Shown here piece by piece: positions 1 to 64,000 of a DNA stretch of 64,000 nucleotides. Origin of the DNA: Gemmatimonadetes bacterium T265 (GTDB lineage: Bacteria; Gemmatimonadota; Gemmatimonadetes; Gemmatimonadales; Gemmatimonadaceae). Below the pieces are notes generated by a model that did not search any database, was not told where the DNA came from, and worked only from the letters and a program-made list of their open reading frames with translations. Positions within the stretch are counted from its first letter, which is position 1. Each line of letters opens with the position of its first letter. The stretch lies in NCBI GenBank assembly GCA_019973575.1, contig BPUI01000001.1:2740342-2804341 (forward strand). Direction: 5' to 3'. The position numbers were made by a program, and so were the translations under genes.

Positions 1-1
1 C

Positions 2-682
2 TGCCACATGATGGCGTCCCTCGACGGGCGTATCGTCACCGAGGGGTGGCCGCTCTCGCCCGAGGGGCGGCGGCAGTACGAGGCGGTGCACGCCACGTAC
101 GCACCCGACGCCTGGCTCTGCGGGCGCGTGACGATGGAGGCGCACTTCGCCGCGGGCACGCGGCCGGATGCCGAGGTGGCACGCGCGTACGCGGGTCCGG
201 CACGCGAAGACTTCGTCGCGCCGGGCGAGCACGCGTCGTTCGCCATCGCGGTTGACCCGCGCGGGAAGCTCCTCTGGGATTCGGGCGAGGCGGACGGGGA
301 CCACGTCGTCGCCGTGCTCACACACCGCGTGTCGGACGACTACCTGGCGACGCTGCGCGAGCGGGGCGTGTCGTACCTGCTGGCGGGGCACGACGACGTC
401 GACCTTCCGCTCGCCGTCGAGTTGATCGGCGCGCGCCTGGGCGTGCAGACGCTCATGCTCGAAGGCGGCGGCGGGATCAACGGCAGCTTCCTGCGTTCGG
501 GACTCATCGACGAGGTGAGCCTGCTGGTCGCGCCGGTCGCCGACGGCCGGGTCGGGACGCCGGGCGTCTTCGACGTGGCCGTCGGGGACTTCGCGCCGTG
601 CCGGCTCGCGCTCGAGCACGTGGAGCGGCGGGCGGACGACGTGCTCTGGCTGCGTTACCGCGTGGAGGCGCGACCGTCCTGA
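2..682 (+). CDS. RibD C-terminal-domain reductase (5' end outside window)
   Basis: The protein belongs to the RibD C-terminal / dihydrofolate-reductase-like fold, NAD(P)H-dependent reductases related to the riboflavin enzyme that reduces the pyrimidine ribosylamine. The visible start reads CHMMASLDGRI, the usual N-terminal strand of the family, and the reading frame is open to the window edge, so a few N-terminal residues are missing. A glycine-rich motif LEGGGGINGSFL follows in the second half, as expected for the nucleotide-binding loop. About 226 residues are visible, a normal length for a stand-alone RibD_C protein. No deaminase domain is present, so this is a paralogue of unknown substrate rather than riboflavin RibD itself. 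An attC-like element follows 36 bp after the stop codon. Confidence 0.85.
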   Translation, partial: CHMMASLDGRIVTEGWPLSPEGRRQYEAVHATYAPDAWLCGRVTMEAHFAAGTRPDAEVARAYAGPAREDFVAPGEHASFAIAVDPRGKLLWDSGEADGDHVVAVLTHRVSDDYLATLRERGVSYLLAGHDDVDLPLAVELIGARLGVQTLMLEGGGGINGSFLRSGLIDEVSLLVAPVADGRVGTPGVFDVAVGDFAPCRLALEHVERRADDVLWLRYRVEARPS

Positions 683-717
683 GCGACCGCCGCGGAGGCG
701 TGCGCGCGTCCTTGCGC

Positions 718-834
718 GCCTAACGGTTAACGCGCCTCGAACCGCGGGTGGTCGGGTGTCGGCCGCGCGAGCTCGAAGCTGTACGGGCACAACCCGTACG
801 TTCGCGAGACGGCCTTGCTGGCGCCGCGTTAGGC
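718..834 (+). repeat. attC-like folded element
   Basis: A 117-bp non-coding segment begins with GCCTAACG and ends with CGTTAGGC, a perfect 8-bp inverted repeat. These ends match the integron consensus RYYYAAC and GTTRRRY. Inside is a second dyad: GTACGGG at 781-787 pairs with CCCGTAC at 793-799 around a CACAA loop, with further CGAA/TTCG pairing outside it. Length, end sequences and the position just after a stop codon fit an integron attC site. However, GTTAGGC is common throughout the window and no integrase gene is seen, so this is a structural resemblance, not proof. Confidence 0.4.
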
Positions 835-881
835 CCCGCAGTCGATTACGAGACGCGTCGTGCGACGCTCGCAAACGACCG
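827..881. repeat. Interspersed ~50-bp repeat, copy A
   Basis: Read on the minus strand the segment runs GGTCGTTTGCGAG, TCGCACGACG, TCTCGTAAT, then GCCTAACG. The same order of blocks occurs at 2854-2898 and 10619-10679. The first 8 bp overlap the right end of the attC-like element at 718-834. Function unknown. Confidence 0.45.
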
Positions 882-966
882 GGCACAGGAATCCGTCGCG
901 ATTCACCCGGTCTGGCGATCCCGCTGACGAGCGCACTCGCCGCCCGTTGCATTGTGGTCGGCGCTG

Positions 967-1407
967 TCAGCGGCGCCGGCTCGTCAAGTCGATCCGGAAG
1001 ATCGGCGTCGCGACCGGGCTCGTGGTCGGGGCGAGCGCGCCGTCGTCGGCGAGCCGGTCGTAGCCGCTCGCCGCGATGTAGTAGAACGCGTCGCCCACGA
1101 CGGCGCCGGTCGTCGGCTTGCGCCACCCAGGGCGCGCGCGCTCGAGCACGTCGGCGGCGGTCACGCGTCGGCCCGAGGCGTCGAGATCGAAGCGGACGAC
1201 CCGCGTCATCGTCGCGATCGTCTGCACCGCGATCAGGTCGCCGCGGTACCAGGCGAGCCCGTCGACGCCTTCGGTGGTCACGTCGCGCCGAAGATCCACG
1301 TACGCGACCGCCCGGGTCGCGAGCTCCACCACGGCGACCGCCTGCGCGAACGCGACGTACAACCGTCACCCGTCGCCCGACAGCGCGATCCCGTTCGGGT
1401 CGCATAG
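967..1407 (-). pseudogene. Beta-propeller (SMP-30/gluconolactonase-like) remnant
   Basis: The minus strand encodes the C-terminal part of a beta-propeller protein, with motifs such as GVDGLAWYRGDLIAVQ, PTTGAVVGDAFYYIA and a final FRIDL strand. Upstream in the same frame the residues DPNGIALSGDG are readable but are followed by TGA (1366-1368), where an arginine codon is expected before RLYVAF. The 5' half of the gene is absent; a different gene ends at 1430. The remnant is therefore truncated and also carries an in-frame stop. Propellers of this type bind calcium and hydrolyse lactones or act as sensors, but nothing here suggests activity. Confidence 0.6.
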
Positions 1408-1429
1408 CCCACCCCACGCGACGCGAGAT

Positions 1430-2596
1430 CTACCGCAAGGCGCTGAAGAATGCGGCGAGATCGTCGGCCAGCAGCCCGGGCTGCTCCATGGCCGCGAAGT
1501 GCCCGCCGGCGGGCATCGCCGTCCAGCGCCGGATGTTGTACCCCTGCTCGACCTCGGCGCGGGGCGGTGTCGGGAGCTCCCGCGGGAACTGGGCGAACGC
1601 CGTCGGGACCCGCACGTAGTCCCCCGGCCCGAACGCCAGCGGGCGGCGGGCGTTCCCCCGGTAGATGGCCATCGACGTATAGATGCTCTGGGTGACCCAG
1701 TACAGGGTCACGTTGGCCAGCAGCGCGTCCGGCGTGAACGGCAGGCGCTGGTCGGGCCCGTGGTCGCTCCAGCTGTAGAACTTCTCCACGATCCACGCGC
1801 ACAGCCCCACGGGCGAGTCGTTGAGCCCATAGGCGGCCGTCAGCGGCTTCGTGCCGTGCAGCGCGGCGTAGGCGCCCTCCCGGGCCGTCCAGTCCTGCTT
1901 GCGCGCAGCGTAGGCGACGGCCTCCGACGACGGCGTCGCACCCGGCGGCCGGTAGGGCGCGTACGACCCGGGGATGTAGTTCAGGTGCAGCCCGAGTACG
2001 GCGTCCGGCTCGGTCAGCGCGAGCCAGGTGCCCACGCCGGCCCCGATGTCGCCGCCCTGCACGCCGTACCGGTCGTAGCCGAGGCGCCGCATCAGCCGGT
2101 GCCACACGGTCGCAACGACGAACGAGTCGCAGCCCGGTGCCGCGCACGGGCCGGAATAACCGAACCCCAGCACCGAGGGGATGACCACGTCGAAGGAGAC
2201 CGGGCCCGCGGCCGTGAGCAGCGGGATGATCCGCAGCATCTCGAGGAACGAGCCCGGCCAGCCGTGCGTCAGGAGCAGCGGCACGGGGTTCGGCCCCCGC
2301 CCTTTCACGTGCACGAAGTGGACGCGGGCGCCGTCGACGTCGGTGGTGAAGTTGGGGTAGGCATTGGCCTCGGCTTCCACCGCGCGCCAGTCGAACCCGT
2401 CGGCCCAGTACGCGGCCAGCTCCTGCAGGAACGCGCGGTCGGTGCCCGCACTCCATCCGGCCCCGTCCGGAACCGCCAGCCACCGCGTCCGGCGGATGCG
2501 GTCGGTGAGGTCGTCGAGCACGGCCTGCGGCGCGTGGGCCACGAAGGGCGTGACCGCGGCGGGGCGGGCGGCCGGCGAGCTGCCGGAGGCGGACAT
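1430..2596 (-). CDS. Epoxide hydrolase, alpha/beta-hydrolase fold
   Basis: The protein (388 aa from the chosen start) has the N-terminal epoxide-hydrolase domain (EHN) followed by an alpha/beta-hydrolase core. The oxyanion motif HGWPGS is near residue 105, the nucleophile aspartate sits in GVQGGDIGAGV near residue 180, and the catalytic histidine lies in GGHFAAMEQP near the C terminus. This layout is typical of epoxide hydrolases that open epoxides to diols through an Asp-His-acid triad. The start at 2596 was chosen because the EHN domain begins soon after it and GGGAG lies upstream; longer frames upstream lack family similarity. It stands alone, so its natural substrate is unknown. Confidence 0.9.
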   Translation of the reverse strand: MSASGSSPAARPAAVTPFVAHAPQAVLDDLTDRIRRTRWLAVPDGAGWSAGTDRAFLQELAAYWADGFDWRAVEAEANAYPNFTTDVDGARVHFVHVKGRGPNPVPLLLTHGWPGSFLEMLRIIPLLTAAGPVSFDVVIPSVLGFGYSGPCAAPGCDSFVVATVWHRLMRRLGYDRYGVQGGDIGAGVGTWLALTEPDAVLGLHLNYIPGSYAPYRPPGATPSSEAVAYAARKQDWTAREGAYAALHGTKPLTAAYGLNDSPVGLCAWIVEKFYSWSDHGPDQRLPFTPDALLANVTLYWVTQSIYTSMAIYRGNARRPLAFGPGDYVRVPTAFAQFPRELPTPPRAEVEQGYNIRRWTAMPAGGHFAAMEQPGLLADDLAAFFSALR

Positions 2597-2853
2597 GTGG
2601 GGCTCCCTGCGACAGGCGGTCGAGCAGCGGCGGGCAGCCCGCGGCCGCGGCGGATGCACGCGCGCCGCGTGATCGGCACCCGGTCGCCCCCGCAATCTGC
2701 GTGGCGGGCGCCGGCCCGCGGAAGCCCGCATCGGCCGCGCGCTGGGCCGCTCGGCGGCGCGTGCGACCGCGCCTCGTGTTCCAGCAACCGTCGCGGGAGC
2801 CGTTCAGAACGCACCCCGTCGCGCGGTGTCGCCGGGACGGCAACCGTGCGCTC

Positions 2854-2898
2854 CGTTAGGCGTTTCGAGATGAGTAGTGCGATACTCGCCAACGACCG
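2854..2898. repeat. Interspersed ~50-bp repeat, copy B
   Basis: The minus strand reads GGTCGTTGGCGAG, TATCGCACTACT, ATCTCGAAAC, GCCTAACG. It matches copies at 827-881 and 10619-10679 block by block but is shorter. It lies between the epoxide hydrolase gene and the helix-hairpin-helix gene, ending two bases before the latter's stop codon. Confidence 0.5.
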
Positions 2899-2899
2899 A

Positions 2900-3223
2900 C
2901 TACAGCGATTCGCGCCGCGGCCGCGGAGGTAGGGCGCCGGCCGCCTCGCGCTCGCGCAGCAGCCGCTTGCGCTCGGGCGTGTAGTGCCACCACGGGAGCA
3001 CCGGCGCGCCGTCCACCAAGCACACGGCCGCGAGGAACACGTCGAGCACGCACGGGTCGTGGCGCGCGCCGGTCGCCGCGCAGAGCGCGTCGTAAAGGGC
3101 CGGCGGGTCGCGCCAGGCGAGGTCGCGCGGATGTGCCACCCCCACGAGCCGCAGGTCGGCCGCGATCGACGGCCCGACGTTCGCCAGGTCCTCGAGCCGT
3201 GTACACGCCTCGGGGGCGCTCAC
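2900..3223 (-). CDS. Small helix-hairpin-helix protein (Cdd1/TfoX-C type)
   Basis: A 107-residue protein opens with RLEDLANVGPSIAADLRLVGV, a helix-hairpin-helix segment of the kind found in the pathogenicity-locus Cdd1 family and in TfoX C-terminal domains. It continues with LYDALCAATGARHDPCVLDVF, also typical of Cdd1. Such proteins are presumed to bind DNA non-specifically; their biological role is not established. The GTG start (3221-3223) overlaps the stop of the upstream gene as GTGA, so the two are probably translated together. Confidence 0.75.
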   Translation of the reverse strand: MSAPEACTRLEDLANVGPSIAADLRLVGVAHPRDLAWRDPPALYDALCAATGARHDPCVLDVFLAAVCLVDGAPVLPWWHYTPERKRLLREREAAGALPPRPRRESL

Positions 3224-3756
3224 CGGGGCGCGGCGCTCGCCGCCCCAGCGGGAGGTGCGGTGACGCGGGTCAGCGTCACGCGGGCGAACGGCCGGCGCAG
3301 GTCGGACTTCCCCGCAGGCTCGGCGTCGAGCCGCCACGCCCAGCGGTCCGCCGCGCGGTCGTACACAAACGTGGTGTGCATGCGGCTGCCGTCGTCGTAG
3401 CGGAACAGGAAGGCGACCGAGTCGCCGCCGGTGGCGTCGCCCGCGGTACCGGCCGGCGCACGGCCTAACGAATGCGCGTCGACCCCGCCGGGCGTGTTGT
3501 CGAGCCACACGCACGTGTACTCGCGCGTCTTCGGGTCCCGGCCGACGTACACGTCGGCCTGGTAGGCGGGCTGCCCGTCGGCGCCGAGCGCGCGCGCGAC
3601 CTCGTGCACGCGCAGGTACTGGTGCCCGAGCACCCACTCGGCCGTCACGTAGTGCGTCGTGGGCTTGCCCGCGATGGTGCCGATGAGCACCCAGCGTCCG
3701 GCGAAGCGGTCCAGGAGCGCGTCGCGGAACGTGGGCTGCTGCGCGCCGCATGGCAT
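3220..3756 (-). CDS. Putative exported lipocalin-like protein
   Basis: A 178-residue protein with alternating beta-strand pattern (GRWVLIGTIAGKPTTHY, ADVYVGRDPKTREYTCVW, VAFLFRYDDGSRMHTTFVY), resembling secreted DUF1579/lipocalin-like proteins that form a small beta barrel. No catalytic motif is recognised. The first ATG is at 3756, yet the codons before it read a hydrophobic Ala-rich stretch ending VAASMPCGA, which looks like a signal peptide. No ATG or GTG was found to start that longer form, so the true start may be non-standard or the 5' end damaged. It is coupled to the next gene by a GTGA overlap. Confidence 0.55.
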   Translation of the reverse strand: MPCGAQQPTFRDALLDRFAGRWVLIGTIAGKPTTHYVTAEWVLGHQYLRVHEVARALGADGQPAYQADVYVGRDPKTREYTCVWLDNTPGGVDAHSLGRAPAGTAGDATGGDSVAFLFRYDDGSRMHTTFVYDRAADRWAWRLDAEPAGKSDLRRPFARVTLTRVTAPPAGAASAAPR

Positions 3757-4070
3757 GCTGGCCGCGACGATTGGGACCGCCGCCAGAGTGGCGGCGAGAC
3801 GCGCCCGCGAAGCCGCGCCGGCGTAGTGATGGTGGGGAGAGACTCGCGCCCGAAGAAGAGCGCTGGGAGGAGAGACGCCGGCGGCCGGAATCTACGGGGC
3901 GTCCGCGCAGGAGCCGCGGGTCCAGAAGGGTCGACGCCGCGAGCGGGCGTGTCGACGCAGCCGGCGGCCCGGGGCCGCGGTGGCCGCGCGTGCCGCGGGC
4001 GGTACGTTTCACGGGTCGGCGGCCCGCGCAGGGGTCAGGCGGCCGGTTGGCCCCCCATCTCTCGCGTCGC
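3757..4070. other. Divergent intergenic region
   Basis: About 310 bp separate the leftward lipocalin-like gene from the rightward sensor kinase. Part of it nearest 3756 probably encodes the signal peptide of the leftward gene. No clear promoter boxes or hairpins stand out in the GC-rich sequence. Confidence 0.3.
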
Positions 4071-5225
4071 GTGTCGTACGCTTCCCCTTCCGCGCCGTCC
4101 CTGCCACGACCCGTGCGTCCGTGGCTCCTGCTGCCGGTGGCGTCGCTCGTGCCGGCACTCCTCGACGCCGGGCAGATGTACCTGAAGGAGGTCACGGCGC
4201 ACCGCGGCACGGTCGCGTGGAACGCCGTCGCGTTCCAGGGGCTCGAGTGGCTCTTCCTCGGCGCCGTCGCCCCGATCACGTGGGTGATCGCGCGCCGCGT
4301 CCCGTTCTCGCGCGCCCAATGGCGGGCCGCCGCGGCCGCCCACCTGGCCGGCGCCGCGGTGCTCTGCGTGGTGTGGGCGAGCCTCGGCGTCGTGGTCGGG
4401 CGCCGGCTCGACGCGTGGATGGCCCAGGGCCCGCTCGACGCGGCCTACCGCGCGTGGGTGCTGACCACGGTGCCGTGGGCGTTCATCATGTACGCCACCC
4501 TGCTCGGCTGCGTGACGGCGTTCGACTACGCGGCGCTCGCGCGCGAGCGCGCGCTCGTGGCGGCCGGCCTGCATGGGCAGCTGGCTGAGGCGCGCCTCGA
4601 CGCGCTCCGGGCGCAGCTGCACCCGCACTTCCTGTTCAACAGCCTGAACGCGGTCGGCACCTTGGTGCGCGCCCACGAGACGGCGGCCGCGACGCGCACG
4701 CTGGAGCTGTTAGGCGACTTGCTGCGCCACCTCGTGCGCGCGGACCGGCCGCAGGAGGTGCCGCTCCGGGACGAGGCACGGATCGCGGCGCAGTACCTCG
4801 CGATCGAACAGGTGCGCTTCGGCGACCGCCTCGCCGTCGCGTGGGCCGTCGCTCCCGACGTCGAGGACGCGCTCGTGCCCGACCTCCTGCTGCAGCCGCT
4901 GCTCGAGAACGCGGTCCGCCACGGCGTGGGCCGGCGGGCGGGCGCCGGCCGCATCGCCATCCGGGCGGAGCGGCGCGCGGGTGTGCTCCACATCGCCGTC
5001 GAGGACAACGGCGCTGGGCCGGCGACCCGGGGCGAGGGCGGTGGAGTGGGACTCGCGAACCTCCGAGCGCGACTGCACGCCCTATACGGCGCGGGCGGCG
5101 CGCTGCGCCTGGAAGCGCGGCCTGGCGGCCAGACGGCAGCCGCCGTCACGATCCCACTCCGGCCCGCCACCCGCCCCGTTCTCGCGGGCCAGGCGGAGCG
5201 GGATGCAGGAGCGGACGCGTCGTGA
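4071..5225 (+). CDS. LytS/YehU-type sensor histidine kinase
   Basis: A 384-residue kinase with about four hydrophobic segments in the first 150 residues, then the His_kinase domain with HPHFLFNSLNAVG (phosphoacceptor histidine about residue 186). The ATP-binding domain has LLQPLLENAVRHG (N box), DNGAG (G1) and GVGLANLRARL (G2). This is the class that pairs with LytTR response regulators; the membrane part has no known ligand-binding domain. The GTG start at 4071 precedes the first hydrophobic segment; longer upstream reading lacks similarity. Its stop overlaps the start of the response regulator as GTGA. Confidence 0.9.
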   Translation: MSYASPSAPSLPRPVRPWLLLPVASLVPALLDAGQMYLKEVTAHRGTVAWNAVAFQGLEWLFLGAVAPITWVIARRVPFSRAQWRAAAAAHLAGAAVLCVVWASLGVVVGRRLDAWMAQGPLDAAYRAWVLTTVPWAFIMYATLLGCVTAFDYAALARERALVAAGLHGQLAEARLDALRAQLHPHFLFNSLNAVGTLVRAHETAAATRTLELLGDLLRHLVRADRPQEVPLRDEARIAAQYLAIEQVRFGDRLAVAWAVAPDVEDALVPDLLLQPLLENAVRHGVGRRAGAGRIAIRAERRAGVLHIAVEDNGAGPATRGEGGGVGLANLRARLHALYGAGGALRLEARPGGQTAAAVTIPLRPATRPVLAGQAERDAGADAS

Positions 5226-6103
5226 CGGTCGGCGCCACAGCAGCGCCGGCCGACCAGCCCGCGCTCGGGAAGCCCACGGTTGACGCGCTAGGAGAGCGCG
5301 CGTTCGACGAAGGGCCCGTGCAGGTACTGATCGTCGACGACGAGCCCCTCGCGCGGACGGGACTACGCCTCCTGCTGGGCGCGCATCCATGGGCGAGCGT
5401 CGTCGGAGAGGCCGAGGACGGCGATGCGGCGGTGCGCGCGATCGATGCGGCGCGGCCCGACGTGGTGCTCCTCGACGCGCAGCTGCCGGAGTGCGACGGG
5501 TTCGCCGTGCTGCGGCGCCTCGCCGCGCACGACGTGCCCGTGCCCCACGTCGTGTTCGTGACGGCCTACGACGCGCACGCGCTCCGCGCGTTCGAGGCCG
5601 ACGCGCTCGACTACGTGGTCAAGCCGGTAGCCGAGGCACGGTTCGCCGCCGCGATGGCACGCGCGCACGCGCGGGTCCGCGCGCAGCGCGAGGTCCGGGC
5701 GCTCCGGGCCGCTGCGGCCACAGGGGAGGCCGCGGGCGCCACGTTAGGCACATCATTCGACGCCGAGCCCGCGCGGCGGCTGGTCGTCCCGGGGGTCGCC
5801 GGCGACGTCCTGCTCGACCTGGGCGCGGTGCGCTGGATCCAGGCCGACGACTACTACGCGGCGGTGCACGCCGGCGGCAGGCGCCACCTCGTCCGCGAGT
5901 CCCTCACCTCGCTCGCCCGCCGCCTCGACCCGGCGGCGTTCGTGCGCGTGCACCGCTCGGCGATCGTCAACCTCGCGCACGTGCGCCAGGTCCGCGCGCG
6001 GGAGCGCGGCGGGGTCGTCGTCCTCGACGACGGCACCCGCATCCCGGTGAGCCGCCGGCGCTGCGAGGCGGTGGCGCGCGCCGTCCGACAGTTCGCCCGC
6101 TGA
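5222..6103 (+). CDS. LytTR-family response regulator
   Basis: The 293-residue protein has a receiver domain (acidic pair D39-D40, phosphoacceptor D85 in VVLLDAQLPECDGF, lysine K134 in YVVKP). A C-terminal LytTR DNA-binding domain contains VRWIQADDYYAAVH and FVRVHRSAIVNL. It would bind promoter DNA when phosphorylated by the kinase directly upstream. The GTG at 5222 overlaps the kinase stop; an alternative GTG at 5318 starts exactly at the receiver domain and would remove a 32-residue leader with no known fold. Target genes are unknown. Confidence 0.92.
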   Translation: MTVGATAAPADQPALGKPTVDALGERAFDEGPVQVLIVDDEPLARTGLRLLLGAHPWASVVGEAEDGDAAVRAIDAARPDVVLLDAQLPECDGFAVLRRLAAHDVPVPHVVFVTAYDAHALRAFEADALDYVVKPVAEARFAAAMARAHARVRAQREVRALRAAAATGEAAGATLGTSFDAEPARRLVVPGVAGDVLLDLGAVRWIQADDYYAAVHAGGRRHLVRESLTSLARRLDPAAFVRVHRSAIVNLAHVRQVRARERGGVVVLDDGTRIPVSRRRCEAVARAVRQFAR

Positions 6104-6274
6104 CGCGCCCGCGGCTTCGCGCCGGGGCACGTGGCCGCCGGCGTTGGCCGCTGCCAGCCCCAGTGCCGCCGGTCGCTGCGCGGCGCGGCGCGGCGTCTTG
6201 CCCGGCGCCGCGCGGGCGCCGACTCTGGATTCGTCGGCCGTCGTCTCCTCGGCACACATTTCCGGAGCGCCCGT

Positions 6275-6937
6275 ATGCGACCTGCCCATCTCCGTCTTGT
6301 CCCCGCCTTCCGCGCGTCCTGCGCGGTGGTGACCACCGTAGTTACGATGGCCGACAGCGTACCGGCGCAGGTGCCGCACGCTCAGGCGACGTCCTCGCGA
6401 GCGACGGTATCCGCGCAGTCGCCGACCGCCCGTCCCGGTGACTTCGACTACTTGTTAGGCGACTGGCGGTTCGCCGGCGTGTCCAGGCGGTGGGGCCGCC
6501 TCGGCGGGGTGTGGAGCGCCGTGCGCCTGGCGACCGGCGACGGCACGCACATCCTCGACGAGTACCGCGTCGTGGGCGACAGCGGCCGGACGATCGTCGC
6601 GAGCACCACGCTCCGGGTGCTCAACCGGCCCGCCGGCCGTTGGGAGCTCGTCACGGCCGGCCCGGGGACGGGCGTCGCGGACCGGGGCACCGCGCGCCGC
6701 GTCGGCGACGAGATGCACGTCGAGCAGATGTTCGGGGTCGCCGCCGGGAGGCCCGAGCGGTGGCGCATCCGGTACTCCCACATCCGCCCCGACGGCTTCT
6801 CGTGGACCGGCGACCGCTCGACCGACGGCGGGCGCACGTGGGAGGTCGGGTACCTGCGCCTCGAGGCCACACGGGTCGGCCCGCCGCGCGACCTTCCCGC
6901 CCTCGCGCAGGCGCGGACGCAGGCGTCTGCCCCGTGA
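6275..6937 (+). CDS. Secreted lipocalin-like protein, DUF1579 type
   Basis: The ATG at 6275 starts an N-terminal signal sequence (MRPAHLRLVPAFRASCAVV, hydrophobic to about residue 30). It is followed by a domain opening FDYLLGDWRFAGVSRRWG and continuing as repeated beta strands with conserved tryptophans. This matches the style of secreted DUF1579-like proteins; no enzymatic residues are recognised. GGAG lies about 8 bp before the start. The stop overlaps the GTG start of the VOC gene (GTGA), so the two are cotranslated. Confidence 0.7.
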   Translation: MRPAHLRLVPAFRASCAVVTTVVTMADSVPAQVPHAQATSSRATVSAQSPTARPGDFDYLLGDWRFAGVSRRWGRLGGVWSAVRLATGDGTHILDEYRVVGDSGRTIVASTTLRVLNRPAGRWELVTAGPGTGVADRGTARRVGDEMHVEQMFGVAAGRPERWRIRYSHIRPDGFSWTGDRSTDGGRTWEVGYLRLEATRVGPPRDLPALAQARTQASAP

Positions 6938-7410
6938 CCGGCTCCGGGACGACACACGCCGGGTCGCCGCCCTCAACGCGGGTTGTGCTCGAAGCCGTAC
7001 ACCCGGTGCTGATGGCGCGCGACGTGGCCGCGTCGGTCGCGTTCTACGCGCGGCTCGGCTTCGCTGCGGTGTTCGTCGACGACCCCGCCGCCCCGCGGTA
7101 CGCGGGCGTGCGGCGCGACGCGATCGAGCTGCACGTGCAGTGGGCCGACCCCGGCCAGTGGGCGCACGCGGGCGACCGCCCCGCCTACCGCGTTGTCGCC
7201 TCCGACGTGGACGCCCTCCACGCGGAGTTCCTCACGGCGAGCGGCCTTGCCGGGAGCGGGCAGGGCTCGGCGTCGGGCGGCCCGTATGCGGCGCCGGCGG
7301 ACATGCCGTGGGGCACGCGCGAGTTCCACGTCCGCGACCCGGGCGGGAACGTGCTGCAGTTCTACCGCCCGCTCGACCGACCCCCCGCCCGGCCACCCGG
7401 GACGCCCTGA
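6934..7410 (+). CDS. VOC/glyoxalase-bleomycin resistance-like protein
   Basis: A single VOC domain of about 130 residues follows a short leader: VHPVLMARDVAASVAFYARLGF at the N-terminal strand-helix and FHVRDPGGNVLQFYRP at the end. These are the classical first and last motifs of the glyoxalase/bleomycin-resistance fold, which binds a metal or sequesters small molecules. The lack of an N-terminal metal histidine suggests binding rather than glyoxalase activity, but this is uncertain. The GTG start at 6934 is coupled to the preceding gene and the triple VOC gene follows 70 bp later. Confidence 0.85.
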   Translation: MTGSGTTHAGSPPSTRVVLEAVHPVLMARDVAASVAFYARLGFAAVFVDDPAAPRYAGVRRDAIELHVQWADPGQWAHAGDRPAYRVVASDVDALHAEFLTASGLAGSGQGSASGGPYAAPADMPWGTREFHVRDPGGNVLQFYRPLDRPPARPPGTP

Positions 7411-7480
7411 CCGTTAGACCGCGCCACGTTCGCGGTCGGTCGTCCTGTCGGTCGCCCTACCTACCTTTTCGAGACCCGCC

Positions 7481-8788
7481 ATGGCGTTCGCGCTCCGCCC
7501 CACCTGCCCCTACTTCGAGGTGTTCGACATGCCGGCCTCGCTCGCGTTCTACCGCGACGCGCTCGGCTTCGAGGTAGTCTCGGCGTCGCCGCTCGCCGCC
7601 TCGGGCGCCCCCGACACGCACGGCTGGGTGTGGCTGCGCCAGGGCGCCGCGGAGCTGATGCTCAACGCGGCGTACGACCCCGAGGCGGAGCGCCCCGCGG
7701 CGCCCGACCCGATCCGTGCGGTCGGGCACGCGGACGTGGCGCTCTACATCGGCTGCGCGGACGTGGACCACGTGTACGCGCACCTGCGCGGCCGCGGTCT
7801 CGAGGCCGGGCCGCCGCACGGCACGTCGTACGGGATGCGCGAGGTCTCGGTCCGCGACCCGGACGGCTTCACCCTCAACTTCCTGTCCCCTCTGCCGCCG
7901 GCGGAGGTAGCCGCTGCCGCCGAGGGTGACGTCGACGACACCACGGCCAGGCGTTCGGCGGCGACATCGCGTGGAGAATCACGGATCATCCCCGAGATCC
8001 CCGGCGCCGTGCCCGAGATCCCAGTCGAGGACATCGCCGCGGCGGCGGCGTACTACGAGCACAGCCTGGGCTTCACGCTGGACTGGGGCGGCGAGGCGCT
8101 CGGCTTGGCCGGCGTGTCGCGGGGCGGCTGCCGGCTGTTCCTGGCGGACCCGCACTACCGGAAGCGGTACGGCAACGTCGGACCGACGCTGACCTGGCTG
8201 AACTTGGAGAGCAAGGACGACGTGGACGGGCTGTACCGCGCGTGGAACGCCGGTGGGGCGAGGGTGATCTCCGCGCCGGAGTCGAAGCCCTGGGGCCTAC
8301 ACGAGTTCACGGCGGCGGATCCGGACGGCAACCTCCTCCGCGTCTTCTACGACGTCGCCACGGCCGAACGGGTCGTGGGCCCCGACGACGTCAGGACACG
8401 CCTCACGTCGTTCGCGCCCCAGTTCCTGGTCGACGACCTCGCGCGCTCCGTCGCGTACTACGGGCGGTTAGGCTTCGCATTCGGCGAGTCGTGGGGCGGG
8501 TTCTACGCGATCGGCGTGCGGGACGGGCTCGAGCTGCACCTGAAGGCGACGCCGAAGCACGAGGCGGCGCACCGGGCGGCCTACGACGCGGAGCGCCGGC
8601 GCGCGCACGAGCACCTCGACGCGGCGGCCGGCGTGGACGCCATCGAAGCGTTCTACGCGCAGTGCGTCGCGAACGGGGCGACGGTCCTCCGACCGCTGGC
8701 CGACACGGCGTGGGGGACGAAGGACTTCTACGTCGAAGATCCGGACGGGTACGTCCTGGCGTTCGGCGGTCGTCCTGCCGCGGGCTGA
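7481..8788 (+). CDS. Triple VOC-domain fusion protein
   Basis: This 435-residue protein contains three VOC domains in tandem. Domain 1 (about 5-135) begins PTCPYFEVFDMPASLAFY and ends VRDPDGFTLNFLSP. Domain 2 (about 168-295) begins AVPEIPVEDIAAAAAYYEH and ends AADPDGNLLRVFYD. Domain 3 (about 312-432) begins APQFLVDDLARSVAYYGRLGF and ends VEDPDGYVLAFGG. Two VOC domains normally build one binding site, so three plus the neighbouring single-domain gene may allow two composite sites. A linker rich in D, T, R and S (about 140-165) joins domains 1 and 2. Substrate is unknown. Confidence 0.85.
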   Translation: MAFALRPTCPYFEVFDMPASLAFYRDALGFEVVSASPLAASGAPDTHGWVWLRQGAAELMLNAAYDPEAERPAAPDPIRAVGHADVALYIGCADVDHVYAHLRGRGLEAGPPHGTSYGMREVSVRDPDGFTLNFLSPLPPAEVAAAAEGDVDDTTARRSAATSRGESRIIPEIPGAVPEIPVEDIAAAAAYYEHSLGFTLDWGGEALGLAGVSRGGCRLFLADPHYRKRYGNVGPTLTWLNLESKDDVDGLYRAWNAGGARVISAPESKPWGLHEFTAADPDGNLLRVFYDVATAERVVGPDDVRTRLTSFAPQFLVDDLARSVAYYGRLGFAFGESWGGFYAIGVRDGLELHLKATPKHEAAHRAAYDAERRRAHEHLDAAAGVDAIEAFYAQCVANGATVLRPLADTAWGTKDFYVEDPDGYVLAFGGRPAAG

Positions 8789-8817
8789 CGCGGCCACGTC
8801 CGCGCGCGGGGACCACC

Positions 8818-9345
8818 TTACTTCGCGTCGAAGTATGTACCGCGGGAGAGTTTCGGAGGGTCGATGTTCTGGAACCGGAACGGCAGCGACTGATCGCGGA
8901 AGAGCTGTGGCCCAGACTGCAATTGGTAGTGCACGTGCGGTCCGCAGGGGTCCCCCGAGTTCCCGAGCCGTCCGATCACCTGGCCGGCGGCAACCCGGTC
9001 GCCCGCCTTCACCTGGACTGACCCGTTCTGCATGTGCGCCAGCACGCTGTACTCGGCGTTGCCGTGGTCGATGATGACGCAGTTCCCCGGCCGCTCGACG
9101 GCGGATCGGCCGTGCGAGAGGTCCACGCGGGCGGCGACCGGGGTGAGCGCGCAATCGGCGGAACAAATCACGACGACGTCGAACACGAACGACGACGTCC
9201 TGGCGTTCCCCGGGTCGTCGACGTTGTAGACGACCGCGGGGACGACCCGGAGGCGGAACTCGGGCGGACTGGCCCACGCGGGGTGGGCGACCCATGGGAC
9301 CAGGAAGCACGCGGCTCCGATCACCAGCTGCAGAACTCGGCGCAT
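8818..9345 (-). CDS. Exported M23-like (LytM fold) protein
   Basis: A 175-residue protein with a signal peptide (hydrophobic to about residue 25, ending AWA). Its C-terminal half resembles peptidase M23: NCVIIDHGNAEYSVLAHM, VKAGDRVAAGQVIGRLGNSG and GPHVHYQLQ. M23 enzymes cut peptidoglycan cross-links using a zinc held by an HxxxD motif and the HxH motif. The HxH (HVH) is present, but no HxxxD is visible in the shortened N-terminal part. The protein may therefore be a non-catalytic LytM-like regulator or a diverged enzyme. It stands alone on the minus strand. Confidence 0.7.
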   Translation of the reverse strand: MRRVLQLVIGAACFLVPWVAHPAWASPPEFRLRVVPAVVYNVDDPGNARTSSFVFDVVVICSADCALTPVAARVDLSHGRSAVERPGNCVIIDHGNAEYSVLAHMQNGSVQVKAGDRVAAGQVIGRLGNSGDPCGPHVHYQLQSGPQLFRDQSLPFRFQNIDPPKLSRGTYFDAK

Positions 9346-9424
9346 GTCGGCGCGACGCCTTCCGGGTGAGTGTGGCGCGTACGACCCGTTGCGGCTGCCG
9401 CTTCAGCTCGACCCAGCAGCTGAG

Positions 9425-10017
9425 TTACCCGTCGAGGCCCGACGCCGGGCTGGGGCGCGTGGTCATGGTGCCCATCAGTCCCCCCGGCCGCGGCACGAGG
9501 TACCACTCGAGGTGGCGGTCCGAGCCCGGACCGTCCGGGCCGGTGCTGTCCGCCGAGGCGAGGTCCCCCGGCAGGCGCACCGACAGCACGCCGTCCTGGA
9601 AGTGGGCGGGGCCCGCCGCCGCGCGTGGGCCGATGGCGGCGCGCACCGCCCCCGAGTCCGCGCCCGCGGCGGCCGCCGCGCCGTTCGGCGCCGCCTCGAT
9701 CGTGAACGCGAGGGGCACGGCGAGGTCGGGCGTGCGCACCACCTCAGGCCGTAGCGCGCGTCGCCGCCGGTCGCCACGGTCGACCACTGCATGGTGTCCA
9801 CGGCCGCGTCCGACAGCAGCGCCCGTGCGTTGGTCGGGTGCGCCTTCACACGCGCTTTCACGTGCAGCGCGCCGAACCGCGCGAGGAGCGCCTGCGCCTG
9901 GCGCAGCTCCGCCAGCGGCATCTCGGCCAGCAGGCGCGCAGTCTCGGCCGCGTTCCGGGTGCGGCGCTGCGACGTCATCGCGGCGCGCGGCGCGCTGAAC
10001 TTGCGGCGTCCGGGCAT
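9425..10017 (-). pseudogene. Hypothetical gene with a frameshift
   Basis: The N-terminal part reads from 10017 (or ATG 9978) as a helical segment, RTRNAAETARLLAEMPLAEL, to GGDARYGL near 9750. The sensible continuation, EVVRTPDLAVPLAFTIEAAP through HLEWYLVPRPGG, is in another frame and ends at 9425. One indel near 9745-9752 would restore a protein of about 195 residues. It may be a genuine pseudogene or a sequencing error. No family is recognised. It lies against the IS3 remnant, so damage by transposition is plausible. Confidence 0.5.
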
Positions 10018-10089
10018 CGGGCCCTCCCGGGTCGTCGTCTTGGTGTACTTGGTCGTCCCGCCAGTCGCGTTCCGTCGTCGTGCCTCGTG

Positions 10090-10500
10090 CCGCCCGTCCC
10101 TTCGCCGCGTCGCACGCCGCGCTACAACAAGCCCTCGCGCCGCAGGGTGGCGAGGCGCACGCGCGCACGACGCTGATCCCGAACGTGCTGCGGAACCAGC
10201 CCACGAGCGCGCGGCGGCGCGCCGGCTTCAGTCTTTTTTTCGGAGCGCTTCCGACAGCATGTGCTCGTCGAGGGTGAGGTCGGCGACCAGCCCCTTGAGG
10301 CGCCGGTTCTCGTCCTCGGACTCGCCGCTGGCGAGCTGGCGCATGCGCCGCAGCTCGCTCACGCCGGGGTGCGCGAACCGCTTCTTCCGCACGTAGAACG
10401 TCGCCCCGCTCTGCCGACAGACATCGGCTACGGCCGTGCCGCTGCCGGCCTGCCGCAACGCGTACGCGATCTGCTCCTCGCTGAACTTCGACCGCTTCAT
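10090..10500 (-). mobile_element. IS3-family insertion sequence remnant
   Basis: An orfA frame is followed by the first ~20 codons of orfB (KPARRRALVGWFRSTFGIS) in the overlapping frame. Between them lies CTTTTTTT on the plus strand (10233-10240), that is A7G on the coding strand, the usual IS3 programmed -1 frameshift site. Similarity to orfB stops near 10130, so most of the transposase including its DDE residues is gone. A possible terminus is TGACGTCGCCCCGG read on the minus strand from 10577, but no matching inverted repeat or target duplication was found. Confidence 0.7.
10228..10500 (-). CDS. IS3 OrfA (transposase helix-turn-helix subunit), degraded
   Basis: The 90-residue product begins MKRSKFSEEQIAYALRQAG and ends LVADLTLDEHMLSEALRKKD, the standard IS3 OrfA layout: a helix-turn-helix followed by a leucine-zipper-like helix. 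Compared with intact members it lacks about three residues between VCRQSG and ATFYV and has a short insertion in RQLASGESEDENRRLKG, so it is decaying. It cannot make a functional transposase because orfB is truncated. Confidence 0.8.
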   Translation of the reverse strand: MKRSKFSEEQIAYALRQAGSGTAVADVCRQSGATFYVRKKRFAHPGVSELRRMRQLASGESEDENRRLKGLVADLTLDEHMLSEALRKKD

Positions 10501-10618
10501 CGGTGCCTCGTGATCGAGGGCCCCGAAACTTACCCGACCTCTACTTCTGACCTGCCCGCGTTTTCCGGGGCGACGTCAGGAGAAGTCGTACCGAATCGAG
10601 ACGGCACTCCGCGAGAAT

Positions 10619-10679
10619 CGTTAGGCGCCCAGCCCGCAATCGAGACCAGAAGCGAGACTCTCCCCAACGACCGTTAGGC
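10619..10679. repeat. Interspersed ~50-bp repeat, copy C, with two GTTAGGC motifs
   Basis: On the minus strand the segment reads GCCTAACGGTCGTTGGGGAG, then TCTCGCTTCTGG, TCTCGATTGCGGG, and a second GCCTAACG. It matches copies A and B. The rightmost GCCTAAC supplies the TAA stop of the PAS histidine kinase gene (10674-10676). Two GTTAGGC heptamers in direct orientation are 53 bp apart. Confidence 0.5.
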
Positions 10680-12113
10680 AGCCGGCAGCGTGAGCGTGAA
10701 CGTCGAGCCCGCGCCGACGGCGCTCTCGGCGGTGAGGTCCCCGCCCATGCCCCGGGCCAGGTCGCGGCTGATCGCCAGCCCAAGCCCAGCGCCCTCCTCC
10801 GTGCGCGTCAGCCGCTGGTCGACCTGCACGAACGGCTCGAACACGCGCGCGAGCTGGTCCGCGGGGATGCCGCGCCCGGTGTCGGCCACGGCGAACGTCA
10901 CGCGCCGGCCGCCGGGATCGCCGCCGGGGGCCCCGTCGCCCGGAACGCGCGCGGCCGGCGCCGGCCCGCAGGCGAGCGTGACCGTGCCGCCGCGCGGCGT
11001 GAATTTGACCGCGTTGGAGAGCAGGTTGAGCAGCACCTGCCGCACCTTGTCCGGGTCCGCGCGCGCCACGGACGCGGCGGCGTCTCCGGTCGCGCCCGGC
11101 GCGGGCACGCACGGCGCGACGGCCAGCACGAGCCCCATAGCGCGGGCCTGCGGCGCGACCAGGGCCGCGATTTCCGCGAGCAGCTCCGCCGCGGGCACGT
11201 CGGCCGCGTCGTACGCGACGCGGCCCGCCTCGAGCTTCGCGTAGTTGAGCACCGCGTTGATCAGGCCGAGCAGGTGCTGCTGCCCGCGCTGGATGCGGCC
11301 GAGCGCGGCGAGCTGCTCGGGCGTGACCGGGCCGTGCAGGCCGAGCTCCATGAGCTGGGCGTAGCCGCCGATGGCGTTCAGGGGCGTGCGCAGCTCGTGC
11401 GACATCACGGCGAGGAACTCGCCCTTGGCGTGGTTCGCCCGCTCGGCCTCGCCCCGAGCCGCCTCGGCCACCGCGACCTGAGCCTCGAGGCGCGCGGCCG
11501 TGGCCCGGAGTGCCCCGGTGGTCGCCGCCAACTCGGCCGCCTGCGCCTGGAACTGCGCGTTGGCGCGCGCGAGCTCGCGCGCCTGGCCCCGGAGCAGCGC
11601 GAGCGCCGCCGCGCTCTCGGCCCACCCGGTCTCCGCGTCGGCGCGCGCCCGCTCGCTCGCGGCCGCCGCGCCCCGGAGGCGGTCGCCGTCGACCAGGAGC
11701 TGCACCGCGTCGGTGACGTCCTCGACGCGGTGGATCAGGTAGCCGACGGTGCCGTCGGGCCCGAGCACGGGCACGTTGAGCGGCGCCCAGTAGCGCGCCT
11801 CCCACGTGTCGTCGGGGCGCTGGAGGTCGTAGCGTTGTACCGGCATCCGGTGCGGCAGGCGGGTGCGCAGCACCGTGTCGAGCGACGCCCGCAGGTTCCG
11901 GACGCCGCTCGGCGCGTCGTTGGCCGGGTTGGCATCGGGGAACACCGCGAACAGGGGCCGCCCGAGCGTACCCTCGCGCGTGGTCATCGTGGCCGCGAGC
12001 CGCCCGGCGGTGACCGCGAGCATTGTGTAGCGCGGCGCATCGGGGGCGAGGACGAGCTCGACGCCGGGCAGCGCGGCGAAGACGGCGGCCAGGTCGACCG
12101 CGTCCACGGTCAC
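10674..12113 (-). CDS. PAS-domain sensor histidine kinase
   Basis: This 479-residue soluble kinase has a PAS-like domain (about 1-130, with RYDLQRPDDTWEARYWAPLNVP). A long alanine-rich coiled coil (about 145-225) follows, then HisKA with FLAVMSHELRTPLNAIGGY (phosphoacceptor His) and an HATPase domain: VLLNLLSNAVKFTP (N box), DTGRGIP (G1), GAGLGLAISRDLARGMGG (G2). It would autophosphorylate and pass phosphate to a response regulator not encoded nearby. The GTG at 12113 was chosen because sequence upstream is not protein-like. No transmembrane segment is seen, so it probably senses a cytoplasmic signal. Confidence 0.88.
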   Translation of the reverse strand: MTVDAVDLAAVFAALPGVELVLAPDAPRYTMLAVTAGRLAATMTTREGTLGRPLFAVFPDANPANDAPSGVRNLRASLDTVLRTRLPHRMPVQRYDLQRPDDTWEARYWAPLNVPVLGPDGTVGYLIHRVEDVTDAVQLLVDGDRLRGAAAASERARADAETGWAESAAALALLRGQARELARANAQFQAQAAELAATTGALRATAARLEAQVAVAEAARGEAERANHAKGEFLAVMSHELRTPLNAIGGYAQLMELGLHGPVTPEQLAALGRIQRGQQHLLGLINAVLNYAKLEAGRVAYDAADVPAAELLAEIAALVAPQARAMGLVLAVAPCVPAPGATGDAAASVARADPDKVRQVLLNLLSNAVKFTPRGGTVTLACGPAPAARVPGDGAPGGDPGGRRVTFAVADTGRGIPADQLARVFEPFVQVDQRLTRTEEGAGLGLAISRDLARGMGGDLTAESAVGAGSTFTLTLPAA

Positions 12114-12465
12114 GCGCGTGCCTGCCCGTCCAGAGCGCCGTCGTCTGACGGAGGTTCGGACAGGTATGTCGTGCCGTGCATCGGCTCGGACATTCGCACT
12201 CTCCGGAGTGGCCGTGCGTGGGTGATACACCCAGCGATGCGGCAAAGGGAGAACGGCCGCGGTGCGACGCCGACTCGATGACGAACGGGTGAATGGGCGG
12301 CGGAGCGGCGCCGCGTCGTGTGATACCGGGACACCAGCAGGCGGCGCGCCGCGGCGGTGACGGCGCGCCGCCTCACCGGACCGGCTCGCCTGATCGGCGT
12401 CGTTGGCGGAACTCCCGCGCGATTCGCCCCGGCCGGCGCGGTCCGTGCCCCGCGTCCGGGTCGTG
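12114..12465. other. Divergent intergenic region
   Basis: About 350 bp lie between the leftward kinase and the rightward channel gene. Both genes need promoters here, but no convincing boxes can be picked out. A relatively less GC-rich patch (12215-12300) is the likeliest promoter site. Confidence 0.3.
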
Positions 12466-13917
12466 ATGCTTCCGGAGCGGGCAGCGGCCGACTTCGCGGG
12501 CGTGGCGGCGGCGCTCCTCGTCGCCGCCACCCTCCTCGACGCGTTCGAGGTCATGCTGCTGCCGCGCCGCGTGCGCCGCCGGCTGCGCTTCGTGCGCACC
12601 TACTTCCGCGGCACCTGGCGCCTGTGGGCCGCGGCGAGCCCGCGCTTCCCGGAGCGCGTCCGCGCGACGTTTCTCAGCCTCTACGGCCCGCTCGCCATGA
12701 TCGGGCTCTTCGCCGCGTGGACGGCGGCGCTCATCGCCGGCTTTGGCGTGCTGCAGTGGGCGGTCGCCCGGGACGAACCCGTCCTCGGCGGCTTCGGCGC
12801 GCACGCCCCGTCACTCGTCAACCAGCTCTACTTCAGCGGCGTCACGTTCTTTACGCTCGGCTACGGCGACGTGACCGCGCACACCCGGCTCGGCCGCTTC
12901 CTCTCGGTGCTCGAGGCCGGGATCGGGTTCGGGTTATTGGCGGTGGTAATCGGCTACCTGCCGGTGCTCTATCAGCTCTTCTCGCGGCGCGAGGCCCACG
13001 TGATCCGCCTCGACGCGCGGGCCGGCTCCCCGCCGACGGCCGCGGAACTGATCGCGCGCCACGCCGTGTCGGCGCAGGGGCTCGAGTCGCTCGCGGCGTT
13101 CCTCGGCGAGTGGGAGCAGTGGGCGGCCGAACTCCTCGAGAGTCACCTCTCGTACCCGATGCTCGGCTACTACCGCTCGCAGCACGACAACGAGAGCTGG
13201 CTCGCCGCGCTCACCACCGTGCTCGACGCCTGCGCCCTGCTCACGCTGGGGCTGACCGACCTCGCCGCGGGCGACGGGGACGCCCCGCGCGCGGGCCCCT
13301 CCGGCGCGGACGCACCCGGCGCGCGGCGCGGGGTCGCCGAGCGACTGCCGACGTTCCAGGCGCGCATGACGTTCGCGACCGCGCGCCTCGCGGTCGTCGA
13401 GATGGCGCGCGCGCTGCACAACCCGTCGAGTGGCGAGGAGGCGCGCGAGCAGGCCGCCAACCTGGGCGCGCGCCCGGGCACCGCAGCCGCGCTCGACGAC
13501 GCGCTGTTGCACGACGCGGCGGCCCTGCCGGCCGCGGCCCTCCGGCCCGAGCCGGCCGACGCGCACGCGGACCGGCTGCCGCCGATCGCGGTCGCGCGGC
13601 TGCGCGCGCGGCTCGCCGAGGTCGGCCTCACGTTCGCAGAGCGGGACGAGGAGACCGGGATTCACCTGCACACCCTGCGGCAGGCCTACGAGCCGTTCGT
13701 CGAGGCGCTGGCGCTCCGGCTCCTGCTGCCGCTGCCGCGCTGGGTGGCCTATGACGACGCGACCGACAACTGGCAGCAGAGCGTGGGCGGCGTGGAGGCC
13801 AAGCGCGCGTTCGAGGCTGCCGAGGACGCGGAGGCCGACGCGGAGGCCGACGCGCAAGCGGACGCGCAGGCCGCTCCGGGGCCGGACGGCGCCGACGCGG
13901 GCGCGGCCGGTCGTTAG
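12466..13917 (+). CDS. Potassium-channel-like membrane protein (Ion_trans_2)
   Basis: About 483 residues. A first hydrophobic helix (about 10-28), a further helix near 70-95 and a pore loop followed by a last helix surround the selectivity motif FFTLGYGD (about residues 128-135), typical of two-TM potassium channels. The long C-terminal cytoplasmic part is helical and lacks a recognisable RCK nucleotide-binding domain; it carries an acidic tail of repeated EADA-like units before the stop. The start could be GTG 12463 or ATG 12466; a TTG at 12403 would add 21 residues. The TAG stop lies within a GTTAGGC motif. Confidence 0.82.
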   Translation: MLPERAAADFAGVAAALLVAATLLDAFEVMLLPRRVRRRLRFVRTYFRGTWRLWAAASPRFPERVRATFLSLYGPLAMIGLFAAWTAALIAGFGVLQWAVARDEPVLGGFGAHAPSLVNQLYFSGVTFFTLGYGDVTAHTRLGRFLSVLEAGIGFGLLAVVIGYLPVLYQLFSRREAHVIRLDARAGSPPTAAELIARHAVSAQGLESLAAFLGEWEQWAAELLESHLSYPMLGYYRSQHDNESWLAALTTVLDACALLTLGLTDLAAGDGDAPRAGPSGADAPGARRGVAERLPTFQARMTFATARLAVVEMARALHNPSSGEEAREQAANLGARPGTAAALDDALLHDAAALPAAALRPEPADAHADRLPPIAVARLRARLAEVGLTFAERDEETGIHLHTLRQAYEPFVEALALRLLLPLPRWVAYDDATDNWQQSVGGVEAKRAFEAAEDAEADAEADAQADAQAAPGPDGADAGAAGR

Positions 13918-13935
13918 GCCATGCGGCGCGCGCCG

Positions 13936-14208
13936 TTAATCGGGGTAGCCGAGGTCGGCCCAGCGCAGCTTCGTGCGGGCGATCCGGTCGACGAGGGCGT
14001 CGAAGTCGGCCGCTTCCCAGTGCCGGCAGACGGCGCCGAGCCGCGCCGCGCCGCGACCGACGCCCTGACGGGGCCGATCTGGGCGTCGAACGCGTCCGCG
14101 GCGCTCCCGGCAGGGCGCGGCAGGGCTGGGTACATGGTAGACGAGCAGGAGCGCGTCGCCGCACCAGAGGTTGACCGGGAACGGCGACTCGAGGCAGGCG
14201 CGCACCAC
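13936..14208 (-). CDS. Small hypothetical protein, possibly frameshifted
   Basis: A 90-residue frame whose ends look protein-like (PFPVNLWCGDALLLVYH at the start, FDALVDRIARTKLRWADLGYPD at the end). The middle is arginine-rich and less convincing; a more natural reading of the middle (AADAFDAQIGPVRASVAARRG) is in a neighbouring frame. Two compensating indels could explain this. No family is recognised and coding status is uncertain. Confidence 0.3.
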   Translation of the reverse strand: MVRACLESPFPVNLWCGDALLLVYHVPSPAAPCRERRGRVRRPDRPRQGVGRGAARLGAVCRHWEAADFDALVDRIARTKLRWADLGYPD

Positions 14209-14383
14209 GGTGCGCAGCGCCGCCGGTCAGCCCTTGGGCAGGCGTGCGGCGGGCACGGTGGGGATCGTCATGCGTGCGGTCCCAGCCGATCTCCGTGTCA
14301 CGCCGCGCCCGCGCAATGGCCGGGGCGCGGGCCGAGGCGTGGGCGGGGCGGGGCGGCGTTCGTGCGGCCGGCCCCGTTCGGGG

Positions 14384-14884
14384 TCAGGCGGGCGCGGCCG
14401 TCTCGGTCGGCCGCGCCGCTGCTAGGAGCTCGTCTAGGAGGGCCAGCACGGCGGTCCGGGCCGCCTCGTTCTTGAGCGCCCCGAACCCGATCCGGAGCCG
14501 GTCGTCGCCGGCGAGCACGGTGCGCGCGTGCGCGTTGAGCGTGGCCGTCGCGCGCGCCCGGTTCTCCACGGCGCCCGCGTACCCCGCGGGCACCGCGATC
14601 TCGAGCGTCGGGGCGCCGCCGCGCGCCGCGCGAACCGTCCAGAATGCTGCGGTCGCTCCAGCCCGTGCGAAGCGGAGCACGTCGGCCGGGCCAGCCCCGC
14701 CCCGGAAGGCGAGCTGCCCGGGGCGGGCGGTGCTCCACGCGAGCAGGTCATCGAGCACCGCGACAAAGCGGGGCAGGTCGGTGCCCGGCGTGTCGCGCCG
14801 GATCGCCGCAACGAAGGCCTCGCGGGCGAGGGGGAGCGTGCGCGGCGGCGAAGCCGGGGTCGGAACGGAGGACATCACGGGCAT
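14384..14884 (-). CDS. Hypothetical protein
   Basis: A 166-residue protein with a mixed alpha/beta pattern: LPLAREAFVAAIRRDTPGTD, DDLLAWSTARPGQLAFRGG, an internal APTLEIAVP strand and a C-terminal helix LLDELLAAARP. The spacing of codon-position GC and the sensible composition support coding. The start is either ATG 14884 or ATG 14875; neither has a strong ribosome-binding site. It lies just downstream of rpsU on the same strand with 62 bp between, and may be cotranscribed. No function can be assigned. Confidence 0.6.
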   Translation of the reverse strand: MPVMSSVPTPASPPRTLPLAREAFVAAIRRDTPGTDLPRFVAVLDDLLAWSTARPGQLAFRGGAGPADVLRFARAGATAAFWTVRAARGGAPTLEIAVPAGYAGAVENRARATATLNAHARTVLAGDDRLRIGFGALKNEAARTAVLALLDELLAAARPTETAAPA

Positions 14885-14946
14885 GGCGCGAGCGAAAGAG
14901 GGTCGGACGGCGGACGTCGTGTGGCGGCCTGCGACGCCGCGGCGGA

Positions 14947-15147
14947 TCATCCGCGGGCGGCGCGTCGGGCGGCGCTGCGGGTGCGCCGCCGCGCGGCCGC
15001 GCTCTTGAGCTGCCGGGCCCGACTCGGCTTCACGTAATGGCGCCGACTCCGCAGCTCCTGCAGCAGTCCGGCCTTGATGACCTTGCGTTTGAATGCCTTG
15101 AGCGCCCATTCGATGCGGTCGCCGTCGGCAAGAGTGATCTCGATCAT
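14947..15147 (-). CDS. rpsU: 30S ribosomal protein S21, copy 1
   Basis: The 66-residue product begins MIEITLADGDRIEWALKAFK and carries RHYVKPSRARQLKSAAARRR at its basic C terminus, the typical bS21 pattern of two helices with a positively charged tail. S21 joins the small subunit near the anti-Shine-Dalgarno and assists initiation. It lies 112 bp downstream of the cold-shock gene on the same strand. A second, diverged copy sits at 37033-37221. Confidence 0.93.
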   Translation of the reverse strand: MIEITLADGDRIEWALKAFKRKVIKAGLLQELRSRRHYVKPSRARQLKSAAARRRTRSAARRAARG

Positions 15148-15259
15148 ACTGTGGTGTTCGGGACCGTCCGCGCCGTCGTGGCGGGGACGCGGGGTGCCCG
15201 CGCGACGCGCGCCGGCCCCCCTGAGCGGGCGCGCGGCCCGCGAACGTTCTTCGCGTGCG

Positions 15260-15466
15260 TCAGACGCTGACGACGTGCTCGGCGGCGGGGCCCTTCTGGC
15301 CCTCGACGACGTCGAACTCCACGCGCTCCCCTTCGGCGAGGCTCTTGTAGCCCTGCTTCTGGATGGCGGAGTGGTGGACGAAGCAGTCCTTCGCGCCGTT
15401 CTCGGGGGTGATGAAGCCGAAGCCCTTTGTGTCGTTGAACCACTTGACGGTGCCGGTCGTGCGCAT
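15260..15466 (-). CDS. Cold-shock-domain protein
   Basis: A 68-residue single cold-shock domain: [21 protein letters not shown] contains RNP1 (KGFGFI) and CFVHHSAI is the RNP2 strand. The end [10 protein letters not shown] is the usual last strand. Such proteins bind single-stranded nucleic acid and act as RNA chaperones. It precedes rpsU on the same strand, linking two translation-related products. A strong hairpin lies about 64 bp upstream of its start. Confidence 0.95.
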
Positions 15467-15833
15467 GCGAAGACTCCTGCTCGGTGTTGGGTGCGACGGC
15501 CGCCGCGCCGGACTGGGCGGAACGCAAAAGGGCCCTCGCGAGAGCGAGGGCCCCTGTCCGCCGGCGGTGGATGCGCGGTGCGCATTTGTCGCATCCGGAT
15601 ACTAGCGTGCCGCGCGCCGGCGCGCAATGCGCCGCGCCGCTCGCGGAGTCCGCGTTGCGGCTCCACGCACGCGAGCTCGAGATTTGGGTGCGCATCGGGA
15701 CCTTCCGCGGCGGGGCGCGGTAGACCACCCGTGCGCGCGGCCTGGTTCTCCACCAGCGGGCCGCGCCGGGCGGGTGGACCGCCCCTTGAGCCCCGGCGCT
15801 TCTGGCGACGCCGTCCCCCCCGAGGATAGCGCC
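15467..15833. other. Divergent intergenic region
   Basis: About 370 bp between the leftward cold-shock gene and the rightward hypothetical gene. Apart from the hairpin at 15530-15553, no further structure is evident; the region must contain both promoters. Confidence 0.3.
15526..15553 (-). terminator. Hairpin plus T-tract in the leader of the cold-shock gene
   Basis: GGGCCCTCGC (15530-15539) and GCGAGGGCCC (15544-15553) form a perfect 10-bp stem around GAGA. On the minus strand the stem is followed by TTTTG, the form of an intrinsic terminator. It lies upstream of the cold-shock gene and no leftward gene is seen to its right, so it may be a leader attenuator rather than an end-of-gene terminator. 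Confidence 0.65.
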
Positions 15834-16448
15834 ATGCCGCCCCGCCCGCCCCGCTACCCGGGTCGCCCGCGTCACCCTTCCGCGCCTCGCGCCGGACGGG
15901 CCGGCCCCGAGTGGCTCCCCCTGGCCGGCCCCGCGCGTGATGCGGCCGACGTCGCGTCGGCGTCCCTGACCCTCTCGGTCCGCACGGCGGCCGAGGCCGC
16001 CCACGGCGCGTTCCGGGACGCCCTGCGCGGCCTCGGTCACCCAACTGACGCATTGGCCGGTACCACGCCCGACGTCGAGGATCTCGCGGTCGTCGACCTC
16101 GCTCCCGAGTCCGCGCCCGACCTCACCTCCGAGGTCGAACCCGACCGGTGGGTGGACGAGGACGGGCCGCTCGGCCGGCTGTACGCCGGCGACCACTGCC
16201 TGTCGGGCGCGGAACGCGACGCCTGGGAGGCGCGCGAGTTCGCCCGCGACCTGGCGTACGAGCGCGCCTACACGGCGGCGGGTGCCTACGCGCGCGCACT
16301 GCGCCGCGAGGGCGTGGGGCTGCCGGCCGCGCTCGTGGCCGTGCGCGCGACGGTGGCGGACGACGCGCTCTGCCTGCCCACCACGGCCCACGCCGCCGTG
16401 CAGCGCGACGCCGCCCGGTGCTGCCTCGAGGCGTTCTACGCCCACTAG
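15834..16448 (+). CDS. Hypothetical protein
   Basis: A 204-residue soluble protein. The N-terminal ~45 residues are proline/arginine-rich and probably disordered. The rest is mostly helical and acidic (DVEDLAVVDLAPESAPDLTSEVEPD), with a C-terminal helical block containing WEAREFARDLAYERAYTAA and two cysteines near the end (RCCLEAF). The ATG at 15834 has GAGGA about 8 bp upstream. No domain is recognised. Confidence 0.6.
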   Translation: MPPRPPRYPGRPRHPSAPRAGRAGPEWLPLAGPARDAADVASASLTLSVRTAAEAAHGAFRDALRGLGHPTDALAGTTPDVEDLAVVDLAPESAPDLTSEVEPDRWVDEDGPLGRLYAGDHCLSGAERDAWEAREFARDLAYERAYTAAGAYARALRREGVGLPAALVAVRATVADDALCLPTTAHAAVQRDAARCCLEAFYAH

Positions 16449-16509
16449 CGGTCCCCGTGCCCTTCGGTGCACGCCGGAGGGCGCACCGCCCAGTCCGAGC
16501 CCTCGACCC

Positions 16510-16713
16510 GTAACGCCCCCGCAGACGCACGCCAGTCACGAGCAATACGAGGGCACGCCGCTCTGGCGCGCGCTCGAAGCGGCGCTGGCCGATCTGGAGG
16601 CCAGCCGCGAGATGACCGTCGCGACCGCCCCGCGCTACGTCCTGGGCTACCTGTGCCAGGAGCTCACCGCCAAGTGGGTGCTCACCGGCGCCGCCCTCAC
16701 CCGCGACCGGTAG
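16510..16713 (+). CDS. Small hypothetical ORF, start unclear
   Basis: The frame encodes a convincing short segment, TPLWRALEAALADLEASREM and then APRYVLGYLCQELTAKWVL, ending TRDR and a stop at 16711-16713. No ATG or GTG lies in frame at a suitable place, so the 5' end may be damaged or use a rare start; the coordinate given marks only the open frame. The stop is 6 bp from the end of the queG fragment on the other strand, at a possible island border. Confidence 0.35.
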   Translation, partial: VTPPQTHASHEQYEGTPLWRALEAALADLEASREMTVATAPRYVLGYLCQELTAKWVLTGAALTRDR

Positions 16714-16719
16714 CGATCG

Positions 16720-17160
16720 TCAGGCCGTTCGGCGTTCGAGCACGCGGCCGAGGGCGGCCCGCAACTCGGCCGCGACCGAGGCGTCCAGCTCGACAACCGC
16801 CCTCGCCCGGAGCGCGTCCAGCGCGCCAGGCGTCCCGATTTCCCCGAGCGCCCAGGCCGCGTGGGCGCGGACCAGCGGCTCGGGCTCCTCGAGGGCCGCC
16901 ACCAGTACGGGCACATCCTCCGCCGTCCCCACATTCCCCAGCACCACGGCGGCGTTGCGCTTCAGCCCCCGGAGCTTCGCCCGCTTCATGGGGGATCCCC
17001 TGAACGCGGCCGAGAACTCGGGCTGGCTCATCTCGAGGAGGTCGCGCGCGAGCGTGCTCGCGTCCTTGCCCGCAACGGCCGGTCTCGGCGCGAACGCAGC
17101 CTCCTTCAGCGGAAGCGCGAATTTACGGGTGTATGGGCACACCTCCTGGGAGGAGTGGCG
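16720..17160 (-). pseudogene. queG 3'-end fragment (copy 1)
   Basis: The minus strand encodes about 145 residues matching the C-terminal part of the intact QueG at 35277-36419. It begins at QEVCPY (end of the second iron-sulfur motif) and runs through SPMKRAKLRGLKRNAAVVLGN and HAAWALGEIG to the end. All upstream catalytic parts are missing. A stand-alone product would lack the B12-binding and most iron-sulfur residues. It probably marks an old integration border: the displaced 3' end of queG. Confidence 0.75.
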
Positions 17161-17474
17161 GTATAACCATTTTACGATTTCGCTCGGGACGGGAGCGCGA
17201 ACCGTAAGGGGGACAACAACTTAGGCCCTGCCACGGTAGCGACCGTGGTGGTAGAACAGCGGCGTCCCGGGGCGCTCCTCGGCGTCCGTGTACGAGGCCC
17301 GCGACGCCGAGGCATACAGAATCCGTGCGCGATTGTGAAGTCGTGCCGTCGCGCTCAGCGCGCGGCGTCCGGCCCGGACCGAGTGATGTCGGGTGACAAC
17401 GCGCCGTCGGTCGCGGTGAGGTTCTCGCGCGTCAACTCCTCAACGGCTTGGTGTGCCTGACTGAAGAGTGCCTG
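17161..17474. other. Non-coding region beside the queG fragment
   Basis: About 310 bp without a convincing gene. Its left part is less GC-rich than the surroundings (17160-17225). It contains a hairpin, CCACGGT (17231-17237) with ACCGTGG (17242-17248) around AGCG. No integrase or repeat is seen here. Confidence 0.35.
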
Positions 17475-18608
17475 TCACCGCGGAACGAGTCCCGTGACGG
17501 CCTGACCGCGAGCAAGCCGTTCGAGGGAAGGCGGCAAATGGGGAGCAAGCGCGGCTACGAAGTGTCCGAGTGACAGGGCTGCATGCTGGCCCGGATCGGC
17601 GAGCCCCGACGTGCTCCCCCCGGCGTACAAAACCTCCCGCGTCGGATCCAGAGGATGTCCGAGCGACTGGAGGCCCTGCGGACCGGCGTGCACGCTGCCG
17701 CTCGCCCAATCGCCGAACGGCCGGTAGTGGGCCAGGCCCGCCGCGCGTTCCAAATCCTGGATGGCGACCTTGTGCCCCGCGACTGCCGGCGCGACCACGC
17801 CGTCCGCCCAGCCGTAGTCATGCCGGTAGCGGGAGCCGTACTCCTCCACGAGCGCTTCGACGTGGGCGGCGGCCGCTTGCAGCGCGGCCGCCGGAATCGG
17901 CTCCCAGCCGAGGGCCGCGTGGTGTGGGTTGAAGTCCCGCATGGCGCGCTCCGCTCGCACGGCCGCGTGGCGCGTGTATCGCTCCGCCACGACCGGAGCG
18001 TTGGCGCCCAGCACGGTCCCAACAATGGCGATCTCGTGGAGCGTCCGGCACCGGGCAAGCGCGCCGTCCGCGAGCCCGCACTCCAACAGGGAGAGCACCT
18101 CGTACGCCGTACGGCAGGCGCGCGCGTGGAGTCGGCCCAGGGCGGAGAGGCGCGCGTCGCCCGCGAGGCTCCCGGCCCGGCCCGTCGCGAGGAGGCCATC
18201 GCGCCCGTACTCGTGAAAGGCGTCGATGAGAAGTTCGAGTAGGTTGAGCGCGTCCCCCCACCCCCGGCGGACTGCCGCCTGAAACTCGGCTCGTCGGGCG
18301 CGGCGCTCGGCTGCGCCCACGGACGCCTCGACGAGCGCGGCGTCGAGCATCGCGTGGGTGAGACGGGGGAGGGCCTGTTCCGCGACCTGAGTGAGTCGCG
18401 CGTCGAACTCGTCGTCGGACGGGATCTCCCCGGATCGCTCCGCTCCTTCTGCGAAGCTCGCGAGCACAGCGTCGAACAGCGTCTGCTCGAGATCGTGATC
18501 GTGCGCCGGGAACTCAGGTGCGGATGCCGATTGCTGCGTCACCGACCCGGATACTGGCTCACGCATGTCTGACCAAGCGTTCGGTGTCCCCACCAACGCT
18601 CGGGTCAC
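17475..18608 (-). CDS. DUF5677-like protein
   Basis: A 377-residue, mostly helical protein. The middle (about 110-215) has FQAAVRRGWGDALNLLELL, LHARACRTAYEVLSLLECG and ALARCRTLHEIAIVGTVL, the pattern of DUF5677 proteins, which are frequent in defence islands but of unknown activity. The C-terminal part holds HYRPFGDWASGSVHAGPQGL and GGSTSGLADPG. The start is GTG 18608 or ATG 18566. It lies directly after the SEFIR gene with only 18 bp between, so the two probably form one transcript. Confidence 0.65.
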   Translation of the reverse strand: MTRALVGTPNAWSDMREPVSGSVTQQSASAPEFPAHDHDLEQTLFDAVLASFAEGAERSGEIPSDDEFDARLTQVAEQALPRLTHAMLDAALVEASVGAAERRARRAEFQAAVRRGWGDALNLLELLIDAFHEYGRDGLLATGRAGSLAGDARLSALGRLHARACRTAYEVLSLLECGLADGALARCRTLHEIAIVGTVLGANAPVVAERYTRHAAVRAERAMRDFNPHHAALGWEPIPAAALQAAAAHVEALVEEYGSRYRHDYGWADGVVAPAVAGHKVAIQDLERAAGLAHYRPFGDWASGSVHAGPQGLQSLGHPLDPTREVLYAGGSTSGLADPGQHAALSLGHFVAALAPHLPPSLERLARGQAVTGLVPR

Positions 18609-18626
18609 CGAGGACTCCGATCAGTC

Positions 18627-20096
18627 TCACGACCGTAACGGGCACTCGCCCGCGACGCGGATGATGGCGGCCGGCGCATTCTCGTACAGCTTCCGCCGCA
18701 CGCCCTCGAAATCGACCGAGAGGCGTGAAGCGCCAGCGTCGGCAACGTCGAGCTTGCGCACCTGCGCGACGACACGGGTGAGGACGAGCCAGAGCGCGGC
18801 CGTTAGGCGCGCGGCCACCAGGAAGCTCGGCCGGTCGGCCGACCATGCAGCGTCGAGCGCCGGCAGGGGCGACGCCTCGACCGCAGGCAGCGAGAACTCG
18901 CCGCCGCGTGCGGCACCGCTCACCGCTCCGCTCACAAACATGGCGACCATTGGATCGAGCCGCGCCTCGTTCGGGTGCTTGCCGGGGCGGGGATCGCCTG
19001 CCGGCCGGGTCGATGCACGGTCATCAAGGAGGATGCGGCGGGCGCGCAGCTCGGCGATGTCGTCCGCCGAATACCCGTTCGTTGACATCTCATCCATCAG
19101 CCCGCCAGCTTCGGCGCGCGGTTCGAGCGTGAGACGCCACCGGGCCGTCCCGGCCACAATCTCCTGGCTGACGTCGCGGACACGGGCCCACGTCGCCGTG
19201 ATCACCGGCGGCACGCCGTACGCGACGGCGACGGCCGCGGTCCGCCCGTACGCCGACGGCCCGGTCGCGGCCTGCAAGGCTTGCAGCCGCACCCCGTCAT
19301 CCGGTGTGAGTGGGACGAGGTCGAGGACGAGCGTCTGCCCGGCCTCGATGCGGTCGGCCCCGAATGCCGCGACGTGGCCGTCGTCAAAGCGCAGTACGAC
19401 GGGGGCGCGGCCGGAGAACGCACGGCGGCTCGGCGCCTTCTTCGCGCGCGGTACTGCGGCGTCTACGCCCCGGCGTGCCGCGCGCCCGGCATCCCGCGCC
19501 GGTGCTGCCTTCGCGCTGAGGCTCGGCGCGACCTTGCGCCCTATTGACGTCGCGACCGGGCTCGCCACGGTCCGCGACGTGCGCGCCGGACGCCCCGCCC
19601 CGAGCGCCGGCATCGGCGTGTCGTGGTACCCGGTCAGGTAGTCGTAGAGCGCCTGATAGCCGGACTCCGCACTGACGTCGTAGTGTGTCGCCCCGCGCAG
19701 AAACACCGGGATGTGGGCGAGGTCGGAATCGCCGAACACGACGGGCACGAACTTCGTGGTGCGCCCCTGGTGTTCATACACGAGCTGCGTGACGATCCCG
19801 CCCTCCCACGCGGCGCCGAGCCCCTTGCCGGGGAGCTCCCGCTTCAACGCCCGGCGTTCGTACGCGGCGGTGCAAACGACGAGCACGAAGTCAGCGTCCT
19901 CGATCTGGTGCGCCATCCAGATCGGCCACGTTTCGGCCGGCGTACCCTCCACGTATCGGTCGAGGCGCGCGTCGATGCGGTCGTGCGTTCGTAGCCGGTC
20001 CGCCAGGGTCAGGACCCGCGCGCGATGCGCGTCGGAATCGTGGCTGTAGCTGACGAACACGCGCGGGGGCGGACTGCTGGAGCGCTTGGGCGGCAT
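18627..20096 (-). CDS. SEFIR-domain protein
   Basis: From ATG 20096 the protein has 489 residues. The first ~170 form a SEFIR domain (a TIR relative): PRVFVSYSHDSDAHRARVL, DARLDRYVEGTPAETWPIWM, DADFVLVVCTAAYERR and VPVVFGDSDLAHIPVFL. A linker rich in A, R, S and P follows (about 180-240), then a beta-rich region (VVLRFDDGHVAAFGADRI) and a C-terminal helical region. Bacterial SEFIR/TIR proteins often act in phage defence, some as NAD-consuming effectors, but no effector residue is assigned here. ATG 20129 is an alternative start. It pairs with the DUF5677 gene downstream. Confidence 0.75.
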   Translation of the reverse strand: MPPKRSSSPPPRVFVSYSHDSDAHRARVLTLADRLRTHDRIDARLDRYVEGTPAETWPIWMAHQIEDADFVLVVCTAAYERRALKRELPGKGLGAAWEGGIVTQLVYEHQGRTTKFVPVVFGDSDLAHIPVFLRGATHYDVSAESGYQALYDYLTGYHDTPMPALGAGRPARTSRTVASPVATSIGRKVAPSLSAKAAPARDAGRAARRGVDAAVPRAKKAPSRRAFSGRAPVVLRFDDGHVAAFGADRIEAGQTLVLDLVPLTPDDGVRLQALQAATGPSAYGRTAAVAVAYGVPPVITATWARVRDVSQEIVAGTARWRLTLEPRAEAGGLMDEMSTNGYSADDIAELRARRILLDDRASTRPAGDPRPGKHPNEARLDPMVAMFVSGAVSGAARGGEFSLPAVEASPLPALDAAWSADRPSFLVAARLTAALWLVLTRVVAQVRKLDVADAGASRLSVDFEGVRRKLYENAPAAIIRVAGECPLRS

Positions 20097-20271
20097 CGCT
20101 GCGGAGAGTCGGTCGTCGTTGGCCGCCATGCGGGCCGGAACGCAGTGGGGCGGGGGAGCCGCGGATGGGCGAAGGTCACGTCCGGCTGTCGCTCGGTGCA
20201 CGGCGCCGCGAGCGTCAGCTCCGGACGCCGACACGCCCCGGTCCGGACACAGGCTGGGGCGTTGAGGTCGC

Positions 20272-20279
20272 GCCTAACG
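20272..20279. repeat. GCCTAACG motif between two defence-island genes
   Basis: An intergenic copy of the window-wide motif. Read on the minus strand, CGTTAGGC lies 10 bp after the stop of the basic repeat protein and before the SEFIR gene, a position expected for a cassette core site. Confidence 0.4.
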
Positions 20280-20289
20280 AATTACGCCG

Positions 20290-20538
20290 TCACTTCCGCT
20301 TCTTCGACCGCGCCTGCGCCAAGGCACTCCCTGCGGCTGTCTTCGTGGCCGTGCTCGAGCGCCCATCTCGGAGGGCGGCGGACGCCTTCTTCGCCACCGT
20401 GGGGGACGTCACTTTCTTCGGCGCGCCGGTCTGCGAGAGCGCGCTGCCAGCCGCCGACTTGGACTTCGCGCCGGTCTCGCCGCTCGTCATGACAGAAGAC
20501 GCCTTCGTTGCGGCGCGCTTACTGGTCTCCTTGGACAT
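20290..20538 (-). CDS. Small Lys/Ala/Ser-rich basic protein with internal repeats
   Basis: The 82-residue protein starts MSKETSKRAATKASSV and ends ARSKKRK. Two units are repeated: KSKSAAGSALSQT (about 32-44) and ATKTAAGSALAQA (about 64-76), with VAKKASAALRDGRSS between. The composition (K, A, S, T) recalls histone-H1-like or other nucleic-acid-binding tails. Small proteins with an SAAGSALxQ motif occur in many bacteria without a known role. AGGAG lies 6 bp before ATG 20538, supporting this start. Confidence 0.65.
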   Translation of the reverse strand: MSKETSKRAATKASSVMTSGETGAKSKSAAGSALSQTGAPKKVTSPTVAKKASAALRDGRSSTATKTAAGSALAQARSKKRK

Positions 20539-20787
20539 TTCGTAGCTCCTGGGTGGGGCTGTGCTAGCAAGCAAGGTGCGTACCGCGCCCTGGAATGCGG
20601 TCGCGAGCGCGGCACGTGATTGCAATCCAGCAATCGCGTGGGTGCGTTGTCGCCTTGGCGTCCCCTATCCCCGTCCCCTGCGAGGTCGTGCAACGCTGGG
20701 GCACGGCGCCCGCCGCACCCGGCTCCGCGCGCGTTGACAGTCGAACGCCGCCGTGACGTCAGCAGCGGGGCCCGGCGGCGCCGTCGA

Positions 20788-21129
20788 CTACTCGACCCAG
20801 CCGACGCGCCGCATCGCCGCCGCGAACGCGGGTTTCAGCACGAGAATCCACTCCCGGTTGCTGACCCGCTCGGGGCGGATGAGCTCAACGAGGAGGTCGA
20901 TACCCGGCGTTTCGAGCCCCATCGCGCGCCCGATCCGGTCCGCGAGGATGCCGTAGCGCAGGTTCGCCCCACGATACGCCTTGTAGTTGGCCGCCTCTGC
21001 GAGGCGGGTCATCGTGAGCGCGCCGCCGGGCGCATCGACGTGTGCCTGGAGGAAATCGGGCTGCCGGCCGCCCGGCTTCCGCATGCCCTGCATTGCGCGA
21101 ACAAAGTCCGCCGTCGTCGGAGCAGCCAC
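20788..21129 (-). CDS. Small protein with HNH-associated helical module
   Basis: A 113-residue protein from GTG 21129. The central part, LTMTRLAEAANYKAYRGANL followed by RYGILADRIGRAMG, resembles a module found at the N terminus of some HNH restriction-like nucleases. No HNH motif is present here, so it may be a detached module or a DNA-binding protein. The C terminus has WILVLKPAFAAAMRRVGW. Its start lies 33 bp after a GTTAGGC motif (minus strand), an arrangement like a gene cassette. Confidence 0.5.
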   Translation of the reverse strand: MAAPTTADFVRAMQGMRKPGGRQPDFLQAHVDAPGGALTMTRLAEAANYKAYRGANLRYGILADRIGRAMGLETPGIDLLVELIRPERVSNREWILVLKPAFAAAMRRVGWVE

Positions 21130-21161
21130 CGTCGTTCTCGGGTGTTCGGGGATCGTGTGTT

Positions 21162-21270
21162 GCCTAACGCGCAAGCTCAAGACGCGGGGCTTGATGCCCA
21201 ACCATGGCGGTTTGCTGGTGGCGCGTCCGACCAACGACCGGAGCCCGCGTAACATCCGCTTGGCGTAAGG
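21162..21270 (-). repeat. attC-like element, degenerate
   Basis: GCCTAACGCGCAAGC at the left pairs, with few mismatches, with GCTTGGCGTAAGGC at the right; the span is 109 bp. Read on the minus strand the element ends in GTTAGGC and a gene starts 33 bp later, as in integron cassettes. The opposite core is degenerate (GTAAGGC) and no integron integrase is present. Confidence 0.35.
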
Positions 21271-21287
21271 CACGCGCTAGCGCCCCC

Positions 21288-21317
21288 CGACTGGACCGCG
21301 GTCGACTGGACCGCGGT
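21288..21317 (+). repeat. Two perfect 15-bp tandem repeats
   Basis: CGACTGGACCGCGGT occurs twice back to back, about 275 bp before hsdR. Each unit holds the palindrome CCGCGG. It could be a binding site controlling the restriction operon, or simple slippage. Confidence 0.6.
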
Positions 21318-21591
21318 TCCGCGATTACGCGCTCGGCCCCGTACCCCCGGGCAAACGCGGAAGCGCGACCGGCAGGAACAACGACGCCTTCATGGCCGGC
21401 TTCCTCCGCAAGCCCGACAGCGTGACCAGCGCGGAGACGGCGACGCTTCTATCGGAGACGATGCTTCGGAACGCGGCGAACGCGTCTCCTTTCAACCAGG
21501 GCTCGCCGCCCGTGCAGTCTGGGCGGCGTCCGAGACGTTGCGTACGTTACGGCTCCGCCCAGCCCGCCTGCTCTCTGCCCCCACGCTCTGC

Positions 21592-24549
21592 ATGCCCCTC
21601 GAAGCCGCCGCCCGCGATGAGATCGACCGCGCGCTCGCGGCGTCCGGCTGGCTGGTGCAGGACCGCGGGGCCGTGAACCTCTACGCCGGTCCGGGCGTGG
21701 CCGTCCGCGAAGTCCCGCTCGCCCCGGGGCACGGCGTCGCCGACTACCTCCTCTATGCCGACGGCCAAGCCGTGGGCGTGGTCGAGGCCAAGCGCGCGGG
21801 CGAGACGCTGACCGGCGTCGAGGTCCAGAGCGAGAAGTACGGCACCGGGCTCCCCGCCGGCGTCGCCTCGCCGGTGCGCCCCCTGCCGTTCCTCTACCAG
21901 TCCACGGGCGTCGAGACCCGGTTCACCAACCGGCTCGACCCCGTCCCGAAGAGCCGCGAAGTCTTCGCGTTCCACCGGCCGGCGACGCTGCTGGAATGGG
22001 CGACCGCCGAGCCGCTCTGGCTCCCGGTCGTCGACGGCCGACCGGATCCGCGTAGCGAGCGCCCGGCCACGTTCCGCCGTCACCTGACCGCGATGCCGTC
22101 GGTCGAGGCCGGCGGGCTCTGGCCCGCGCAGCTCACCACCGTGCGCCGGCTCGAGGCCTCGCTCGCCGCGGGCCGGCCACGGGCGCTCGTCCAGATGGCC
22201 ACCGGTTCGGGCAAGACCATCGCGGCGGTGGCGAGCATCTACCGCCTGCTCAAGTTCGCGGGCGCGAAGCGCGTGCTCTTCCTGGTCGACCGCGCGAACC
22301 TCGGCCGGCAGGCGCTCAAGGAGTTCCAGAGCTACCGCACGCCCGACGACGGACGCCTGTTCACGGAGCTCTACAACGTCCAGCGCCTCACGGCCAACCG
22401 CGTCGACCCGGTCGCCAACGTGGTGATCGGCACGGTCCAGCGCCTCTACTCGATGCTGCGCGGCGAGCCCGCGATGGCGGAGGAGGCCGACGAGCTGGAC
22501 GCCGACACCGCGCTCGACGCGGTCGCGTTAGGCGGGGTGGGCGGGGGCCTCGACGCGCTCCGCCGCGAGCCGGTGCCGGTCGCGTACAACCCGGCGCTGC
22601 CCGTCGAGCTGTTCGACGTGGTCTTCGTCGACGAGTGCCATCGCAGCATCTACACGCTCTGGCGGCAGGTGGTCGAATACTGGGACGCGCTCCTCGTCGG
22701 GCTCACGGCCACGCCGTCCAAGCTCACCTACGGCTTCTTCGACGCGAACGTCGTGCAGGAGTACGGGCACGAGCACGCGGTGGCCGACGGCGTGAACGTC
22801 GACTTCGACGTGTACCGCATCCGCACCGACATCACCGAGCGCGGCTCGACCGTGGAGGCGGGGCAGATCGTCGACCGCAGGGACCGCGAGACGCGCCGCA
22901 AGCGGTGGGAGGCGCTCGACGAGCCGCTCGTCTACGCCGCCGCGGCGCTCGACCGCGACGTGGTCGCCCCGGACCAGATTCGGACCGTCGTGCGCGCGTT
23001 CCGCGACCGGTTCCTCCCCGAGGTCTTCCCCGAGCGCACCCACATCCCCAAGACGCTCGTCTTTGCCAAGGACGACTCGCACGCGGACGACCTCGTGAAG
23101 GTCCTCCGCGACGAGCTCGCGTTAGGCAACGACGCGGTGCAGAAGATCACGTACAAGACGGGGACGGCGCGCATCGTCGAGCGGGTGCCGGGGCCGGACG
23201 GAAGCGAGGTGGAGCGCGTCACCTACAAGTCGAGCGGGGTCCGGCCCGAGGACCTGCTGCAGAGCTTCCGCAACTCGTACCACCCGCGCATCGCGGTCAC
23301 GGTGGACATGATCGCGACCGGCACCGACGTGAAGCCGCTCGAGGTGCTGTGGTTCATGCGCACCGTGCGGAGCCGGACCCTGTTCGAGCAGATGAAGGGG
23401 CGCGGCGTGCGCGTGGTCTCGCCCGACGACCTCAAGGCGGTCACGCCCGACGCGGCGGCCAAGACGCGCTACGTGATCGTCGACTGCGTGGGCGTGTGCG
23501 AGGAGCCGCTCGCCGACACGCGGCCGCTCGACGTGCAGCCCACGGTGTCGCTCGACAAGCTGCTCCAGGCGGTGGCGATGGGGAACGTCGACCCCGAGGT
23601 CGCCTCCACTCTCGCCAGTCGCCTCGCGCGCCTCGACGCCCGGCTCGGCCCGGACGAGCGGGCGAGCGTGGCCGCGAGCACCGGCGGGCCGACGCTGCGC
23701 GACCTCGCCCGCGGCATCGTCGAGGCGCTCGACCCCGACCGGCAGCGTGACGCGGCACGCGACGCGGCGCGCGAGGCAGCGCCCGCGCGCGTCGCGGAGC
23801 CCGGGTGGGAGCCCGGCGAGGCGGCGGTGGCCCGCGCGCGCGTGGCCTTGCTCCGGGCCGCGCTCGCCCCCGTCGCCGGCGACCCGCAGCTCCGGCAGCG
23901 GCTCGTCGACCTCAAGCGCTCCAAGGAGCAGACCATCGACACGGCGAGCGTCGACACGCTGTTAGGCGCCGAGCTGTCGCCCGAGGCGCGCGACCGGGCG
24001 CTCAGCACGACGACCGGCTTCGAGGCGTTCCTCACCGAGCACCGCGACGAGCTGGCGGCGATCCGGCTGCTCTACGGAACGCGGGAGCCCGGGCAGGCGC
24101 GGCTCACGCGCGCGGCGGTCGAGGAGCTGCGCCGGGCGCTGCTCGACCGCAAGCCGCCGCTCGCGCTCGACGCGGTGTGGCGGGCGTACGAGACGCTCGA
24201 CCGGGCGCGCGTGCGCGGCGGGCCCGCGCGGCGGCTGTCGGACGTGGTGGCGCTCGTGCGGTTCGCGACGCACCGGGACGACGCACTCGCGCCGCTGCCG
24301 GCGGTGGCGCGGGCGCGGCTCGACGCGTGGGTGGCGCGGATGGAGGCGGGCGGGCGGCGGTTCACGGACGAGCAGCGCGTGTGGCTCGCGATGATGGCCG
24401 ACCACGTGGCGGCGGACGTGGAGATCGAGGCGGAGGACTTCGACGATCCGCCGTTCGCGCAGCGCGGGGGGTTGGCGGGGGCGCACCGCGTGTTCGGGGC
24501 GGAGCTGGGGCGGGTGCTGGAGGAGATCGGCGAGGTGATCGCGGCGTGA
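21592..24549 (+). CDS. hsdR: Type I restriction endonuclease subunit R
   Basis: The 985-residue protein has an N-terminal PD-(D/E)xK nuclease domain (D near 50 in VADYLLYADG, then VVEAKR near 63-68). Two helicase domains follow: Walker A QMATGSGKT near 200, motif II VDECH near 345, motif III GLTATPS near 369, and MIATGTDVKPLEV with QMKGRGVR near 600. The C-terminal part is helical and would contact the methyltransferase. HsdR translocates DNA and cuts it far from the recognition site. ATG 21592 starts just before the conserved domain. Its stop overlaps the hsdS start as GTGA. It is the first gene of the operon, an unusual order because hsdM comes last. Confidence 0.95.
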   Translation: MPLEAAARDEIDRALAASGWLVQDRGAVNLYAGPGVAVREVPLAPGHGVADYLLYADGQAVGVVEAKRAGETLTGVEVQSEKYGTGLPAGVASPVRPLPFLYQSTGVETRFTNRLDPVPKSREVFAFHRPATLLEWATAEPLWLPVVDGRPDPRSERPATFRRHLTAMPSVEAGGLWPAQLTTVRRLEASLAAGRPRALVQMATGSGKTIAAVASIYRLLKFAGAKRVLFLVDRANLGRQALKEFQSYRTPDDGRLFTELYNVQRLTANRVDPVANVVIGTVQRLYSMLRGEPAMAEEADELDADTALDAVALGGVGGGLDALRREPVPVAYNPALPVELFDVVFVDECHRSIYTLWRQVVEYWDALLVGLTATPSKLTYGFFDANVVQEYGHEHAVADGVNVDFDVYRIRTDITERGSTVEAGQIVDRRDRETRRKRWEALDEPLVYAAAALDRDVVAPDQIRTVVRAFRDRFLPEVFPERTHIPKTLVFAKDDSHADDLVKVLRDELALGNDAVQKITYKTGTARIVERVPGPDGSEVERVTYKSSGVRPEDLLQSFRNSYHPRIAVTVDMIATGTDVKPLEVLWFMRTVRSRTLFEQMKGRGVRVVSPDDLKAVTPDAAAKTRYVIVDCVGVCEEPLADTRPLDVQPTVSLDKLLQAVAMGNVDPEVASTLASRLARLDARLGPDERASVAASTGGPTLRDLARGIVEALDPDRQRDAARDAAREAAPARVAEPGWEPGEAAVARARVALLRAALAPVAGDPQLRQRLVDLKRSKEQTIDTASVDTLLGAELSPEARDRALSTTTGFEAFLTEHRDELAAIRLLYGTREPGQARLTRAAVEELRRALLDRKPPLALDAVWRAYETLDRARVRGGPARRLSDVVALVRFATHRDDALAPLPAVARARLDAWVARMEAGGRRFTDEQRVWLAMMADHVAADVEIEAEDFDDPPFAQRGGLAGAHRVFGAELGRVLEEIGEVIAA

Positions 24550-25880
24550 GCAACTCCTTGCCAGAGAACTGGGTCCTGACATCGCTTGGTCAGGTGTGTG
24601 AACCATCGATGTACGGTTGGACAACTCGCGCGGTGTCCAAGCCCGAGGGCGTTCGCTTTCTCCGAACAACCGACATCAGTCGCGGGCCTGTCGTCGATTG
24701 GAGCACGGTACCCGCGTGCGATGAGGAGCCTGACGATGTAGGCAAGTACGCTCTGGCTAGCGGGGACCTGGTCATCTCGCGTGCGGGGTCGGTCGGACTA
24801 AGCGCTTTGATTGAGCACTGTCCGCCCGCTGTTTTCGCTTCATATCTGATTCGCTTCAGGCCCTTACAGGGCGTCGAGACTCGGTTCCTTAAGTGGTATC
24901 TCCAGTCCACGGACTACTGGGAACAGATTGGCGAGGCTGCCGCCGGAATCGCGCTTCAAAACGTCAATGCTAAGAAGCTGGCCGCCGTACGGCTTCCGCT
25001 TGCACCGCTCGCCGAGCAGCGCCGAGTCGTCGCCGTCCTTGAGGAGCACCTGTCGGACCTCGACGCTGCGGTGGCGATGTTGGAGCGGGTGCGGGCGAAC
25101 GCGTCCCGCTACCTGGCTGCAGTTGTCGAGTACCGCGTCGCAGGAGTCGCATCGGCCAGAGCTGAAGCATCGCTCAAGTCGCTCGTGCGCGTACTCGACC
25201 AGGGGTGGAGCCCGAAATGCGAGAGTGTCTCCGCGTCGGCAGGAGAATGGGCCGTGATCAAGACAACTGCCATCCAGCCACTTCGCTTCCAGCCGGAGGC
25301 CAACAAGCGACTACCAGTCGCGATGCGTGCACGACCCGCGCTTGCTCTCCGCGCAGGAGACCTGCTCGTCACGCGAGCTGGGCCTCGCAGTCGCGTGGGC
25401 GTCAGTTGCGTCGTCCCCGACGATCAGCCGCGTTTGATGAACTGCGACAAAGTCTACCGCGTGCAACTTCGGCCGGATCGCGTGCGCCCGGAGTACGTCG
25501 CCATCGTGTTGAACGCCCCTTCGTACCTGCGGCGTCTCAACGAAATGAAGTCAGGAATCAGCGATAGTGGCGTGAACCTCACGCAGGATCGCTTCCTTGA
25601 CCTCGTCGTTCCGCTTCCGTCGCTCGACGAGCAAGAATCTCTCGTCAGAGACGTTGCCCTGAAACAGTCTGTGATCAGCCACACGCTGGATGACATCGAC
25701 GTCCAACTCGCCCGCGCCGCCCGGCTGCGCCAGTCGATCCTGCAGCGCGCCTTCACGGGCCGCCTCGTTCCGCAGGACCCGACCGACGAGCCAGCATCCG
25801 CGCTCCTTGATCGCCTTCGCGCCGAACGTGCCGCCCCGGCAGGGGCTCGCGTGAATCGTCGCATCGCGCGCACCACATAG
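24546..25880 (+). CDS. hsdS: Type I restriction-modification specificity subunit
   Basis: The 444-residue protein shows two target-recognition domains separated by conserved helices. The first half opens LPENWVLTSLGQVCEPSMYG and ends PLAPLAEQRRVVAVLEEHLS; the second ends LPSLDEQESLVRDVALKQ. The final segment RLRQSILQRAFTGRLVPQDP is the typical HsdS C terminus. It fixes the DNA sequence recognised by both restriction and modification. Base composition is visibly less GC-rich than in hsdR and hsdM, as expected for recently exchanged recognition domains. The GTG start is coupled to hsdR. Confidence 0.94.
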   Translation: MSNSLPENWVLTSLGQVCEPSMYGWTTRAVSKPEGVRFLRTTDISRGPVVDWSTVPACDEEPDDVGKYALASGDLVISRAGSVGLSALIEHCPPAVFASYLIRFRPLQGVETRFLKWYLQSTDYWEQIGEAAAGIALQNVNAKKLAAVRLPLAPLAEQRRVVAVLEEHLSDLDAAVAMLERVRANASRYLAAVVEYRVAGVASARAEASLKSLVRVLDQGWSPKCESVSASAGEWAVIKTTAIQPLRFQPEANKRLPVAMRARPALALRAGDLLVTRAGPRSRVGVSCVVPDDQPRLMNCDKVYRVQLRPDRVRPEYVAIVLNAPSYLRRLNEMKSGISDSGVNLTQDRFLDLVVPLPSLDEQESLVRDVALKQSVISHTLDDIDVQLARAARLRQSILQRAFTGRLVPQDPTDEPASALLDRLRAERAAPAGARVNRRIARTT

Positions 25881-25896
25881 CCGACCCGTCCTGCAG

Positions 25897-26802
25897 ATGG
25901 CCGACATCACGCACCAGCGCTTGGGCGAACTCCTCCGCGGCGTCTTCGCGGTGCTCGCATCGCACCCCGGCGGGCTCTCCGCGGCGGAGGCGATCACGAC
26001 CACCGCCGAGCGCGTAGCGCCCACCGCCCACGAGCAGGCGCTGCTGCCTAACGGAAAGCGCCGCTACGACACGATGCTCCGCTGGGCGACTGTCGACTGC
26101 GTCGTCGCAGGCTGGCTCGTCAAGGCACATGGCCGCTGGTCGATCACCCCCGCAGGTGAGGCGGCCTACGCCGAGACCTCCGACCCCGCGGCCTTTCACA
26201 AGCGCGCCAACCAGATTTACAAGTCGCGCAAGAGTACCGCAGCGACGGGGCCAGTGCCGGCTCCGAAAGCGGACGACGTCGAACCCGCAGCCGATGCCGC
26301 CGGGAAGAGTGCCGCGGTCACATTCGAGCAGGCCGACGAGCAGGCGTGGAGCGAGATCGAGCGCCACCTCGAAACCATGGACCCGTACGACTTTCAGGAC
26401 CTCGTCGCCGCACTGCTGAAGGCGATGGGGTACCACATCGCGTGGATCGCGCCGAAAGGCAAGGACGGCGGCGTCGACATCGTCGCGTTCAACGACCCGC
26501 TCGGTACGCGCCCACCTCGGATCAAGGTCCAAGTCAAGCGTCAGCAGCAGAAGGTCGACGTGAACGGGTTGCGGTCGTTTCTCGCCGTGCTCGCGGCCGA
26601 CGACGCTGGCATCTTCGTCAACACGGGCGGTTTCACGGCGGATGCAACGGACGCGGCACGCAAGGATCACCTGCACCGCGCGACGCTCGTCGACATGGAG
26701 CGCCTCGTCGACCTGTGGACGGAGCACTACGCCCGCCTCGACGAAACGGCACGCCGCCGGCTGCCGCTCCAGCCGATCTACTTCCTCGCCCCCGAGAGCT
26801 GA
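25897..26802 (+). CDS. Mrr-type restriction endonuclease
   Basis: The 301-residue protein has an N-terminal winged-helix Mrr_N domain (about 1-100, with RYDTMLRWATVDCVVAGWL) and a C-terminal Mrr nuclease domain. MDPYDFQDLVAALLKAMGY precedes the PD-(D/E)xK core, GKDGGVDIVAF near 188 and KVQVKRQ near 211. Mrr enzymes cut methylated DNA; within a type I operon this one could target DNA bearing foreign methylation. It begins 17 bp after hsdS, so it is part of the operon. Confidence 0.88.
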   Translation: MADITHQRLGELLRGVFAVLASHPGGLSAAEAITTTAERVAPTAHEQALLPNGKRRYDTMLRWATVDCVVAGWLVKAHGRWSITPAGEAAYAETSDPAAFHKRANQIYKSRKSTAATGPVPAPKADDVEPAADAAGKSAAVTFEQADEQAWSEIERHLETMDPYDFQDLVAALLKAMGYHIAWIAPKGKDGGVDIVAFNDPLGTRPPRIKVQVKRQQQKVDVNGLRSFLAVLAADDAGIFVNTGGFTADATDAARKDHLHRATLVDMERLVDLWTEHYARLDETARRRLPLQPIYFLAPES

Positions 26803-26804
26803 CC

Positions 26805-27767
26805 GTGGCGACCGGACCCGGCGATCTGCACGGCCCCGAGGCGGCCCGGGACCGCGTGCGGCGCGCCCTCGACCTGCTGAAGCCCTACCTCGACGTCCAC
26901 GTACGCCAGCAGCTCGCCGCGACGCCGGGCCGCCCGCTGCCCACGACCGCCGACGTGCCGGCGCTGCTCGGCGCGATGCTCGACCGGCCGACGCTGTTCT
27001 TCTCGGGTCATGCTGCGCGCTCGGTGCAGAACCAGGTGCACGTGCTACGCGACGCCCGCAACCGCTGGGCCCACGAGCAGCCGTTCACCGAACGCGAGGT
27101 CCGGCACGCCGTCGACGCCGCGGCACTGCTCGCAGAGCACATCGGCACGCCGGCCGCGGTCGTGCGCGAGCTCGACGCGCTCGTAGGTGCCTCCACGACC
27201 GGGCCCGAGACCGCACTCGCCTCCTCCGCACAGGCGCCCGGGCACCCCGGCCCAGCACGCCCGCCGCGCGTGCCGACCCGGGCGCCGGCCGGCGCCGCCG
27301 TCCCGCGGTTCCGGCCGGATGGCGCCATCGTGAATGCCGACGAGCTCGCCGTCGACGACGTCGCGATGCAGCGCGTCGTCTGCCCGGCGTGTCATGCGAA
27401 GGTGTTCGCCGAGTGGCCGGCCGGATGGGACGCGCACGCCGCGTCCCCGACTGCATGCCCCGGGCTCGACGCCGTCGGCGAGCACGCGCGCAAGGACGAG
27501 TACCGCGCCCGGTTCGGGCATCTCTTCCGGGCGTCCGCCGCGGGCGTCCGCGGCTCGCAGCGCGACGTGATGCGACGCATTTGGGACCGTTGCGGGCGAG
27601 ACGCCGAGTCAGCCGTCCGCGAGTACGCGGCCGCCGAGGGGCGCGGAGACGTCGTGCGTCGCCGTAACGTCCAAGGCACCGAGTCTGAGGCGTACGCCCG
27701 TGCCCTCCTCGCCGACGCGCGGCAGAAGGGATGGCTCCCCGCGCCGGCCGGTGGGTGGGCCCTCTGA
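26805..27767 (+). CDS. HEPN-domain protein (Swt1-like) with C-terminal cysteine motif
   Basis: The 320-residue protein begins with a HEPN-like helical domain: NQVHVLRDARNRWAHEQPFT contains the RNxxxH signature (residues 85-90) typical of HEPN ribonucleases and of Swt1-type HEPN domains. After a proline-rich linker (about 145-190) comes CPACHAKVFAEWPAGWDAH and a further ACPG, suggesting a zinc-binding module. The C-terminal region is helical. HEPN RNases commonly act as abortive-infection effectors; this role is an inference here. The GTG start (26805) follows the mrr stop by 2 bp. Confidence 0.7.
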   Translation: MATGPGDLHGPEAARDRVRRALDLLKPYLDVHVRQQLAATPGRPLPTTADVPALLGAMLDRPTLFFSGHAARSVQNQVHVLRDARNRWAHEQPFTEREVRHAVDAAALLAEHIGTPAAVVRELDALVGASTTGPETALASSAQAPGHPGPARPPRVPTRAPAGAAVPRFRPDGAIVNADELAVDDVAMQRVVCPACHAKVFAEWPAGWDAHAASPTACPGLDAVGEHARKDEYRARFGHLFRASAAGVRGSQRDVMRRIWDRCGRDAESAVREYAAAEGRGDVVRRRNVQGTESEAYARALLADARQKGWLPAPAGGWAL

Positions 27768-28393
27768 ACGCACCGCGCGGCCCGCACGTCGTCGTCCTCG
27801 GCGGGCCAAACGGCGCCGGCAAGTCGACCGTCGCGCCCCGGCTGCTACGCGACGTGCTCGGCGTGACCGCGTTCGTCAACGCGGACGAGATCGCGCGCGG
27901 CCTCTCGGGCTTCGCGCCTGAGGCGGCTGCGATTCAGGCCGGCCGCATCATGCTCGAGCGGCTCGCGGAGCTGACCCGCGAGCGCGCGACATTCGCGTTC
28001 GAGAGCACGTTGGCCGGGCTCGGGATGCGGCGCGTGCTCCTGCGCTGCCGCGAGGCGGGCTACCAAGTACACCTCGTCTACCTCTGGCTGCCGAGCCCGG
28101 AGCTCGCGCTGCGCCGCGTTGCCCAGCGCGTCGTCGCTGGCGGCCATGACATCCCTGAACGTGATGTCCGGCGGCGCTGGGCGCGGAGTCTCGTCAACTT
28201 CTTCGACGCGTACGTCTCGCTTGCCACGACCTGGCGCGTCTACGACGCCAGCGAGCCGCGCACCGCGCCCGCCGTCGCGAGCGGGGGCGTGGGCCGCGCG
28301 ACCGTGGTGGCCGACGCCACCATGTGGACGACCATCCTGGCCCAGGCGGAGACGATCCGCCGGGGCACGAACCCCGGAGAGCCCTCCCCGTGA
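27731..28393 (+). CDS. Zeta-toxin-like P-loop kinase
   Basis: A 220-residue P-loop protein: HVVVLGGPNGAGKSTVAP is the Walker A motif, FVNADEIARGLSG and FAFESTLAG match the zeta-toxin/UDP-sugar-kinase-like family, and RRVAQRVVAGGHDIPERDVRRR carries the lid arginines. Family members phosphorylate small substrates such as UDP-N-acetylglucosamine and can be toxic. The ATG at 27731 overlaps the HEPN gene by 37 bp; GTG 27755 is a plausible later start. The stop overlaps the next gene as GTGA. Confidence 0.8.
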   Translation: MAPRAGRWVGPLNAPRGPHVVVLGGPNGAGKSTVAPRLLRDVLGVTAFVNADEIARGLSGFAPEAAAIQAGRIMLERLAELTRERATFAFESTLAGLGMRRVLLRCREAGYQVHLVYLWLPSPELALRRVAQRVVAGGHDIPERDVRRRWARSLVNFFDAYVSLATTWRVYDASEPRTAPAVASGGVGRATVVADATMWTTILAQAETIRRGTNPGEPSP

Positions 28394-28665
28394 CCCCGCG
28401 ACCGGAGATCATCCCGCGGCCGAGTGCCGCCTTGGCCACCCGCCTCACGGACCGCCCAGACGTCGGCGCCCTGCTCGCCGACGATGCGGTCGTGGACGCC
28501 GCCGTCGCCGCCGCTCAGCACGACGCTGTCCGCACGCACGGCCTCCTCGGCCGCCCCGTCGTCGTCTGGCGCGACGGACGGGTCGTTGAGGAGCTCCTGC
28601 AGCCCGAGCCGGAGTCCTCCGACGCCCCCACTGGCCCCACCCCGACCGATATGCCCCGCCCGTGA
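28390..28665 (+). CDS. Small protein between zeta-like kinase and hsdM (possible antitoxin)
   Basis: A 91-residue acidic protein: LTDRPDVGALLADDAVVDAA, then VRTHGLLGRPVVVWRDGRVV and a proline-rich tail. It is joined by 4-bp overlaps to the kinase upstream and hsdM downstream, so it is made with both. Its size, acidity and position suggest a partner that neutralises the kinase, but no known antitoxin family is recognised. Coding is supported by the two GTGA junctions. Confidence 0.6.
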   Translation: MTPRPEIIPRPSAALATRLTDRPDVGALLADDAVVDAAVAAAQHDAVRTHGLLGRPVVVWRDGRVVEELLQPEPESSDAPTGPTPTDMPRP

Positions 28666-30158
28666 CCGCCGACCGCATCGTCGCCAAGCTCTGGAACTAC
28701 TGCACCGTCCTCCGCGACGACGGACTCTCGTACGGCGACTACGTCGAGCAGCTCACGTACCTGCTCTTCCTCAAGATGGCGCACGAGCGGACGCAGGCGC
28801 CGTGGTCCCAGGCGTCCGTGATCCCCGCGGGCTTCGACTGGCCGGCGCTCAAGACGAAGGAGGGCGACGCGCTCGAGGTCCAGTACCGCCACACGCTCGA
28901 AGCGTTAGGCAAGCAGCCGGGCATGCTCGGCCTGATCTTCCGCAAGGCGCAGAACAAGGTGCAGGACCCCGCCAAGCTGCGTCGCCTCATCGCCGACCTG
29001 ATCGACCGCGAGCAGTGGCTGGCCCTCGACGCGGACGTGAAGGGAGACGCCTACGAGGGCCTGCTCGAGAAGAACGCGCAGGACACGAAAGGCGGTGCCG
29101 GCCAATACTTCACGCCCCGGCCCCTCATCCGCGCCATCGTCGACTGCGTGGCGCCCCGTCCCGGCGAGAGCGTGGCCGACCCGGCGTGCGGGACGGGCGG
29201 CTTCCTGCTCGCCGCGCACGACTACGTCGTCGGGCACCACCCGTCGCTCGACCGCGCGCAGAAGCGTCACCTGAAGCTCGACGCGCTGCACGGCACCGAG
29301 TTAGTCGACGGCGTCGCGCGGCTGTGCGCGATGAACCTGCTCCTGCACGGGATCGGTCCCACGGCCGGCGACACCGCCGCGCCAGCGGTCCGCGTGGACG
29401 ACGCGCTGCGGGCAGACCCCGGGCAGCGCTTCGACGTGATCCTCACGAACCCGCCGTTCGGCCGAAAGTCGAGCGTCCGCGTGGTAAACGCGGACGGCGA
29501 CGACGAGCGCCAGGACCTGACCGTAGTGCGCGACGACTTCTGGGTATCGACGAGCAACAAACAGCTCGCCTTCGTGCAGCACGTCAAGACGCTGCTGAAG
29601 ATCGGCGGCCGAGCGGCGGTCGTCGTGCCCGACAACGTACTGTTCGAGGGCGGGGCAGGGGAGATCGTCCGGCGGAAGCTGCTGCACGAGTGCGACGTGC
29701 ACACGCTGCTTCGGCTCCCCACGGGCATCTTCTACGCGCAGGGTGTGAAGGCCAACGTGCTGTTCTTCGACCGGCGTGCCGCGAGCGACCAGCCGCAGAC
29801 GAAGCGGCTCTGGGTGTACGACCTGCGCACGAACGAGCACTTCACGCTCAAGACGAACCCGCTCCAGCGCGCGGACCTCGACGACTTCGTGGCGTGCTAC
29901 CGGCCGGAGAATCGGCATGACCGCGCGCCGACGTGGGACGAGACGAATACGCCTAACGGGCGGTGGCGGGCGTACGAGTACGCGGAGCTGGCGGCGCGCG
30001 ACAAGGCCAGCCTCGACGTGTTCTGGCTCCGCGACGAGGCGCTGGAGGCCACCGCCAACTTGCCGGCGCCCGACGTGATCGCGGCCGAGATCGTCGAGGA
30101 CCTGCGCGCGGCGCTCGCGACGTTCGAGGAGCTGCAGGGGGCGTTGGCGGAGCGCTGA
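28662..30158 (+). CDS. hsdM: Type I restriction-modification DNA methyltransferase subunit M
   Basis: The 498-residue protein has the helical HsdM N-terminal domain (LWNYCTVLRDDGLSYGDYVE) and the N6-adenine methyltransferase core: GGAGQYFTPRPLI, SAM-binding DPACGTGGFLLAAH near 172, catalytic NPPFG near 262. With two copies per HsdS it methylates the recognition sequence and protects the host. The GTG start overlaps the upstream stop. It is the last gene of the operon; separation of hsdM from hsdRS by four genes is unusual. Confidence 0.95.
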   Translation: MTADRIVAKLWNYCTVLRDDGLSYGDYVEQLTYLLFLKMAHERTQAPWSQASVIPAGFDWPALKTKEGDALEVQYRHTLEALGKQPGMLGLIFRKAQNKVQDPAKLRRLIADLIDREQWLALDADVKGDAYEGLLEKNAQDTKGGAGQYFTPRPLIRAIVDCVAPRPGESVADPACGTGGFLLAAHDYVVGHHPSLDRAQKRHLKLDALHGTELVDGVARLCAMNLLLHGIGPTAGDTAAPAVRVDDALRADPGQRFDVILTNPPFGRKSSVRVVNADGDDERQDLTVVRDDFWVSTSNKQLAFVQHVKTLLKIGGRAAVVVPDNVLFEGGAGEIVRRKLLHECDVHTLLRLPTGIFYAQGVKANVLFFDRRAASDQPQTKRLWVYDLRTNEHFTLKTNPLQRADLDDFVACYRPENRHDRAPTWDETNTPNGRWRAYEYAELAARDKASLDVFWLRDEALEATANLPAPDVIAAEIVEDLRAALATFEELQGALAER

Positions 30159-30267
30159 CGCGCGGCCAGCGAATAAGCTCGCGCGGTCGGCATTCGCCGG
30201 CACGTACCTGCCGCGGCGAGCTACGGCAAGGACCTGTCGACGACGGCGGACTCACCAGCGGGAGCGC

Positions 30268-30600
30268 TCAGCTCGCGGGCAGGGCCAGCGACTCCCGCGC
30301 GGCCTCGAGTGTCGCGCGCACCGCGACGTCCGGCTCGACTCGCCAGCAGTTGCGGAGAGTCTTGACGGCAGCCAGGCCCACGAGCCGCCCCAGCGCCAAG
30401 GTCGCATGCGAGCGCACGAGCGGCTGATCGTCGACCAGCGCGAAGGCGAGCGCTGGCACGTCCTCCGCGGAGCCGATGTTGCCGATCACCAGGGCCGCGT
30501 TGCGTTCGAGATCGCGCACCGTCGCGCGCTTCGTCGGCGACGTTTCGAACGTGGAGCTGAACGCACGCTGCGCGAACTCCTAACGATTCGCGCGCGAGCG
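30268..30600 (-). pseudogene. queG 3'-end fragment (copy 2)
   Basis: Translation of the minus strand gives EFAQRAFSSTFETSPTKRAT and DLERNAALVIGNIGSAEDVP, then PLVRSHATLALGRLVG. This aligns residue by residue with the last ~110 residues of intact QueG (EFSAAFKGSPMKRAKLRGLKR and onward). Only the C-terminal helical-repeat tail is present. The stop codon and the next 8 bp (TGAGCGCTCCC on the minus strand) are identical to those after intact queG. It separates the restriction island from the second island and is more diverged than copy 1. Confidence 0.7.
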
Positions 30601-30707
30601 TAAGGGTCGCGGAATCGCCAGCCACAGCCGTACTTGCGGGCTTGCCATCCGCGGGCACATAGCTCCGGCCCGAACTTCGCGCCCCGTCCGTCGATCTCGG
30701 CCGGCCG

Positions 30708-31025
30708 CTACTTGACGCGGTCGCCCGCATCCGTCGCGCGGTCGACCGCCGCGCCAAACTGCTCCCACGTGACGCCTAACGCGGAGAGCCAACGGCCGAG
30801 CGCGACGAACGCGATGTTCCGCTCCCCACGCTCCGCGGACGACACGTAGTTCCGATGGAGCCCGCTCCACTCCGCGACGCGCTCCTGCGAGGGGCGGTCG
30901 GCGTGGGCGGCCCGGAACGCCCGGAGGACCTGCCCCAACACGCGCCGCGACGCCGTCGGGTCCGGCTGGGACGACGGTGCCGGCGTCGGCGGGCGCGTGG
31001 GACGCGGGAGGCGGCGGTCGGGCAC
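30708..31025 (-). CDS. XRE-family helix-turn-helix regulator
   Basis: A 105-residue protein: after a proline-rich leader (about 1-25), LRAFRAAHADRPSQERVAEW, SGLHRNYVSSAERGERN and ALGRWLSALGV form the Cro/C1-type helix-turn-helix, whose recognition helix is HRNYVSSAERG. Such regulators often control restriction or mobile-element genes and their own promoter. The GTG start at 31025 is preceded by a less GC-rich region containing a short palindrome at 31062-31074. It is divergent from the membrane-protein gene at 31234. Confidence 0.8.
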   Translation of the reverse strand: MPDRRLPRPTRPPTPAPSSQPDPTASRRVLGQVLRAFRAAHADRPSQERVAEWSGLHRNYVSSAERGERNIAFVALGRWLSALGVTWEQFGAAVDRATDAGDRVK

Positions 31026-31061
31026 CCCCTACGTGTTACCGATTGCACATTATGGGTCCAC

Positions 31062-31074
31062 ACACTATAAGTGT
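31062..31074. promoter_or_regulatory. Candidate operator palindrome
   Basis: ACACTATAAGTGT: ACACT and AGTGT are inverted around ATA. It lies in the AT-richest part of the window (31035-31080), 37 bp upstream of the XRE start, where its promoter must be. XRE regulators bind such short palindromes; the assignment is by position only. Confidence 0.4.
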
Positions 31075-31233
31075 TATTCGTCGGAAACGGCGCAGTTTCG
31101 GCTGCTCTGCCTTCACCCGTCACGCCCATCGCGTCGGCGCCCTTCCTCACCCGGCGTCGTGCGTGCTCCTCCGTTGACGGCGCCTCACAATCCACAGCGC
31201 GGGACGATCGTGTCGGTTCGCGAAACGATTTCG

Positions 31234-32574
31234 ATGAGCGCCAATCTTGAGACGGCACGCCAGGCTGGGCGGGCCGCCGCCGCGCTCGAGACGCTGGAAC
31301 GGCAGGCCGCCGGGGAGCGCGCGCGCCAGCGGAGCGCTGAGGGACTCCGGCACGCCACCTGGGAGGCCGGACAGATGGTCGACCGGGGCCGCGCCGCCCT
31401 CGGCCACGACCCGGAAACCGCGCTGTACCTCGCGCGCACGGCGGCGACCTGCGTGCACCGGGTCGACGCCACTGCACTCCCCGAGATGCTCGACAAGGCG
31501 TATCTCGGCCAGACCCGCGCCGCGTGCGACGCGCTCGACGGCGAGGCGCGCGCGCGCCTGCACGGGCACGCGGCGGCCGACGTCGCGCGGCTCGTCGAGG
31601 TGGAATCGACCCTGCCGCTGCTGCGGCAGTACGTCGCGTGGCGCGACGCGCACGAGCGGCTCGCGGCCGTCCCGACCGCAATGCGCTGGGTCGGGGCTTA
31701 CGTAGGCCTGCTTCTGCTCGACGCCCTCCTCCAGCAGTTCGGACGGGTTGGGACGGTCCTGGGCTTCGCGGCCCGACTCGCGATGCTCGTGGCCGTCGTC
31801 CTGGCCGTGGTCACGGCCGTGCGGGGCCAGCGAGCGCGGTCCGCCCTGCAGGCCCGCTTCTCGGACCTCGGGACGCAGTCGGGCGTGCAGCCGGCCGAGG
31901 GGCCGGGGCGGCGCTGGACGGTGGTCGACAGCGACCGCATGACGGGCGAGCTGGCTGCGGCCCTCGCCGCGCGCGGGTACGACGTGGCATCCCGGCCCGC
32001 CGCCGACGTCGCCCGCGCCCTCGCGACCATGGAGCACGAAGGGCACGCCCTCTACGGCGCCTACCCCGCCTGCACGCCTTCCGGCCCTGACCGGCCCGCT
32101 GCCAGGACGCTGACGAGCCGCGCCGACTGTACCGGTCGGCGCGTTCTGCGTCGTCACGCGGCCGCCGCCCGCCTCAATGTCCCGGTTTTCGGCCGGCCAC
32201 GCCCGCCAGCGCGCCTTCCGGTTGGCGTCGTCACCGACCCGGCGACACCGTGCCCCGCGGCGTTACGGCGGCCGGTTCCGCCTCACGCCCTTCACTCTGA
32301 CGGCCGCTGCGTCGATCACCGCCGTAGCGGTCGCGTGTGGCGGGGACAGCGGGAGCGACGCCCCGGTCAGCCCCACATCCCCGCCGTCCCCCCGTGTAGG
32401 CCAGCGAAATCGGTGGACACCGGCCCGATGCGGAATGAGCGGACAGCCCTAGCACAATTCGCGGACACGTGCTCGCTACCGCGGTGGGGTGGGACTCGAC
32501 TCCTGGGTCTGGGGACACATGTCGCGTCCACTCGCACTCGGCGTGCGGCGGACGTGATGCGAACCTTGTCGTAG
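31234..32574 (+). CDS. Membrane protein with a probably run-on C terminus
   Basis: The N-terminal ~160 residues are helical and soluble (METARQAGRAAAALETLE-like, then WEAGQMVDRGRAALGHDPET). Two adjacent hydrophobic helices follow (WVGAYVGLLLLDALLQQF and FAARLAMLVAVVLAVVTAV, about residues 150-200), then a soluble stretch to about residue 290 (YGAYPACTPSG). The last ~150 residues are arginine/proline-rich and look out of frame, so the original stop was probably lost by an indel near 32090. No family is recognised. The start could also be GTG 31210. Confidence 0.5.
   Translation: MSANLETARQAGRAAAALETLERQAAGERARQRSAEGLRHATWEAGQMVDRGRAALGHDPETALYLARTAATCVHRVDATALPEMLDKAYLGQTRAACDALDGEARARLHGHAAADVARLVEVESTLPLLRQYVAWRDAHERLAAVPTAMRWVGAYVGLLLLDALLQQFGRVGTVLGFAARLAMLVAVVLAVVTAVRGQRARSALQARFSDLGTQSGVQPAEGPGRRWTVVDSDRMTGELAAALAARGYDVASRPAADVARALATMEHEGHALYGAYPACTPSGPDRPAARTLTSRADCTGRRVLRRHAAAARLNVPVFGRPRPPARLPVGVVTDPATPCPAALRRPVPPHALHSDGRCVDHRRSGRVWRGQRERRPGQPHIPAVPPCRPAKSVDTGPMRNERTALAQFADTCSLPRWGGTRLLGLGTHVASTRTRRAADVMRTLS
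32177..32452 (+). pseudogene. Lipoprotein N-terminal remnant
   Basis: The frame contains FRLTPFTLTAAASITAVAVA followed by CGGDSGSDAPVSPTSPPSP, a clear lipoprotein signal peptide with lipobox (VAC) and a disordered linker (about 32276-32397). No folded domain follows: the frame runs into repeated motifs resembling an insertion-sequence end and stops at 32452. This appears to be a lipoprotein gene truncated by insertion. Confidence 0.5.
32408..32468. repeat. Three AATNNGYGGACA repeats (possible IS21-type end)
   Basis: AATCGGTGGACA (32408), AATGAGCGGACA (32434) and AATTCGCGGACA (32456) are spaced 26 and 22 bp. Multiple short direct repeats at this spacing are characteristic of IS21-family termini, where the transposase binds. 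No istA/istB gene is present, so this would be a solo end. Confidence 0.4.
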
Positions 32575-32688
32575 CGTTCATCGCACGGGCGCGCTCACGT
32601 AGCGGCATCGGGCGCACGGGCCAGAGTGCTCCGCTCCGGGCCGCGCCACGGACGTGAATAATCGGTGTCGCCGCGTCGGTCTGAGCCG

Positions 32689-32997
32689 TCAGCCCGCCGC
32701 TCGCGGCGGATCGGCCGTGAGCAAGGCGTACACTTCGGCCGGGTCTCCCACGGCGCGGCGGCCCGCGGCTGCCGCGACCACGAGCCCGTGCAGCAATTGG
32801 TCCTGCGTCTGCCCGCCGGGCTCCGGGCCCGCCAGGGCGTCGAGGGCCCGACGAAGGGCTGCGGCGTGATCGGTTTCGGGCAACGCGCCGAGTGCGGCCG
32901 CGGCGGCGCGCGCCACGGCGAGGATCCGCGCATCGAGCGGTGACACGGCGGGACGGTCGAGCTCCGCACGAAAGGCGGCGAGGCGGGGGGCATCCAT
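32689..32997 (-). CDS. Small hypothetical protein
   Basis: A 102-residue, alanine-rich helical protein (ARILAVARAAAAALGALPET, LLHGLVVAAAAGRRAVGD, EVYALLTADPP). Composition and third-position GC fit a real gene, but no family is recognised. It lies in the decayed island between IS-like repeats and a frameshifted gene. Confidence 0.45.
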   Translation of the reverse strand: MDAPRLAAFRAELDRPAVSPLDARILAVARAAAAALGALPETDHAAALRRALDALAGPEPGGQTQDQLLHGLVVAAAAGRRAVGDPAEVYALLTADPPRAAG

Positions 32998-33162
32998 GGC
33001 GGCGGCGGCACGGCGGGGGCGACGTGCCCCGGCCTAACACGGTACCGCTGCCGCCGCGGTGCCGGCCAGGCGTCCGCCTGTCGCCCTGCGGAACTGCGGG
33101 AGCGCCTCCCCCCCCGTCGTCACGCACCGCCGCCCTCCGCACCCGCCGCGGCCCCGGGCCCG

Positions 33163-33664
33163 CTACGGCGCCCCGTACGCCCCACCCGGGGCGAACGGCC
33201 CCCAGCGCGGGTCTCGGAGCGGGGCATCGGAGAGGATCGCTTCCAAATGTCGGTCCGCCTCGGCGTAGTGCTGCTGGTATTCCGCGAAGTCGTGCGGGCG
33301 GCTGGCCGGCGTCGGCGTCGGACCGGCTGGCGGGTACGGATGCAGATCGTCGGCGAGCCGCCCGACGTACGTCATCATGCGCCGCACCACCTCCGCGTGG
33401 TTCTCGTCCTTCGGGCGACCCGCGGCCTTCTCGACCGAAGCGTCGAGTTCGCGGGGCGTCCACGGGGCGCCCTGGTGTGGTAAGGCCGTCGGGTTGAGGA
33501 CGCGCAGGCGCTGGCGGACGTGTCGGGCCTGGTGCACGAGCGCCTCGTACGCTCTCTGCTCGTGGAGGGCGCGGTCGGCGCGCGCGCGCTGCGGAGCGCC
33601 GGGAGCTGGACCGGCCGAGTAGGACGCCGCCGATGACGGCGGCAATGACGAGAGCGAGATTCAC
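33163..33664 (-). pseudogene. Frameshifted membrane-anchored hypothetical gene
   Basis: A GTG at 33664 starts VNLALVIAAVIGGVLLGRSS, a clear N-terminal membrane anchor. The protein-like continuation, RADRALHEQRAYEALVHQAR, then LRVLNPTALPHQGAPWTP and HDFAEYQQHYAEADRHLEAI, is in another frame that ends at 33163. One indel near 33600-33630 explains this. The restored protein would have about 165 residues and no known domain. Confidence 0.5.
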
Positions 33665-34170
33665 GGGCAAGGTGTTGGGGGGAGCGGCGACCGCTCGCGA
33701 TTTCGAAGGTGTTCGCAGGTTCAGCTTCCCGCCAGGACGGGTCAGGCCGCCGGCTCCCGTCGTGCGACGGCCCGTCACGCGCACAGGCCCGGGCCGTGGC
33801 GCGGCCGTCGCGGAATCGGCGCGCAGCCGAACGCGTCTCGGCACGGCGCAAAGGCCTACCCGCCTGCCCCTTGGTCTGCCGCCCACGCCTCCCGCTCGAC
33901 TTCCTACGGGAGCTTGCTGCGACGGAGCCGGAGCCCCCCGGCGGTCCACGGAAATCGAAGAGCCGCGCGTCTACGAGCGCGCGTTCGGGAGCCGATCCCC
34001 GCGTCCCGTGCGCGCCCACCGCATCGGCGAACACCTCCTCCGGGAGCCGACTGGTCGATGTCAGGCACTCCGGTTGGTTGGGCAGGTAACCTGCGCTTGC
34101 CATCGTGCGCTGCCGACCACACGCCTTGCGCTTTCGCTATCGGCGGAACTCTTGCTACCTGTTCCACTAC
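33665..34170. other. Region without a convincing gene
   Basis: About 500 bp. Open frames on both strands have unnatural composition. This is where the catalytic domain of the downstream serine recombinase would be expected, yet none of its motifs can be read in any frame. Confidence 0.35.
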
Positions 34171-35703
34171 ATGCCCCTGGTCGACGGCCAGACGATCCGC
34201 ACGACGCTCCTGAGGGAGACGGCCGCGCAGCGCATCCTCGGCGGCGCGTCGCTCGACGCGGTGGGAGCCGCTCTGTTCGAGAAGGGGGTGCGCGGCCCGC
34301 GTGGGGGCAAGATGGGGCACGCGGCCCTACGCAACTTCCTCACGCACCCAGCGCTCATCGGTCACCTGGAGTACGCGGACAGCCCCGACGCGAATGGGGA
34401 ACGCGGCCGCCGCACTGTGAAGGCGAAGTGGGAGCCGATGGTCGACGTGGCGCTGCACGAGGAGGTGTCGAAGCGACTCGCCGGTCACACGCGCGCTGCC
34501 GCCCCGCGCCGCCGCCGGCGGCGCGACCTGTTCCCGATCACGCCCGCGTGCGCGCACTGCGGTGTCGAGTACAACGGGGGACGCCTGGCCGAGAAGCAGG
34601 GCGCGACGCGTGGGTACGTCCACGCGCAGCCCAAGGAGCGGATGGACCCGGAGGCGCACGCGCTGATGCACGCGCAGGGCTGCCGCGCGTGGTACGTGGA
34701 CGCGGAGGAGCTCGAGACCAAGATCAAGGACGTCGTCGTCGCTCAGCGCACGGGCGAGGACTTCACGGCGGAAGTGAGTGCGCTGATCCAGGAGCGCGAC
34801 GTCTTCCGCACGCATGCGGCGGACGCCGTCGCCGCGGCGGAGAAGGACGTCGCCTCCTCGAAGGCGGAGTACGGGGCGCTCGCGCGCACCGCTCAGCGGG
34901 TGGCGGCGCGCATGGGCGTGACCGGGGGGGAGGACGACGACGGGACGGACCCCCTCGCCGAGCAGATCGTCGCTGCCAAGCAGCGGCAGCGCGCCGCGGA
35001 AGCCGAACTCGAGAAGGCGCGCGATTTCGCCCGGTCCAAGGAGCGCGCGTGGGAGCGCCTCGAGAGCATCATCCACGAGTCGCGGAACCTCGCGGCGGCG
35101 TGGGACAGCGCTGGGCCGGAGGAGCGCCGCATCCTGCTCGATTACTGGGTCCTCGACGTGCTCATCGTGGTCGAGCCGATCCCCGGGATGAAGCGCGCCA
35201 ACCAGAAGACGGCCCTCGTCCGCCTCCGCAGCGCGCCCAACGCGCCGCGGCACTTCGAGCTCACGACCGGGAGCGCTCAGCGCTCCCGCGAGGACACGGC
35301 GTCGAGGGCGGAGCCCAGCTCCGCACGGACGCCCTCGTCGAGCTCCACTTCCAAGCGGTCGCGCAGGGCGGCGGCCGAGGCGGAGCCGCCCAGCCGCCCG
35401 AGCGCCCAGGCAGCGTGCGAGCGCACGAGCGGCTCGTCGTCGGACAACGCGGCGGCGAGCGACGGCACGTCGTTAGGGGAGCCCACGTTGCCGAGCACCA
35501 CGGCCGAGTTGCGCTTGAGCCCACGCAGCTTCGCGCGCTTCATCGGTGAGCCCTTGAACGCCGCGGAGAACTCGGACTGCGACATCGCGAGTAGAGTGCG
35601 TGCGAGGGTACTCGCGTCCTTGCCTAACAGCACGGAGCGGGGCGCGAACGCCGGCTCGGAAAGCGCCTTCGCGAACTTATGGTTGTACGGACAGACCTCC
35701 TGA
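34171..35703 (+). pseudogene. Large serine recombinase lacking its catalytic domain
   Basis: The frame begins within the recombinase domain (TAAQRILGGASLDAVGAALF, then GPRGGKMGHAALRNFLTHPA and LIGHLEYADS). It continues with a zinc-ribbon (CAHCGVEYNGGRL near residue 127, and a later cysteine in GCRAWYV) and a long coiled coil (about 195-320) with LDYWVLDVLIVVEPIPG. The N-terminal resolvase domain with the catalytic serine is missing, so it cannot recombine DNA. From about 35277 to the stop the frame is simply the antisense of queG, so the true C terminus was near 35270. Its placement against the queG 3' end suggests it belonged to an element integrated there. Confidence 0.75.
35269..35287. repeat. 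Dyad at the queG stop codon (candidate attachment site)
   Basis: GGGAGCGC and GCGCTCCC flank TCA (the queG stop on the minus strand). The left 13 bp, GGGAGCGCTCAGC, recur at 30260-30272 beside queG fragment copy 2. Serine integrases use short dyad sites; this is the natural candidate for the crossover region, although the fragment sizes differ. It could also act as a weak terminator. Confidence 0.4.
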
Positions 35704-36419
35704 CACACGTCGCACCCGTACAGCCGGTCGCCCACCCCCGCCCGCAGCCCCTCCGGGATCTCGCCCCGCTGCTCGATCGTCAGGTACGACACGCACCGCG
35801 CCGCGTCGAGCACCCGCGGCGCGACGAACGCGTCCGTCGGGCAGGCGTCGAGGCACCGCGTGCACGTCCCGCACCGGTCCGCCCCGAACGGCGCGCTCGG
35901 CGGGAGTTCGGCCGCGAGGACGAGCGCGCCGAGGACGAAGAACGAGCCGAGCCGCGGGTTGAGCAGGTTCGTGTTCTTGCCGAACCAGCCGAGCCCCGCG
36001 CGCCGCGCGAGGTCCCGCTCGAGGATCGGGCCGGTGTCGGCGTACGCCTTGCCGGGCACGCCTGCGCCTAACGTGTCGCCGAGCCAGGCGTGCAGCTCGC
36101 GCAGCCTCTCGACGATCACGTCGTGGTAGTCGCCGCCGCGCGCGTAGCGGGCGACGGGGCCGGCCGGCTCGCGCCCGCCGTAGTCGAGCGCGACGACCAC
36201 CGCGCTCGCCGCGCCCGCGTAGGGCAGGCGCGTGTCGCGCCGCTTCTCCGCACCCCGGGCGAGGTACGCCATCTCGCCCGCGTACCCGGCCGCGAGCCAG
36301 TCTTCGAACGCGCCGGCCGTCTCCGCCGGCCCGAGCCGCGCGAAGCCGACGAGGTCGAAGCCGAGTCCGTACGCCTGCGCCTCCAGCCGCCGCGCGAGCT
36401 CCTCCCCTACCACGGTCAT
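35277..36419 (-). CDS. queG: Epoxyqueuosine reductase
   Basis: The 380-residue enzyme reduces epoxyqueuosine to queuosine in tRNA, using cobalamin and two [4Fe-4S] clusters. The N-terminal part has GFDLVGFARLGPAE and GKAYADTGPILERDLA (catalytic Asp region), with AGLGWFGKNTNLL. The iron-sulfur motifs are CGTCTRCLDACPT (about 181-193) and CDVCQEVCPY (about 234-243). The C-terminal helical repeats contain SPMKRAKLRGLKRNSAVVLG. ATG 36419 overlaps the preceding small gene as ATGA. It is complete; two partial 3' copies occur at 30268 and 16720. Confidence 0.95.
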   Translation of the reverse strand: MTVVGEELARRLEAQAYGLGFDLVGFARLGPAETAGAFEDWLAAGYAGEMAYLARGAEKRRDTRLPYAGAASAVVVALDYGGREPAGPVARYARGGDYHDVIVERLRELHAWLGDTLGAGVPGKAYADTGPILERDLARRAGLGWFGKNTNLLNPRLGSFFVLGALVLAAELPPSAPFGADRCGTCTRCLDACPTDAFVAPRVLDAARCVSYLTIEQRGEIPEGLRAGVGDRLYGCDVCQEVCPYNHKFAKALSEPAFAPRSVLLGKDASTLARTLLAMSQSEFSAAFKGSPMKRAKLRGLKRNSAVVLGNVGSPNDVPSLAAALSDDEPLVRSHAAWALGRLGGSASAAALRDRLEVELDEGVRAELGSALDAVSSRER

Positions 36420-36664
36420 CGCTGTCGCCCGATCCAGCGCGCGTACCGCACCACCTCGTCCGGCGTGGGCAGTGCGTCTTCGTCGCCGTAGGCGGTCAGC
36501 ATCCGCCAGCGGACGTAGGGCATCGAGGGGACGGGGAGGAACGGCGCGCGCCGCCACCACGCTCGCCGGCGGAAGCGCCATCCCACGCGGAGCAGGTCGA
36601 CCGCGAGCGGCGGCCACGCCGCGGCGCGCAACGTGAGAGGGAGGAGAAGCCGGAGCCAACGCAC
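36416..36664 (-). CDS. Small hypothetical protein upstream of queG
   Basis: An 82-residue, tryptophan- and arginine-rich protein from GTG 36664: WLRLLLPLTLRAAAWPPLAV, then VPSMPYVRWRMLTAYGDEDA and EVVRYARWIGRQR. The first half may be a membrane-associated helix; the second looks like a folded conserved tail. The stop overlaps the queG start (ATGA), implying coupled translation. Function unknown. Confidence 0.6.
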   Translation of the reverse strand: MRWLRLLLPLTLRAAAWPPLAVDLLRVGWRFRRRAWWRRAPFLPVPSMPYVRWRMLTAYGDEDALPTPDEVVRYARWIGRQR

Positions 36665-36687
36665 GCCACAATCTCGCCCGCGCGGCC

Positions 36688-36951
36688 ATGTTCGACCAAG
36701 CACTCGCCTACCAGCTCGCGTCTCTCGTCGGCGCCGTGATGATCCTCGCGGCGTATGTCGCGTACCAGCGCGGCGGGCTCGGCCGCGAACACCGCCGCTA
36801 CAACGCGCTCAACTTTGTCGGCAGCGCGATCCTGGCCTGGGTCGCGGTGGTCGACCGCCGCTGGGGCTTCATCGTGCTCGAGGGGTCGTGGGCGCTGCTG
36901 TCGCTGCCGCCGCTGCTCCGGCCGCCGCGCGCCGGCGGACCGCACGCGTAG
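36688..36951 (+). CDS. CBU_0592-type small membrane protein
   Basis: An 87-residue protein with three hydrophobic helices: LASLVGAVMILAAYVAYQ, ALNFVGSAILAWVAVVD and GFIVLEGSWALLSLPPLL. This length and pattern match the CBU_0592/permease-like family of unknown function. It is divergent from the small gene and queG. Confidence 0.75.
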   Translation: MFDQALAYQLASLVGAVMILAAYVAYQRGGLGREHRRYNALNFVGSAILAWVAVVDRRWGFIVLEGSWALLSLPPLLRPPRAGGPHA

Positions 36952-36981
36952 TGCCGGCCGGCGTGATCGTGGGGACAACAC

Positions 36982-37013
36982 GAAAGGCCCGCGGCAGCGC
37001 GCCACGGGCCTTC
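36982..37013 (-). terminator. Terminator after rpsU copy 2
   Basis: GGCCCG (36986-36991) pairs with CGGGCC (37005-37010), extended by GGC/GCC inside one mismatch. On the minus strand the stem is followed by TTTCGTGTT. It lies 19 bp past the rpsU stop. Confidence 0.75.
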
Positions 37014-37032
37014 GGGAACGACGGCGGTTCGC

Positions 37033-37221
37033 TCAGACGCGCGTCGGCTTGCGCTTGCGGCGCCGCGCGGCGGCGGACTTGAGCTGGCGCGCCTCGCTCG
37101 GCTTCACGTAGTGGCGCTTGCGGCGCAGCTCCTGGAGGATGCCGGCCTGCGTCACCTTCTTCTTGAACCGCTTGAGCGCCCAGTCGAGCCGGTCGCTTTC
37201 TTCGAGCCGCACTTCGATCAT
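37033..37221 (-). CDS. rpsU: 30S ribosomal protein S21, copy 2
   Basis: The 62-residue product begins MIEVRLEESDRLDWALKRFK and ends RHYVKPSEARQLKSAAARRR plus KRKPTRV. It is clearly homologous to the copy at 14947-15147 but differs at many positions (roughly two-thirds identical by eye). Having two S21 paralogues suggests ribosomes of different composition. It stands alone with its own terminator. Confidence 0.93.
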   Translation of the reverse strand: MIEVRLEESDRLDWALKRFKKKVTQAGILQELRRKRHYVKPSEARQLKSAAARRRKRKPTRV

Positions 37222-37616
37222 CGAGTCTCTGCTCCTGACGTGGGGCGCTCCCACGATCGGCCGGGGTGGCCGGGGTCGGGGCGACGCGTGGGCCGTTTCC
37301 GGCCGCACGGGTGCCGGACCAGCTCAGATCGGGGGGATGCCGCAGGGCGGCGTGGGCGGATGCCCGTGAACCATGCAAGATATGGCGTGAGGGGGCGATT
37401 GCAACTGGGGGTGGCGCTGGCGCTGTTGGTCGGGCGCTGTTGATGCTGCGCTGTTACTGGCGCGCTGTTAGAACGGCGCGGTTGGAACCGCGCTGCCCCC
37501 AGCTGGCTCGGGCCGCCGGATCAACAGCGTCGTACCAACAGCGCAGCATCAACAGCGCTTCACCAACAGCGTGGGATCAACAGCGCCGTCCCACCCGCCC
37601 CATCACCCCCAATTCC
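37222..37616. other. Intergenic region with palindromic repeat array
   Basis: About 395 bp between the rpsU start and the MFS stop. The right half is the 14-bp repeat array (37414-37592). The left half should hold the rpsU promoter; nothing else stands out. Confidence 0.4.
37414..37592. repeat. Head-to-head array of 14-bp repeats
   Basis: Left arm: about six 14-bp units ending in GCGCTGTT, from 37414 to 37497 (for example GGTCGGGCGCTGTT at 37428 and GATGCTGCGCTGTT at 37442). Right arm: five units beginning AACAGCG at 37523, 37537, 37551, 37565 and 37579, in the opposite orientation. The arms can fold into a long imperfect hairpin. It lies just after the stop of the MFS gene, so it may end that operon's transcript. 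The same unit recurs inside the ATPase gene at 41627-41682. Confidence 0.85.
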
Positions 37617-38897
37617 TCACCCCGCCGCCGCCTGCGGCCGGCGGGGCACGTAGCTCTCCAGATCAAACCCCAGCAACAACGTCGACGCCACCACGACCGC
37701 CGCGATCACGAACGGGACCCCTACCCCCAGCCGGTCGAACGCGAACCCCGCCACGACCGGAAAGAGCGCCCGCGACGCCCCGCCGAACGTCTGCTGGACG
37801 CCCATGTACAACCCGCGCTCGCCCCCCGCGACGACGCGCGAGAGCATCGCCGTCACGCACGGGAAGGTGAACGCGGCGCCGAGCGGCATGAGCGCGACCG
37901 CGATCGCGAGCTGCCAGAGCGCGTGCGTCAGCGGCAGCGTGCCGAGCCCGAGGACGAGCAGCACGATCCCGAGCCGCGAGAGCCGCGCCTCGCCGAAGCG
38001 GTCGATCATCCAGCTCAGCAGGAAGGCGCGCGTGACGACCGAGAGCACGCCGACGTAGGCGAAGAAGTAGCCGATCGTCGTCGCGGTCACGCCGTAGCGG
38101 GTCGCGAGGAAGAGTGCGAGGATCGAGTTCACGCCCTGGAAGGCGCCGATCGCCACGGCGTAGATCCAGATGAGCCGCGACGCGGACTCGGCCGGGTGCG
38201 TGACGACGCGGACGACCGCCTCGCCGGAGCGGCGCGGCGCGGCCTCGCCCTTCTGGGCGCCCGCAGTCCCCGGCTCGCGCGCCTCCTTCAGGTACGTCCA
38301 CGCGAAGACGATGTTGACCGTGCAGAGCGCGGCCGCGATGAGCCCCGGCGCCTTGTGGCTCACGTGCGACGACCACGACCCGATCACCGGGCCTAACGCG
38401 ACGCCCGCGTTGGTCGCCGCCGAGAGCCAGCCGAGCGACTTGGCCCGGTCCTCGGGGCGGGTGGCGTCGGCGACGTACGCCTGGATCACGCCCGTCGTCC
38501 CGCCCCCCGCGCCCTGCACGAGCCGCGAGACGAACAGCAGGACGAGCGAGGTCGCGAAGCCGAAGATCACGTACGCGGCCGCCGACGCGGCGAGCGCGAT
38601 GACGAGCGCGGGCCGCCGGCCGTAGCGGTCCGAGAAGCGGCCCCAGAGCGGCGCACTCACGAGCTGGGCGACCGTGAACGCGCTCACCAGGAGCGCCGTG
38701 ATCTGCCCGACGCCGAGGTGGTAGCCGCCGACGTCGAACCCCCCGCCGCCCAACGCCTTGACGTAGAACGGCAGCAGCGGGATGACCATCAGCACGCCGA
38801 TCATGTCGACGAACGCCGTAATCATCAGGATCACGAGCTTGCCGAGGTCCGAGCGCGTCGTCGACGGCGCGGAAGGACGGGCCGCGGACGCGCTCAC
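37617..38897 (-). CDS. MFS transporter (TetA-like)
   Basis: The 426-residue protein has twelve hydrophobic segments. The first reads LVILMITAFVDMIGVLMVIP, and the loop 2-3 motif GRFSDRYGRRPAL is the MFS signature. It resembles drug-efflux members of the TetA/MdtG type; the substrate is unknown. The GTG start at 38897 overlaps the permease stop as GTGA, placing it last in the BmpA-type ABC operon. Fusion of an importer operon with a likely exporter suggests nucleoside salvage or analogue efflux, which is inference. Confidence 0.88.
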   Translation of the reverse strand: MSASAARPSAPSTTRSDLGKLVILMITAFVDMIGVLMVIPLLPFYVKALGGGGFDVGGYHLGVGQITALLVSAFTVAQLVSAPLWGRFSDRYGRRPALVIALAASAAAYVIFGFATSLVLLFVSRLVQGAGGGTTGVIQAYVADATRPEDRAKSLGWLSAATNAGVALGPVIGSWSSHVSHKAPGLIAAALCTVNIVFAWTYLKEAREPGTAGAQKGEAAPRRSGEAVVRVVTHPAESASRLIWIYAVAIGAFQGVNSILALFLATRYGVTATTIGYFFAYVGVLSVVTRAFLLSWMIDRFGEARLSRLGIVLLVLGLGTLPLTHALWQLAIAVALMPLGAAFTFPCVTAMLSRVVAGGERGLYMGVQQTFGGASRALFPVVAGFAFDRLGVGVPFVIAAVVVASTLLLGFDLESYVPRRPQAAAG

Positions 38898-39745
38898 GCG
38901 GACCTGCCCAGCCCGGCGGGGGGCGTTGCGTGGCCGACGACGCCGGCGAGTGCGACGATGGTGAGCACGTATGGGATCATTTCGACGAATTGCGAGGGGA
39001 CGAGCTGCGCGCCTTGCAGTTGGATTTCGAACGCCTCGGCCGCCGCGAAGAGCACGCAGGCGAGCGCGACGCGCCGCGGGTCCCAGCGCCCGAAGATCAC
39101 CGCCGCGAGCGCGATGAAGCCGCGCCCGGCCGTCATGCCGTCGGTGAACTGGTGCTGGTCGAGCGCGAGGTAGGCGCCGGCGAGCCCGGCCAGAACGCCG
39201 GAGAGCGCCACCGCGATCCACCGCACGCGCGCGACGGGCACGCCGAGCGTCGTCGCGGCCTCGGGCTTCTCGCCGACGGCGCGTACGCGGAGGCCGAACG
39301 GGGTGCGGTAGAGCAGCCAGGCGACGGCCGGCAGCGTCGCGAGCCCGATCCAGACCACGGGATTGGTGAGGTCGCCGTCGAACCCGGGCACGCGCGGCGA
39401 GTTGCTGGAGCTGTCGAACGCGAAGCGGAGAAAGAACCGCGTCGCGCCGACGGCGAGCAGGTTGAGCGCGATGCCGACGACGACCTGGTCGGCGCGGTAG
39501 CGCACGGCCGCGAGCGCGAGCAGCAACGCGACCAGCACGCCACCCACGACGCCACACAGCACGCCGATCCACGGCGACCCGAACGCGTGACTCCCCGTCG
39601 CGGCCCCGAACGCGCCCGCGAGCATGAACCCCTCGAGCGCGAGGGCGACGACCCCCGCGCGCTCGCTCATCACGCCCCCCGCGGCCGCCAGGAGGTAGGG
39701 GACGACGATGCGGAGCGTCAGGGCGAGGAACGCGAGGACGATCAC
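38894..39745 (-). CDS. ABC transporter permease, BmpA-type importer (NupQ-like)
   Basis: The 283-residue membrane protein has about eight hydrophobic segments and the motif MSERAGVVALALEGFMLAGA, plus GEKPEAATTLGVPVARVRW, the cytoplasmic loop that contacts the ATPase. This is the shorter of the two permeases in simple-sugar/nucleoside importers. GTG 39745 overlaps the stop of the other permease (GTGA), and its stop overlaps the MFS start. Confidence 0.9.
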   Translation of the reverse strand: MIVLAFLALTLRIVVPYLLAAAGGVMSERAGVVALALEGFMLAGAFGAATGSHAFGSPWIGVLCGVVGGVLVALLLALAAVRYRADQVVVGIALNLLAVGATRFFLRFAFDSSSNSPRVPGFDGDLTNPVVWIGLATLPAVAWLLYRTPFGLRVRAVGEKPEAATTLGVPVARVRWIAVALSGVLAGLAGAYLALDQHQFTDGMTAGRGFIALAAVIFGRWDPRRVALACVLFAAAEAFEIQLQGAQLVPSQFVEMIPYVLTIVALAGVVGHATPPAGLGRSA

Positions 39746-40823
39746 GCGCGCACCCGCGAGGCCGAGCGGAGCACGCGGCGCACTTCGGGCACCGACGTCA
39801 CGACGGCGAGGATGACGACCGCCTGCAGCACGTCGACCATCTGCTTCGGGACGAGCGCGTTGACCGCGAGCCCGCCCTGCGAGAGCGTGGCGAACAGCAG
39901 TGCGGCGAGGAGCACCCCCGCCGGGTGGTTGCGCCCGACGAGCGCGACCGCGATCCCGAGGAAGCCTGAGCCGGTCGCGAACCCTTCCTCGTAGTAGTGC
40001 TTGTAGCCGAGCACGTAGTTGAGTCCCCCGAGCCCGGCGAGCGCGCCGGAGAGCGCCATCGCGCCGACCCAGACGCGCCCCACGTGCACGCCGCCGTACT
40101 CCGCGGCCTCGGGCTGCAGGCCGACCGCGCGCAACTCGTAGCCGGCGCGGGTGCGAAAGAGGATCCACCAGAGCGCGGCCGCCGCGAGCAGCGCGACGAC
40201 GAACGCCGCGTTCGCGGCCGAGCCGTGGAAGACCGCCCAGACGTCGCTCAGGCGGGGCAGGGTGCCGGCGTGCATGTCCGGCGTGTGCAGCGTCTCGGGC
40301 ACGTGGAGGTGCGCCGCGACGACGTAGTTGAGCGCGGCGAGCACGACGAAGTTGAGCATGATCGTCACGATCACCTCGCTCGCGCCGAAGCGCGCGCGGA
40401 GCCAGCCCGGGAGCGCGCCGACCAGCCCCCCGCCGACCATGGACGCGAGCACGCAGACGGGCACGGCGAGCAGCCCCGGCGTCCCGAGCGGGAGGGCGAG
40501 GCCGGCGAGCGCCGCCGCGAAGCCGCCGACCGCGAGCTGGCTCTCCGCGCCGACGTTGAAGAGTCCCGCGCGGGCCGCGGCGGCGAAGGCGAGCCCCGTG
40601 CAGGCGAGCGTGGTCGCCTTGTAGAGCACCTGGCCGAAGCCGTACGCGTTCCCCCACGTGCCGTCGAGCAGCAGCCGGTAGACGCTCCCCGGCGCCTGGC
40701 CGAAGACGAGGATCAGCACGTCGCCGACGAGCAGGGCGATGAGCAGCGCGACGAACGGTGGCAGGACACCCTCGAGCCAGCGCGCCGCGTCGGCGCGCGG
40801 CGACTGGGCGCCCGCCGGCCCGG

Positions 40824-40827
<4 letters not shown>
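39742..40827 (-). CDS. ABC transporter permease, BmpA-type importer (NupP-like)
   Basis: The 361-residue membrane protein is the larger permease. It has an N-terminal helix (VALLIALLVGDVLILVFG), the motif ARAGLFNVGAESQLAVGGFA and the coupling loop VGLQPEAAEYGGVHVGRV. It forms the channel with the adjacent permease. The GTG start overlaps the ATPase stop (GTGA). Confidence 0.9.
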
Positions 40828-42598
<1,771 letters not shown>

Positions 42599-42602
<4 letters not shown>

Positions 42603-43636
42603 CGCGCGCTCGGCACCGCGATCTGCCCGGCGATGATGGAGTCGCGGAGCCCGGCTAGCCGCGCGCGCGCCGGCGGCGGGATCAGCCGCGCGTTGTGCGC
42701 GTCCTCGACGAGGTAGACGCCGTGCTCCTTCAGCCCGAACTGCCGCACGCCGCCGCGGAAGTCGCCGTCGTGCACGCGCTGGATCGCGTCGAACACCGCC
42801 GCGTCGACGCCCTTGACCATCGACGTGAGCACGTACCCCGGCGCCTCCGCGTACTGGTCGGCGTCGACGCCGACCGCGAGCTTGCCTGCCTGGCGCGCGG
42901 CCTCGAACACGCCCAGCCCCGTCGAGCCGGAGGCGTGGAAGATCACGTTGACGCCGCTGTTGTACTGCGAGAGCGCGAGCTCCTTGCCGCGCCCCGGATT
43001 ACGGAACGCTTCGGGGGTCACGCCCGCGTACTGCGCGACGACCTGGCACGCGGGGCACACGTGCAGGACGCCGGCGCGGTAGCCGGCCTCGAACTTGTGG
43101 ATGAGCGGGATGTCCATCCCGCCGACGAAGCCCACCTTCGGCGAGCCGCCGACGAGCGCGGCGAGCGCGCCGGCCAGGAACGCCCCCTGCTCCTCGCGGA
43201 ACTTGAGCGCCTCGAGGTTGGGCGGGGGCGGCACCGGGTTGCCCTGCTTGTCAGTCGCGATCGCGTAATCGACGCCGGCGAAGTGCGTGCGCGGGTACTC
43301 CTTCGCGAGCTGCGTCAGGTCGTCGCTGAAGATGAAGCCGACGCCGACGACGAGGTCCATCCCCTCGGCCGCGAGCAGCCGCAGCCCCGCCTCGCGGTCG
43401 GAGCCCTCGCCCGGCTCCACGTAGCGGACGCGGGCGCCTAACGTGCGGGCGGCCCGGGTCGCGCCGAGGTAGGCGCCGTCGTTGAACGACTTGTCGCCGC
43501 GGCCTCCGACGTCGAAGACGACGCCGACGTCGAGCCCCGGGCCCGCGGGCGGCACCGCGGCGCCGGACGGACGCACGAAGAGCAACGCGAGGTGCGCCGC
43601 GAGGAGCGCGCCGACGAGGAGGAGCAGCTTGCGCAT
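42599..43636 (-). CDS. BmpA-family substrate-binding protein
   Basis: The 345-residue protein opens with a hydrophobic signal segment (MRKLLLLVGALLAAHLALLF). The BMP-type periplasmic fold follows: DVGVVFDVGGRGDKSFNDGA, VVGVGFIFSDDLTQLAKEYP, GFVGGMDIPLIHKFEAGY and VIFHASGSTGLGVFEAA. Family members bind nucleosides. No lipobox cysteine is seen, so it is released or held by its uncleaved signal segment. It is the first gene of the operon, ATGA-coupled to the ATPase. Confidence 0.92.
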
Positions 43637-43661
43637 CGGAGCGGCGGGGGCCGAAACGAAA

Positions 43662-43695
43662 GCGGGGGGGAGGCGACGGATCGCCTCCCCCCCGC
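43662..43695 (-). terminator. Strong intrinsic terminator after the TPR gene
   Basis: A perfect 15-bp stem, GCGGGGGGGAGGCGA (43662-43676) with its complement (43681-43695), around CGGA. On the minus strand it is followed by TTTCGTTTCG. It separates the TPR gene from the BmpA operon, whose promoter must then lie in the 25 bp left or overlap the hairpin. Confidence 0.85.
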
Positions 43696-43706
43696 CGGCG
43701 TCGCGG

Positions 43707-45326
43707 TCAGCTCACGAGCTTGTAGCGGAAGGCGGTCACGCCGCTCTTCGCCGTCTCGACGCGCGCGGACTTGCTGTCCCCGACGGCGAGCGGACCGACG
43801 CTGACGTTCTGCGTGTCGACGACCTGACCGTTGCGGTCGAGGAACTCGACGGCGAGGGTGTAGGTCTTCGAGCCGCCGGCGGCCGCCGCCGCGGCCGGTC
43901 GGGTGCCGGCCCGCGCGCCCGCGCGTGTCGTCGTCGTCGACGATTCGACCTTCCGGGCCTCGACGTTGACCCCGAGCACGGCGCGCGACTCGCCGCGCGT
44001 GAACTCGGTGAACGACACCTTCACCGGCATCTGCTCGCTGAGCTGGTTGTACTTCACGAGCGAGTCGGTGTAGGCCGTCTTCTGCGCGCCCTGCGGCGCG
44101 GCCTTCGCGAGCCCCTGGTACGCGTAGGCGAGGAAGAGGTAGTTCGCCGGGTTCTCCGGGTCGACGGCGATCAGGCGCTGCCCCACGGGGATCATCTGCG
44201 CCCACTTCTGCTGCTGGTAGTAGGTCGCCGTGAGGTTGTTGAGCGCGTCGCGCTGGTACGGGTTCTTTTCGAGCGCCGCGGCGAACAGCTTGGCCGCGTC
44301 GTCGTTGTTGTTCGCTTTCGACGCGATCACGCCGGCGTTGGTCAGCGCGAGGTCGTCGTACTTGGAGGCGTTGTTGAGCTGGTCCGCGTAGACCGCGCCG
44401 AGGGCGCTCTTGTCCCCGGTGAGCTGGACCATGTCCGCGAGCGTCGCCTGGAGCCGCGGCGCGTCGGGGCTGTTCGGGTACGCCGCGAGGAAGGTGCGGA
44501 TCGCGTCCGCCGCCTCCTTGCCGCGGGCGGCCTTGTCGGCGGCCGGCGCGGCCTGCGCGGCGCTCACGGCGTTGACCGCCAGGTTCTGGAGCGCGGCGGA
44601 GCGAAGGTCACGGCCCTGCTGCGTGGTGTCGTTCGCGGCGAGCGTCGCGACCTGCGGCCAGTAGCGCGACGCGGCGGCCGCGTCGCCCTTGGACTGGGCG
44701 ACGTTGGCGAGCACGTAGTACGGCAGCGGGCTCCCCTTGTAGACGATCAGCGCGCGCTCGGCGAGCCGCGCCGCCGAGTCCGGCTTGGGCGGGTTCGCGT
44801 TCAGGGCGGCGAGCGAGGCGTTGGTCACCGGCACCCACGCGTTCTGCCGAATCTGCGACATCGCGGGCGCGCAGTTCGGCTTGGCCTGCTCGACGGAGGT
44901 GGCGAGCGAGTCGATCGTCTTCAGCAGGTCCACCGACTCGGCCCCGTTCCCGCCGGTGTAGCCGAGGTCCGCGCGCGTGGCGTTCGTCGAGAGCCGGAGG
45001 TCCTGCGCCATGAGCATGAACGCCTGCGAGAGCGTCAGCGCCGTGCCCGTCGGGTTGGCCTTCGCCGCGTTCGCGTCGCCGGTGACGCGCGCGACGGCGC
45101 TCCGCAGCGACTTGAGCTTCGCCGCGGTGTCGGGGAGGTTCTGCGCGCCCTGGATGCTCAGGAACGCGAGCCCGAGCGAGCCCGGGTTGTTCTGGCTGAT
45201 GTCACAGGTCGGCCCCGCAGGGGCGGCGGGAGCATTCTTGGCCTGTGCGGCGGCCGGTCGCGCGGCGGCGCTGGCGCCGGCGACGAGGGCGGCGCCGAGC
45301 GCCAGATGGGGGAACGAACGCGTCAT
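43707..45326 (-). CDS. Exported TPR-repeat protein
   Basis: The 539-residue protein has a signal peptide (MTRSFPHLALGAALVAGASA, cleavage near AAAQA) and mostly helical repeats. TPR-like units include ALIVYKGSPLPYYVLANVAQ, AAALEKNPYQRDALNNLTAT and LIAVDPENPANYLFLAYAYQ. The C-terminal ~100 residues form a beta domain (YTLAVEFLDRNGQVVDTQNV). Such proteins scaffold envelope assemblies; no partner is evident. GAGAGGAGAG precedes ATG 45326. Confidence 0.8.
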   Translation of the reverse strand: MTRSFPHLALGAALVAGASAAARPAAAQAKNAPAAPAGPTCDISQNNPGSLGLAFLSIQGAQNLPDTAAKLKSLRSAVARVTGDANAAKANPTGTALTLSQAFMLMAQDLRLSTNATRADLGYTGGNGAESVDLLKTIDSLATSVEQAKPNCAPAMSQIRQNAWVPVTNASLAALNANPPKPDSAARLAERALIVYKGSPLPYYVLANVAQSKGDAAAASRYWPQVATLAANDTTQQGRDLRSAALQNLAVNAVSAAQAAPAADKAARGKEAADAIRTFLAAYPNSPDAPRLQATLADMVQLTGDKSALGAVYADQLNNASKYDDLALTNAGVIASKANNNDDAAKLFAAALEKNPYQRDALNNLTATYYQQQKWAQMIPVGQRLIAVDPENPANYLFLAYAYQGLAKAAPQGAQKTAYTDSLVKYNQLSEQMPVKVSFTEFTRGESRAVLGVNVEARKVESSTTTTRAGARAGTRPAAAAAAGGSKTYTLAVEFLDRNGQVVDTQNVSVGPLAVGDSKSARVETAKSGVTAFRYKLVS

Positions 45327-45491
45327 GCCAGGGGCTCTCCTCTCAGGTAGGGGACAGACCGCCAATATACCACGCGCGACGGCCGCCCTCCCGTACCACC
45401 TGGCCGGGGGCGGGTTCCGCCGCCGGGCCACGCGCTTCGGGCCGCAGCCGGGCGCGCGGGGCGCCCGTCGGGGGCGATAAGTTGCGCCCGC

Positions 45492-47060
45492 ATGACCGAA
45501 CGCCTGCGCACCCGTTTTCTCGTCGTCGGGACCGGCGTCGCCGGGCTCCACACTGCGTGGCGAGCCGCGCAGGGAGTGGGCGGCGACGGCGACGTGCTGC
45601 TGCTGACGAAGCGCACGCTCTTTGACTCCGCGACGGCCTACGCGCAGGGCGGGATCGCCGCCGCACTCGGCGCGGGCGACTCGCCGGCCCTCCACCGCGC
45701 GGACACGCTCGCCGCAGGCGCCGCGCTCTGCGACGCCGACGCGGTCCAGGTGCTCGTGGAAGAAGGCCCGTCGCGCGTGCGCGAGCTGCAGACCGCGGGC
45801 GCGGCGTTCGACCTCACCCCGACGGGGGAGATCAAGCTCGGGCGCGAGGCGGCGCACTCGCGCGACCGGATCGTGCACGCGCGGGGCGACCAGACAGGCG
45901 CGGAGGTCGCGCGCACGCTCGTCGCGCGGGTGCGGGCCGAGGGGCGCATCCGGGTGCTGGAGCAGGCGCGCGTGCTGGACCTCGTCGTCGACGACGGGCC
46001 ACGCGGGCGGCGTTGCGCGGGGGTGCGGGCGAGCGTGGCGGGGCAGGCGGTCGAGATCACGGCCGACGCGACGGTGCTCGCGACGGGCGGCTGCGGGCAG
46101 GTTTACCGCTACACGACGAACCCGCTCGTCGCGACGGGCGACGGGTACGCGATCGCGCACCGGGCGGGGGCGCAGCTCGCCGACATGGAGTTCGTGCAGT
46201 TCCACCCGACGGCGCTCGACACGGCCGAGAACCCGCTGGCGCTCGTCTCGGAGGCGGTGCGCGGCGAGGGGGCGCTGCTGCTCAACGCGCGGCTCGAGCG
46301 CTTCATGCCGGCGCGGCACCCGCTCGCCGAGCTCGCGCCGCGCGACATCGTGGCGCGCGAGATCTTCCGCGAGCAGCAGCGCACGGGCCGCGTGTGGCTC
46401 GACGCGCGGAACCTCGGTGGGACGCCGAGCAACAAACCCGGCGGCCATCCCGGCGCGCGGGTGCGATTCGCGGAACGGTTCCCGGGGATCTACGCGCTCT
46501 GCACGGCGCGAGGGATCGACCCCGAGCGCGCGCTGATCCCGGTCACGCCGGCCGCGCACTACATGATGGGCGGAGTGGTCACGGACCTCGCCGGGCGGGC
46601 GTCGCTCGACGGGCTGTGGGCGGTGGGGGAAGTGGCCCGCACGGGGGTGCACGGGGCGAATCGGCTGGCGAGCAACTCGCTGCTCGAAGGGCTGGTGTTC
46701 GCGGAGCGGGTCGCGCGGGATCTGCTCGTGGCGGCGGCGCCGGCGAGGGGGCCGCGGCGGCGCGACGGGTGGGAGGTGGCGCCGCTCGCGGACCGGGGGG
46801 CGGCGCAGGTCGCCGCCGACGCGGTGCGGACGGCGATGTGGGAAGGGGCGGCGATCGACCGGACCGGGAGCGGGTTGGAGCGGTGCCTGCGGCAGCTGGC
46901 GGGGGTGGAACGGCGGTTAACGGGAGGAATGACCGAGGAGCGGAACCTCGTCGAGACGGCGCGGTTGATTGCGGCGGGGGCGTTGCGGCGACGGGAGAGT
47001 CGGGGGGGGCACTACCGGAGTGATTATCCGCAGGCGCGCCTCGTTCGTTCGGCTCCGTAG
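45492..47060 (+). CDS. nadB: L-aspartate oxidase
   Basis: The 522-residue flavoenzyme oxidises L-aspartate to iminoaspartate, the first step of NAD synthesis. It has the FAD dinucleotide motif (FLVVGTGVAGLHTAW), the TAYAQGGIAAAL segment, substrate-site HSRDRIVHARGDQTG and EFVQFHPTAL, and the C-terminal GLVFAERVARDL with the helical tail GMTEERNLVETARLI. It is complete. nadA, the partner enzyme, lies about 960 bp downstream, separated by the inverted-repeat element with a four-helix-bundle gene. Confidence 0.95.
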   Translation: MTERLRTRFLVVGTGVAGLHTAWRAAQGVGGDGDVLLLTKRTLFDSATAYAQGGIAAALGAGDSPALHRADTLAAGAALCDADAVQVLVEEGPSRVRELQTAGAAFDLTPTGEIKLGREAAHSRDRIVHARGDQTGAEVARTLVARVRAEGRIRVLEQARVLDLVVDDGPRGRRCAGVRASVAGQAVEITADATVLATGGCGQVYRYTTNPLVATGDGYAIAHRAGAQLADMEFVQFHPTALDTAENPLALVSEAVRGEGALLLNARLERFMPARHPLAELAPRDIVAREIFREQQRTGRVWLDARNLGGTPSNKPGGHPGARVRFAERFPGIYALCTARGIDPERALIPVTPAAHYMMGGVVTDLAGRASLDGLWAVGEVARTGVHGANRLASNSLLEGLVFAERVARDLLVAAAPARGPRRRDGWEVAPLADRGAAQVAADAVRTAMWEGAAIDRTGSGLERCLRQLAGVERRLTGGMTEERNLVETARLIAAGALRRRESRGGHYRSDYPQARLVRSAP

Positions 47061-47102
47061 GGCGAGGTTATCGGCCGCCGCAGCCGTCCTCGCGCGGGAA
47101 GG

Positions 47103-47268
47103 GGGCGGGGCTGGTGGGTCGAAGACCCGGTGGTGCAGGGTCGGGTGGGGCGACGGATCGAGCGGGACGTCGCGGGGCGTGTACGGCGGGGAGCGCAGCG
47201 GGACGTGCGAGATGCCGCGTCGCGGGTGGGGCGATCCGGGGAGGACCGCGCGACAGGCACGAGGCGGG
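47103..47268. repeat. Left arm of a perfect 166-bp inverted repeat
   Basis: The sequence starting GGGCGGGGCTGGTGGGTCGA and ending GACAGGCACGAGGCGGG is exactly complementary to 47825-47990; every base compared agrees. It starts 43 bp after the nadB stop. No gene is evident within the arm. Confidence 0.95.
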
Positions 47269-47316
47269 CAAAACGGCTGATTGGGCGAAAGGGGCGGAAG
47301 CGACGAGGGCGAGGGG

Positions 47317-47694
47317 TCAGCGCATCGGCGAATGCAACAGCGCGTGGAGCAAGCGGCCGGTCCAGCGGCAGTGCTTGACCAGTTCGTCGGCGGACGCGGG
47401 CGGGACGAGCGAGACGGCGGCGACGACGTCGATCTGCGCCTCGAGTTCGCGGAGCGAGCCCCACGCGATCGTAAGCAGACGGGCACGATCGGCGCGCGTG
47501 GTCCGTGCGCAGCCCTCGGCGATGTTCGACGGGACGGACAGCGCGGCGCGCCGCATCTGATCGCCGATGCTGGCGCGCTCGGTCGCGGGAAAGTGCGCGG
47601 TCGCGTCGTAGACGAGCTTCGCGAGTGTGGTGGCCTCGACCTGCGCGCGGAGGCGAGGGAGGCGGGCCGGGCGGACGGAGATGGTGGAGGACAT
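47317..47694 (-). CDS. Four-helix-bundle protein (S23/23S rRNA IVP family)
   Basis: The 125-residue protein (ATG 47694; ATG 47709 also possible) is a typical S23-family member: [40 protein letters not shown] and [20 protein letters not shown]. The family is known from intervening sequences in 23S rRNA genes; the fold also resembles the accessory protein Avd of diversity-generating retroelements. Here it is not in rRNA: it lies antisense to the nad genes between two 166-bp inverted repeats. No transposase accompanies it. Its role is unknown. Confidence 0.85.
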
Positions 47695-47824
47695 GGCCGC
47701 ACTATGCATCGGGCACCACGAAGCGAGTGGCCCATTTTGTTGCGCGATGCATCATGTCGACGCACGCCCGCCGTGATCGTCGCGCCCCGACGCCCCCGCC
47801 CTGCGGCCCCGGCCAGCCGCTCTA

Positions 47825-47990
47825 CCCGCCTCGTGCCTGTCGCGCGGTCCTCCCCGGATCGCCCCACCCGCGACGCGGCATCTCGCACGTCCCGCTGCGC
47901 TCCCCGCCGTACACGCCCCGCGACGTCCCGCTCGATCCGTCGCCCCACCCGACCCTGCACCACCGGGTCTTCGACCCACCAGCCCCGCCC
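47825..47990. repeat. Right arm of the perfect 166-bp inverted repeat
   Basis: Exact reverse complement of 47103-47268. The arm ends 31 bp before the nadA start codon, so the nadA promoter or ribosome-binding site lies against it. Just inside the arms the similarity continues imperfectly for about 12 bp. Confidence 0.95.
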
Positions 47991-48021
47991 TCCAACCGAG
48001 CGACCGCTTATCGTTCGGATC

Positions 48022-49065
48022 ATGTCCGTTGTCACTCCATCACCGCCCTTCGCCGCCCTGAGCGACGAGATCCGCTCCCTCGCGGCATCCCGCGACGCCG
48101 TCATCCTCGCGCACAACTACGAGCGTCCCGAAGTCCAGGACGTCGCCGATTACGTCGGCGACTCGCTCGGCCTTTCGCGCGAGGCCGCGAAGACCGCCGC
48201 CGACGTGATCGTGTTCTGCGGCGTGCACTTCATGGCGGAGACGGCGAAGATCCTTTCGCCGGAGAAGACGGTGCTGCTCCCCGACCTTGCCGCGGGGTGC
48301 TCGCTCGCGAGCACGATCGACGCCGCGCAGCTGCGCGCGTGGAAGGCCGAGCACCCGGGCGCGGTCGTCGTCTCGTACGTGAACACGACGGCCGAGGTGA
48401 AGGCGGAGAGCGACTACTGCTGCACGAGCGGCAACGCGGTCGAAGTCGTCGACGCGATCCCCGCGGACCGGGAGATCCTCTTCCTCCCCGACATGTTCCT
48501 CGGCGCGCACGTCCGGCGGATGACCGGGCGCGAGAACATCCACGTGTGGATGGGCGAGTGCCACGTGCACGCGGGGATCGACCCCGAGCACATCACCCTG
48601 CAGCGCGCCGCGCACCCCGGCGCCGAGTTCCTCATCCACCCCGAATGCGGCTGCGCGACGCCGGTGGTCGAGGCGATGTCGGCCGGGGCGATCGACCCGA
48701 CGGACGTGCACATCCTCTCGACCGAAGGGATGATCAAGCGGCCGGCGGAGAGCACGCGCGACGAGTTCATCGTCGCGACCGAGATCGGGATCCTGCACCG
48801 GCTGCGCAAGGCGCACCCGGGCAAGACCTTCTACGCCGCGAGCGACCGCGCGCAGTGCGCGTACATGAAGGTGACCACGCTCCCCAAGGTGCGGCACGCG
48901 CTCGAGACGATGACGCACGAAATCACGGTGCCTAACGCCGTCGCGGCGCGGGCGCGGCGCGCGATCGAACGAATGGTCGCGATCGGCGGGCCGGGCGGCG
49001 GCCCCGGGCTGTCGGGCTCCGCGCGCGCGCCCTTCCGCACCTCGGACGAGGACCCCGGCGAATGA
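48022..49065 (+). CDS. nadA: Quinolinate synthase
   Basis: The 347-residue enzyme condenses iminoaspartate with dihydroxyacetone phosphate to quinolinate using a [4Fe-4S] cluster. Motifs: [37 protein letters not shown] (first Cys region), [20 protein letters not shown] and [18 protein letters not shown] 48022 begins the conserved sequence. The stop overlaps the nadC start (ATGA). Confidence 0.96.
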
Positions 49066-50000
49066 CGAACCCTCCCGACGACGGACCGAAGGCCCGACCG
49101 AAGGCGAGACGACGCGCGCCGGCGGGGGTTCCCGTCGCGACGCCGGTCGACCCGCTCTACTTCCCGCTCACGCCCGCGCAGGTCACGGCGCTCGTGCGCG
49201 ACGCGCTGCAGGAAGACGAAGCCCTGAACGACGTGACGACCCTCGCGACCGTGCTCGCGGGGCGGCACGCGCGCGGGCAACTCGTCGCGCGGCAGGCCGG
49301 CGTGATCGCCGGCCTCGCGCTCGCGCTCGAAGCCTTCCACCAGCTCGACGCGCGCGTGATCGCGCGCGTGGACGTGCCCGACGGCGTCGAGGTCGCGGCG
49401 GGGACGCCGATCGTCTTCCTGTCGGGGCACGCGCGCGGGATCCTCAGCGCGGAGCGGGTCGCACTCAACTTCGTGCAACGGCTCTCGGGCGTCGCGACGC
49501 TCACCGCGCGCTACGTGCACGCGGTCGCCGGGACGGGCGCGCGGATCCTCGACACGCGGAAGACGACGCCCGGGTGGCGGCGGCTGGAGAAGTACGCGGT
49601 GCGTGCAGGCGGCGGGGTGAATCATCGGATGGACCTCGCGTCATCGGTGCTCATCAAGGACAACCACCTCGCGGCGGTCGACAACGACGTCGCGTTCGCG
49701 GTGCGCCGCGCGCGCGAGGTGGCGCCTCCGGGGGTGAGCGTCGAGGTCGAATGCGACCGACCGGACCAGGTCGAGGCCGCGCTCGCGGCCGGGGCGGACA
49801 TCGTGCTGCTCGACAACATGCGGCTCGACGCGCTGCGGGCGTGCGTGCAGCTCTGCCGCGGGCGGGCGCAGACCGAGGCGTCCGGCGGCGTGCGGCTCGA
49901 CACCGTGCGCGCGATCGCCGAAGCGGGCGTCGACTTCATCTCGGTCGGCGCGCTCACGCACTCCGCGCCCGCGATGGACCTCGCGCTCGACTTCGAGTAG
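49062..50000 (+). CDS. nadC: Nicotinate-nucleotide pyrophosphorylase (quinolinate phosphoribosyltransferase)
   Basis: The 312-residue enzyme converts quinolinate and PRPP to nicotinate mononucleotide. Motifs: [73 protein letters not shown] and [14 protein letters not shown] basic, probably disordered leader of about 30 residues precedes the fold. It is translationally coupled to nadA. Confidence 0.96.
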
Positions 50001-50012
50001 CGCGCCCGCCGG

Positions 50013-50621
50013 CTACGGCACCGCCGCGGCGGAGTCCGCCGGGTCGGCGGGGCGCGGCGGTAGATCGGACAGGTGCTCCTGTACGATCATCCACCGGCCG
50101 CCGCGGCGCACGAACACCGCGGTCCACGCGCCGGCCAGGGTGTGCGGCAGCCCGCGCGGCGTCTCGTGCGGGATCGCATAAGTCACCGTGAGGACAGCCG
50201 CGTCGGGGCCGAGCGCGGTGGCGTAGCGCTCGCGGACGACGAAGCGCGGGTCGCGCATGTTCTGCCCGACGCGCGTCCAGAAGCCGCCGATCGACTGCGC
50301 GAGCAGCGCGCGCGAGGTCGTCACCCGCCCGGCGGCTGCCGAGACGACGGGATCGTGCGGGGCATAGAGGCCGAGCAGCCGGTCGACGACGCCCGGGCGC
50401 GAGAAGTCGTACGCGTCGGTGATAAGTCGGGTGAGGGTGTCGGCAAGTGCCGCGTCGCGTGCAGCGGCGGTTGCGGCGGCGGCGCGGACCCGCGTATCGT
50501 TGGTCGTCGGATTGCAGGCGACGGCGAGTGCGATCGACGGTACGAACAGAACACGGGAAGCCTGGACGAGGCGGACGCTCCTTCGCACGACGGCTGTGAT
50601 GAGCGGGTGCGTTGTCCTCAT
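50013..50621 (-). CDS. SnoaL/DUF4440-like lipoprotein
   Basis: The 202-residue protein has an N-terminal hydrophobic segment ending in a lipobox (VPSIALAVAC). An NTF2-like domain follows: ADTLTRLITDAYDFSRPGVV, LLGLYAPHDPVVSAAAGR, then AVLTVTYAIPHETPRG and WTAVFVRRGGRWMIVQEHLS. The cone-shaped fold binds small ligands; no catalytic residues are evident. Convergent with nadC. Confidence 0.8.
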   Translation of the reverse strand: MRTTHPLITAVVRRSVRLVQASRVLFVPSIALAVACNPTTNDTRVRAAAATAAARDAALADTLTRLITDAYDFSRPGVVDRLLGLYAPHDPVVSAAAGRVTTSRALLAQSIGGFWTRVGQNMRDPRFVVRERYATALGPDAAVLTVTYAIPHETPRGLPHTLAGAWTAVFVRRGGRWMIVQEHLSDLPPRPADPADSAAAVP

Positions 50622-50876
50622 GCGGTGTCGGACGGCGTCTCGAAAGCAGGACAGGGCAGGGCCGGCGCGGCGTCAGGTTCGACGCGCGCGCGAGGGGCGG
50701 CGCAGGCGGGTGGCGCCCGGTCGGTCCGGCGCGCGATATGCCCGCCTCGCGCACGCTCGCACTCGCCGCGCCACGCGCTATTTCTCATACAGCGCGCGGG
50801 GTCGACGTGTCGACGGACGTCGCCTGCCGCACCGTTCGCGAAACCACGCTCTGACCCGTACGCCGGGAGAAATGCG

Positions 50877-51674
50877 ATGAGCCGAATCACAGCTACGCCG
50901 GCACGCGCTCGTTCCGCCGCCGCGACGCTCGCGGCAGCCACGCTTGCCGTGGGGCTGGCGGGCTGCCGTGGAACGGACGGTTCGGGCGACACCGGACTGG
51001 GCGGCGACGGCCTCAGACGCGACCTCGATGCCGCGGCCGCCTCCGCCGCGTTCGCGCCTCCGCTTCGCGGCGACGCGCCGGTCCGGTTCGTCTCGGCGCT
51101 CGAACTCGGCGCGAGTCCGGCGCCGTCGGGCGTCGCGCACGCGACCGCGCCCGCGCACCCGCGTCAGGTGCTAGCCTCTGCACGCGTCCCGCACAACGCG
51201 CCGACCCGCGTGATCGTGCGCGTACGGTACGTCGACGCGCCGGCGGCCGCGGAGGAGGTCGCGTCGACCAGTTCGGCGGAACCGAGCGCGCCGACGGCCG
51301 GCGGCGGCGGGACGTTCTCGCCGGGTACCGAGGTCGCGGCCGGCCCGGCCCCCGGAGCGGGTACCGGCGGCGCCGGCCGCGGACATGGGCGCTCGGGATG
51401 GGGCGTGGTCGGCGGCCTGCTCGGCGTCGTCATCCGCGGCGGCATGATCGGCGACATCGACCACTGCGATCCGCACGACGCGTCGGCGCGACACGTGCCG
51501 TCGCCGTACCCCGGGCAGTATCCCCGGCAAACCCCCGGCGGACGGTCGCCGGGCGAGGTGATCGGCGGGGACTACCACGGCGTGATCGGCGGGCGGTCGA
51601 GCGGCACGCTCGTCGTCCCCGTCGGGCGTATCGTCGGCGGGCTGACGCGGGGGCGCGGGGCAGCCGCGTTCTGA
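50877..51674 (+). CDS. Hypothetical lipoprotein, glycine-rich
   Basis: The 265-residue product has a lipoprotein signal (LAAATLAVGLAGC). The middle is of low complexity, and a glycine-rich C-terminal half includes GWGVVGGLLGVVIRGGMIGD and a run of PGQYPRQTPGGRSPGE. One short strand, THVIVRVRYVD-like (TRVIVRVRYVDAPAA), suggests a small beta domain. GGGAGA precedes ATG 50877. No family recognised. Confidence 0.6.
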   Translation: MSRITATPARARSAAATLAAATLAVGLAGCRGTDGSGDTGLGGDGLRRDLDAAAASAAFAPPLRGDAPVRFVSALELGASPAPSGVAHATAPAHPRQVLASARVPHNAPTRVIVRVRYVDAPAAAEEVASTSSAEPSAPTAGGGGTFSPGTEVAAGPAPGAGTGGAGRGHGRSGWGVVGGLLGVVIRGGMIGDIDHCDPHDASARHVPSPYPGQYPRQTPGGRSPGEVIGGDYHGVIGGRSSGTLVVPVGRIVGGLTRGRGAAAF

Positions 51675-51786
51675 GTCGCGCGCTCGGCGCGTGGCGAGCC
51701 CGCGTGGTGAGATCGCCGGCCGCGGGCTAGCTTCTGCGCCCACGCCGGCGTGAGGCCGGCGGCCGCTCGTCTTCGCTCCGTCCTCG

Positions 51787-52560
51787 ATGCCGCGTCAGCC
51801 AGTCCGTCCGTACACCCTTCGCACGACCACCGTCGCGCGCCTAACGCTCGTCCGCCTTCCCGGCCGCCCGCGGATCGTCGCGGCCGGCGCACTCGCGCTG
51901 GCCGCGCTCGGGCCGCTCGCCGGCTGCGCCTCGGTCAAACAGGCCCTCGACACGGACAAGGGGCGCGGTGGCGCGATCGGCGCCGCCGCGGGGGCGGTCA
52001 CCGGCGGCCTGATCGGCCGAGCGAACGGCTCGACCGCGCGCGGCGCGATCCTCGGCGCCGTCGTCGGCGGCGCAGCCGGAGCGATCATCGGCCACCAGAT
52101 GGACCAGCGCGCCAAGACGCTGCAACAGAACATCCCGGGCGCGACGGTCGAGCGCGTCGGCGAAGGGATCCTCGTCACCTTCGCGAGCGGACTCCTGTAC
52201 GACTTCAACTCCGACGCGGTGAAGCCGACCGCGCAGGCGAACCTCCGCGAGCTCGCGGCGAACTTCACGAAGTACCCCGACACCGACCTGCTCGTCGTCG
52301 GCCACACGGACTCGGTGGGCACCGCGGAGTACAACCAGCAGCTGTCGCTGCGACGCGCGCAGGCCGCGGCGGCGTACCTGGAATCGCAGGGCGTGCCGAC
52401 CGAGCGCGTGCGCACGGAGGGCAAGGGCGAGGCGGAGCCGGTGGCCGCGAATGCGACCGAGGCCGGACGCGCGCAGAACCGCCGCGTCGAGGTCGCGCTC
52501 TACGCCGACGACGCGATGAAGGCGCACGCCCGGCAGCAGGCCGGGACGACCGGCGGCTGA
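51787..52560 (+). CDS. OmpA-family lipoprotein with glycine zipper
   Basis: The 257-residue protein has a long N-terminal extension with a lipobox (LGPLAGC) near residue 47. A glycine-zipper region follows (AIGAAAGAVTGGLIGRANG, ILGAVVGGAAGAIIGHQ). The C-terminal OmpA peptidoglycan-binding domain has DFNSDAVKPTAQANLRELAA, VVGHTDSVGTAEYNQQLSLR and GRAQNRRVEVAL. It anchors the outer membrane to peptidoglycan. The N-terminal 20-25 residues may be untranslated if a later start is used. Confidence 0.9.
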   Translation: MPRQPVRPYTLRTTTVARLTLVRLPGRPRIVAAGALALAALGPLAGCASVKQALDTDKGRGGAIGAAAGAVTGGLIGRANGSTARGAILGAVVGGAAGAIIGHQMDQRAKTLQQNIPGATVERVGEGILVTFASGLLYDFNSDAVKPTAQANLRELAANFTKYPDTDLLVVGHTDSVGTAEYNQQLSLRRAQAAAAYLESQGVPTERVRTEGKGEAEPVAANATEAGRAQNRRVEVALYADDAMKAHARQQAGTTGG

Positions 52561-52571
52561 CCGGGGTCGCG

Positions 52572-53540
52572 GTGGCGGGCGGATCCACGGGCGGGCCGCG
52601 GGCCTTGCACGCCCTGCTCGCCGGTGCGGTGGACTACGCGGGGCTCTTCCCCCCGGCCGGGCTCGCGATGAGCCACGCGGTCCGCCGGTACGCGGCCGAT
52701 CGGCGGAGCGCCGAGCGCTGGATGCTCGGCCGCTTCGTCGTGCCGGCGGCGCGGCTGGAAGAGTTCGAAGCGGCGGCGCTGGACCTGCTGCCTGCGGGCG
52801 AGTCGGACACGCCGTGGCGGCTCAGCGCGGTCGCGGGCCCAGGGGCGGGTCCCGACGCCCCCGGGTCGGAGCCCGGGGAGAGCCTGCGGCGCGCGGCGGC
52901 GTTCAACGCGCGACACGCGCCGGACACGGGGGCGGGGCGCGCGGTCGTCGACGCGGTCGAGTGGCGGGCGCCGGACGTCGCGGCGTTAGGCCTGGCGGCG
53001 GCGGCCCGCGCGCGGCACCTGCCGGACGCGCCGCTCTACGCCGAACTGCCGCCGGGCGCCGACGCCGACGCCTTCGCGCGGGCGGCCGCGCGCGCCGGGC
53101 TCCGGCTCAAGCTGCGGACCGGCGGCGTCACGGCGGACGCGTTCCCCGCGCCGGACGCGGCGCTCGAGTTCCTCGACGCGGTCGTTCGGCAGGCCGTGCC
53201 GTCCAAGGTGACGGCGGGGCTGCACCATCCGCTCCGCGGCGAGCACGCGCTCACCTACGAGCCGGGGAGCGCGCGCGGCCCGATGTTCGGCTTCGTCAAC
53301 GTGCTGCTCGCCGCGGCGCTCCTGCGCGCCGGACACGCGCCCGCGGCGCTCGGGCCGCTGCTCGACGAGCGCGACGCGGGCGCGTTCGCCTTCACCGACG
53401 ACGCGGCCGTCTGGCGCGGGTACTCGGTCGACGCCGCGACGATCGCCGCCGCGCGCGCCGACGTCCTCGTCGGCTTCGGCTCGTGCGCGTTCGACGAGCC
53501 CGTGCGCGACCTCCGCGCGCTCGGCTGGTTGCCGGACTAA
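52572..53540 (+). CDS. Conserved hypothetical protein upstream of fumarylacetoacetase
   Basis: The 322-residue protein has the motif LLAGAVDYAGLFPPAGLAM near the N terminus, WMLGRFVVPAARLEEFEAAA, and in the second half LRLKLRTGGVTADAFPAPDA, KVTAGLHHPLRG and FGFVNVLLAAALLRAGHAP. The alternating pattern suggests an alpha/beta barrel-like fold. Proteins with the DYAGLFPPA motif recur in soil bacteria without assigned function. It ends 10 bp before fahA, so a role linked to tyrosine catabolism is plausible. GTG 52572 is the chosen start. Confidence 0.7.
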   Translation: MAGGSTGGPRALHALLAGAVDYAGLFPPAGLAMSHAVRRYAADRRSAERWMLGRFVVPAARLEEFEAAALDLLPAGESDTPWRLSAVAGPGAGPDAPGSEPGESLRRAAAFNARHAPDTGAGRAVVDAVEWRAPDVAALGLAAAARARHLPDAPLYAELPPGADADAFARAAARAGLRLKLRTGGVTADAFPAPDAALEFLDAVVRQAVPSKVTAGLHHPLRGEHALTYEPGSARGPMFGFVNVLLAAALLRAGHAPAALGPLLDERDAGAFAFTDDAAVWRGYSVDAATIAAARADVLVGFGSCAFDEPVRDLRALGWLPD

Positions 53541-53550
53541 CACTCCGCCG

Positions 53551-54876
53551 ATGACTGACACGCTCGACCCGTCGCTCCTGTGTTGGGTGGAGAGCGCCCA
53601 CGACCCCGCGACCGACTTCCCGATCCAGAACCTGCCGTTCGGCGTGTTCCGCCGCGCCGGGAGCGACGACGCGCCGCGCGTGGGGGTGGCGATCGGCGAC
53701 CAAGTGCTCGACCTCGCCGCGTCCGTCGACGCGGGCGTGCTCGCCGGCATGGCCGGCACGCCGCTCGACGCGGCCTGTCGCGCCCCGGCGTTGAACGCGC
53801 TGATGGGGATGGGGCGAGCGGCGGCGACGGCGCTGCGCGAGCAGGTCAGCCTCGCGCTCCGCGCGGGGGGCACGCCGTCGCGCTACGGCCGCGAACGCGC
53901 GGCGCGGGTGCTCGTGCCGCAGGCGGAAGCGGAGCTGTTCGTGCCCGCGGTGGTGGGCGACTACACGGACTTCTACGCGTCGGTGCACCACGCGACCAAC
54001 GTCGGGCGGATGTTCCGGCCGGACCAGCCGCTGATGCCTAACTACAAGTGGGTGCCGATCGGGTACCACGGGCGAGCGTCGAGTCTCGTGCCGAGCGGGA
54101 CGCCGGTGCGGCGGCCGGCGGGGCAGCGCAAGGGGCCGGACGACGCTGCGCCGACGGTGGGGCCGACGCGGATGCTCGACTACGAGCTCGAGGTCGGCGC
54201 GTTCGTCGGCGAGGGGAATCCGTTAGGCGTACCGGTCCCGCTCGCGGCGGCGGCGGCGCACGTGTTCGGGCTCTGCCTCGTGAACGACTGGTCGGCGCGC
54301 GACGTGCAGGCCTGGGAGTACCAACCGCTCGGCCCGTTCCTCGGCAAGAGCTTCGCGACGACGGTCTCTCCGTGGGTGGTCACGCTCGACGCGCTCGCGC
54401 CGTTCCGGACGCCCGCGGCGGCGCGACCGCCGGGCGATCCGGCACCGCTGCCGTACCTGTCCGACGCCGAGGACCAAGCGCGCGGGGGCTTCGACATCAC
54501 GGTCGATGCGTGGATTCGGACGGCACGGATGCGGGAGGAAGGAACGGAGGCCGTGCGCGTATCGCGCGGGGCGTTCTGCGAGTTGTACTGGACGTTCGGG
54601 CAGATGCTCGCGCACCACACGGTGAACGGGTGCAACCTGCGGCCGGGCGATCTCCTCGCGAGCGGGACGGTGTCAACGGCGGAGCGCGACGGACTCGGGT
54701 GCCTGCTCGAACTGACACGGCGAGGAGCGGAGCCGCTGACGTTGCCGAACGGCGAGCGGCGCGCGTTTCTCGAGGACGGCGACGAGGTGATCCTGCGCGG
54801 CCGTTGCGAGCGGGAAGGAGAGAGGGGGATCGGCTTCGGAGAATGCCGGGGAATCGTGTCGTTCGGGACTGACTAG
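53551..54876 (+). CDS. fahA: Fumarylacetoacetase
   Basis: The 441-residue hydrolase catalyses the last step of tyrosine catabolism, splitting fumarylacetoacetate to fumarate and acetoacetate. It has an N-terminal SH3-like domain (IQNLPFGVFRRAG) and the FAH fold with DYTDFYASVHHATNVG, YHGRASSLVPSG, LDYELEVGAFVGEGN (metal-binding glutamates), NDWSARDVQAWEYQPLGPFL and NGCNLRPGDLLASGT. It is full length. Pterin carbinolamine dehydratase lies 1.6 kb downstream on the same strand. Confidence 0.95.
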   Translation: MTDTLDPSLLCWVESAHDPATDFPIQNLPFGVFRRAGSDDAPRVGVAIGDQVLDLAASVDAGVLAGMAGTPLDAACRAPALNALMGMGRAAATALREQVSLALRAGGTPSRYGRERAARVLVPQAEAELFVPAVVGDYTDFYASVHHATNVGRMFRPDQPLMPNYKWVPIGYHGRASSLVPSGTPVRRPAGQRKGPDDAAPTVGPTRMLDYELEVGAFVGEGNPLGVPVPLAAAAAHVFGLCLVNDWSARDVQAWEYQPLGPFLGKSFATTVSPWVVTLDALAPFRTPAAARPPGDPAPLPYLSDAEDQARGGFDITVDAWIRTARMREEGTEAVRVSRGAFCELYWTFGQMLAHHTVNGCNLRPGDLLASGTVSTAERDGLGCLLELTRRGAEPLTLPNGERRAFLEDGDEVILRGRCEREGERGIGFGECRGIVSFGTD

Positions 54877-55197
54877 CGGGGCGGATAGAGCGACGGGTGG
54901 AGCGTGGGTGGGAAGGCGTCCCAGGTGGGCGCACGCGGGGAAGTCGTTGGGGCGGTTCCGGATCGGGCGGCGCAGAGGAACCAAGGCGGAGTCACGGGGC
55001 GGGTACGGGGCCTGGCTGGAGAACAAGGGTCGGACCGCCTGCCCCAGCCGTGCCCGACCGGCCGCAGCGGTCGCCCTGCGGTTCGCGCGCCGTAGGTCTT
55101 GCCCCGCCCTGGCCGGCACCGCCCCAACGACCTGCCCGCGAGCGCCCACCTGGCGCGATCTCCCGCCCACGCTCCACCCGTCGCTCTATCCGCCCCG
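54877..55197. repeat. 320-bp inverted-repeat element after fahA
   Basis: The left arm (54877-54961, starting CGGGGCGGATAGAGCGACGG) is matched imperfectly by the reverse complement of 55111-55197. The outermost ~35 bp agree at all but one position and GTCGTTGGGGCGGT is also shared. The element starts at the base after the fahA stop. The ~150 bp between the arms hold no convincing gene. It looks like a small palindromic mobile unit or a large RNA hairpin. Confidence 0.75.
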
Positions 55198-55279
55198 AAC
55201 CACCCGCGCCCAAACGGGTGAATGGCACCCCATCTGCGCTACCCGCCGCAGCAACGTTCACCCCCGCCCAGGACCTCCG

Positions 55280-55759
55280 ATGGCGAACTCCGACCAGAAC
55301 ACGAGCGGCAGCGGCCGCGACAAGTACCGCGACAACGATGACGAGCGGGGGGTGACCGGCCCCGATTCGCGCGACTCGACGAAGAGCGATTCGAAGTTCG
55401 AAGCGCGGGGCGACGCGCGGGAGAACGTCGGCAACAACGCGCGCGGGACCGCCGCGAATCCCGAGACGAGCCGGGACAACGCGCAGCACGACGTCCAGCG
55501 CGGGAACGAACGCACGCGCAACACGAACGAGGCGGTCGACGACTTCGACATGGACCTCAAGCACGACAACCAGCGCGGCAAGGAGCCGCACGGGATGGAG
55601 GAGCTGGCCCGCGAGACCCGGTCGGGGATGTTCGGCGCGCCGGGTGCGCACGGCGACACAGGGCACGCGGGCGTGCAACACTCGCGCAAGGGGCAGGCGG
55701 AAAGCCCGGCCGAGCGAACGCACAACGAGCCGCCGAAGCACAAGCAAGGGCATCGTTAG
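55280..55759 (+). CDS. Very hydrophilic, probably disordered protein
   Basis: The 159-residue protein is rich in D, N, R, E, G and H with almost no hydrophobic residues: MANSDQNTSGSGRDKYRDND, DARENVGNNARGTAANPETS, DDFDMDLKHDNQRGKEPH and HNEPPKHKQGHR. Such composition recalls desiccation- or stress-related hydrophilins. AGGA precedes ATG 55280. No domain or repeat is recognised. Confidence 0.65.
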   Translation: MANSDQNTSGSGRDKYRDNDDERGVTGPDSRDSTKSDSKFEARGDARENVGNNARGTAANPETSRDNAQHDVQRGNERTRNTNEAVDDFDMDLKHDNQRGKEPHGMEELARETRSGMFGAPGAHGDTGHAGVQHSRKGQAESPAERTHNEPPKHKQGHR

Positions 55760-55806
55760 CGCCCGGGGCGTCCCGGGTTCGCACTCTGGCGGACCGCGGG
55801 GTAGGC

Positions 55807-56442
55807 GTGGCATTTTCGCGTATGCGCTCCCCGCGGTCGGGCTCTCTCGTCACGACTGTGGTAGTCGGCGTTGCGCTTTCTCCCCCTGTTGCGGCGACCC
55901 GAGTCGGCGCACAGCGCGCGCCTGAGACCGGCCCCGCGCCGCTCGCGCCCGGGACGGTCTTTCGCTTCAGAGGGCGGGACCTCGCGCGTGGCGTCGAGAC
56001 CCGCCTCCCCGTAACGCTCGTCGAACGGCGAGGAGATACGCTCGTCTTTCGCCAGCGTGACGGTGGGCTCGGGCTGGTCCCGCTCGACCGGATTACCGAC
56101 CTGGAGGTCGCGCGAGGACGGCGACGACGGTCGGACGGGGCGTGGCGTGGAGCGCGAATCGGGGGCGTCGCCCTCGGTGTACATACAATCCTCGCGACGT
56201 CATTCGCCTTCATCCAAGATCGCGGTCGTCCGCCAGGCGATTGCGACCTCCTCTGCATCTCGAACTCGGCCGCGATCGGCATTGCCGGGACGTTCCTCAC
56301 CGGAGTTGCGGCCGGAACCGGGGCCACGATCGGCGCGCTGGCACCGGGCACGCGGTGGACGCGGGTCGACGTGTCGGCGGTTCGCGTCGGCATCGCCCCA
56401 ATCCCAATCGGCGCAACCGTCGCGCTCGGCTTCCGATTCTGA
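55807..56442 (+). CDS. Exported hypothetical protein
   Basis: The 211-residue protein has a signal segment (LVTTVVVGVALSPPVAATRV), then a small beta domain (GTVFRFRGRDLARG, DTLVFRQRDGGLGLVPLDRI, LEVARGRRRRSDGAWRGARI). A glycine-rich hydrophobic stretch (IGIAGTFLTGVAAGTGATIG) and a final strand, VRVGIAPIPIGATVALGFRF, follow. The end could insert in the outer membrane. GTG 55807 or ATG 55822 is the start. Confidence 0.65.
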   Translation: MAFSRMRSPRSGSLVTTVVVGVALSPPVAATRVGAQRAPETGPAPLAPGTVFRFRGRDLARGVETRLPVTLVERRGDTLVFRQRDGGLGLVPLDRITDLEVARGRRRRSDGAWRGARIGGVALGVHTILATSFAFIQDRGRPPGDCDLLCISNSAAIGIAGTFLTGVAAGTGATIGALAPGTRWTRVDVSAVRVGIAPIPIGATVALGFRF

Positions 56443-56484
56443 CGCGCTCGGCCGATCGGGCCGAGGCCGCTACTTTCCTCCGCC

Positions 56485-56775
56485 ATGCACCCCGATCGGC
56501 TCACCGACATCCCGATCCACCGCGCACTCGGCCAGCTCCCCGGCTGGGCCCGCAAGGGCGACGAGCTCGTGAAGAACTACCCGTTCCCGAACTTCGCGGC
56601 GGGCGTCGCGTTCGTGAACCGCGTCGCGCGGGTGGCGGAGGCGGCGAATCACCACCCGGACCTCGACCTGCGGTACGCGAAGGTGGTCTGCCATCTCACC
56701 ACGCACAGCGCGGGCGGGATCACGCAGAAGGACCTCGACATGGCCGGTGCGATCGAACGTGTCGCGGGCAGTTGA
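56485..56775 (+). CDS. phhB: Pterin-4a-carbinolamine dehydratase
   Basis: The 96-residue protein carries the family core: GDELVKNYPFPNFAAGVAFV, EAANHHPDLDLRYAKV (the catalytic His-His-Pro) and CHLTTHSAGGITQKDLDMA. It dehydrates the 4a-hydroxypterin formed by aromatic amino-acid hydroxylases, allowing cofactor recycling. With fahA nearby this points to a phenylalanine/tyrosine degradation pathway, although no hydroxylase gene is in the window. Confidence 0.92.
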   Translation: MHPDRLTDIPIHRALGQLPGWARKGDELVKNYPFPNFAAGVAFVNRVARVAEAANHHPDLDLRYAKVVCHLTTHSAGGITQKDLDMAGAIERVAGS

Positions 56776-56804
56776 CGCGCCGCCGACGGGTCGCTGTTGA
56801 CGCA

Positions 56805-56834
56805 CAAAGGGCGGCCCCGTAGGGCCGCCCTTTG
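56805..56834. terminator. Bidirectional terminator
   Basis: CAAAGGGCGGCCC (56805-56817) and GGGCCGCCCTTTG (56822-56834) form a perfect 13-bp stem around CGTA, with A and T runs at the stem base on both strands. It lies between the convergent phhB and BI-1 genes and serves both. Confidence 0.92.
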
Positions 56835-56854
56835 TTACTGCCGAGTCGCTCGAA

Positions 56855-57535
56855 TCAGTTGCGACGGCCGCCGCCGAGGAGGCGGAGGATGAAGAGGAAC
56901 ATGTTCAGCAGGTCGAGATAGATCTGCACGGCCGCGATGACGTAGTCGTCCGGGCCGTAGACGTTGCGCAGGCGCCAGGTGTCGAAGACGAGTAGCCCGC
57001 TGAAGAGCAGCGTGCCGACGCCCGCGATCCAGAGCCCGGCCGCGGCGCTCGGGAAGATGAAGGTGAGGAGCGATGCGCCGATCAGCACCCACAGCCCCGT
57101 GATGAGGAACGAGCCCCAGGCGGAGAAGTCGCGGCGGCTGACGAAGGCGTAGCCCGTGAGCACGGCGAACGTGCTGCCGGTGAGGAGGGCCGCCTGCGAC
57201 GTGACGCCGGGCGCGTTGCGCTCCATCAGCATCAGGAACGGCGCGAGGAACACGCCCTCCGCGAACGTGAACGCGAAGGTCAGCGCGATGTTCACCGGGA
57301 AGCGGTCCCGCAAGGCCTGCGCGGCCATGAGCGGGACGAACGTCGCGATGAACATGATGAAGGGATGCTGCCAGGCGAAGCCGAGCAGCGCGGGCTGCGT
57401 CTGCGCGAACGCGACGCCGAGCATCGTGACGAGGATGCTCGCGAAGACGAGGGAATACGTGCGGCGGACCAGCGTCGCGCGCTCGGCGCCCGTGCGGACG
57501 GGAGCGGCGGATGCGTAGAGCCGAGAGACACCCAT
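56855..57535 (-). CDS. Bax inhibitor-1/YccA family membrane protein
   Basis: The 226-residue protein has seven hydrophobic segments, including TYSLVFASILVTMLGVAFA, FAFTFAEGVFLAPFLML and GVGTLLFSGLLVFDTWRL, and the C-terminal DDYVIAAVQIYLDLLNMFLF. Bacterial members act as calcium/proton leak channels or modulate FtsH; the acidic pair near the C terminus is conserved. ATG 57535. Confidence 0.92.
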   Translation of the reverse strand: MGVSRLYASAAPVRTGAERATLVRRTYSLVFASILVTMLGVAFAQTQPALLGFAWQHPFIMFIATFVPLMAAQALRDRFPVNIALTFAFTFAEGVFLAPFLMLMERNAPGVTSQAALLTGSTFAVLTGYAFVSRRDFSAWGSFLITGLWVLIGASLLTFIFPSAAAGLWIAGVGTLLFSGLLVFDTWRLRNVYGPDDYVIAAVQIYLDLLNMFLFILRLLGGGRRN

Positions 57536-57613
57536 GCGGCGAAACTCCGAGTAGAAAGGACGGGGGATAATACCCGGAGTCGCGCGGAGCGTGCCAACAA
57601 GAAGCCGCGCGTC

Positions 57614-58450
57614 CTACGACGCCCGGCGCAGGTCGACGCTGCCGTTGACGGTGCGGAGCCGGACGTGCCGCGAGCCGTCGCCGATCGTGGCGCGCAGCCG
57701 CCGCGGGTCGATGCGGCCGCTGATCGTGACGGGGAACTCGGTCCCGACGCGCCCGTTGACGGTCGACAGCTCGACCTCGGCGCCGAGCGTGGCGGGCATC
57801 TCGACGGTGACCGAGCCGTTGACGGTGGTGAACTCGAGGTCGCGCGCGTCGCCGGTGTTCAGCATGCGCGCCCACACCGAGCCGTTGACGGTGCGCGCGC
57901 TCACCGGCCCGCCGCCGGTCTCGGCGCGCACGCTGCCGTTGACCGTGTTGGCGACGACGTCGGCGGTCGCGCCGCGCACGTCGAGGCCGCCGTTGACGGT
58001 CGCGAGGTCGAGCTTCACCCCGCGCGGCACGCGCACGGTGAACTCGACGCTGACCCACCCGTCGCGGTGGTTGCCGTCCCAGTCGCCCGAATGGCGCTCG
58101 CCGTGGTAGCCGCGTTCGTCGCAGGTGGTGTTCGCGCCCCAGAGTGCGCAGATGACCATGCCCTGGCCGTCGTCGGCCTTCTGCGCGACGAAGCGCACGT
58201 CCTGCGGGTTGGCGTCCCCGCGCGTCGTACGGTCGGCGGTGATGACGACCTGGTCGCCGGACGCCGACTCGACGTGGATCGGTCCGCTGAGATTCTTCAC
58301 GTACAACCAGCGGCCGGCAGGGACGCGCCCGTCCCAGGTAAAGGCGTTGTGCTCGACGCGGCCCGGCCCGTCGGGCTGTGCGGCAAGGAGGGACGGAACC
58401 ACGAGCGCGAGAGCGAGCAGGCCGTGGCGCGTTGGGACGGAGCGTGACAT
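57614..58450 (-). CDS. Exported DUF4097 beta-helix protein (TVNG repeats)
   Basis: The 278-residue protein has a signal peptide (HGLLALALVVPSLLAAQ) and a right-handed beta-helix domain whose turns repeat TVNG about seven times (for example ANTVNGSVRAETGGG, ARTVNGSVWARM, LRTVNGSVDLRRAS). DUF4097 proteins are exported or membrane-associated with unknown function. It is last in the ECF operon and 10 bp after the other DUF4097 gene. Confidence 0.85.
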   Translation of the reverse strand: MSRSVPTRHGLLALALVVPSLLAAQPDGPGRVEHNAFTWDGRVPAGRWLYVKNLSGPIHVESASGDQVVITADRTTRGDANPQDVRFVAQKADDGQGMVICALWGANTTCDERGYHGERHSGDWDGNHRDGWVSVEFTVRVPRGVKLDLATVNGGLDVRGATADVVANTVNGSVRAETGGGPVSARTVNGSVWARMLNTGDARDLEFTTVNGSVTVEMPATLGAEVELSTVNGRVGTEFPVTISGRIDPRRLRATIGDGSRHVRLRTVNGSVDLRRAS

Positions 58451-58460
58451 GGGCGGGGCC

Positions 58461-59705
58461 TCAGCGAGGGGAGTTGGTCGCGCGGGCGATGACGATCGTG
58501 CCGCTAAAGCTTTGCGCCGTGATCCGCGCGCCGCCGCCGCCGATCGTGAACTCCATGCGGCGCGCGTGGCGGAGCGCGGTCTCGTCGGTGCCGCGCGCGC
58601 TGGGCTGGAGGGTGAGCGGAATGCTGGTGTCGATGGAGCCGCTGAACGTCTGCAGGCTGAGCGCGGCGCCCGCGTCCGGCGGGAGGGTGAGGCGCACCTC
58701 GCCCGACTGCGAGTCGAGGTCGTAGCGGCCGTCGCGCGCGACGGTCCCGTCGTACGAGACGTCACCGCTCACGGTGCGCGCGCGCAGGCGGCCGAGTCGG
58801 GCGCCGCGCAGCTCGACGTTGCCGCTGACGGTGTTGACGTCGGCGTCCCCACGCACGCCGACCACCCGCAGGTCGCCCGAGACGCTGTGGGCGTGCAGGT
58901 CGCCGTCGAACGTGTCGGCGTGCACGGAGCCGCTGACGCTCGTCGCGGACAAGCGCCGGGTCGCTTCCTGTACGTCGATGTCCCCGCTCACGGTTTCGGC
59001 GTCGAGCTCGCCGCGCACGCCGCGCACGCGCACGTCGCCGGAAATCGAGTTCGCCGTCACGCGCGTTCCGACGGGGACGACGACGTCGAGTTGCTGGTCG
59101 CCGGCGGAGCGGCCGCGCGCGCGGACGGTGTAGACGCGCACGCTCCCGCCGTTCGGTCCGTCGGTGTGTTCGAACCGGAACGGGAGCCGGTCGCTGCGGC
59201 CGCGGACGCGGACTTCGGCGCGGTCCCACGCGGTCACGGTGACCGGCCCACTGACGAGGGAGAGGTCGACGGCACCGCCGCGGGTGAAGGCGACGGTGGT
59301 GTCGAGTCGCGTCGGCCCGTGCAGGTCGCGCGGGTCGGGCTCGTAGTCCGGGCCGAAGTTGACGCTGCCGGCCGCGCGACGGATCTCGTCGGCCGCGCCG
59401 CGCATGCCGGCGGCCACGCTCTCGCCCACAGCGCGGCCCAGATCGCGGCCGAAGGTCCGGAAGCTGGAGGCGTCTTCGTCCGCGCTGCTGTCGCACGCGT
59501 TGCCACACGCGGCCCGGAGTCGCGCGATCTGCGCCCGAATCGAATCGCGCCGGGCGAGCGCACGTCGCCGCGCGTCCGCGCGCCTCGCCGCGTCGTCGGT
59601 CGGCGTCGTGTCGACCACGGCGGCGACGTCGACGGGCGAGCGGGCGGTGGGTGCGGGCACGCCGGCGAGCAGTGCCAGCGTGGTGGTGAGCACGGAGACA
59701 GACAT
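58461..59705 (-). CDS. Exported DUF4097 beta-helix protein (VSGD repeats)
   Basis: The 414-residue protein has a signal peptide, a charged helical region with two cysteines (RAACGNACDSS, about 65-75), then a beta-helix whose turns carry SGD/SGS: NSISGDVRVRG, ETVSGDIDVQEATR, HSVSGDLRVVG, RTVSGDVSYDG. It is distinct from the TVNG protein but has the same fold. It lies directly after the anti-sigma gene. Confidence 0.85.
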   Translation of the reverse strand: MSVSVLTTTLALLAGVPAPTARSPVDVAAVVDTTPTDDAARRADARRRALARRDSIRAQIARLRAACGNACDSSADEDASSFRTFGRDLGRAVGESVAAGMRGAADEIRRAAGSVNFGPDYEPDPRDLHGPTRLDTTVAFTRGGAVDLSLVSGPVTVTAWDRAEVRVRGRSDRLPFRFEHTDGPNGGSVRVYTVRARGRSAGDQQLDVVVPVGTRVTANSISGDVRVRGVRGELDAETVSGDIDVQEATRRLSATSVSGSVHADTFDGDLHAHSVSGDLRVVGVRGDADVNTVSGNVELRGARLGRLRARTVSGDVSYDGTVARDGRYDLDSQSGEVRLTLPPDAGAALSLQTFSGSIDTSIPLTLQPSARGTDETALRHARRMEFTIGGGGARITAQSFSGTIVIARATNSPR

Positions 59706-59708
59706 GGC

Positions 59709-60545
59709 TCAGGTGTGCGGCAGGAGTGCGGCAGTGCGCAGGAGATCGACCTTCTGCCCCAAGGCGCGGGTCAGCTGCTCGCCGAGGAAGGGGCTGTGGG
59801 GGTCGCGCGCGAGGGCGGCTCGACTCGCCGCGATCGCGGCGTCGATGATGCGGAGATTGCGCGCGAGCACGTCGACGGTCGCGGAATCGAGTTCGCCGGG
59901 GCGTTGGGCTACGACGGCGCGGAGTTCGGCGATCTCGCGGTCGTAATCGGCCGCACCCGGCACGGTGGCGTCGACCGAACGGGACGCGGTCCGGACGACG
60001 CCCCGGCTGCGCGGTTCGGCGTCGGTGCCGTCGGCGAGCGAGGACGCGGGTGCCGGCTCGGTCGGGCGCGGATTGGCCCGGCGCGGGTCGGCGACCGCGG
60101 GCGCGGGGACGTCGGGTCCGGGGGCACGCGGACCTGCGACGACCGCCGCGCGCGCGGGGGCGCCGGTGCTTGCCGCGATTGTCGGCGCAGGAGCGCGGCG
60201 CATGGCGAGGTACGTCGCGCCAGAACTCAGTGTCGCGAGCGCCACGGCGGCCGCGGCGAGCCCGTGTCGCCGGACCACCCGTGGTGCTCGCACCGTCGGC
60301 GGCGCGTGGAAGGCAAGCACGCGCGCGCCCGTCGGCTCGCCGGCGACGGGCGGGGAAGGGTCAACGACTCGACGCTCGGTCGGCGCGGCGTCAGGGCGTA
60401 CATCGAGGCGCGCCGCGATGCCGGGCCAGAGGTCGCGCGACGGCCGCAGCGGGGGCAGCGCTTCGACCCGTGCGATGAGTGCGCGGAGCTCGTCGTCCGG
60501 CAGGTCGTCGGCGGGCGGGAGGTGGTCGGGATTCGGGTGCGTCAT
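59709..60545 (-). CDS. Putative anti-sigma factor
   Basis: The 278-residue protein has an N-terminal cytoplasmic part (DLPDDELRALIARVEALPPL, SRDLWPGIAARLDV), one transmembrane helix (HGLAAAAVALATLSSGATYL, about 95-115), a proline/alanine-rich linker and a C-terminal helical domain (EIAELRAVVAQRPGELDSAT). It lacks the HxxxCxxC zinc motif of classical anti-sigma domains. Assignment rests on its ATGA overlap with the ECF sigma gene and its topology. Confidence 0.75.
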   Translation of the reverse strand: MTHPNPDHLPPADDLPDDELRALIARVEALPPLRPSRDLWPGIAARLDVRPDAAPTERRVVDPSPPVAGEPTGARVLAFHAPPTVRAPRVVRRHGLAAAAVALATLSSGATYLAMRRAPAPTIAASTGAPARAAVVAGPRAPGPDVPAPAVADPRRANPRPTEPAPASSLADGTDAEPRSRGVVRTASRSVDATVPGAADYDREIAELRAVVAQRPGELDSATVDVLARNLRIIDAAIAASRAALARDPHSPFLGEQLTRALGQKVDLLRTAALLPHT

Positions 60546-61102
60546 GCCTGCAGTGCCTCGCGAAGCAGAAGGCGGGCGCGGTGCAACTGGGCCTTGCTGC
60601 CGCCGGCCGTGATACCGAGGAGGGTGCCGATCTCCTCGTGTTTGTAGCCCTCCACGTCGTGAAGGACGAACACGCGCCGCGCGCCGGGCGGCAGCGTGGC
60701 GATCGCGCGTTCGAGGTCCATGCGGTCGCCGGGCGCGGCGGCGCGCGTGGGCGTGCGCTCGCCCGCGTCGCCGTCGTCGTCCGGCGCGAAGTGGCGGCGT
60801 CGACGGCCGTCGGCTTCGCGCTGGTTGAGCACGACGTTGACGGCGAGGCGATGCAACCAGGTCGCGAAACTACTCTCGCCGCGGAAGAGGGCGAGTTTTT
60901 CCCACGCGCGGACGAAGACGTCCTGCGTGAGTTCCTCGGCGAGCGCGCGGTCGGCGGTCATGCGCGCGCACAGGGTGAACACGCGGTCGACGTGGTCGCG
61001 GTACAGCCGCTCGAACGCCCGCCGGTCGCCGGCCGCCGCGCGCGCGGGGTCGCCGGGGCCGTCGAGGAGCGTTCGGGTGGGTGGTGCGTCCAGGGCTGTC
61101 AC
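60542..61102 (-). CDS. ECF-family RNA polymerase sigma factor
   Basis: The 186-residue protein has sigma region 2 (DRRAFERLYRDHVDRVFTLC, LAEELTQDVFVRAWEKLALF, SSFATWLHRLAVNVV) and region 4 (LPPGARRVFVLHDVEGYKHE, EIGTLLGITAGGSKAQLHRA). It would direct transcription of envelope genes, probably including its own operon. GTG 61102 was chosen because region 2 starts about 30 residues later and earlier codons are not protein-like. Confidence 0.92.
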   Translation of the reverse strand: MTALDAPPTRTLLDGPGDPARAAAGDRRAFERLYRDHVDRVFTLCARMTADRALAEELTQDVFVRAWEKLALFRGESSFATWLHRLAVNVVLNQREADGRRRRHFAPDDDGDAGERTPTRAAAPGDRMDLERAIATLPPGARRVFVLHDVEGYKHEEIGTLLGITAGGSKAQLHRARLLLREALQA

Positions 61103-61172
61103 CGGCTGCGACGTGAGAGGAATCCGCGCACGAGGTAAGACGGGGCTGGCACCGGGAAGGTTTGAACTACGG

Positions 61173-63512
61173 CTATTCCACGAGCAGCACGAGGGCGCGG
61201 AGCGCGGGGCGCGCGTCGGCCTGGTGCCCAGAGGAGAAGCCGGTCGCGGCGCGCGACGCCGCGAGCAGCCATTCAGCGTCGGTGGCGGCGCCGGGGTCGG
61301 CGTCGCGGATCGCCGCCTCGCGTTGGGCGGACATCGGTTGCGTGAGTGCGTCGCGGAGCCGGCCGGCGGCCACGGCGAGGGGCGCGTGTTCTGAAGGGGC
61401 AGCGGCGTGCAGTGCGCGGGCGGTGCGGGTGAGGAACGCGGCGCGCGCGTCGTGGCGACCGTCGCGGCCGTCGACGTCGCGGACCACCGGACGCGCAAGG
61501 GCGACGGCGTCGCGGGCGAGCTGCCGGCGTGCCCAGCGCGCGAGGCTTCGGCGCGCCACGCCGACGTGGGCGGGGCATGGCGGGAGCGTGACGCGCGCCT
61601 GGGCGAGGTACGCGAGGGCGCGACGGACGACGGCGGGGTTCGCGGTCGGGGCGCGGTGGCCGATGGCGGCGACGAGGGTCGGGACGCGGAGGGCGCCGAG
61701 ACAGGTGGGGCGGGCGATCACGGCGAGGTAGCCGGTAGTGCCGCAGCGTACTGCCAACGTCCGCGCGGCGGTGCCGTTGCCTAACGCCGGGGGCTCCCGG
61801 TTGCACGCGTCGCTCCACCGCTCGAGGCGACGGTCGCGGGCGAGTTGTGCGACGGCGGGCGAGGGTCGCGCGGCGGACGTCGGCACGTCGACCGGAGTCG
61901 CGCCGAGCGCGGCGCCATCTTCGAGCGCACCGACACCGACGGTGAGGCCGGCGGCCCGTCGCTTTGCGCGCGCGTGGGCGGCGAGCCGGAGGGCGCGCGC
62001 GGCGGTCGGCGGGGGGCGGAACGCGTACACGGCGACGACGGGGGCGGGTGCGCCGGGGCGGACGGCGCGGCCGGTCCGTTGGGCCAGGCGCGCTGGGGTC
62101 CACGGCAGGTCGAGGTGCACGACGACCGACGCGTCGCGGAGGTCGAGTCCCTCGGACAGCACGTCGGTGGTCAGCAGGAGGTCGATGCGTTCGACGTCGG
62201 CGGGCGCGCGGCGGTGCTGGCCGAGCGGGGCGAAGCGGGCGAGGACGTCGGCGCGCGGGAGCGGGCCGGAGGCGATGCGGCCGCCGGCGGCGGTAAGCAT
62301 GGCGACGCGGCCGTCGGGCGCGAGGGCGCGGTAGAGTGCGCGGACGGTGTCGGTCGAGTGACTGAACGCGACGACGCGCTCACCCGAGTGCCGGGCGCGG
62401 ATGGCGCGCACGTGCGCCGCTCGGCGCGCGTCGCCGAACGTGTCGCACGTGCGCACGAGGAGATGACGGAGGCTGGCCACGTACGCGTCGAGTTCGGCGC
62501 GCGTCGCGGGTCGCGGCTTGGCGGCGGGTGAGGCGGGCGTGAGCAGCGAGAGTTGCACCGTCGTCGGGTCGGCCGCGACGCCGCGGGTGAGGGCGCGCAG
62601 GTCCGCACGACTCGGCGGTCGGCCGGCGTCGAGCGCGTCGCCCACGGCGAGGGCGCGCGCGAGGCGGCGCCGCAGTCCGGCGCGGAAGGCGGCGTCGCTC
62701 GACGTCCAGAGGCGGAGAAGCGTGTAGCGGTCGAGGTCGGGGACGGCGGCGCCGTCGGAGGGCGCGACGGCGGACGGCAGCGCGTGGAGCGCGTCGAGCA
62801 GGTCGGGCGCGTCGTCGAGGTCGAGCCATACCGTTGGCGCGACGGTCGGACGTCCGGGAAGTGGCGGCGCGGTGGAGGTGCGGGTGGAAGCGGACGCGAT
62901 GTCGGTCGCAGCCCGTCGAACGACGAGCCGCGCGAGGGTCGCCGCGTCGAGCGCGTCGGCGCGGGCGCCGAGCGTGAGGGCGAAGAGCGCGGTGAGGTCG
63001 TCGGGTCGGTTGTGGACCGGCGTGGCCGAGAGGAGCAGGAGGCGGGCGTCGGCCGCGAGCGCGGCGAGGTGGCGCCAGCGGACGGTGCGGCGGTTGCGGA
63101 AGTGGTGGGCCTCGTCGGCAACGATCAGCCGTGGTGCTGCCGCGGTGGCAGCGGGTGGCGAGTCGCGGCCGAGTGCTTCCATTGTGACGACGCGGCGCAC
63201 GAGGCCGGCGTCGCGGAGGGCGGCGGTCCAGTGCGGGCGGAGGGCGGCGGGGGCGACGACGAGCGCGTCCGGCCTGTCGCGGAGGAGCGCGAGTGCGACG
63301 GCGGTCTTGCCGAGCCCGACGTCGTCGGCGAGGAGTGCGACGCGGTAGTGGCGAAGGGCGTAGCGGAGGCGGGCCGCGGCGTGGCGCTGGTGCGGGCGGA
63401 GTTCGAGCGCGCCGACGCGCACGTCGGACGGGCGCGGGTCGAGGCCTAACGCTTCGCGGGCGAGGAGCGCGCGGGCGGCTGCGGCCGGCGGCTGTCGCGA
63501 CGCGTCAGGCAT
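61173..63512 (-). CDS. SNF2-like DEAD/DEAH helicase
   Basis: The 779-residue protein has the helicase N-terminal domain: LRPHQRHAAARLRYAL (Q-like), Walker A ADDVGLGKTAVAL, VADEAHHFRN (motif II, DEAH) and LLLSATPVHN (motif III). Domain 2 has ERVVAFSHSTDTVRALYRAL, LLLTTDVLSEGLDLRDA and LAQRTGRAVRPG (motif VI). The C-terminal ~280 residues are helical and unassigned. The start overlaps the end of the upstream methyltransferase-like gene by 8 bp, so the pair is one unit, resembling helicase-methylase modules of defence systems. Confidence 0.85.
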   Translation of the reverse strand: MPDASRQPPAAAARALLAREALGLDPRPSDVRVGALELRPHQRHAAARLRYALRHYRVALLADDVGLGKTAVALALLRDRPDALVVAPAALRPHWTAALRDAGLVRRVVTMEALGRDSPPAATAAAPRLIVADEAHHFRNRRTVRWRHLAALAADARLLLLSATPVHNRPDDLTALFALTLGARADALDAATLARLVVRRAATDIASASTRTSTAPPLPGRPTVAPTVWLDLDDAPDLLDALHALPSAVAPSDGAAVPDLDRYTLLRLWTSSDAAFRAGLRRRLARALAVGDALDAGRPPSRADLRALTRGVAADPTTVQLSLLTPASPAAKPRPATRAELDAYVASLRHLLVRTCDTFGDARRAAHVRAIRARHSGERVVAFSHSTDTVRALYRALAPDGRVAMLTAAGGRIASGPLPRADVLARFAPLGQHRRAPADVERIDLLLTTDVLSEGLDLRDASVVVHLDLPWTPARLAQRTGRAVRPGAPAPVVAVYAFRPPPTAARALRLAAHARAKRRAAGLTVGVGALEDGAALGATPVDVPTSAARPSPAVAQLARDRRLERWSDACNREPPALGNGTAARTLAVRCGTTGYLAVIARPTCLGALRVPTLVAAIGHRAPTANPAVVRRALAYLAQARVTLPPCPAHVGVARRSLARWARRQLARDAVALARPVVRDVDGRDGRHDARAAFLTRTARALHAAAPSEHAPLAVAAGRLRDALTQPMSAQREAAIRDADPGAATDAEWLLAASRAATGFSSGHQADARPALRALVLLVE

Positions 63513-64000
63513 GCGGTCGCGGTCCGTCCGGGGCCGGTCGGCCGCGCCGGTCGGGGCGGGGGCGGCGAGCCCAGGCCGGGGGTGCGGGTTCGGCGAGGGC
63601 GGAGCGGAGCGGGCGCGCGGTTGTGATCCGCGCCGAGCCGGCCCAGGCGAGGAGGGGCGCGAGGGCGGCAGGCGTGACTCCGTACGCGGCGGCGACCGTG
63701 CGCGTGAGCGTGTCGGCGTTGGCGGTCGGCGGGAGGTGCGCGAGGGCGAGCCGGGCCGACGCCCAGTGCGGAGGTACCGGGAGTGCCGCGACGGTCCACG
63801 CGAGGTAGCGGTGGTAGCCGCCGCGGGCGGGTTCGGCGAGTGCGGCGAGCCAGGCGGCGATCGGGGGGGAGCGGAGGAGTGCGGCGAACGCGCGGGCGTC
63901 GTCGGATGCGTGGATGGGATCGTCGAAGCGCGCGACGTAGCACGTGTTCAGTGGGACATGGGTGTCGCCGGCGGCGAGGACACGCGGGTGCGGGGTGCGC
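63505..64000 (-). CDS. C-terminal part of a probable DNA methyltransferase (runs off the window)
   Basis: The minus strand from 64000 to the TGA at 63505-63507 is open and protein-like: RVLAAGDTHVPLNTCYVARF, then DDARAFAALLRSPPIAAWLA and ARGGYHRYLAWTVAALPVPP, with a proline/arginine-rich tail. The NTCYV-type strand followed by an L..LLRSP..AAWL helix is the usual end of N6-adenine DNA methylases of the class-I/Eco57I type. The SAM and catalytic motifs would lie beyond the window. It overlaps the helicase gene by 8 bp. Confidence 0.6.
   Translation of the reverse strand, partial: RTPHPRVLAAGDTHVPLNTCYVARFDDPIHASDDARAFAALLRSPPIAAWLAALAEPARGGYHRYLAWTVAALPVPPHWASARLALAHLPPTANADTLTRTVAAAYGVTPAALAPLLAWAGSARITTARPLRSALAEPAPPAWARRPRPDRRGRPAPDGPRPHA

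Follow-up and report, generated by a model that had tools for sequence, protein, structure and literature searches.

S23 proteins, familiar for decades as products of rRNA intervening sequences (IVSs), have, to our knowledge, no agreed function, and we likewise know of no established cause for the heptamer repeats and gene-less hairpins that are scattered through many genomes. An S23-like four-helix-bundle fold also characterizes Avd, the accessory protein of diversity-generating retroelements. Among described systems, the helix 45 IVS of Coxiella burnetii carries an S23 open reading frame (ORF) within an inverted-repeat stem loop, with heptamers just before the ORF, and rRNA IVSs are processed by RNase III and thought to be selfish (PMC4990558). 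The REPIN/RAYT system (TnpA_REP) combines a gene flanked by inverted repeats with many gene-less hairpins of the same repeat, in lineage-specific dialects (PMC3116915, PMC8266576). Cyanobacterial STRR and other heptamer repeats, as well as the inverted GGGAATC pairs of Xanthomonas, form intergenic hairpins built from a genome-specific unit (PMC4692102). In the literature searched, which took in few subscription journals and no bioRxiv preprints, no report was found of an S23 gene outside rRNA that is flanked by inverted heptamer arrays specific to its locus.

The locus described here, located in a 64-kb stretch of DNA analyzed as a whole (the window), adds an IVS-like S23 element outside rRNA that has gene-less sister hairpins. 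Taken together, the evidence suggests that mobile hairpin elements without a transposase form a family that is kin to rRNA IVSs and has gone largely undescribed. The reading that we favor, and consider moderately likely, is an S23 hairpin element in which an S23 gene and a short leader occupy the loop of a long inverted repeat, with the S23 protein probably aiding the copying or spread of the hairpin.

Anatomy of the S23 element between nadB and nadA

The analysis of the window (Table 1) confirmed by an exact-match test that the two arms are perfect reverse complements, and at lower stringency the repeat finder widens the inverted repeat to 219 nt at 90%. In a sliding scan of the 64-kb window, the local inverted-repeat score reached 341 at the element, compared with a best value of 39 elsewhere and a median of 24, and the repeat is therefore not a product of chance. 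S23 is the sole gene between the arms in the ORF list, lying on the minus strand between two plus-strand genes. No transposase was found among the ORFs between the arms, an Rfam scan of positions 44000-51000 matched no family, rRNA included, and reverse transcriptase (PF00078) is absent from the genome of origin. The first-pass annotation, which had described exact 166-bp arms around a single S23 gene on the strand opposite to the nad genes, with no transposase, reverse transcriptase or rRNA present, was accurate in all of these respects.

Table 1. Features of the S23 element and its surroundings, in window coordinates
Feature	Coordinates	Strand	Basis
Left arm, 166 bp exact (weaker homology 47090-47308)	47103..47268	+	reverse-complement test, repeat finder
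Right arm, 166 bp exact (weaker homology 47785-48003)	47825..47990	-	reverse-complement test, repeat finder
S23 gene (23S rRNA-intervening-sequence protein, four-helix bundle family), 130 aa, intact	47317..47709	-	ORF, PF05635
S23 leader, 88 nt, from start codon to inner end of extended arm	47710..47797	-	spacing
Inner loop edge on the S23-downstream side, resembling the loop edge of S23-less palindromes (ATTGGGCGAAAGGGGCGG)	47269..47316	.	blastn, reading
nadB, upstream neighbor	45492..47060	+	element occupies nadB-nadA gap
nadA, downstream neighbor	48022..49065	+	gene call
Single-sided array of four 14-nt units (GGGCGCTGTTGGTC-like), second repeat dialect	41633..41685	+	pattern match

The S23 gene starts with ATG, and its product matches PF05635 (23S_rRNA_IVP; E = 2e-25, 89.5 bits against a cut-off of 33.8, residues 23-122), while the only solved relative found by sequence is the Xanthomonas structure PDB 2gsc (E = 2e-16). 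The leader presumably holds the putative promoter of S23. By comparison of S23 pairs (dN/dS = 0.05-0.14), S23 is under strong purifying selection. A second S23 copy in the same genome (L048:2020-2410; G000:C1:852873-853175) is interrupted by an in-frame TAG, which probably makes it a pseudogene; a copy of GGCGCTGTTGG lies upstream of it and copies of CCAACAGCGCC lie downstream.

Arm families, repeat dialects and insertion sites

A search of the genome of origin with the window arm returned nine matches, namely the two window arms, three other inverted pairs and one single arm, with the seven non-window matches being 83-87% identical. The three other pairs enclose short loops without an S23 gene, forming palindromes with arms of 80-219 nt and 96-100% complementarity; in one of them (L009:2904-3554), 219-nt arms that are 100% complementary flank a 213-nt center. 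Blastn of 47061-47330 revealed similarity that continues beyond the exact arm in L009 and L010, and blastn together with reading revealed that the sequence immediately inside the window arms resembles the loop edges of the S23-less palindromes, which places the S23 cassette at the center of a palindrome that is otherwise gene-less. The outer parts of the palindromes carry substitutions that are common to an element's own two arms and missing from the other copies, and arm identity between elements is 78-90%, except for two right arms at 98%. Such element-specific substitutions on both arms demonstrate that the arms change in concert within an element. One suspected further copy at C3:192471 was rejected as a chance match; it lies near a reading frame (L047:1950-2700, G000:C3 near 192.5 kb) that resembles a site-specific, integron-type tyrosine recombinase.

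Across 40 other genomes, relatives of the 166-bp arm were limited to two marginal matches of 36-48 nt, and the window arm is thus private to its own genome. The first-pass idea that the arm might recur was therefore borne out within this genome and not beyond it; the arm is not confined to the one site, but the other S23 genes of the genome are flanked by arms unlike it. A second dialect in the same genome, with a 14-nt period (32 matches vs 2 in the control), flanks two of these other S23 genes (L048 and L049) and also forms S23-less hairpins.

S23 genes were found in 146 of the 179 genomes of the family, identified as Gemmatimonadaceae because it includes Gemmatirosa, with up to 14 per genome. 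At 64 of 87 S23 loci from this family, the flanking inverted repeat exceeded the 99th percentile of mismatched-flank controls, in which the left flank of one locus is paired with the right flank of another, and 61 of the 87 beat the 99th percentile of shifted windows of the same loci; 23 had no clear inverted repeat. Among S23 loci on genome contigs from other phyla, which were obtained by an alignment-based search (a single-sequence search of genome contigs found no close S23 relatives), 35 of 75 exceeded both controls. On viral contigs, 22 of 29 loci passed the shifted windows and only 6 of 29 the mismatched flanks, since near-identical loci inflate the latter control, and the majority of the plasmid records (n = 9, mostly cyanobacterial) have matching inverted arrays around S23. 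The spacing in related elements (n = 61) is also close to that of the window element: the repeat begins a median of 4 nt past the stop codon and ends a median of 89 nt before the start codon, compared with 5 nt and 88 nt in the window. Arm sequence varies from locus to locus, and a 7-nt period is present in 42 of 61 S23 arms (lag-7 identity, 0.508 vs 0.262); the window arms have no such period and represent a minority type of long arms without heptamers. Flanking inverted repeats around other S23 genes, which the first-pass annotation had envisaged, are thus real but specific to loci or genomes, and they do not constitute one conserved terminal repeat. In one IMG/VR locus (L241, considered with L240), a partial second S23 copy lies just upstream of the first, joined to it via the same heptamer array, as if the S23 unit had been duplicated in tandem.

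Heptamer arms are shared with gene-less hairpins, as illustrated by two sister species, G130 and G131. The S23-arm heptamer of G130, GGAGTCAGGAGTCAGG, has 481 matches in that genome, compared with 1 for the reversed pattern used as a control (each of the overlapping matches in an array counts), often as inverted pairs approximately 100 nt apart, and the hairpins inspected have long stems that carry either a three-hairpin core or a different kind of loop. In G131, the heptamer GGGCCAN, which is essentially absent from G130, matches 266 times, and AGTCAGG, a unit with zero matches in seven other genomes, matches 131 times (control, 43). The two species also have in common a three-hairpin core whose middle, CTCATCAGATGAG, is the same, yet its arms differ between them, as if the arms had been replaced together while the core was kept. 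Five S23-less loci of these species (L284, L305, L308, L310 and L401) consist of a long stem and three hairpins, with the middle CTCATCAGATGAG kept and the outer hairpins differing. Rfam returned nothing above threshold for the three-hairpin structures scanned in G130 and G131, and sub-threshold miRNA matches on hairpins were discarded, as any near-perfect hairpin can yield them. The loops of arm-sharing hairpins are otherwise unrelated. More generally, the heptamers of an array recur in S23 arms from the same genome (values of 0.75 for G137 and 0.50 for G005, for example) and only seldom in those of other genomes; for G130 such sharing is partly circular because loci were chosen by heptamer, the unbiased measures being the whole-genome counts against the control and the other genomes.

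This association is further illustrated by a comparison of seven S23-rich with six S23-free genomes, which gave 13 vs 0 heptamer inverted repeats and 62 vs 5 period-7 arrays per 800 kb, heptamer arrays thus being approximately 12-fold rarer without S23, while periods of 5, 6, 8 and 9 showed no comparable difference. Tested per genome, the difference is significant (Fisher p = 0.016, Mann-Whitney p = 0.031) in a small sample in which kinship is ignored. Two S23-rich genomes (G004 and G019) have almost no gene-less heptamer hairpins in the stretches sampled.

The first-pass annotation had also raised the possibility of nadB-nadA sites without S23, and in relatives this gap is indeed either short and plain or occupied by an S23-less hairpin. 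The hairpin units differ among genomes (GAGCGTC in G015, GCTGCGG in G173, ATTGCGG in G002, AGTCAGG in G130 and GGGCCA in G131), and those of G130 and G131 belong to the same dialects as the S23 elements of the respective genome (L066 and L084 in G130; L079 in G131). The gap is therefore a site of recurring hairpins, and among the nadA loci examined, S23 was found only in the window copy. On cyanobacterial plasmids (L391, L395 and L396), S23 genes annotated as "four helix bundle protein" lie within CRISPR-cas operons with inverted short arrays around them, between cas6 and cas4 in Pseudanabaena and Anabaena 90 and between cas10 and cmr3 in Picosynechococcus. On gene order, these would be insertions between operon genes, comparable to the nadB-nadA case. 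In many relatives, S23 divergently adjoins a ychF-like gene (GTP-binding ATPase), which constitutes a second recurrent site (L091, L109, L094, L096, L105, L132, L136 and L137) where homology spans the S23 gene and is lost downstream.

Movement, arm maintenance and rival explanations

Movement of the whole unit is evident in G130, where two S23 copies match at 90% identity along 526 nt and the homology stops at the outer arm edges, beyond which the flanks are unrelated. At an orthologous site in two species (L100 and L129), flanks of 89-94% identity enclose S23 units that are only 78% identical and point in opposite directions, and the unit has thus been flipped or replaced. Inspection by eye of the edges at two loci, L066 and L084, revealed no obvious target-site duplication.

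The pairing of the arms was investigated on the premise that selection on the sense RNA should make arm mismatches favor G.U pairs. Mismatches of the sense-wobble and antisense-wobble types numbered 111 vs 93 in Gemmatimonadaceae, 27 vs 49 in other genomes and 14 vs 14 on viral contigs. With no sense G.U excess, selection on the sense RNA hairpin is not supported as the keeper of the arms, and DNA-level arm-to-arm copying, the simpler reading, looks to be what maintains them. The first-pass annotation had read exact arm identity as recent formation, gene conversion or selection; copying between arms is favored among these, and selection acting through the sense RNA is not.

Under the S23 hairpin element reading, each arm would define one population within a genome, comprising a single S23-bearing copy, or a few, together with gene-less hairpins, as is the case for RAYTs and REPINs. 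These elements would insert or persist in intergenic gaps, here between nadB and nadA, and their arms would be kept matched by copying through the hairpin, by way of template switching or gene conversion, which lets arms drift fast between genomes while the two arms of an element remain paired. The likeliest role of the S23 protein is to bind the hairpin and promote its copying or spread, which would draw on host replication and repair enzymes in steps that are conjectural at the molecular level; we infer, in other words, that S23 acts on the hairpin and drives its movement. On this view, those of the elements that landed in the helix tips of rRNA would be the rRNA IVSs. The first-pass proposal of a non-autonomous mobile element with S23 as its only gene is upheld as to its mobile-like character and sole gene, but the window copy is probably the gene-bearing, autonomous-type member and the S23-less hairpins that share arms are probably the non-autonomous ones.

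The strongest rival, which we nevertheless regard as unlikely, is that S23 genes are passengers, tolerated or captured in the loops of hairpins that spread or grow by replication slippage and template switching or through an unrecognized transposase. Consistent with this, arm-sharing hairpins have loops with nothing else in common, no dedicated protein is required in principle for arms to be copied or heptamer arrays to grow, and S23-rich genomes without gene-less hairpins exist. Strong purifying selection on S23, an S23-repeat association across phyla far above controls and the scarcity of heptamer arrays in S23-free genomes argue against it. A RAYT-type transposase or a reverse transcriptase acting in trans was likewise rejected as the source of movement: the Y1 (RAYT-type) transposase (PF01797) is absent from the genome of origin (G000) and from 10 of the 12 genomes searched, and RAYT-type and reverse transcriptase enzymes are absent from most S23-rich genomes tested.

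Selection at the RNA level, with the hairpin protecting, processing (through RNase III) or regulating the S23 or nad transcripts and S23 serving as a host RNA-binding protein, is improbable. The predicted RNA folds are very stable, rRNA IVSs are RNase III substrates (PMC4990558) and purifying selection on S23 would fit a host protein, but the absence of a sense-strand G.U excess, the variable presence and orientation of the element at orthologous sites and the occurrence of gene-less copies by the hundred in one genome count against this explanation. Finally, a recent local inverted duplication or assembly fold-back that happens to flank S23 would account for the exact arms and their lack of heptamers, but it is very hard to reconcile with diverged arm copies at four other loci (three of them palindromic) and the same anatomy in dozens of independent genomes, and assembly error in particular is unlikely given that the arms are akin to other palindromes in the genome and that the anatomy recurs in dozens of independent assemblies.

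A broader form of the S23 hairpin element reading, put forward tentatively as a possibility, is that transposase-free hairpins throughout bacteria owe their mobility or maintenance to S23 proteins, which would recognize a lineage-specific heptamer stem, copy or lengthen both of its arms in 7-nt steps and spread gene-less hairpins in trans, with rRNA IVSs, cyanobacterial heptamer hairpins and cas-operon S23 genes all being products. Should S23 genes prove to be the members of hairpin populations that carry a gene, the puzzles of S23 function and of heptamer hairpins would merge into one testable system, in which a mobile or self-copying hairpin works without a recognized transposase or reverse transcriptase. 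A way would also open to finding out what many genes annotated only as "four helix bundle protein" do, including those in CRISPR-cas operons.

Comparison with known systems

Diversity-generating retroelements differ from the present case in that the genome of origin has no reverse transcriptase. Like MITEs, the gene-less copies are short, dispersed elements with long terminal inverted repeats, but no parent transposase was recognized and the arms differ between loci and genomes. The arms of related S23 elements resemble STRR-like repeats as 7-nt arrays, often in inverted pairs, with a genome-specific unit; the latter were described without a linked gene, whereas the arrays here flank S23 genes.

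The resemblance to 23S rRNA IVSs is closer, with an S23 gene in the loop of an inverted-repeat stem and, as in Coxiella, heptamers beside S23 in many related elements, the window arms being non-heptameric. In contrast to IVSs, the element lies in an intergenic gap (no Rfam match), has its own leader and a gene on the strand opposite to its neighbors, shares its arms with gene-less hairpins elsewhere in the genome, and carries an S23 gene of a kind held under purifying selection, while the S23 genes of IVSs are decaying. With REPIN/RAYT the element shares the pairing of a gene-bearing copy with gene-less hairpins of the same flanking repeat (three palindromes share the window arm), but S23, from a different family, stands in place of the Y1 (HUH) transposase, and the stems are heptamer arrays or long unique arms and not GTAG-type REP hairpins. 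Since it departs from IVSs in one defining property, location in rRNA, and from REPIN/RAYT in another, the Y1 transposase, the element is best viewed as a variant that is related to the former and would work like the latter. The Coxiella-type IVS is its closest described relative, and REPIN/RAYT, by analogy, may be taken as the closest model of how it works.
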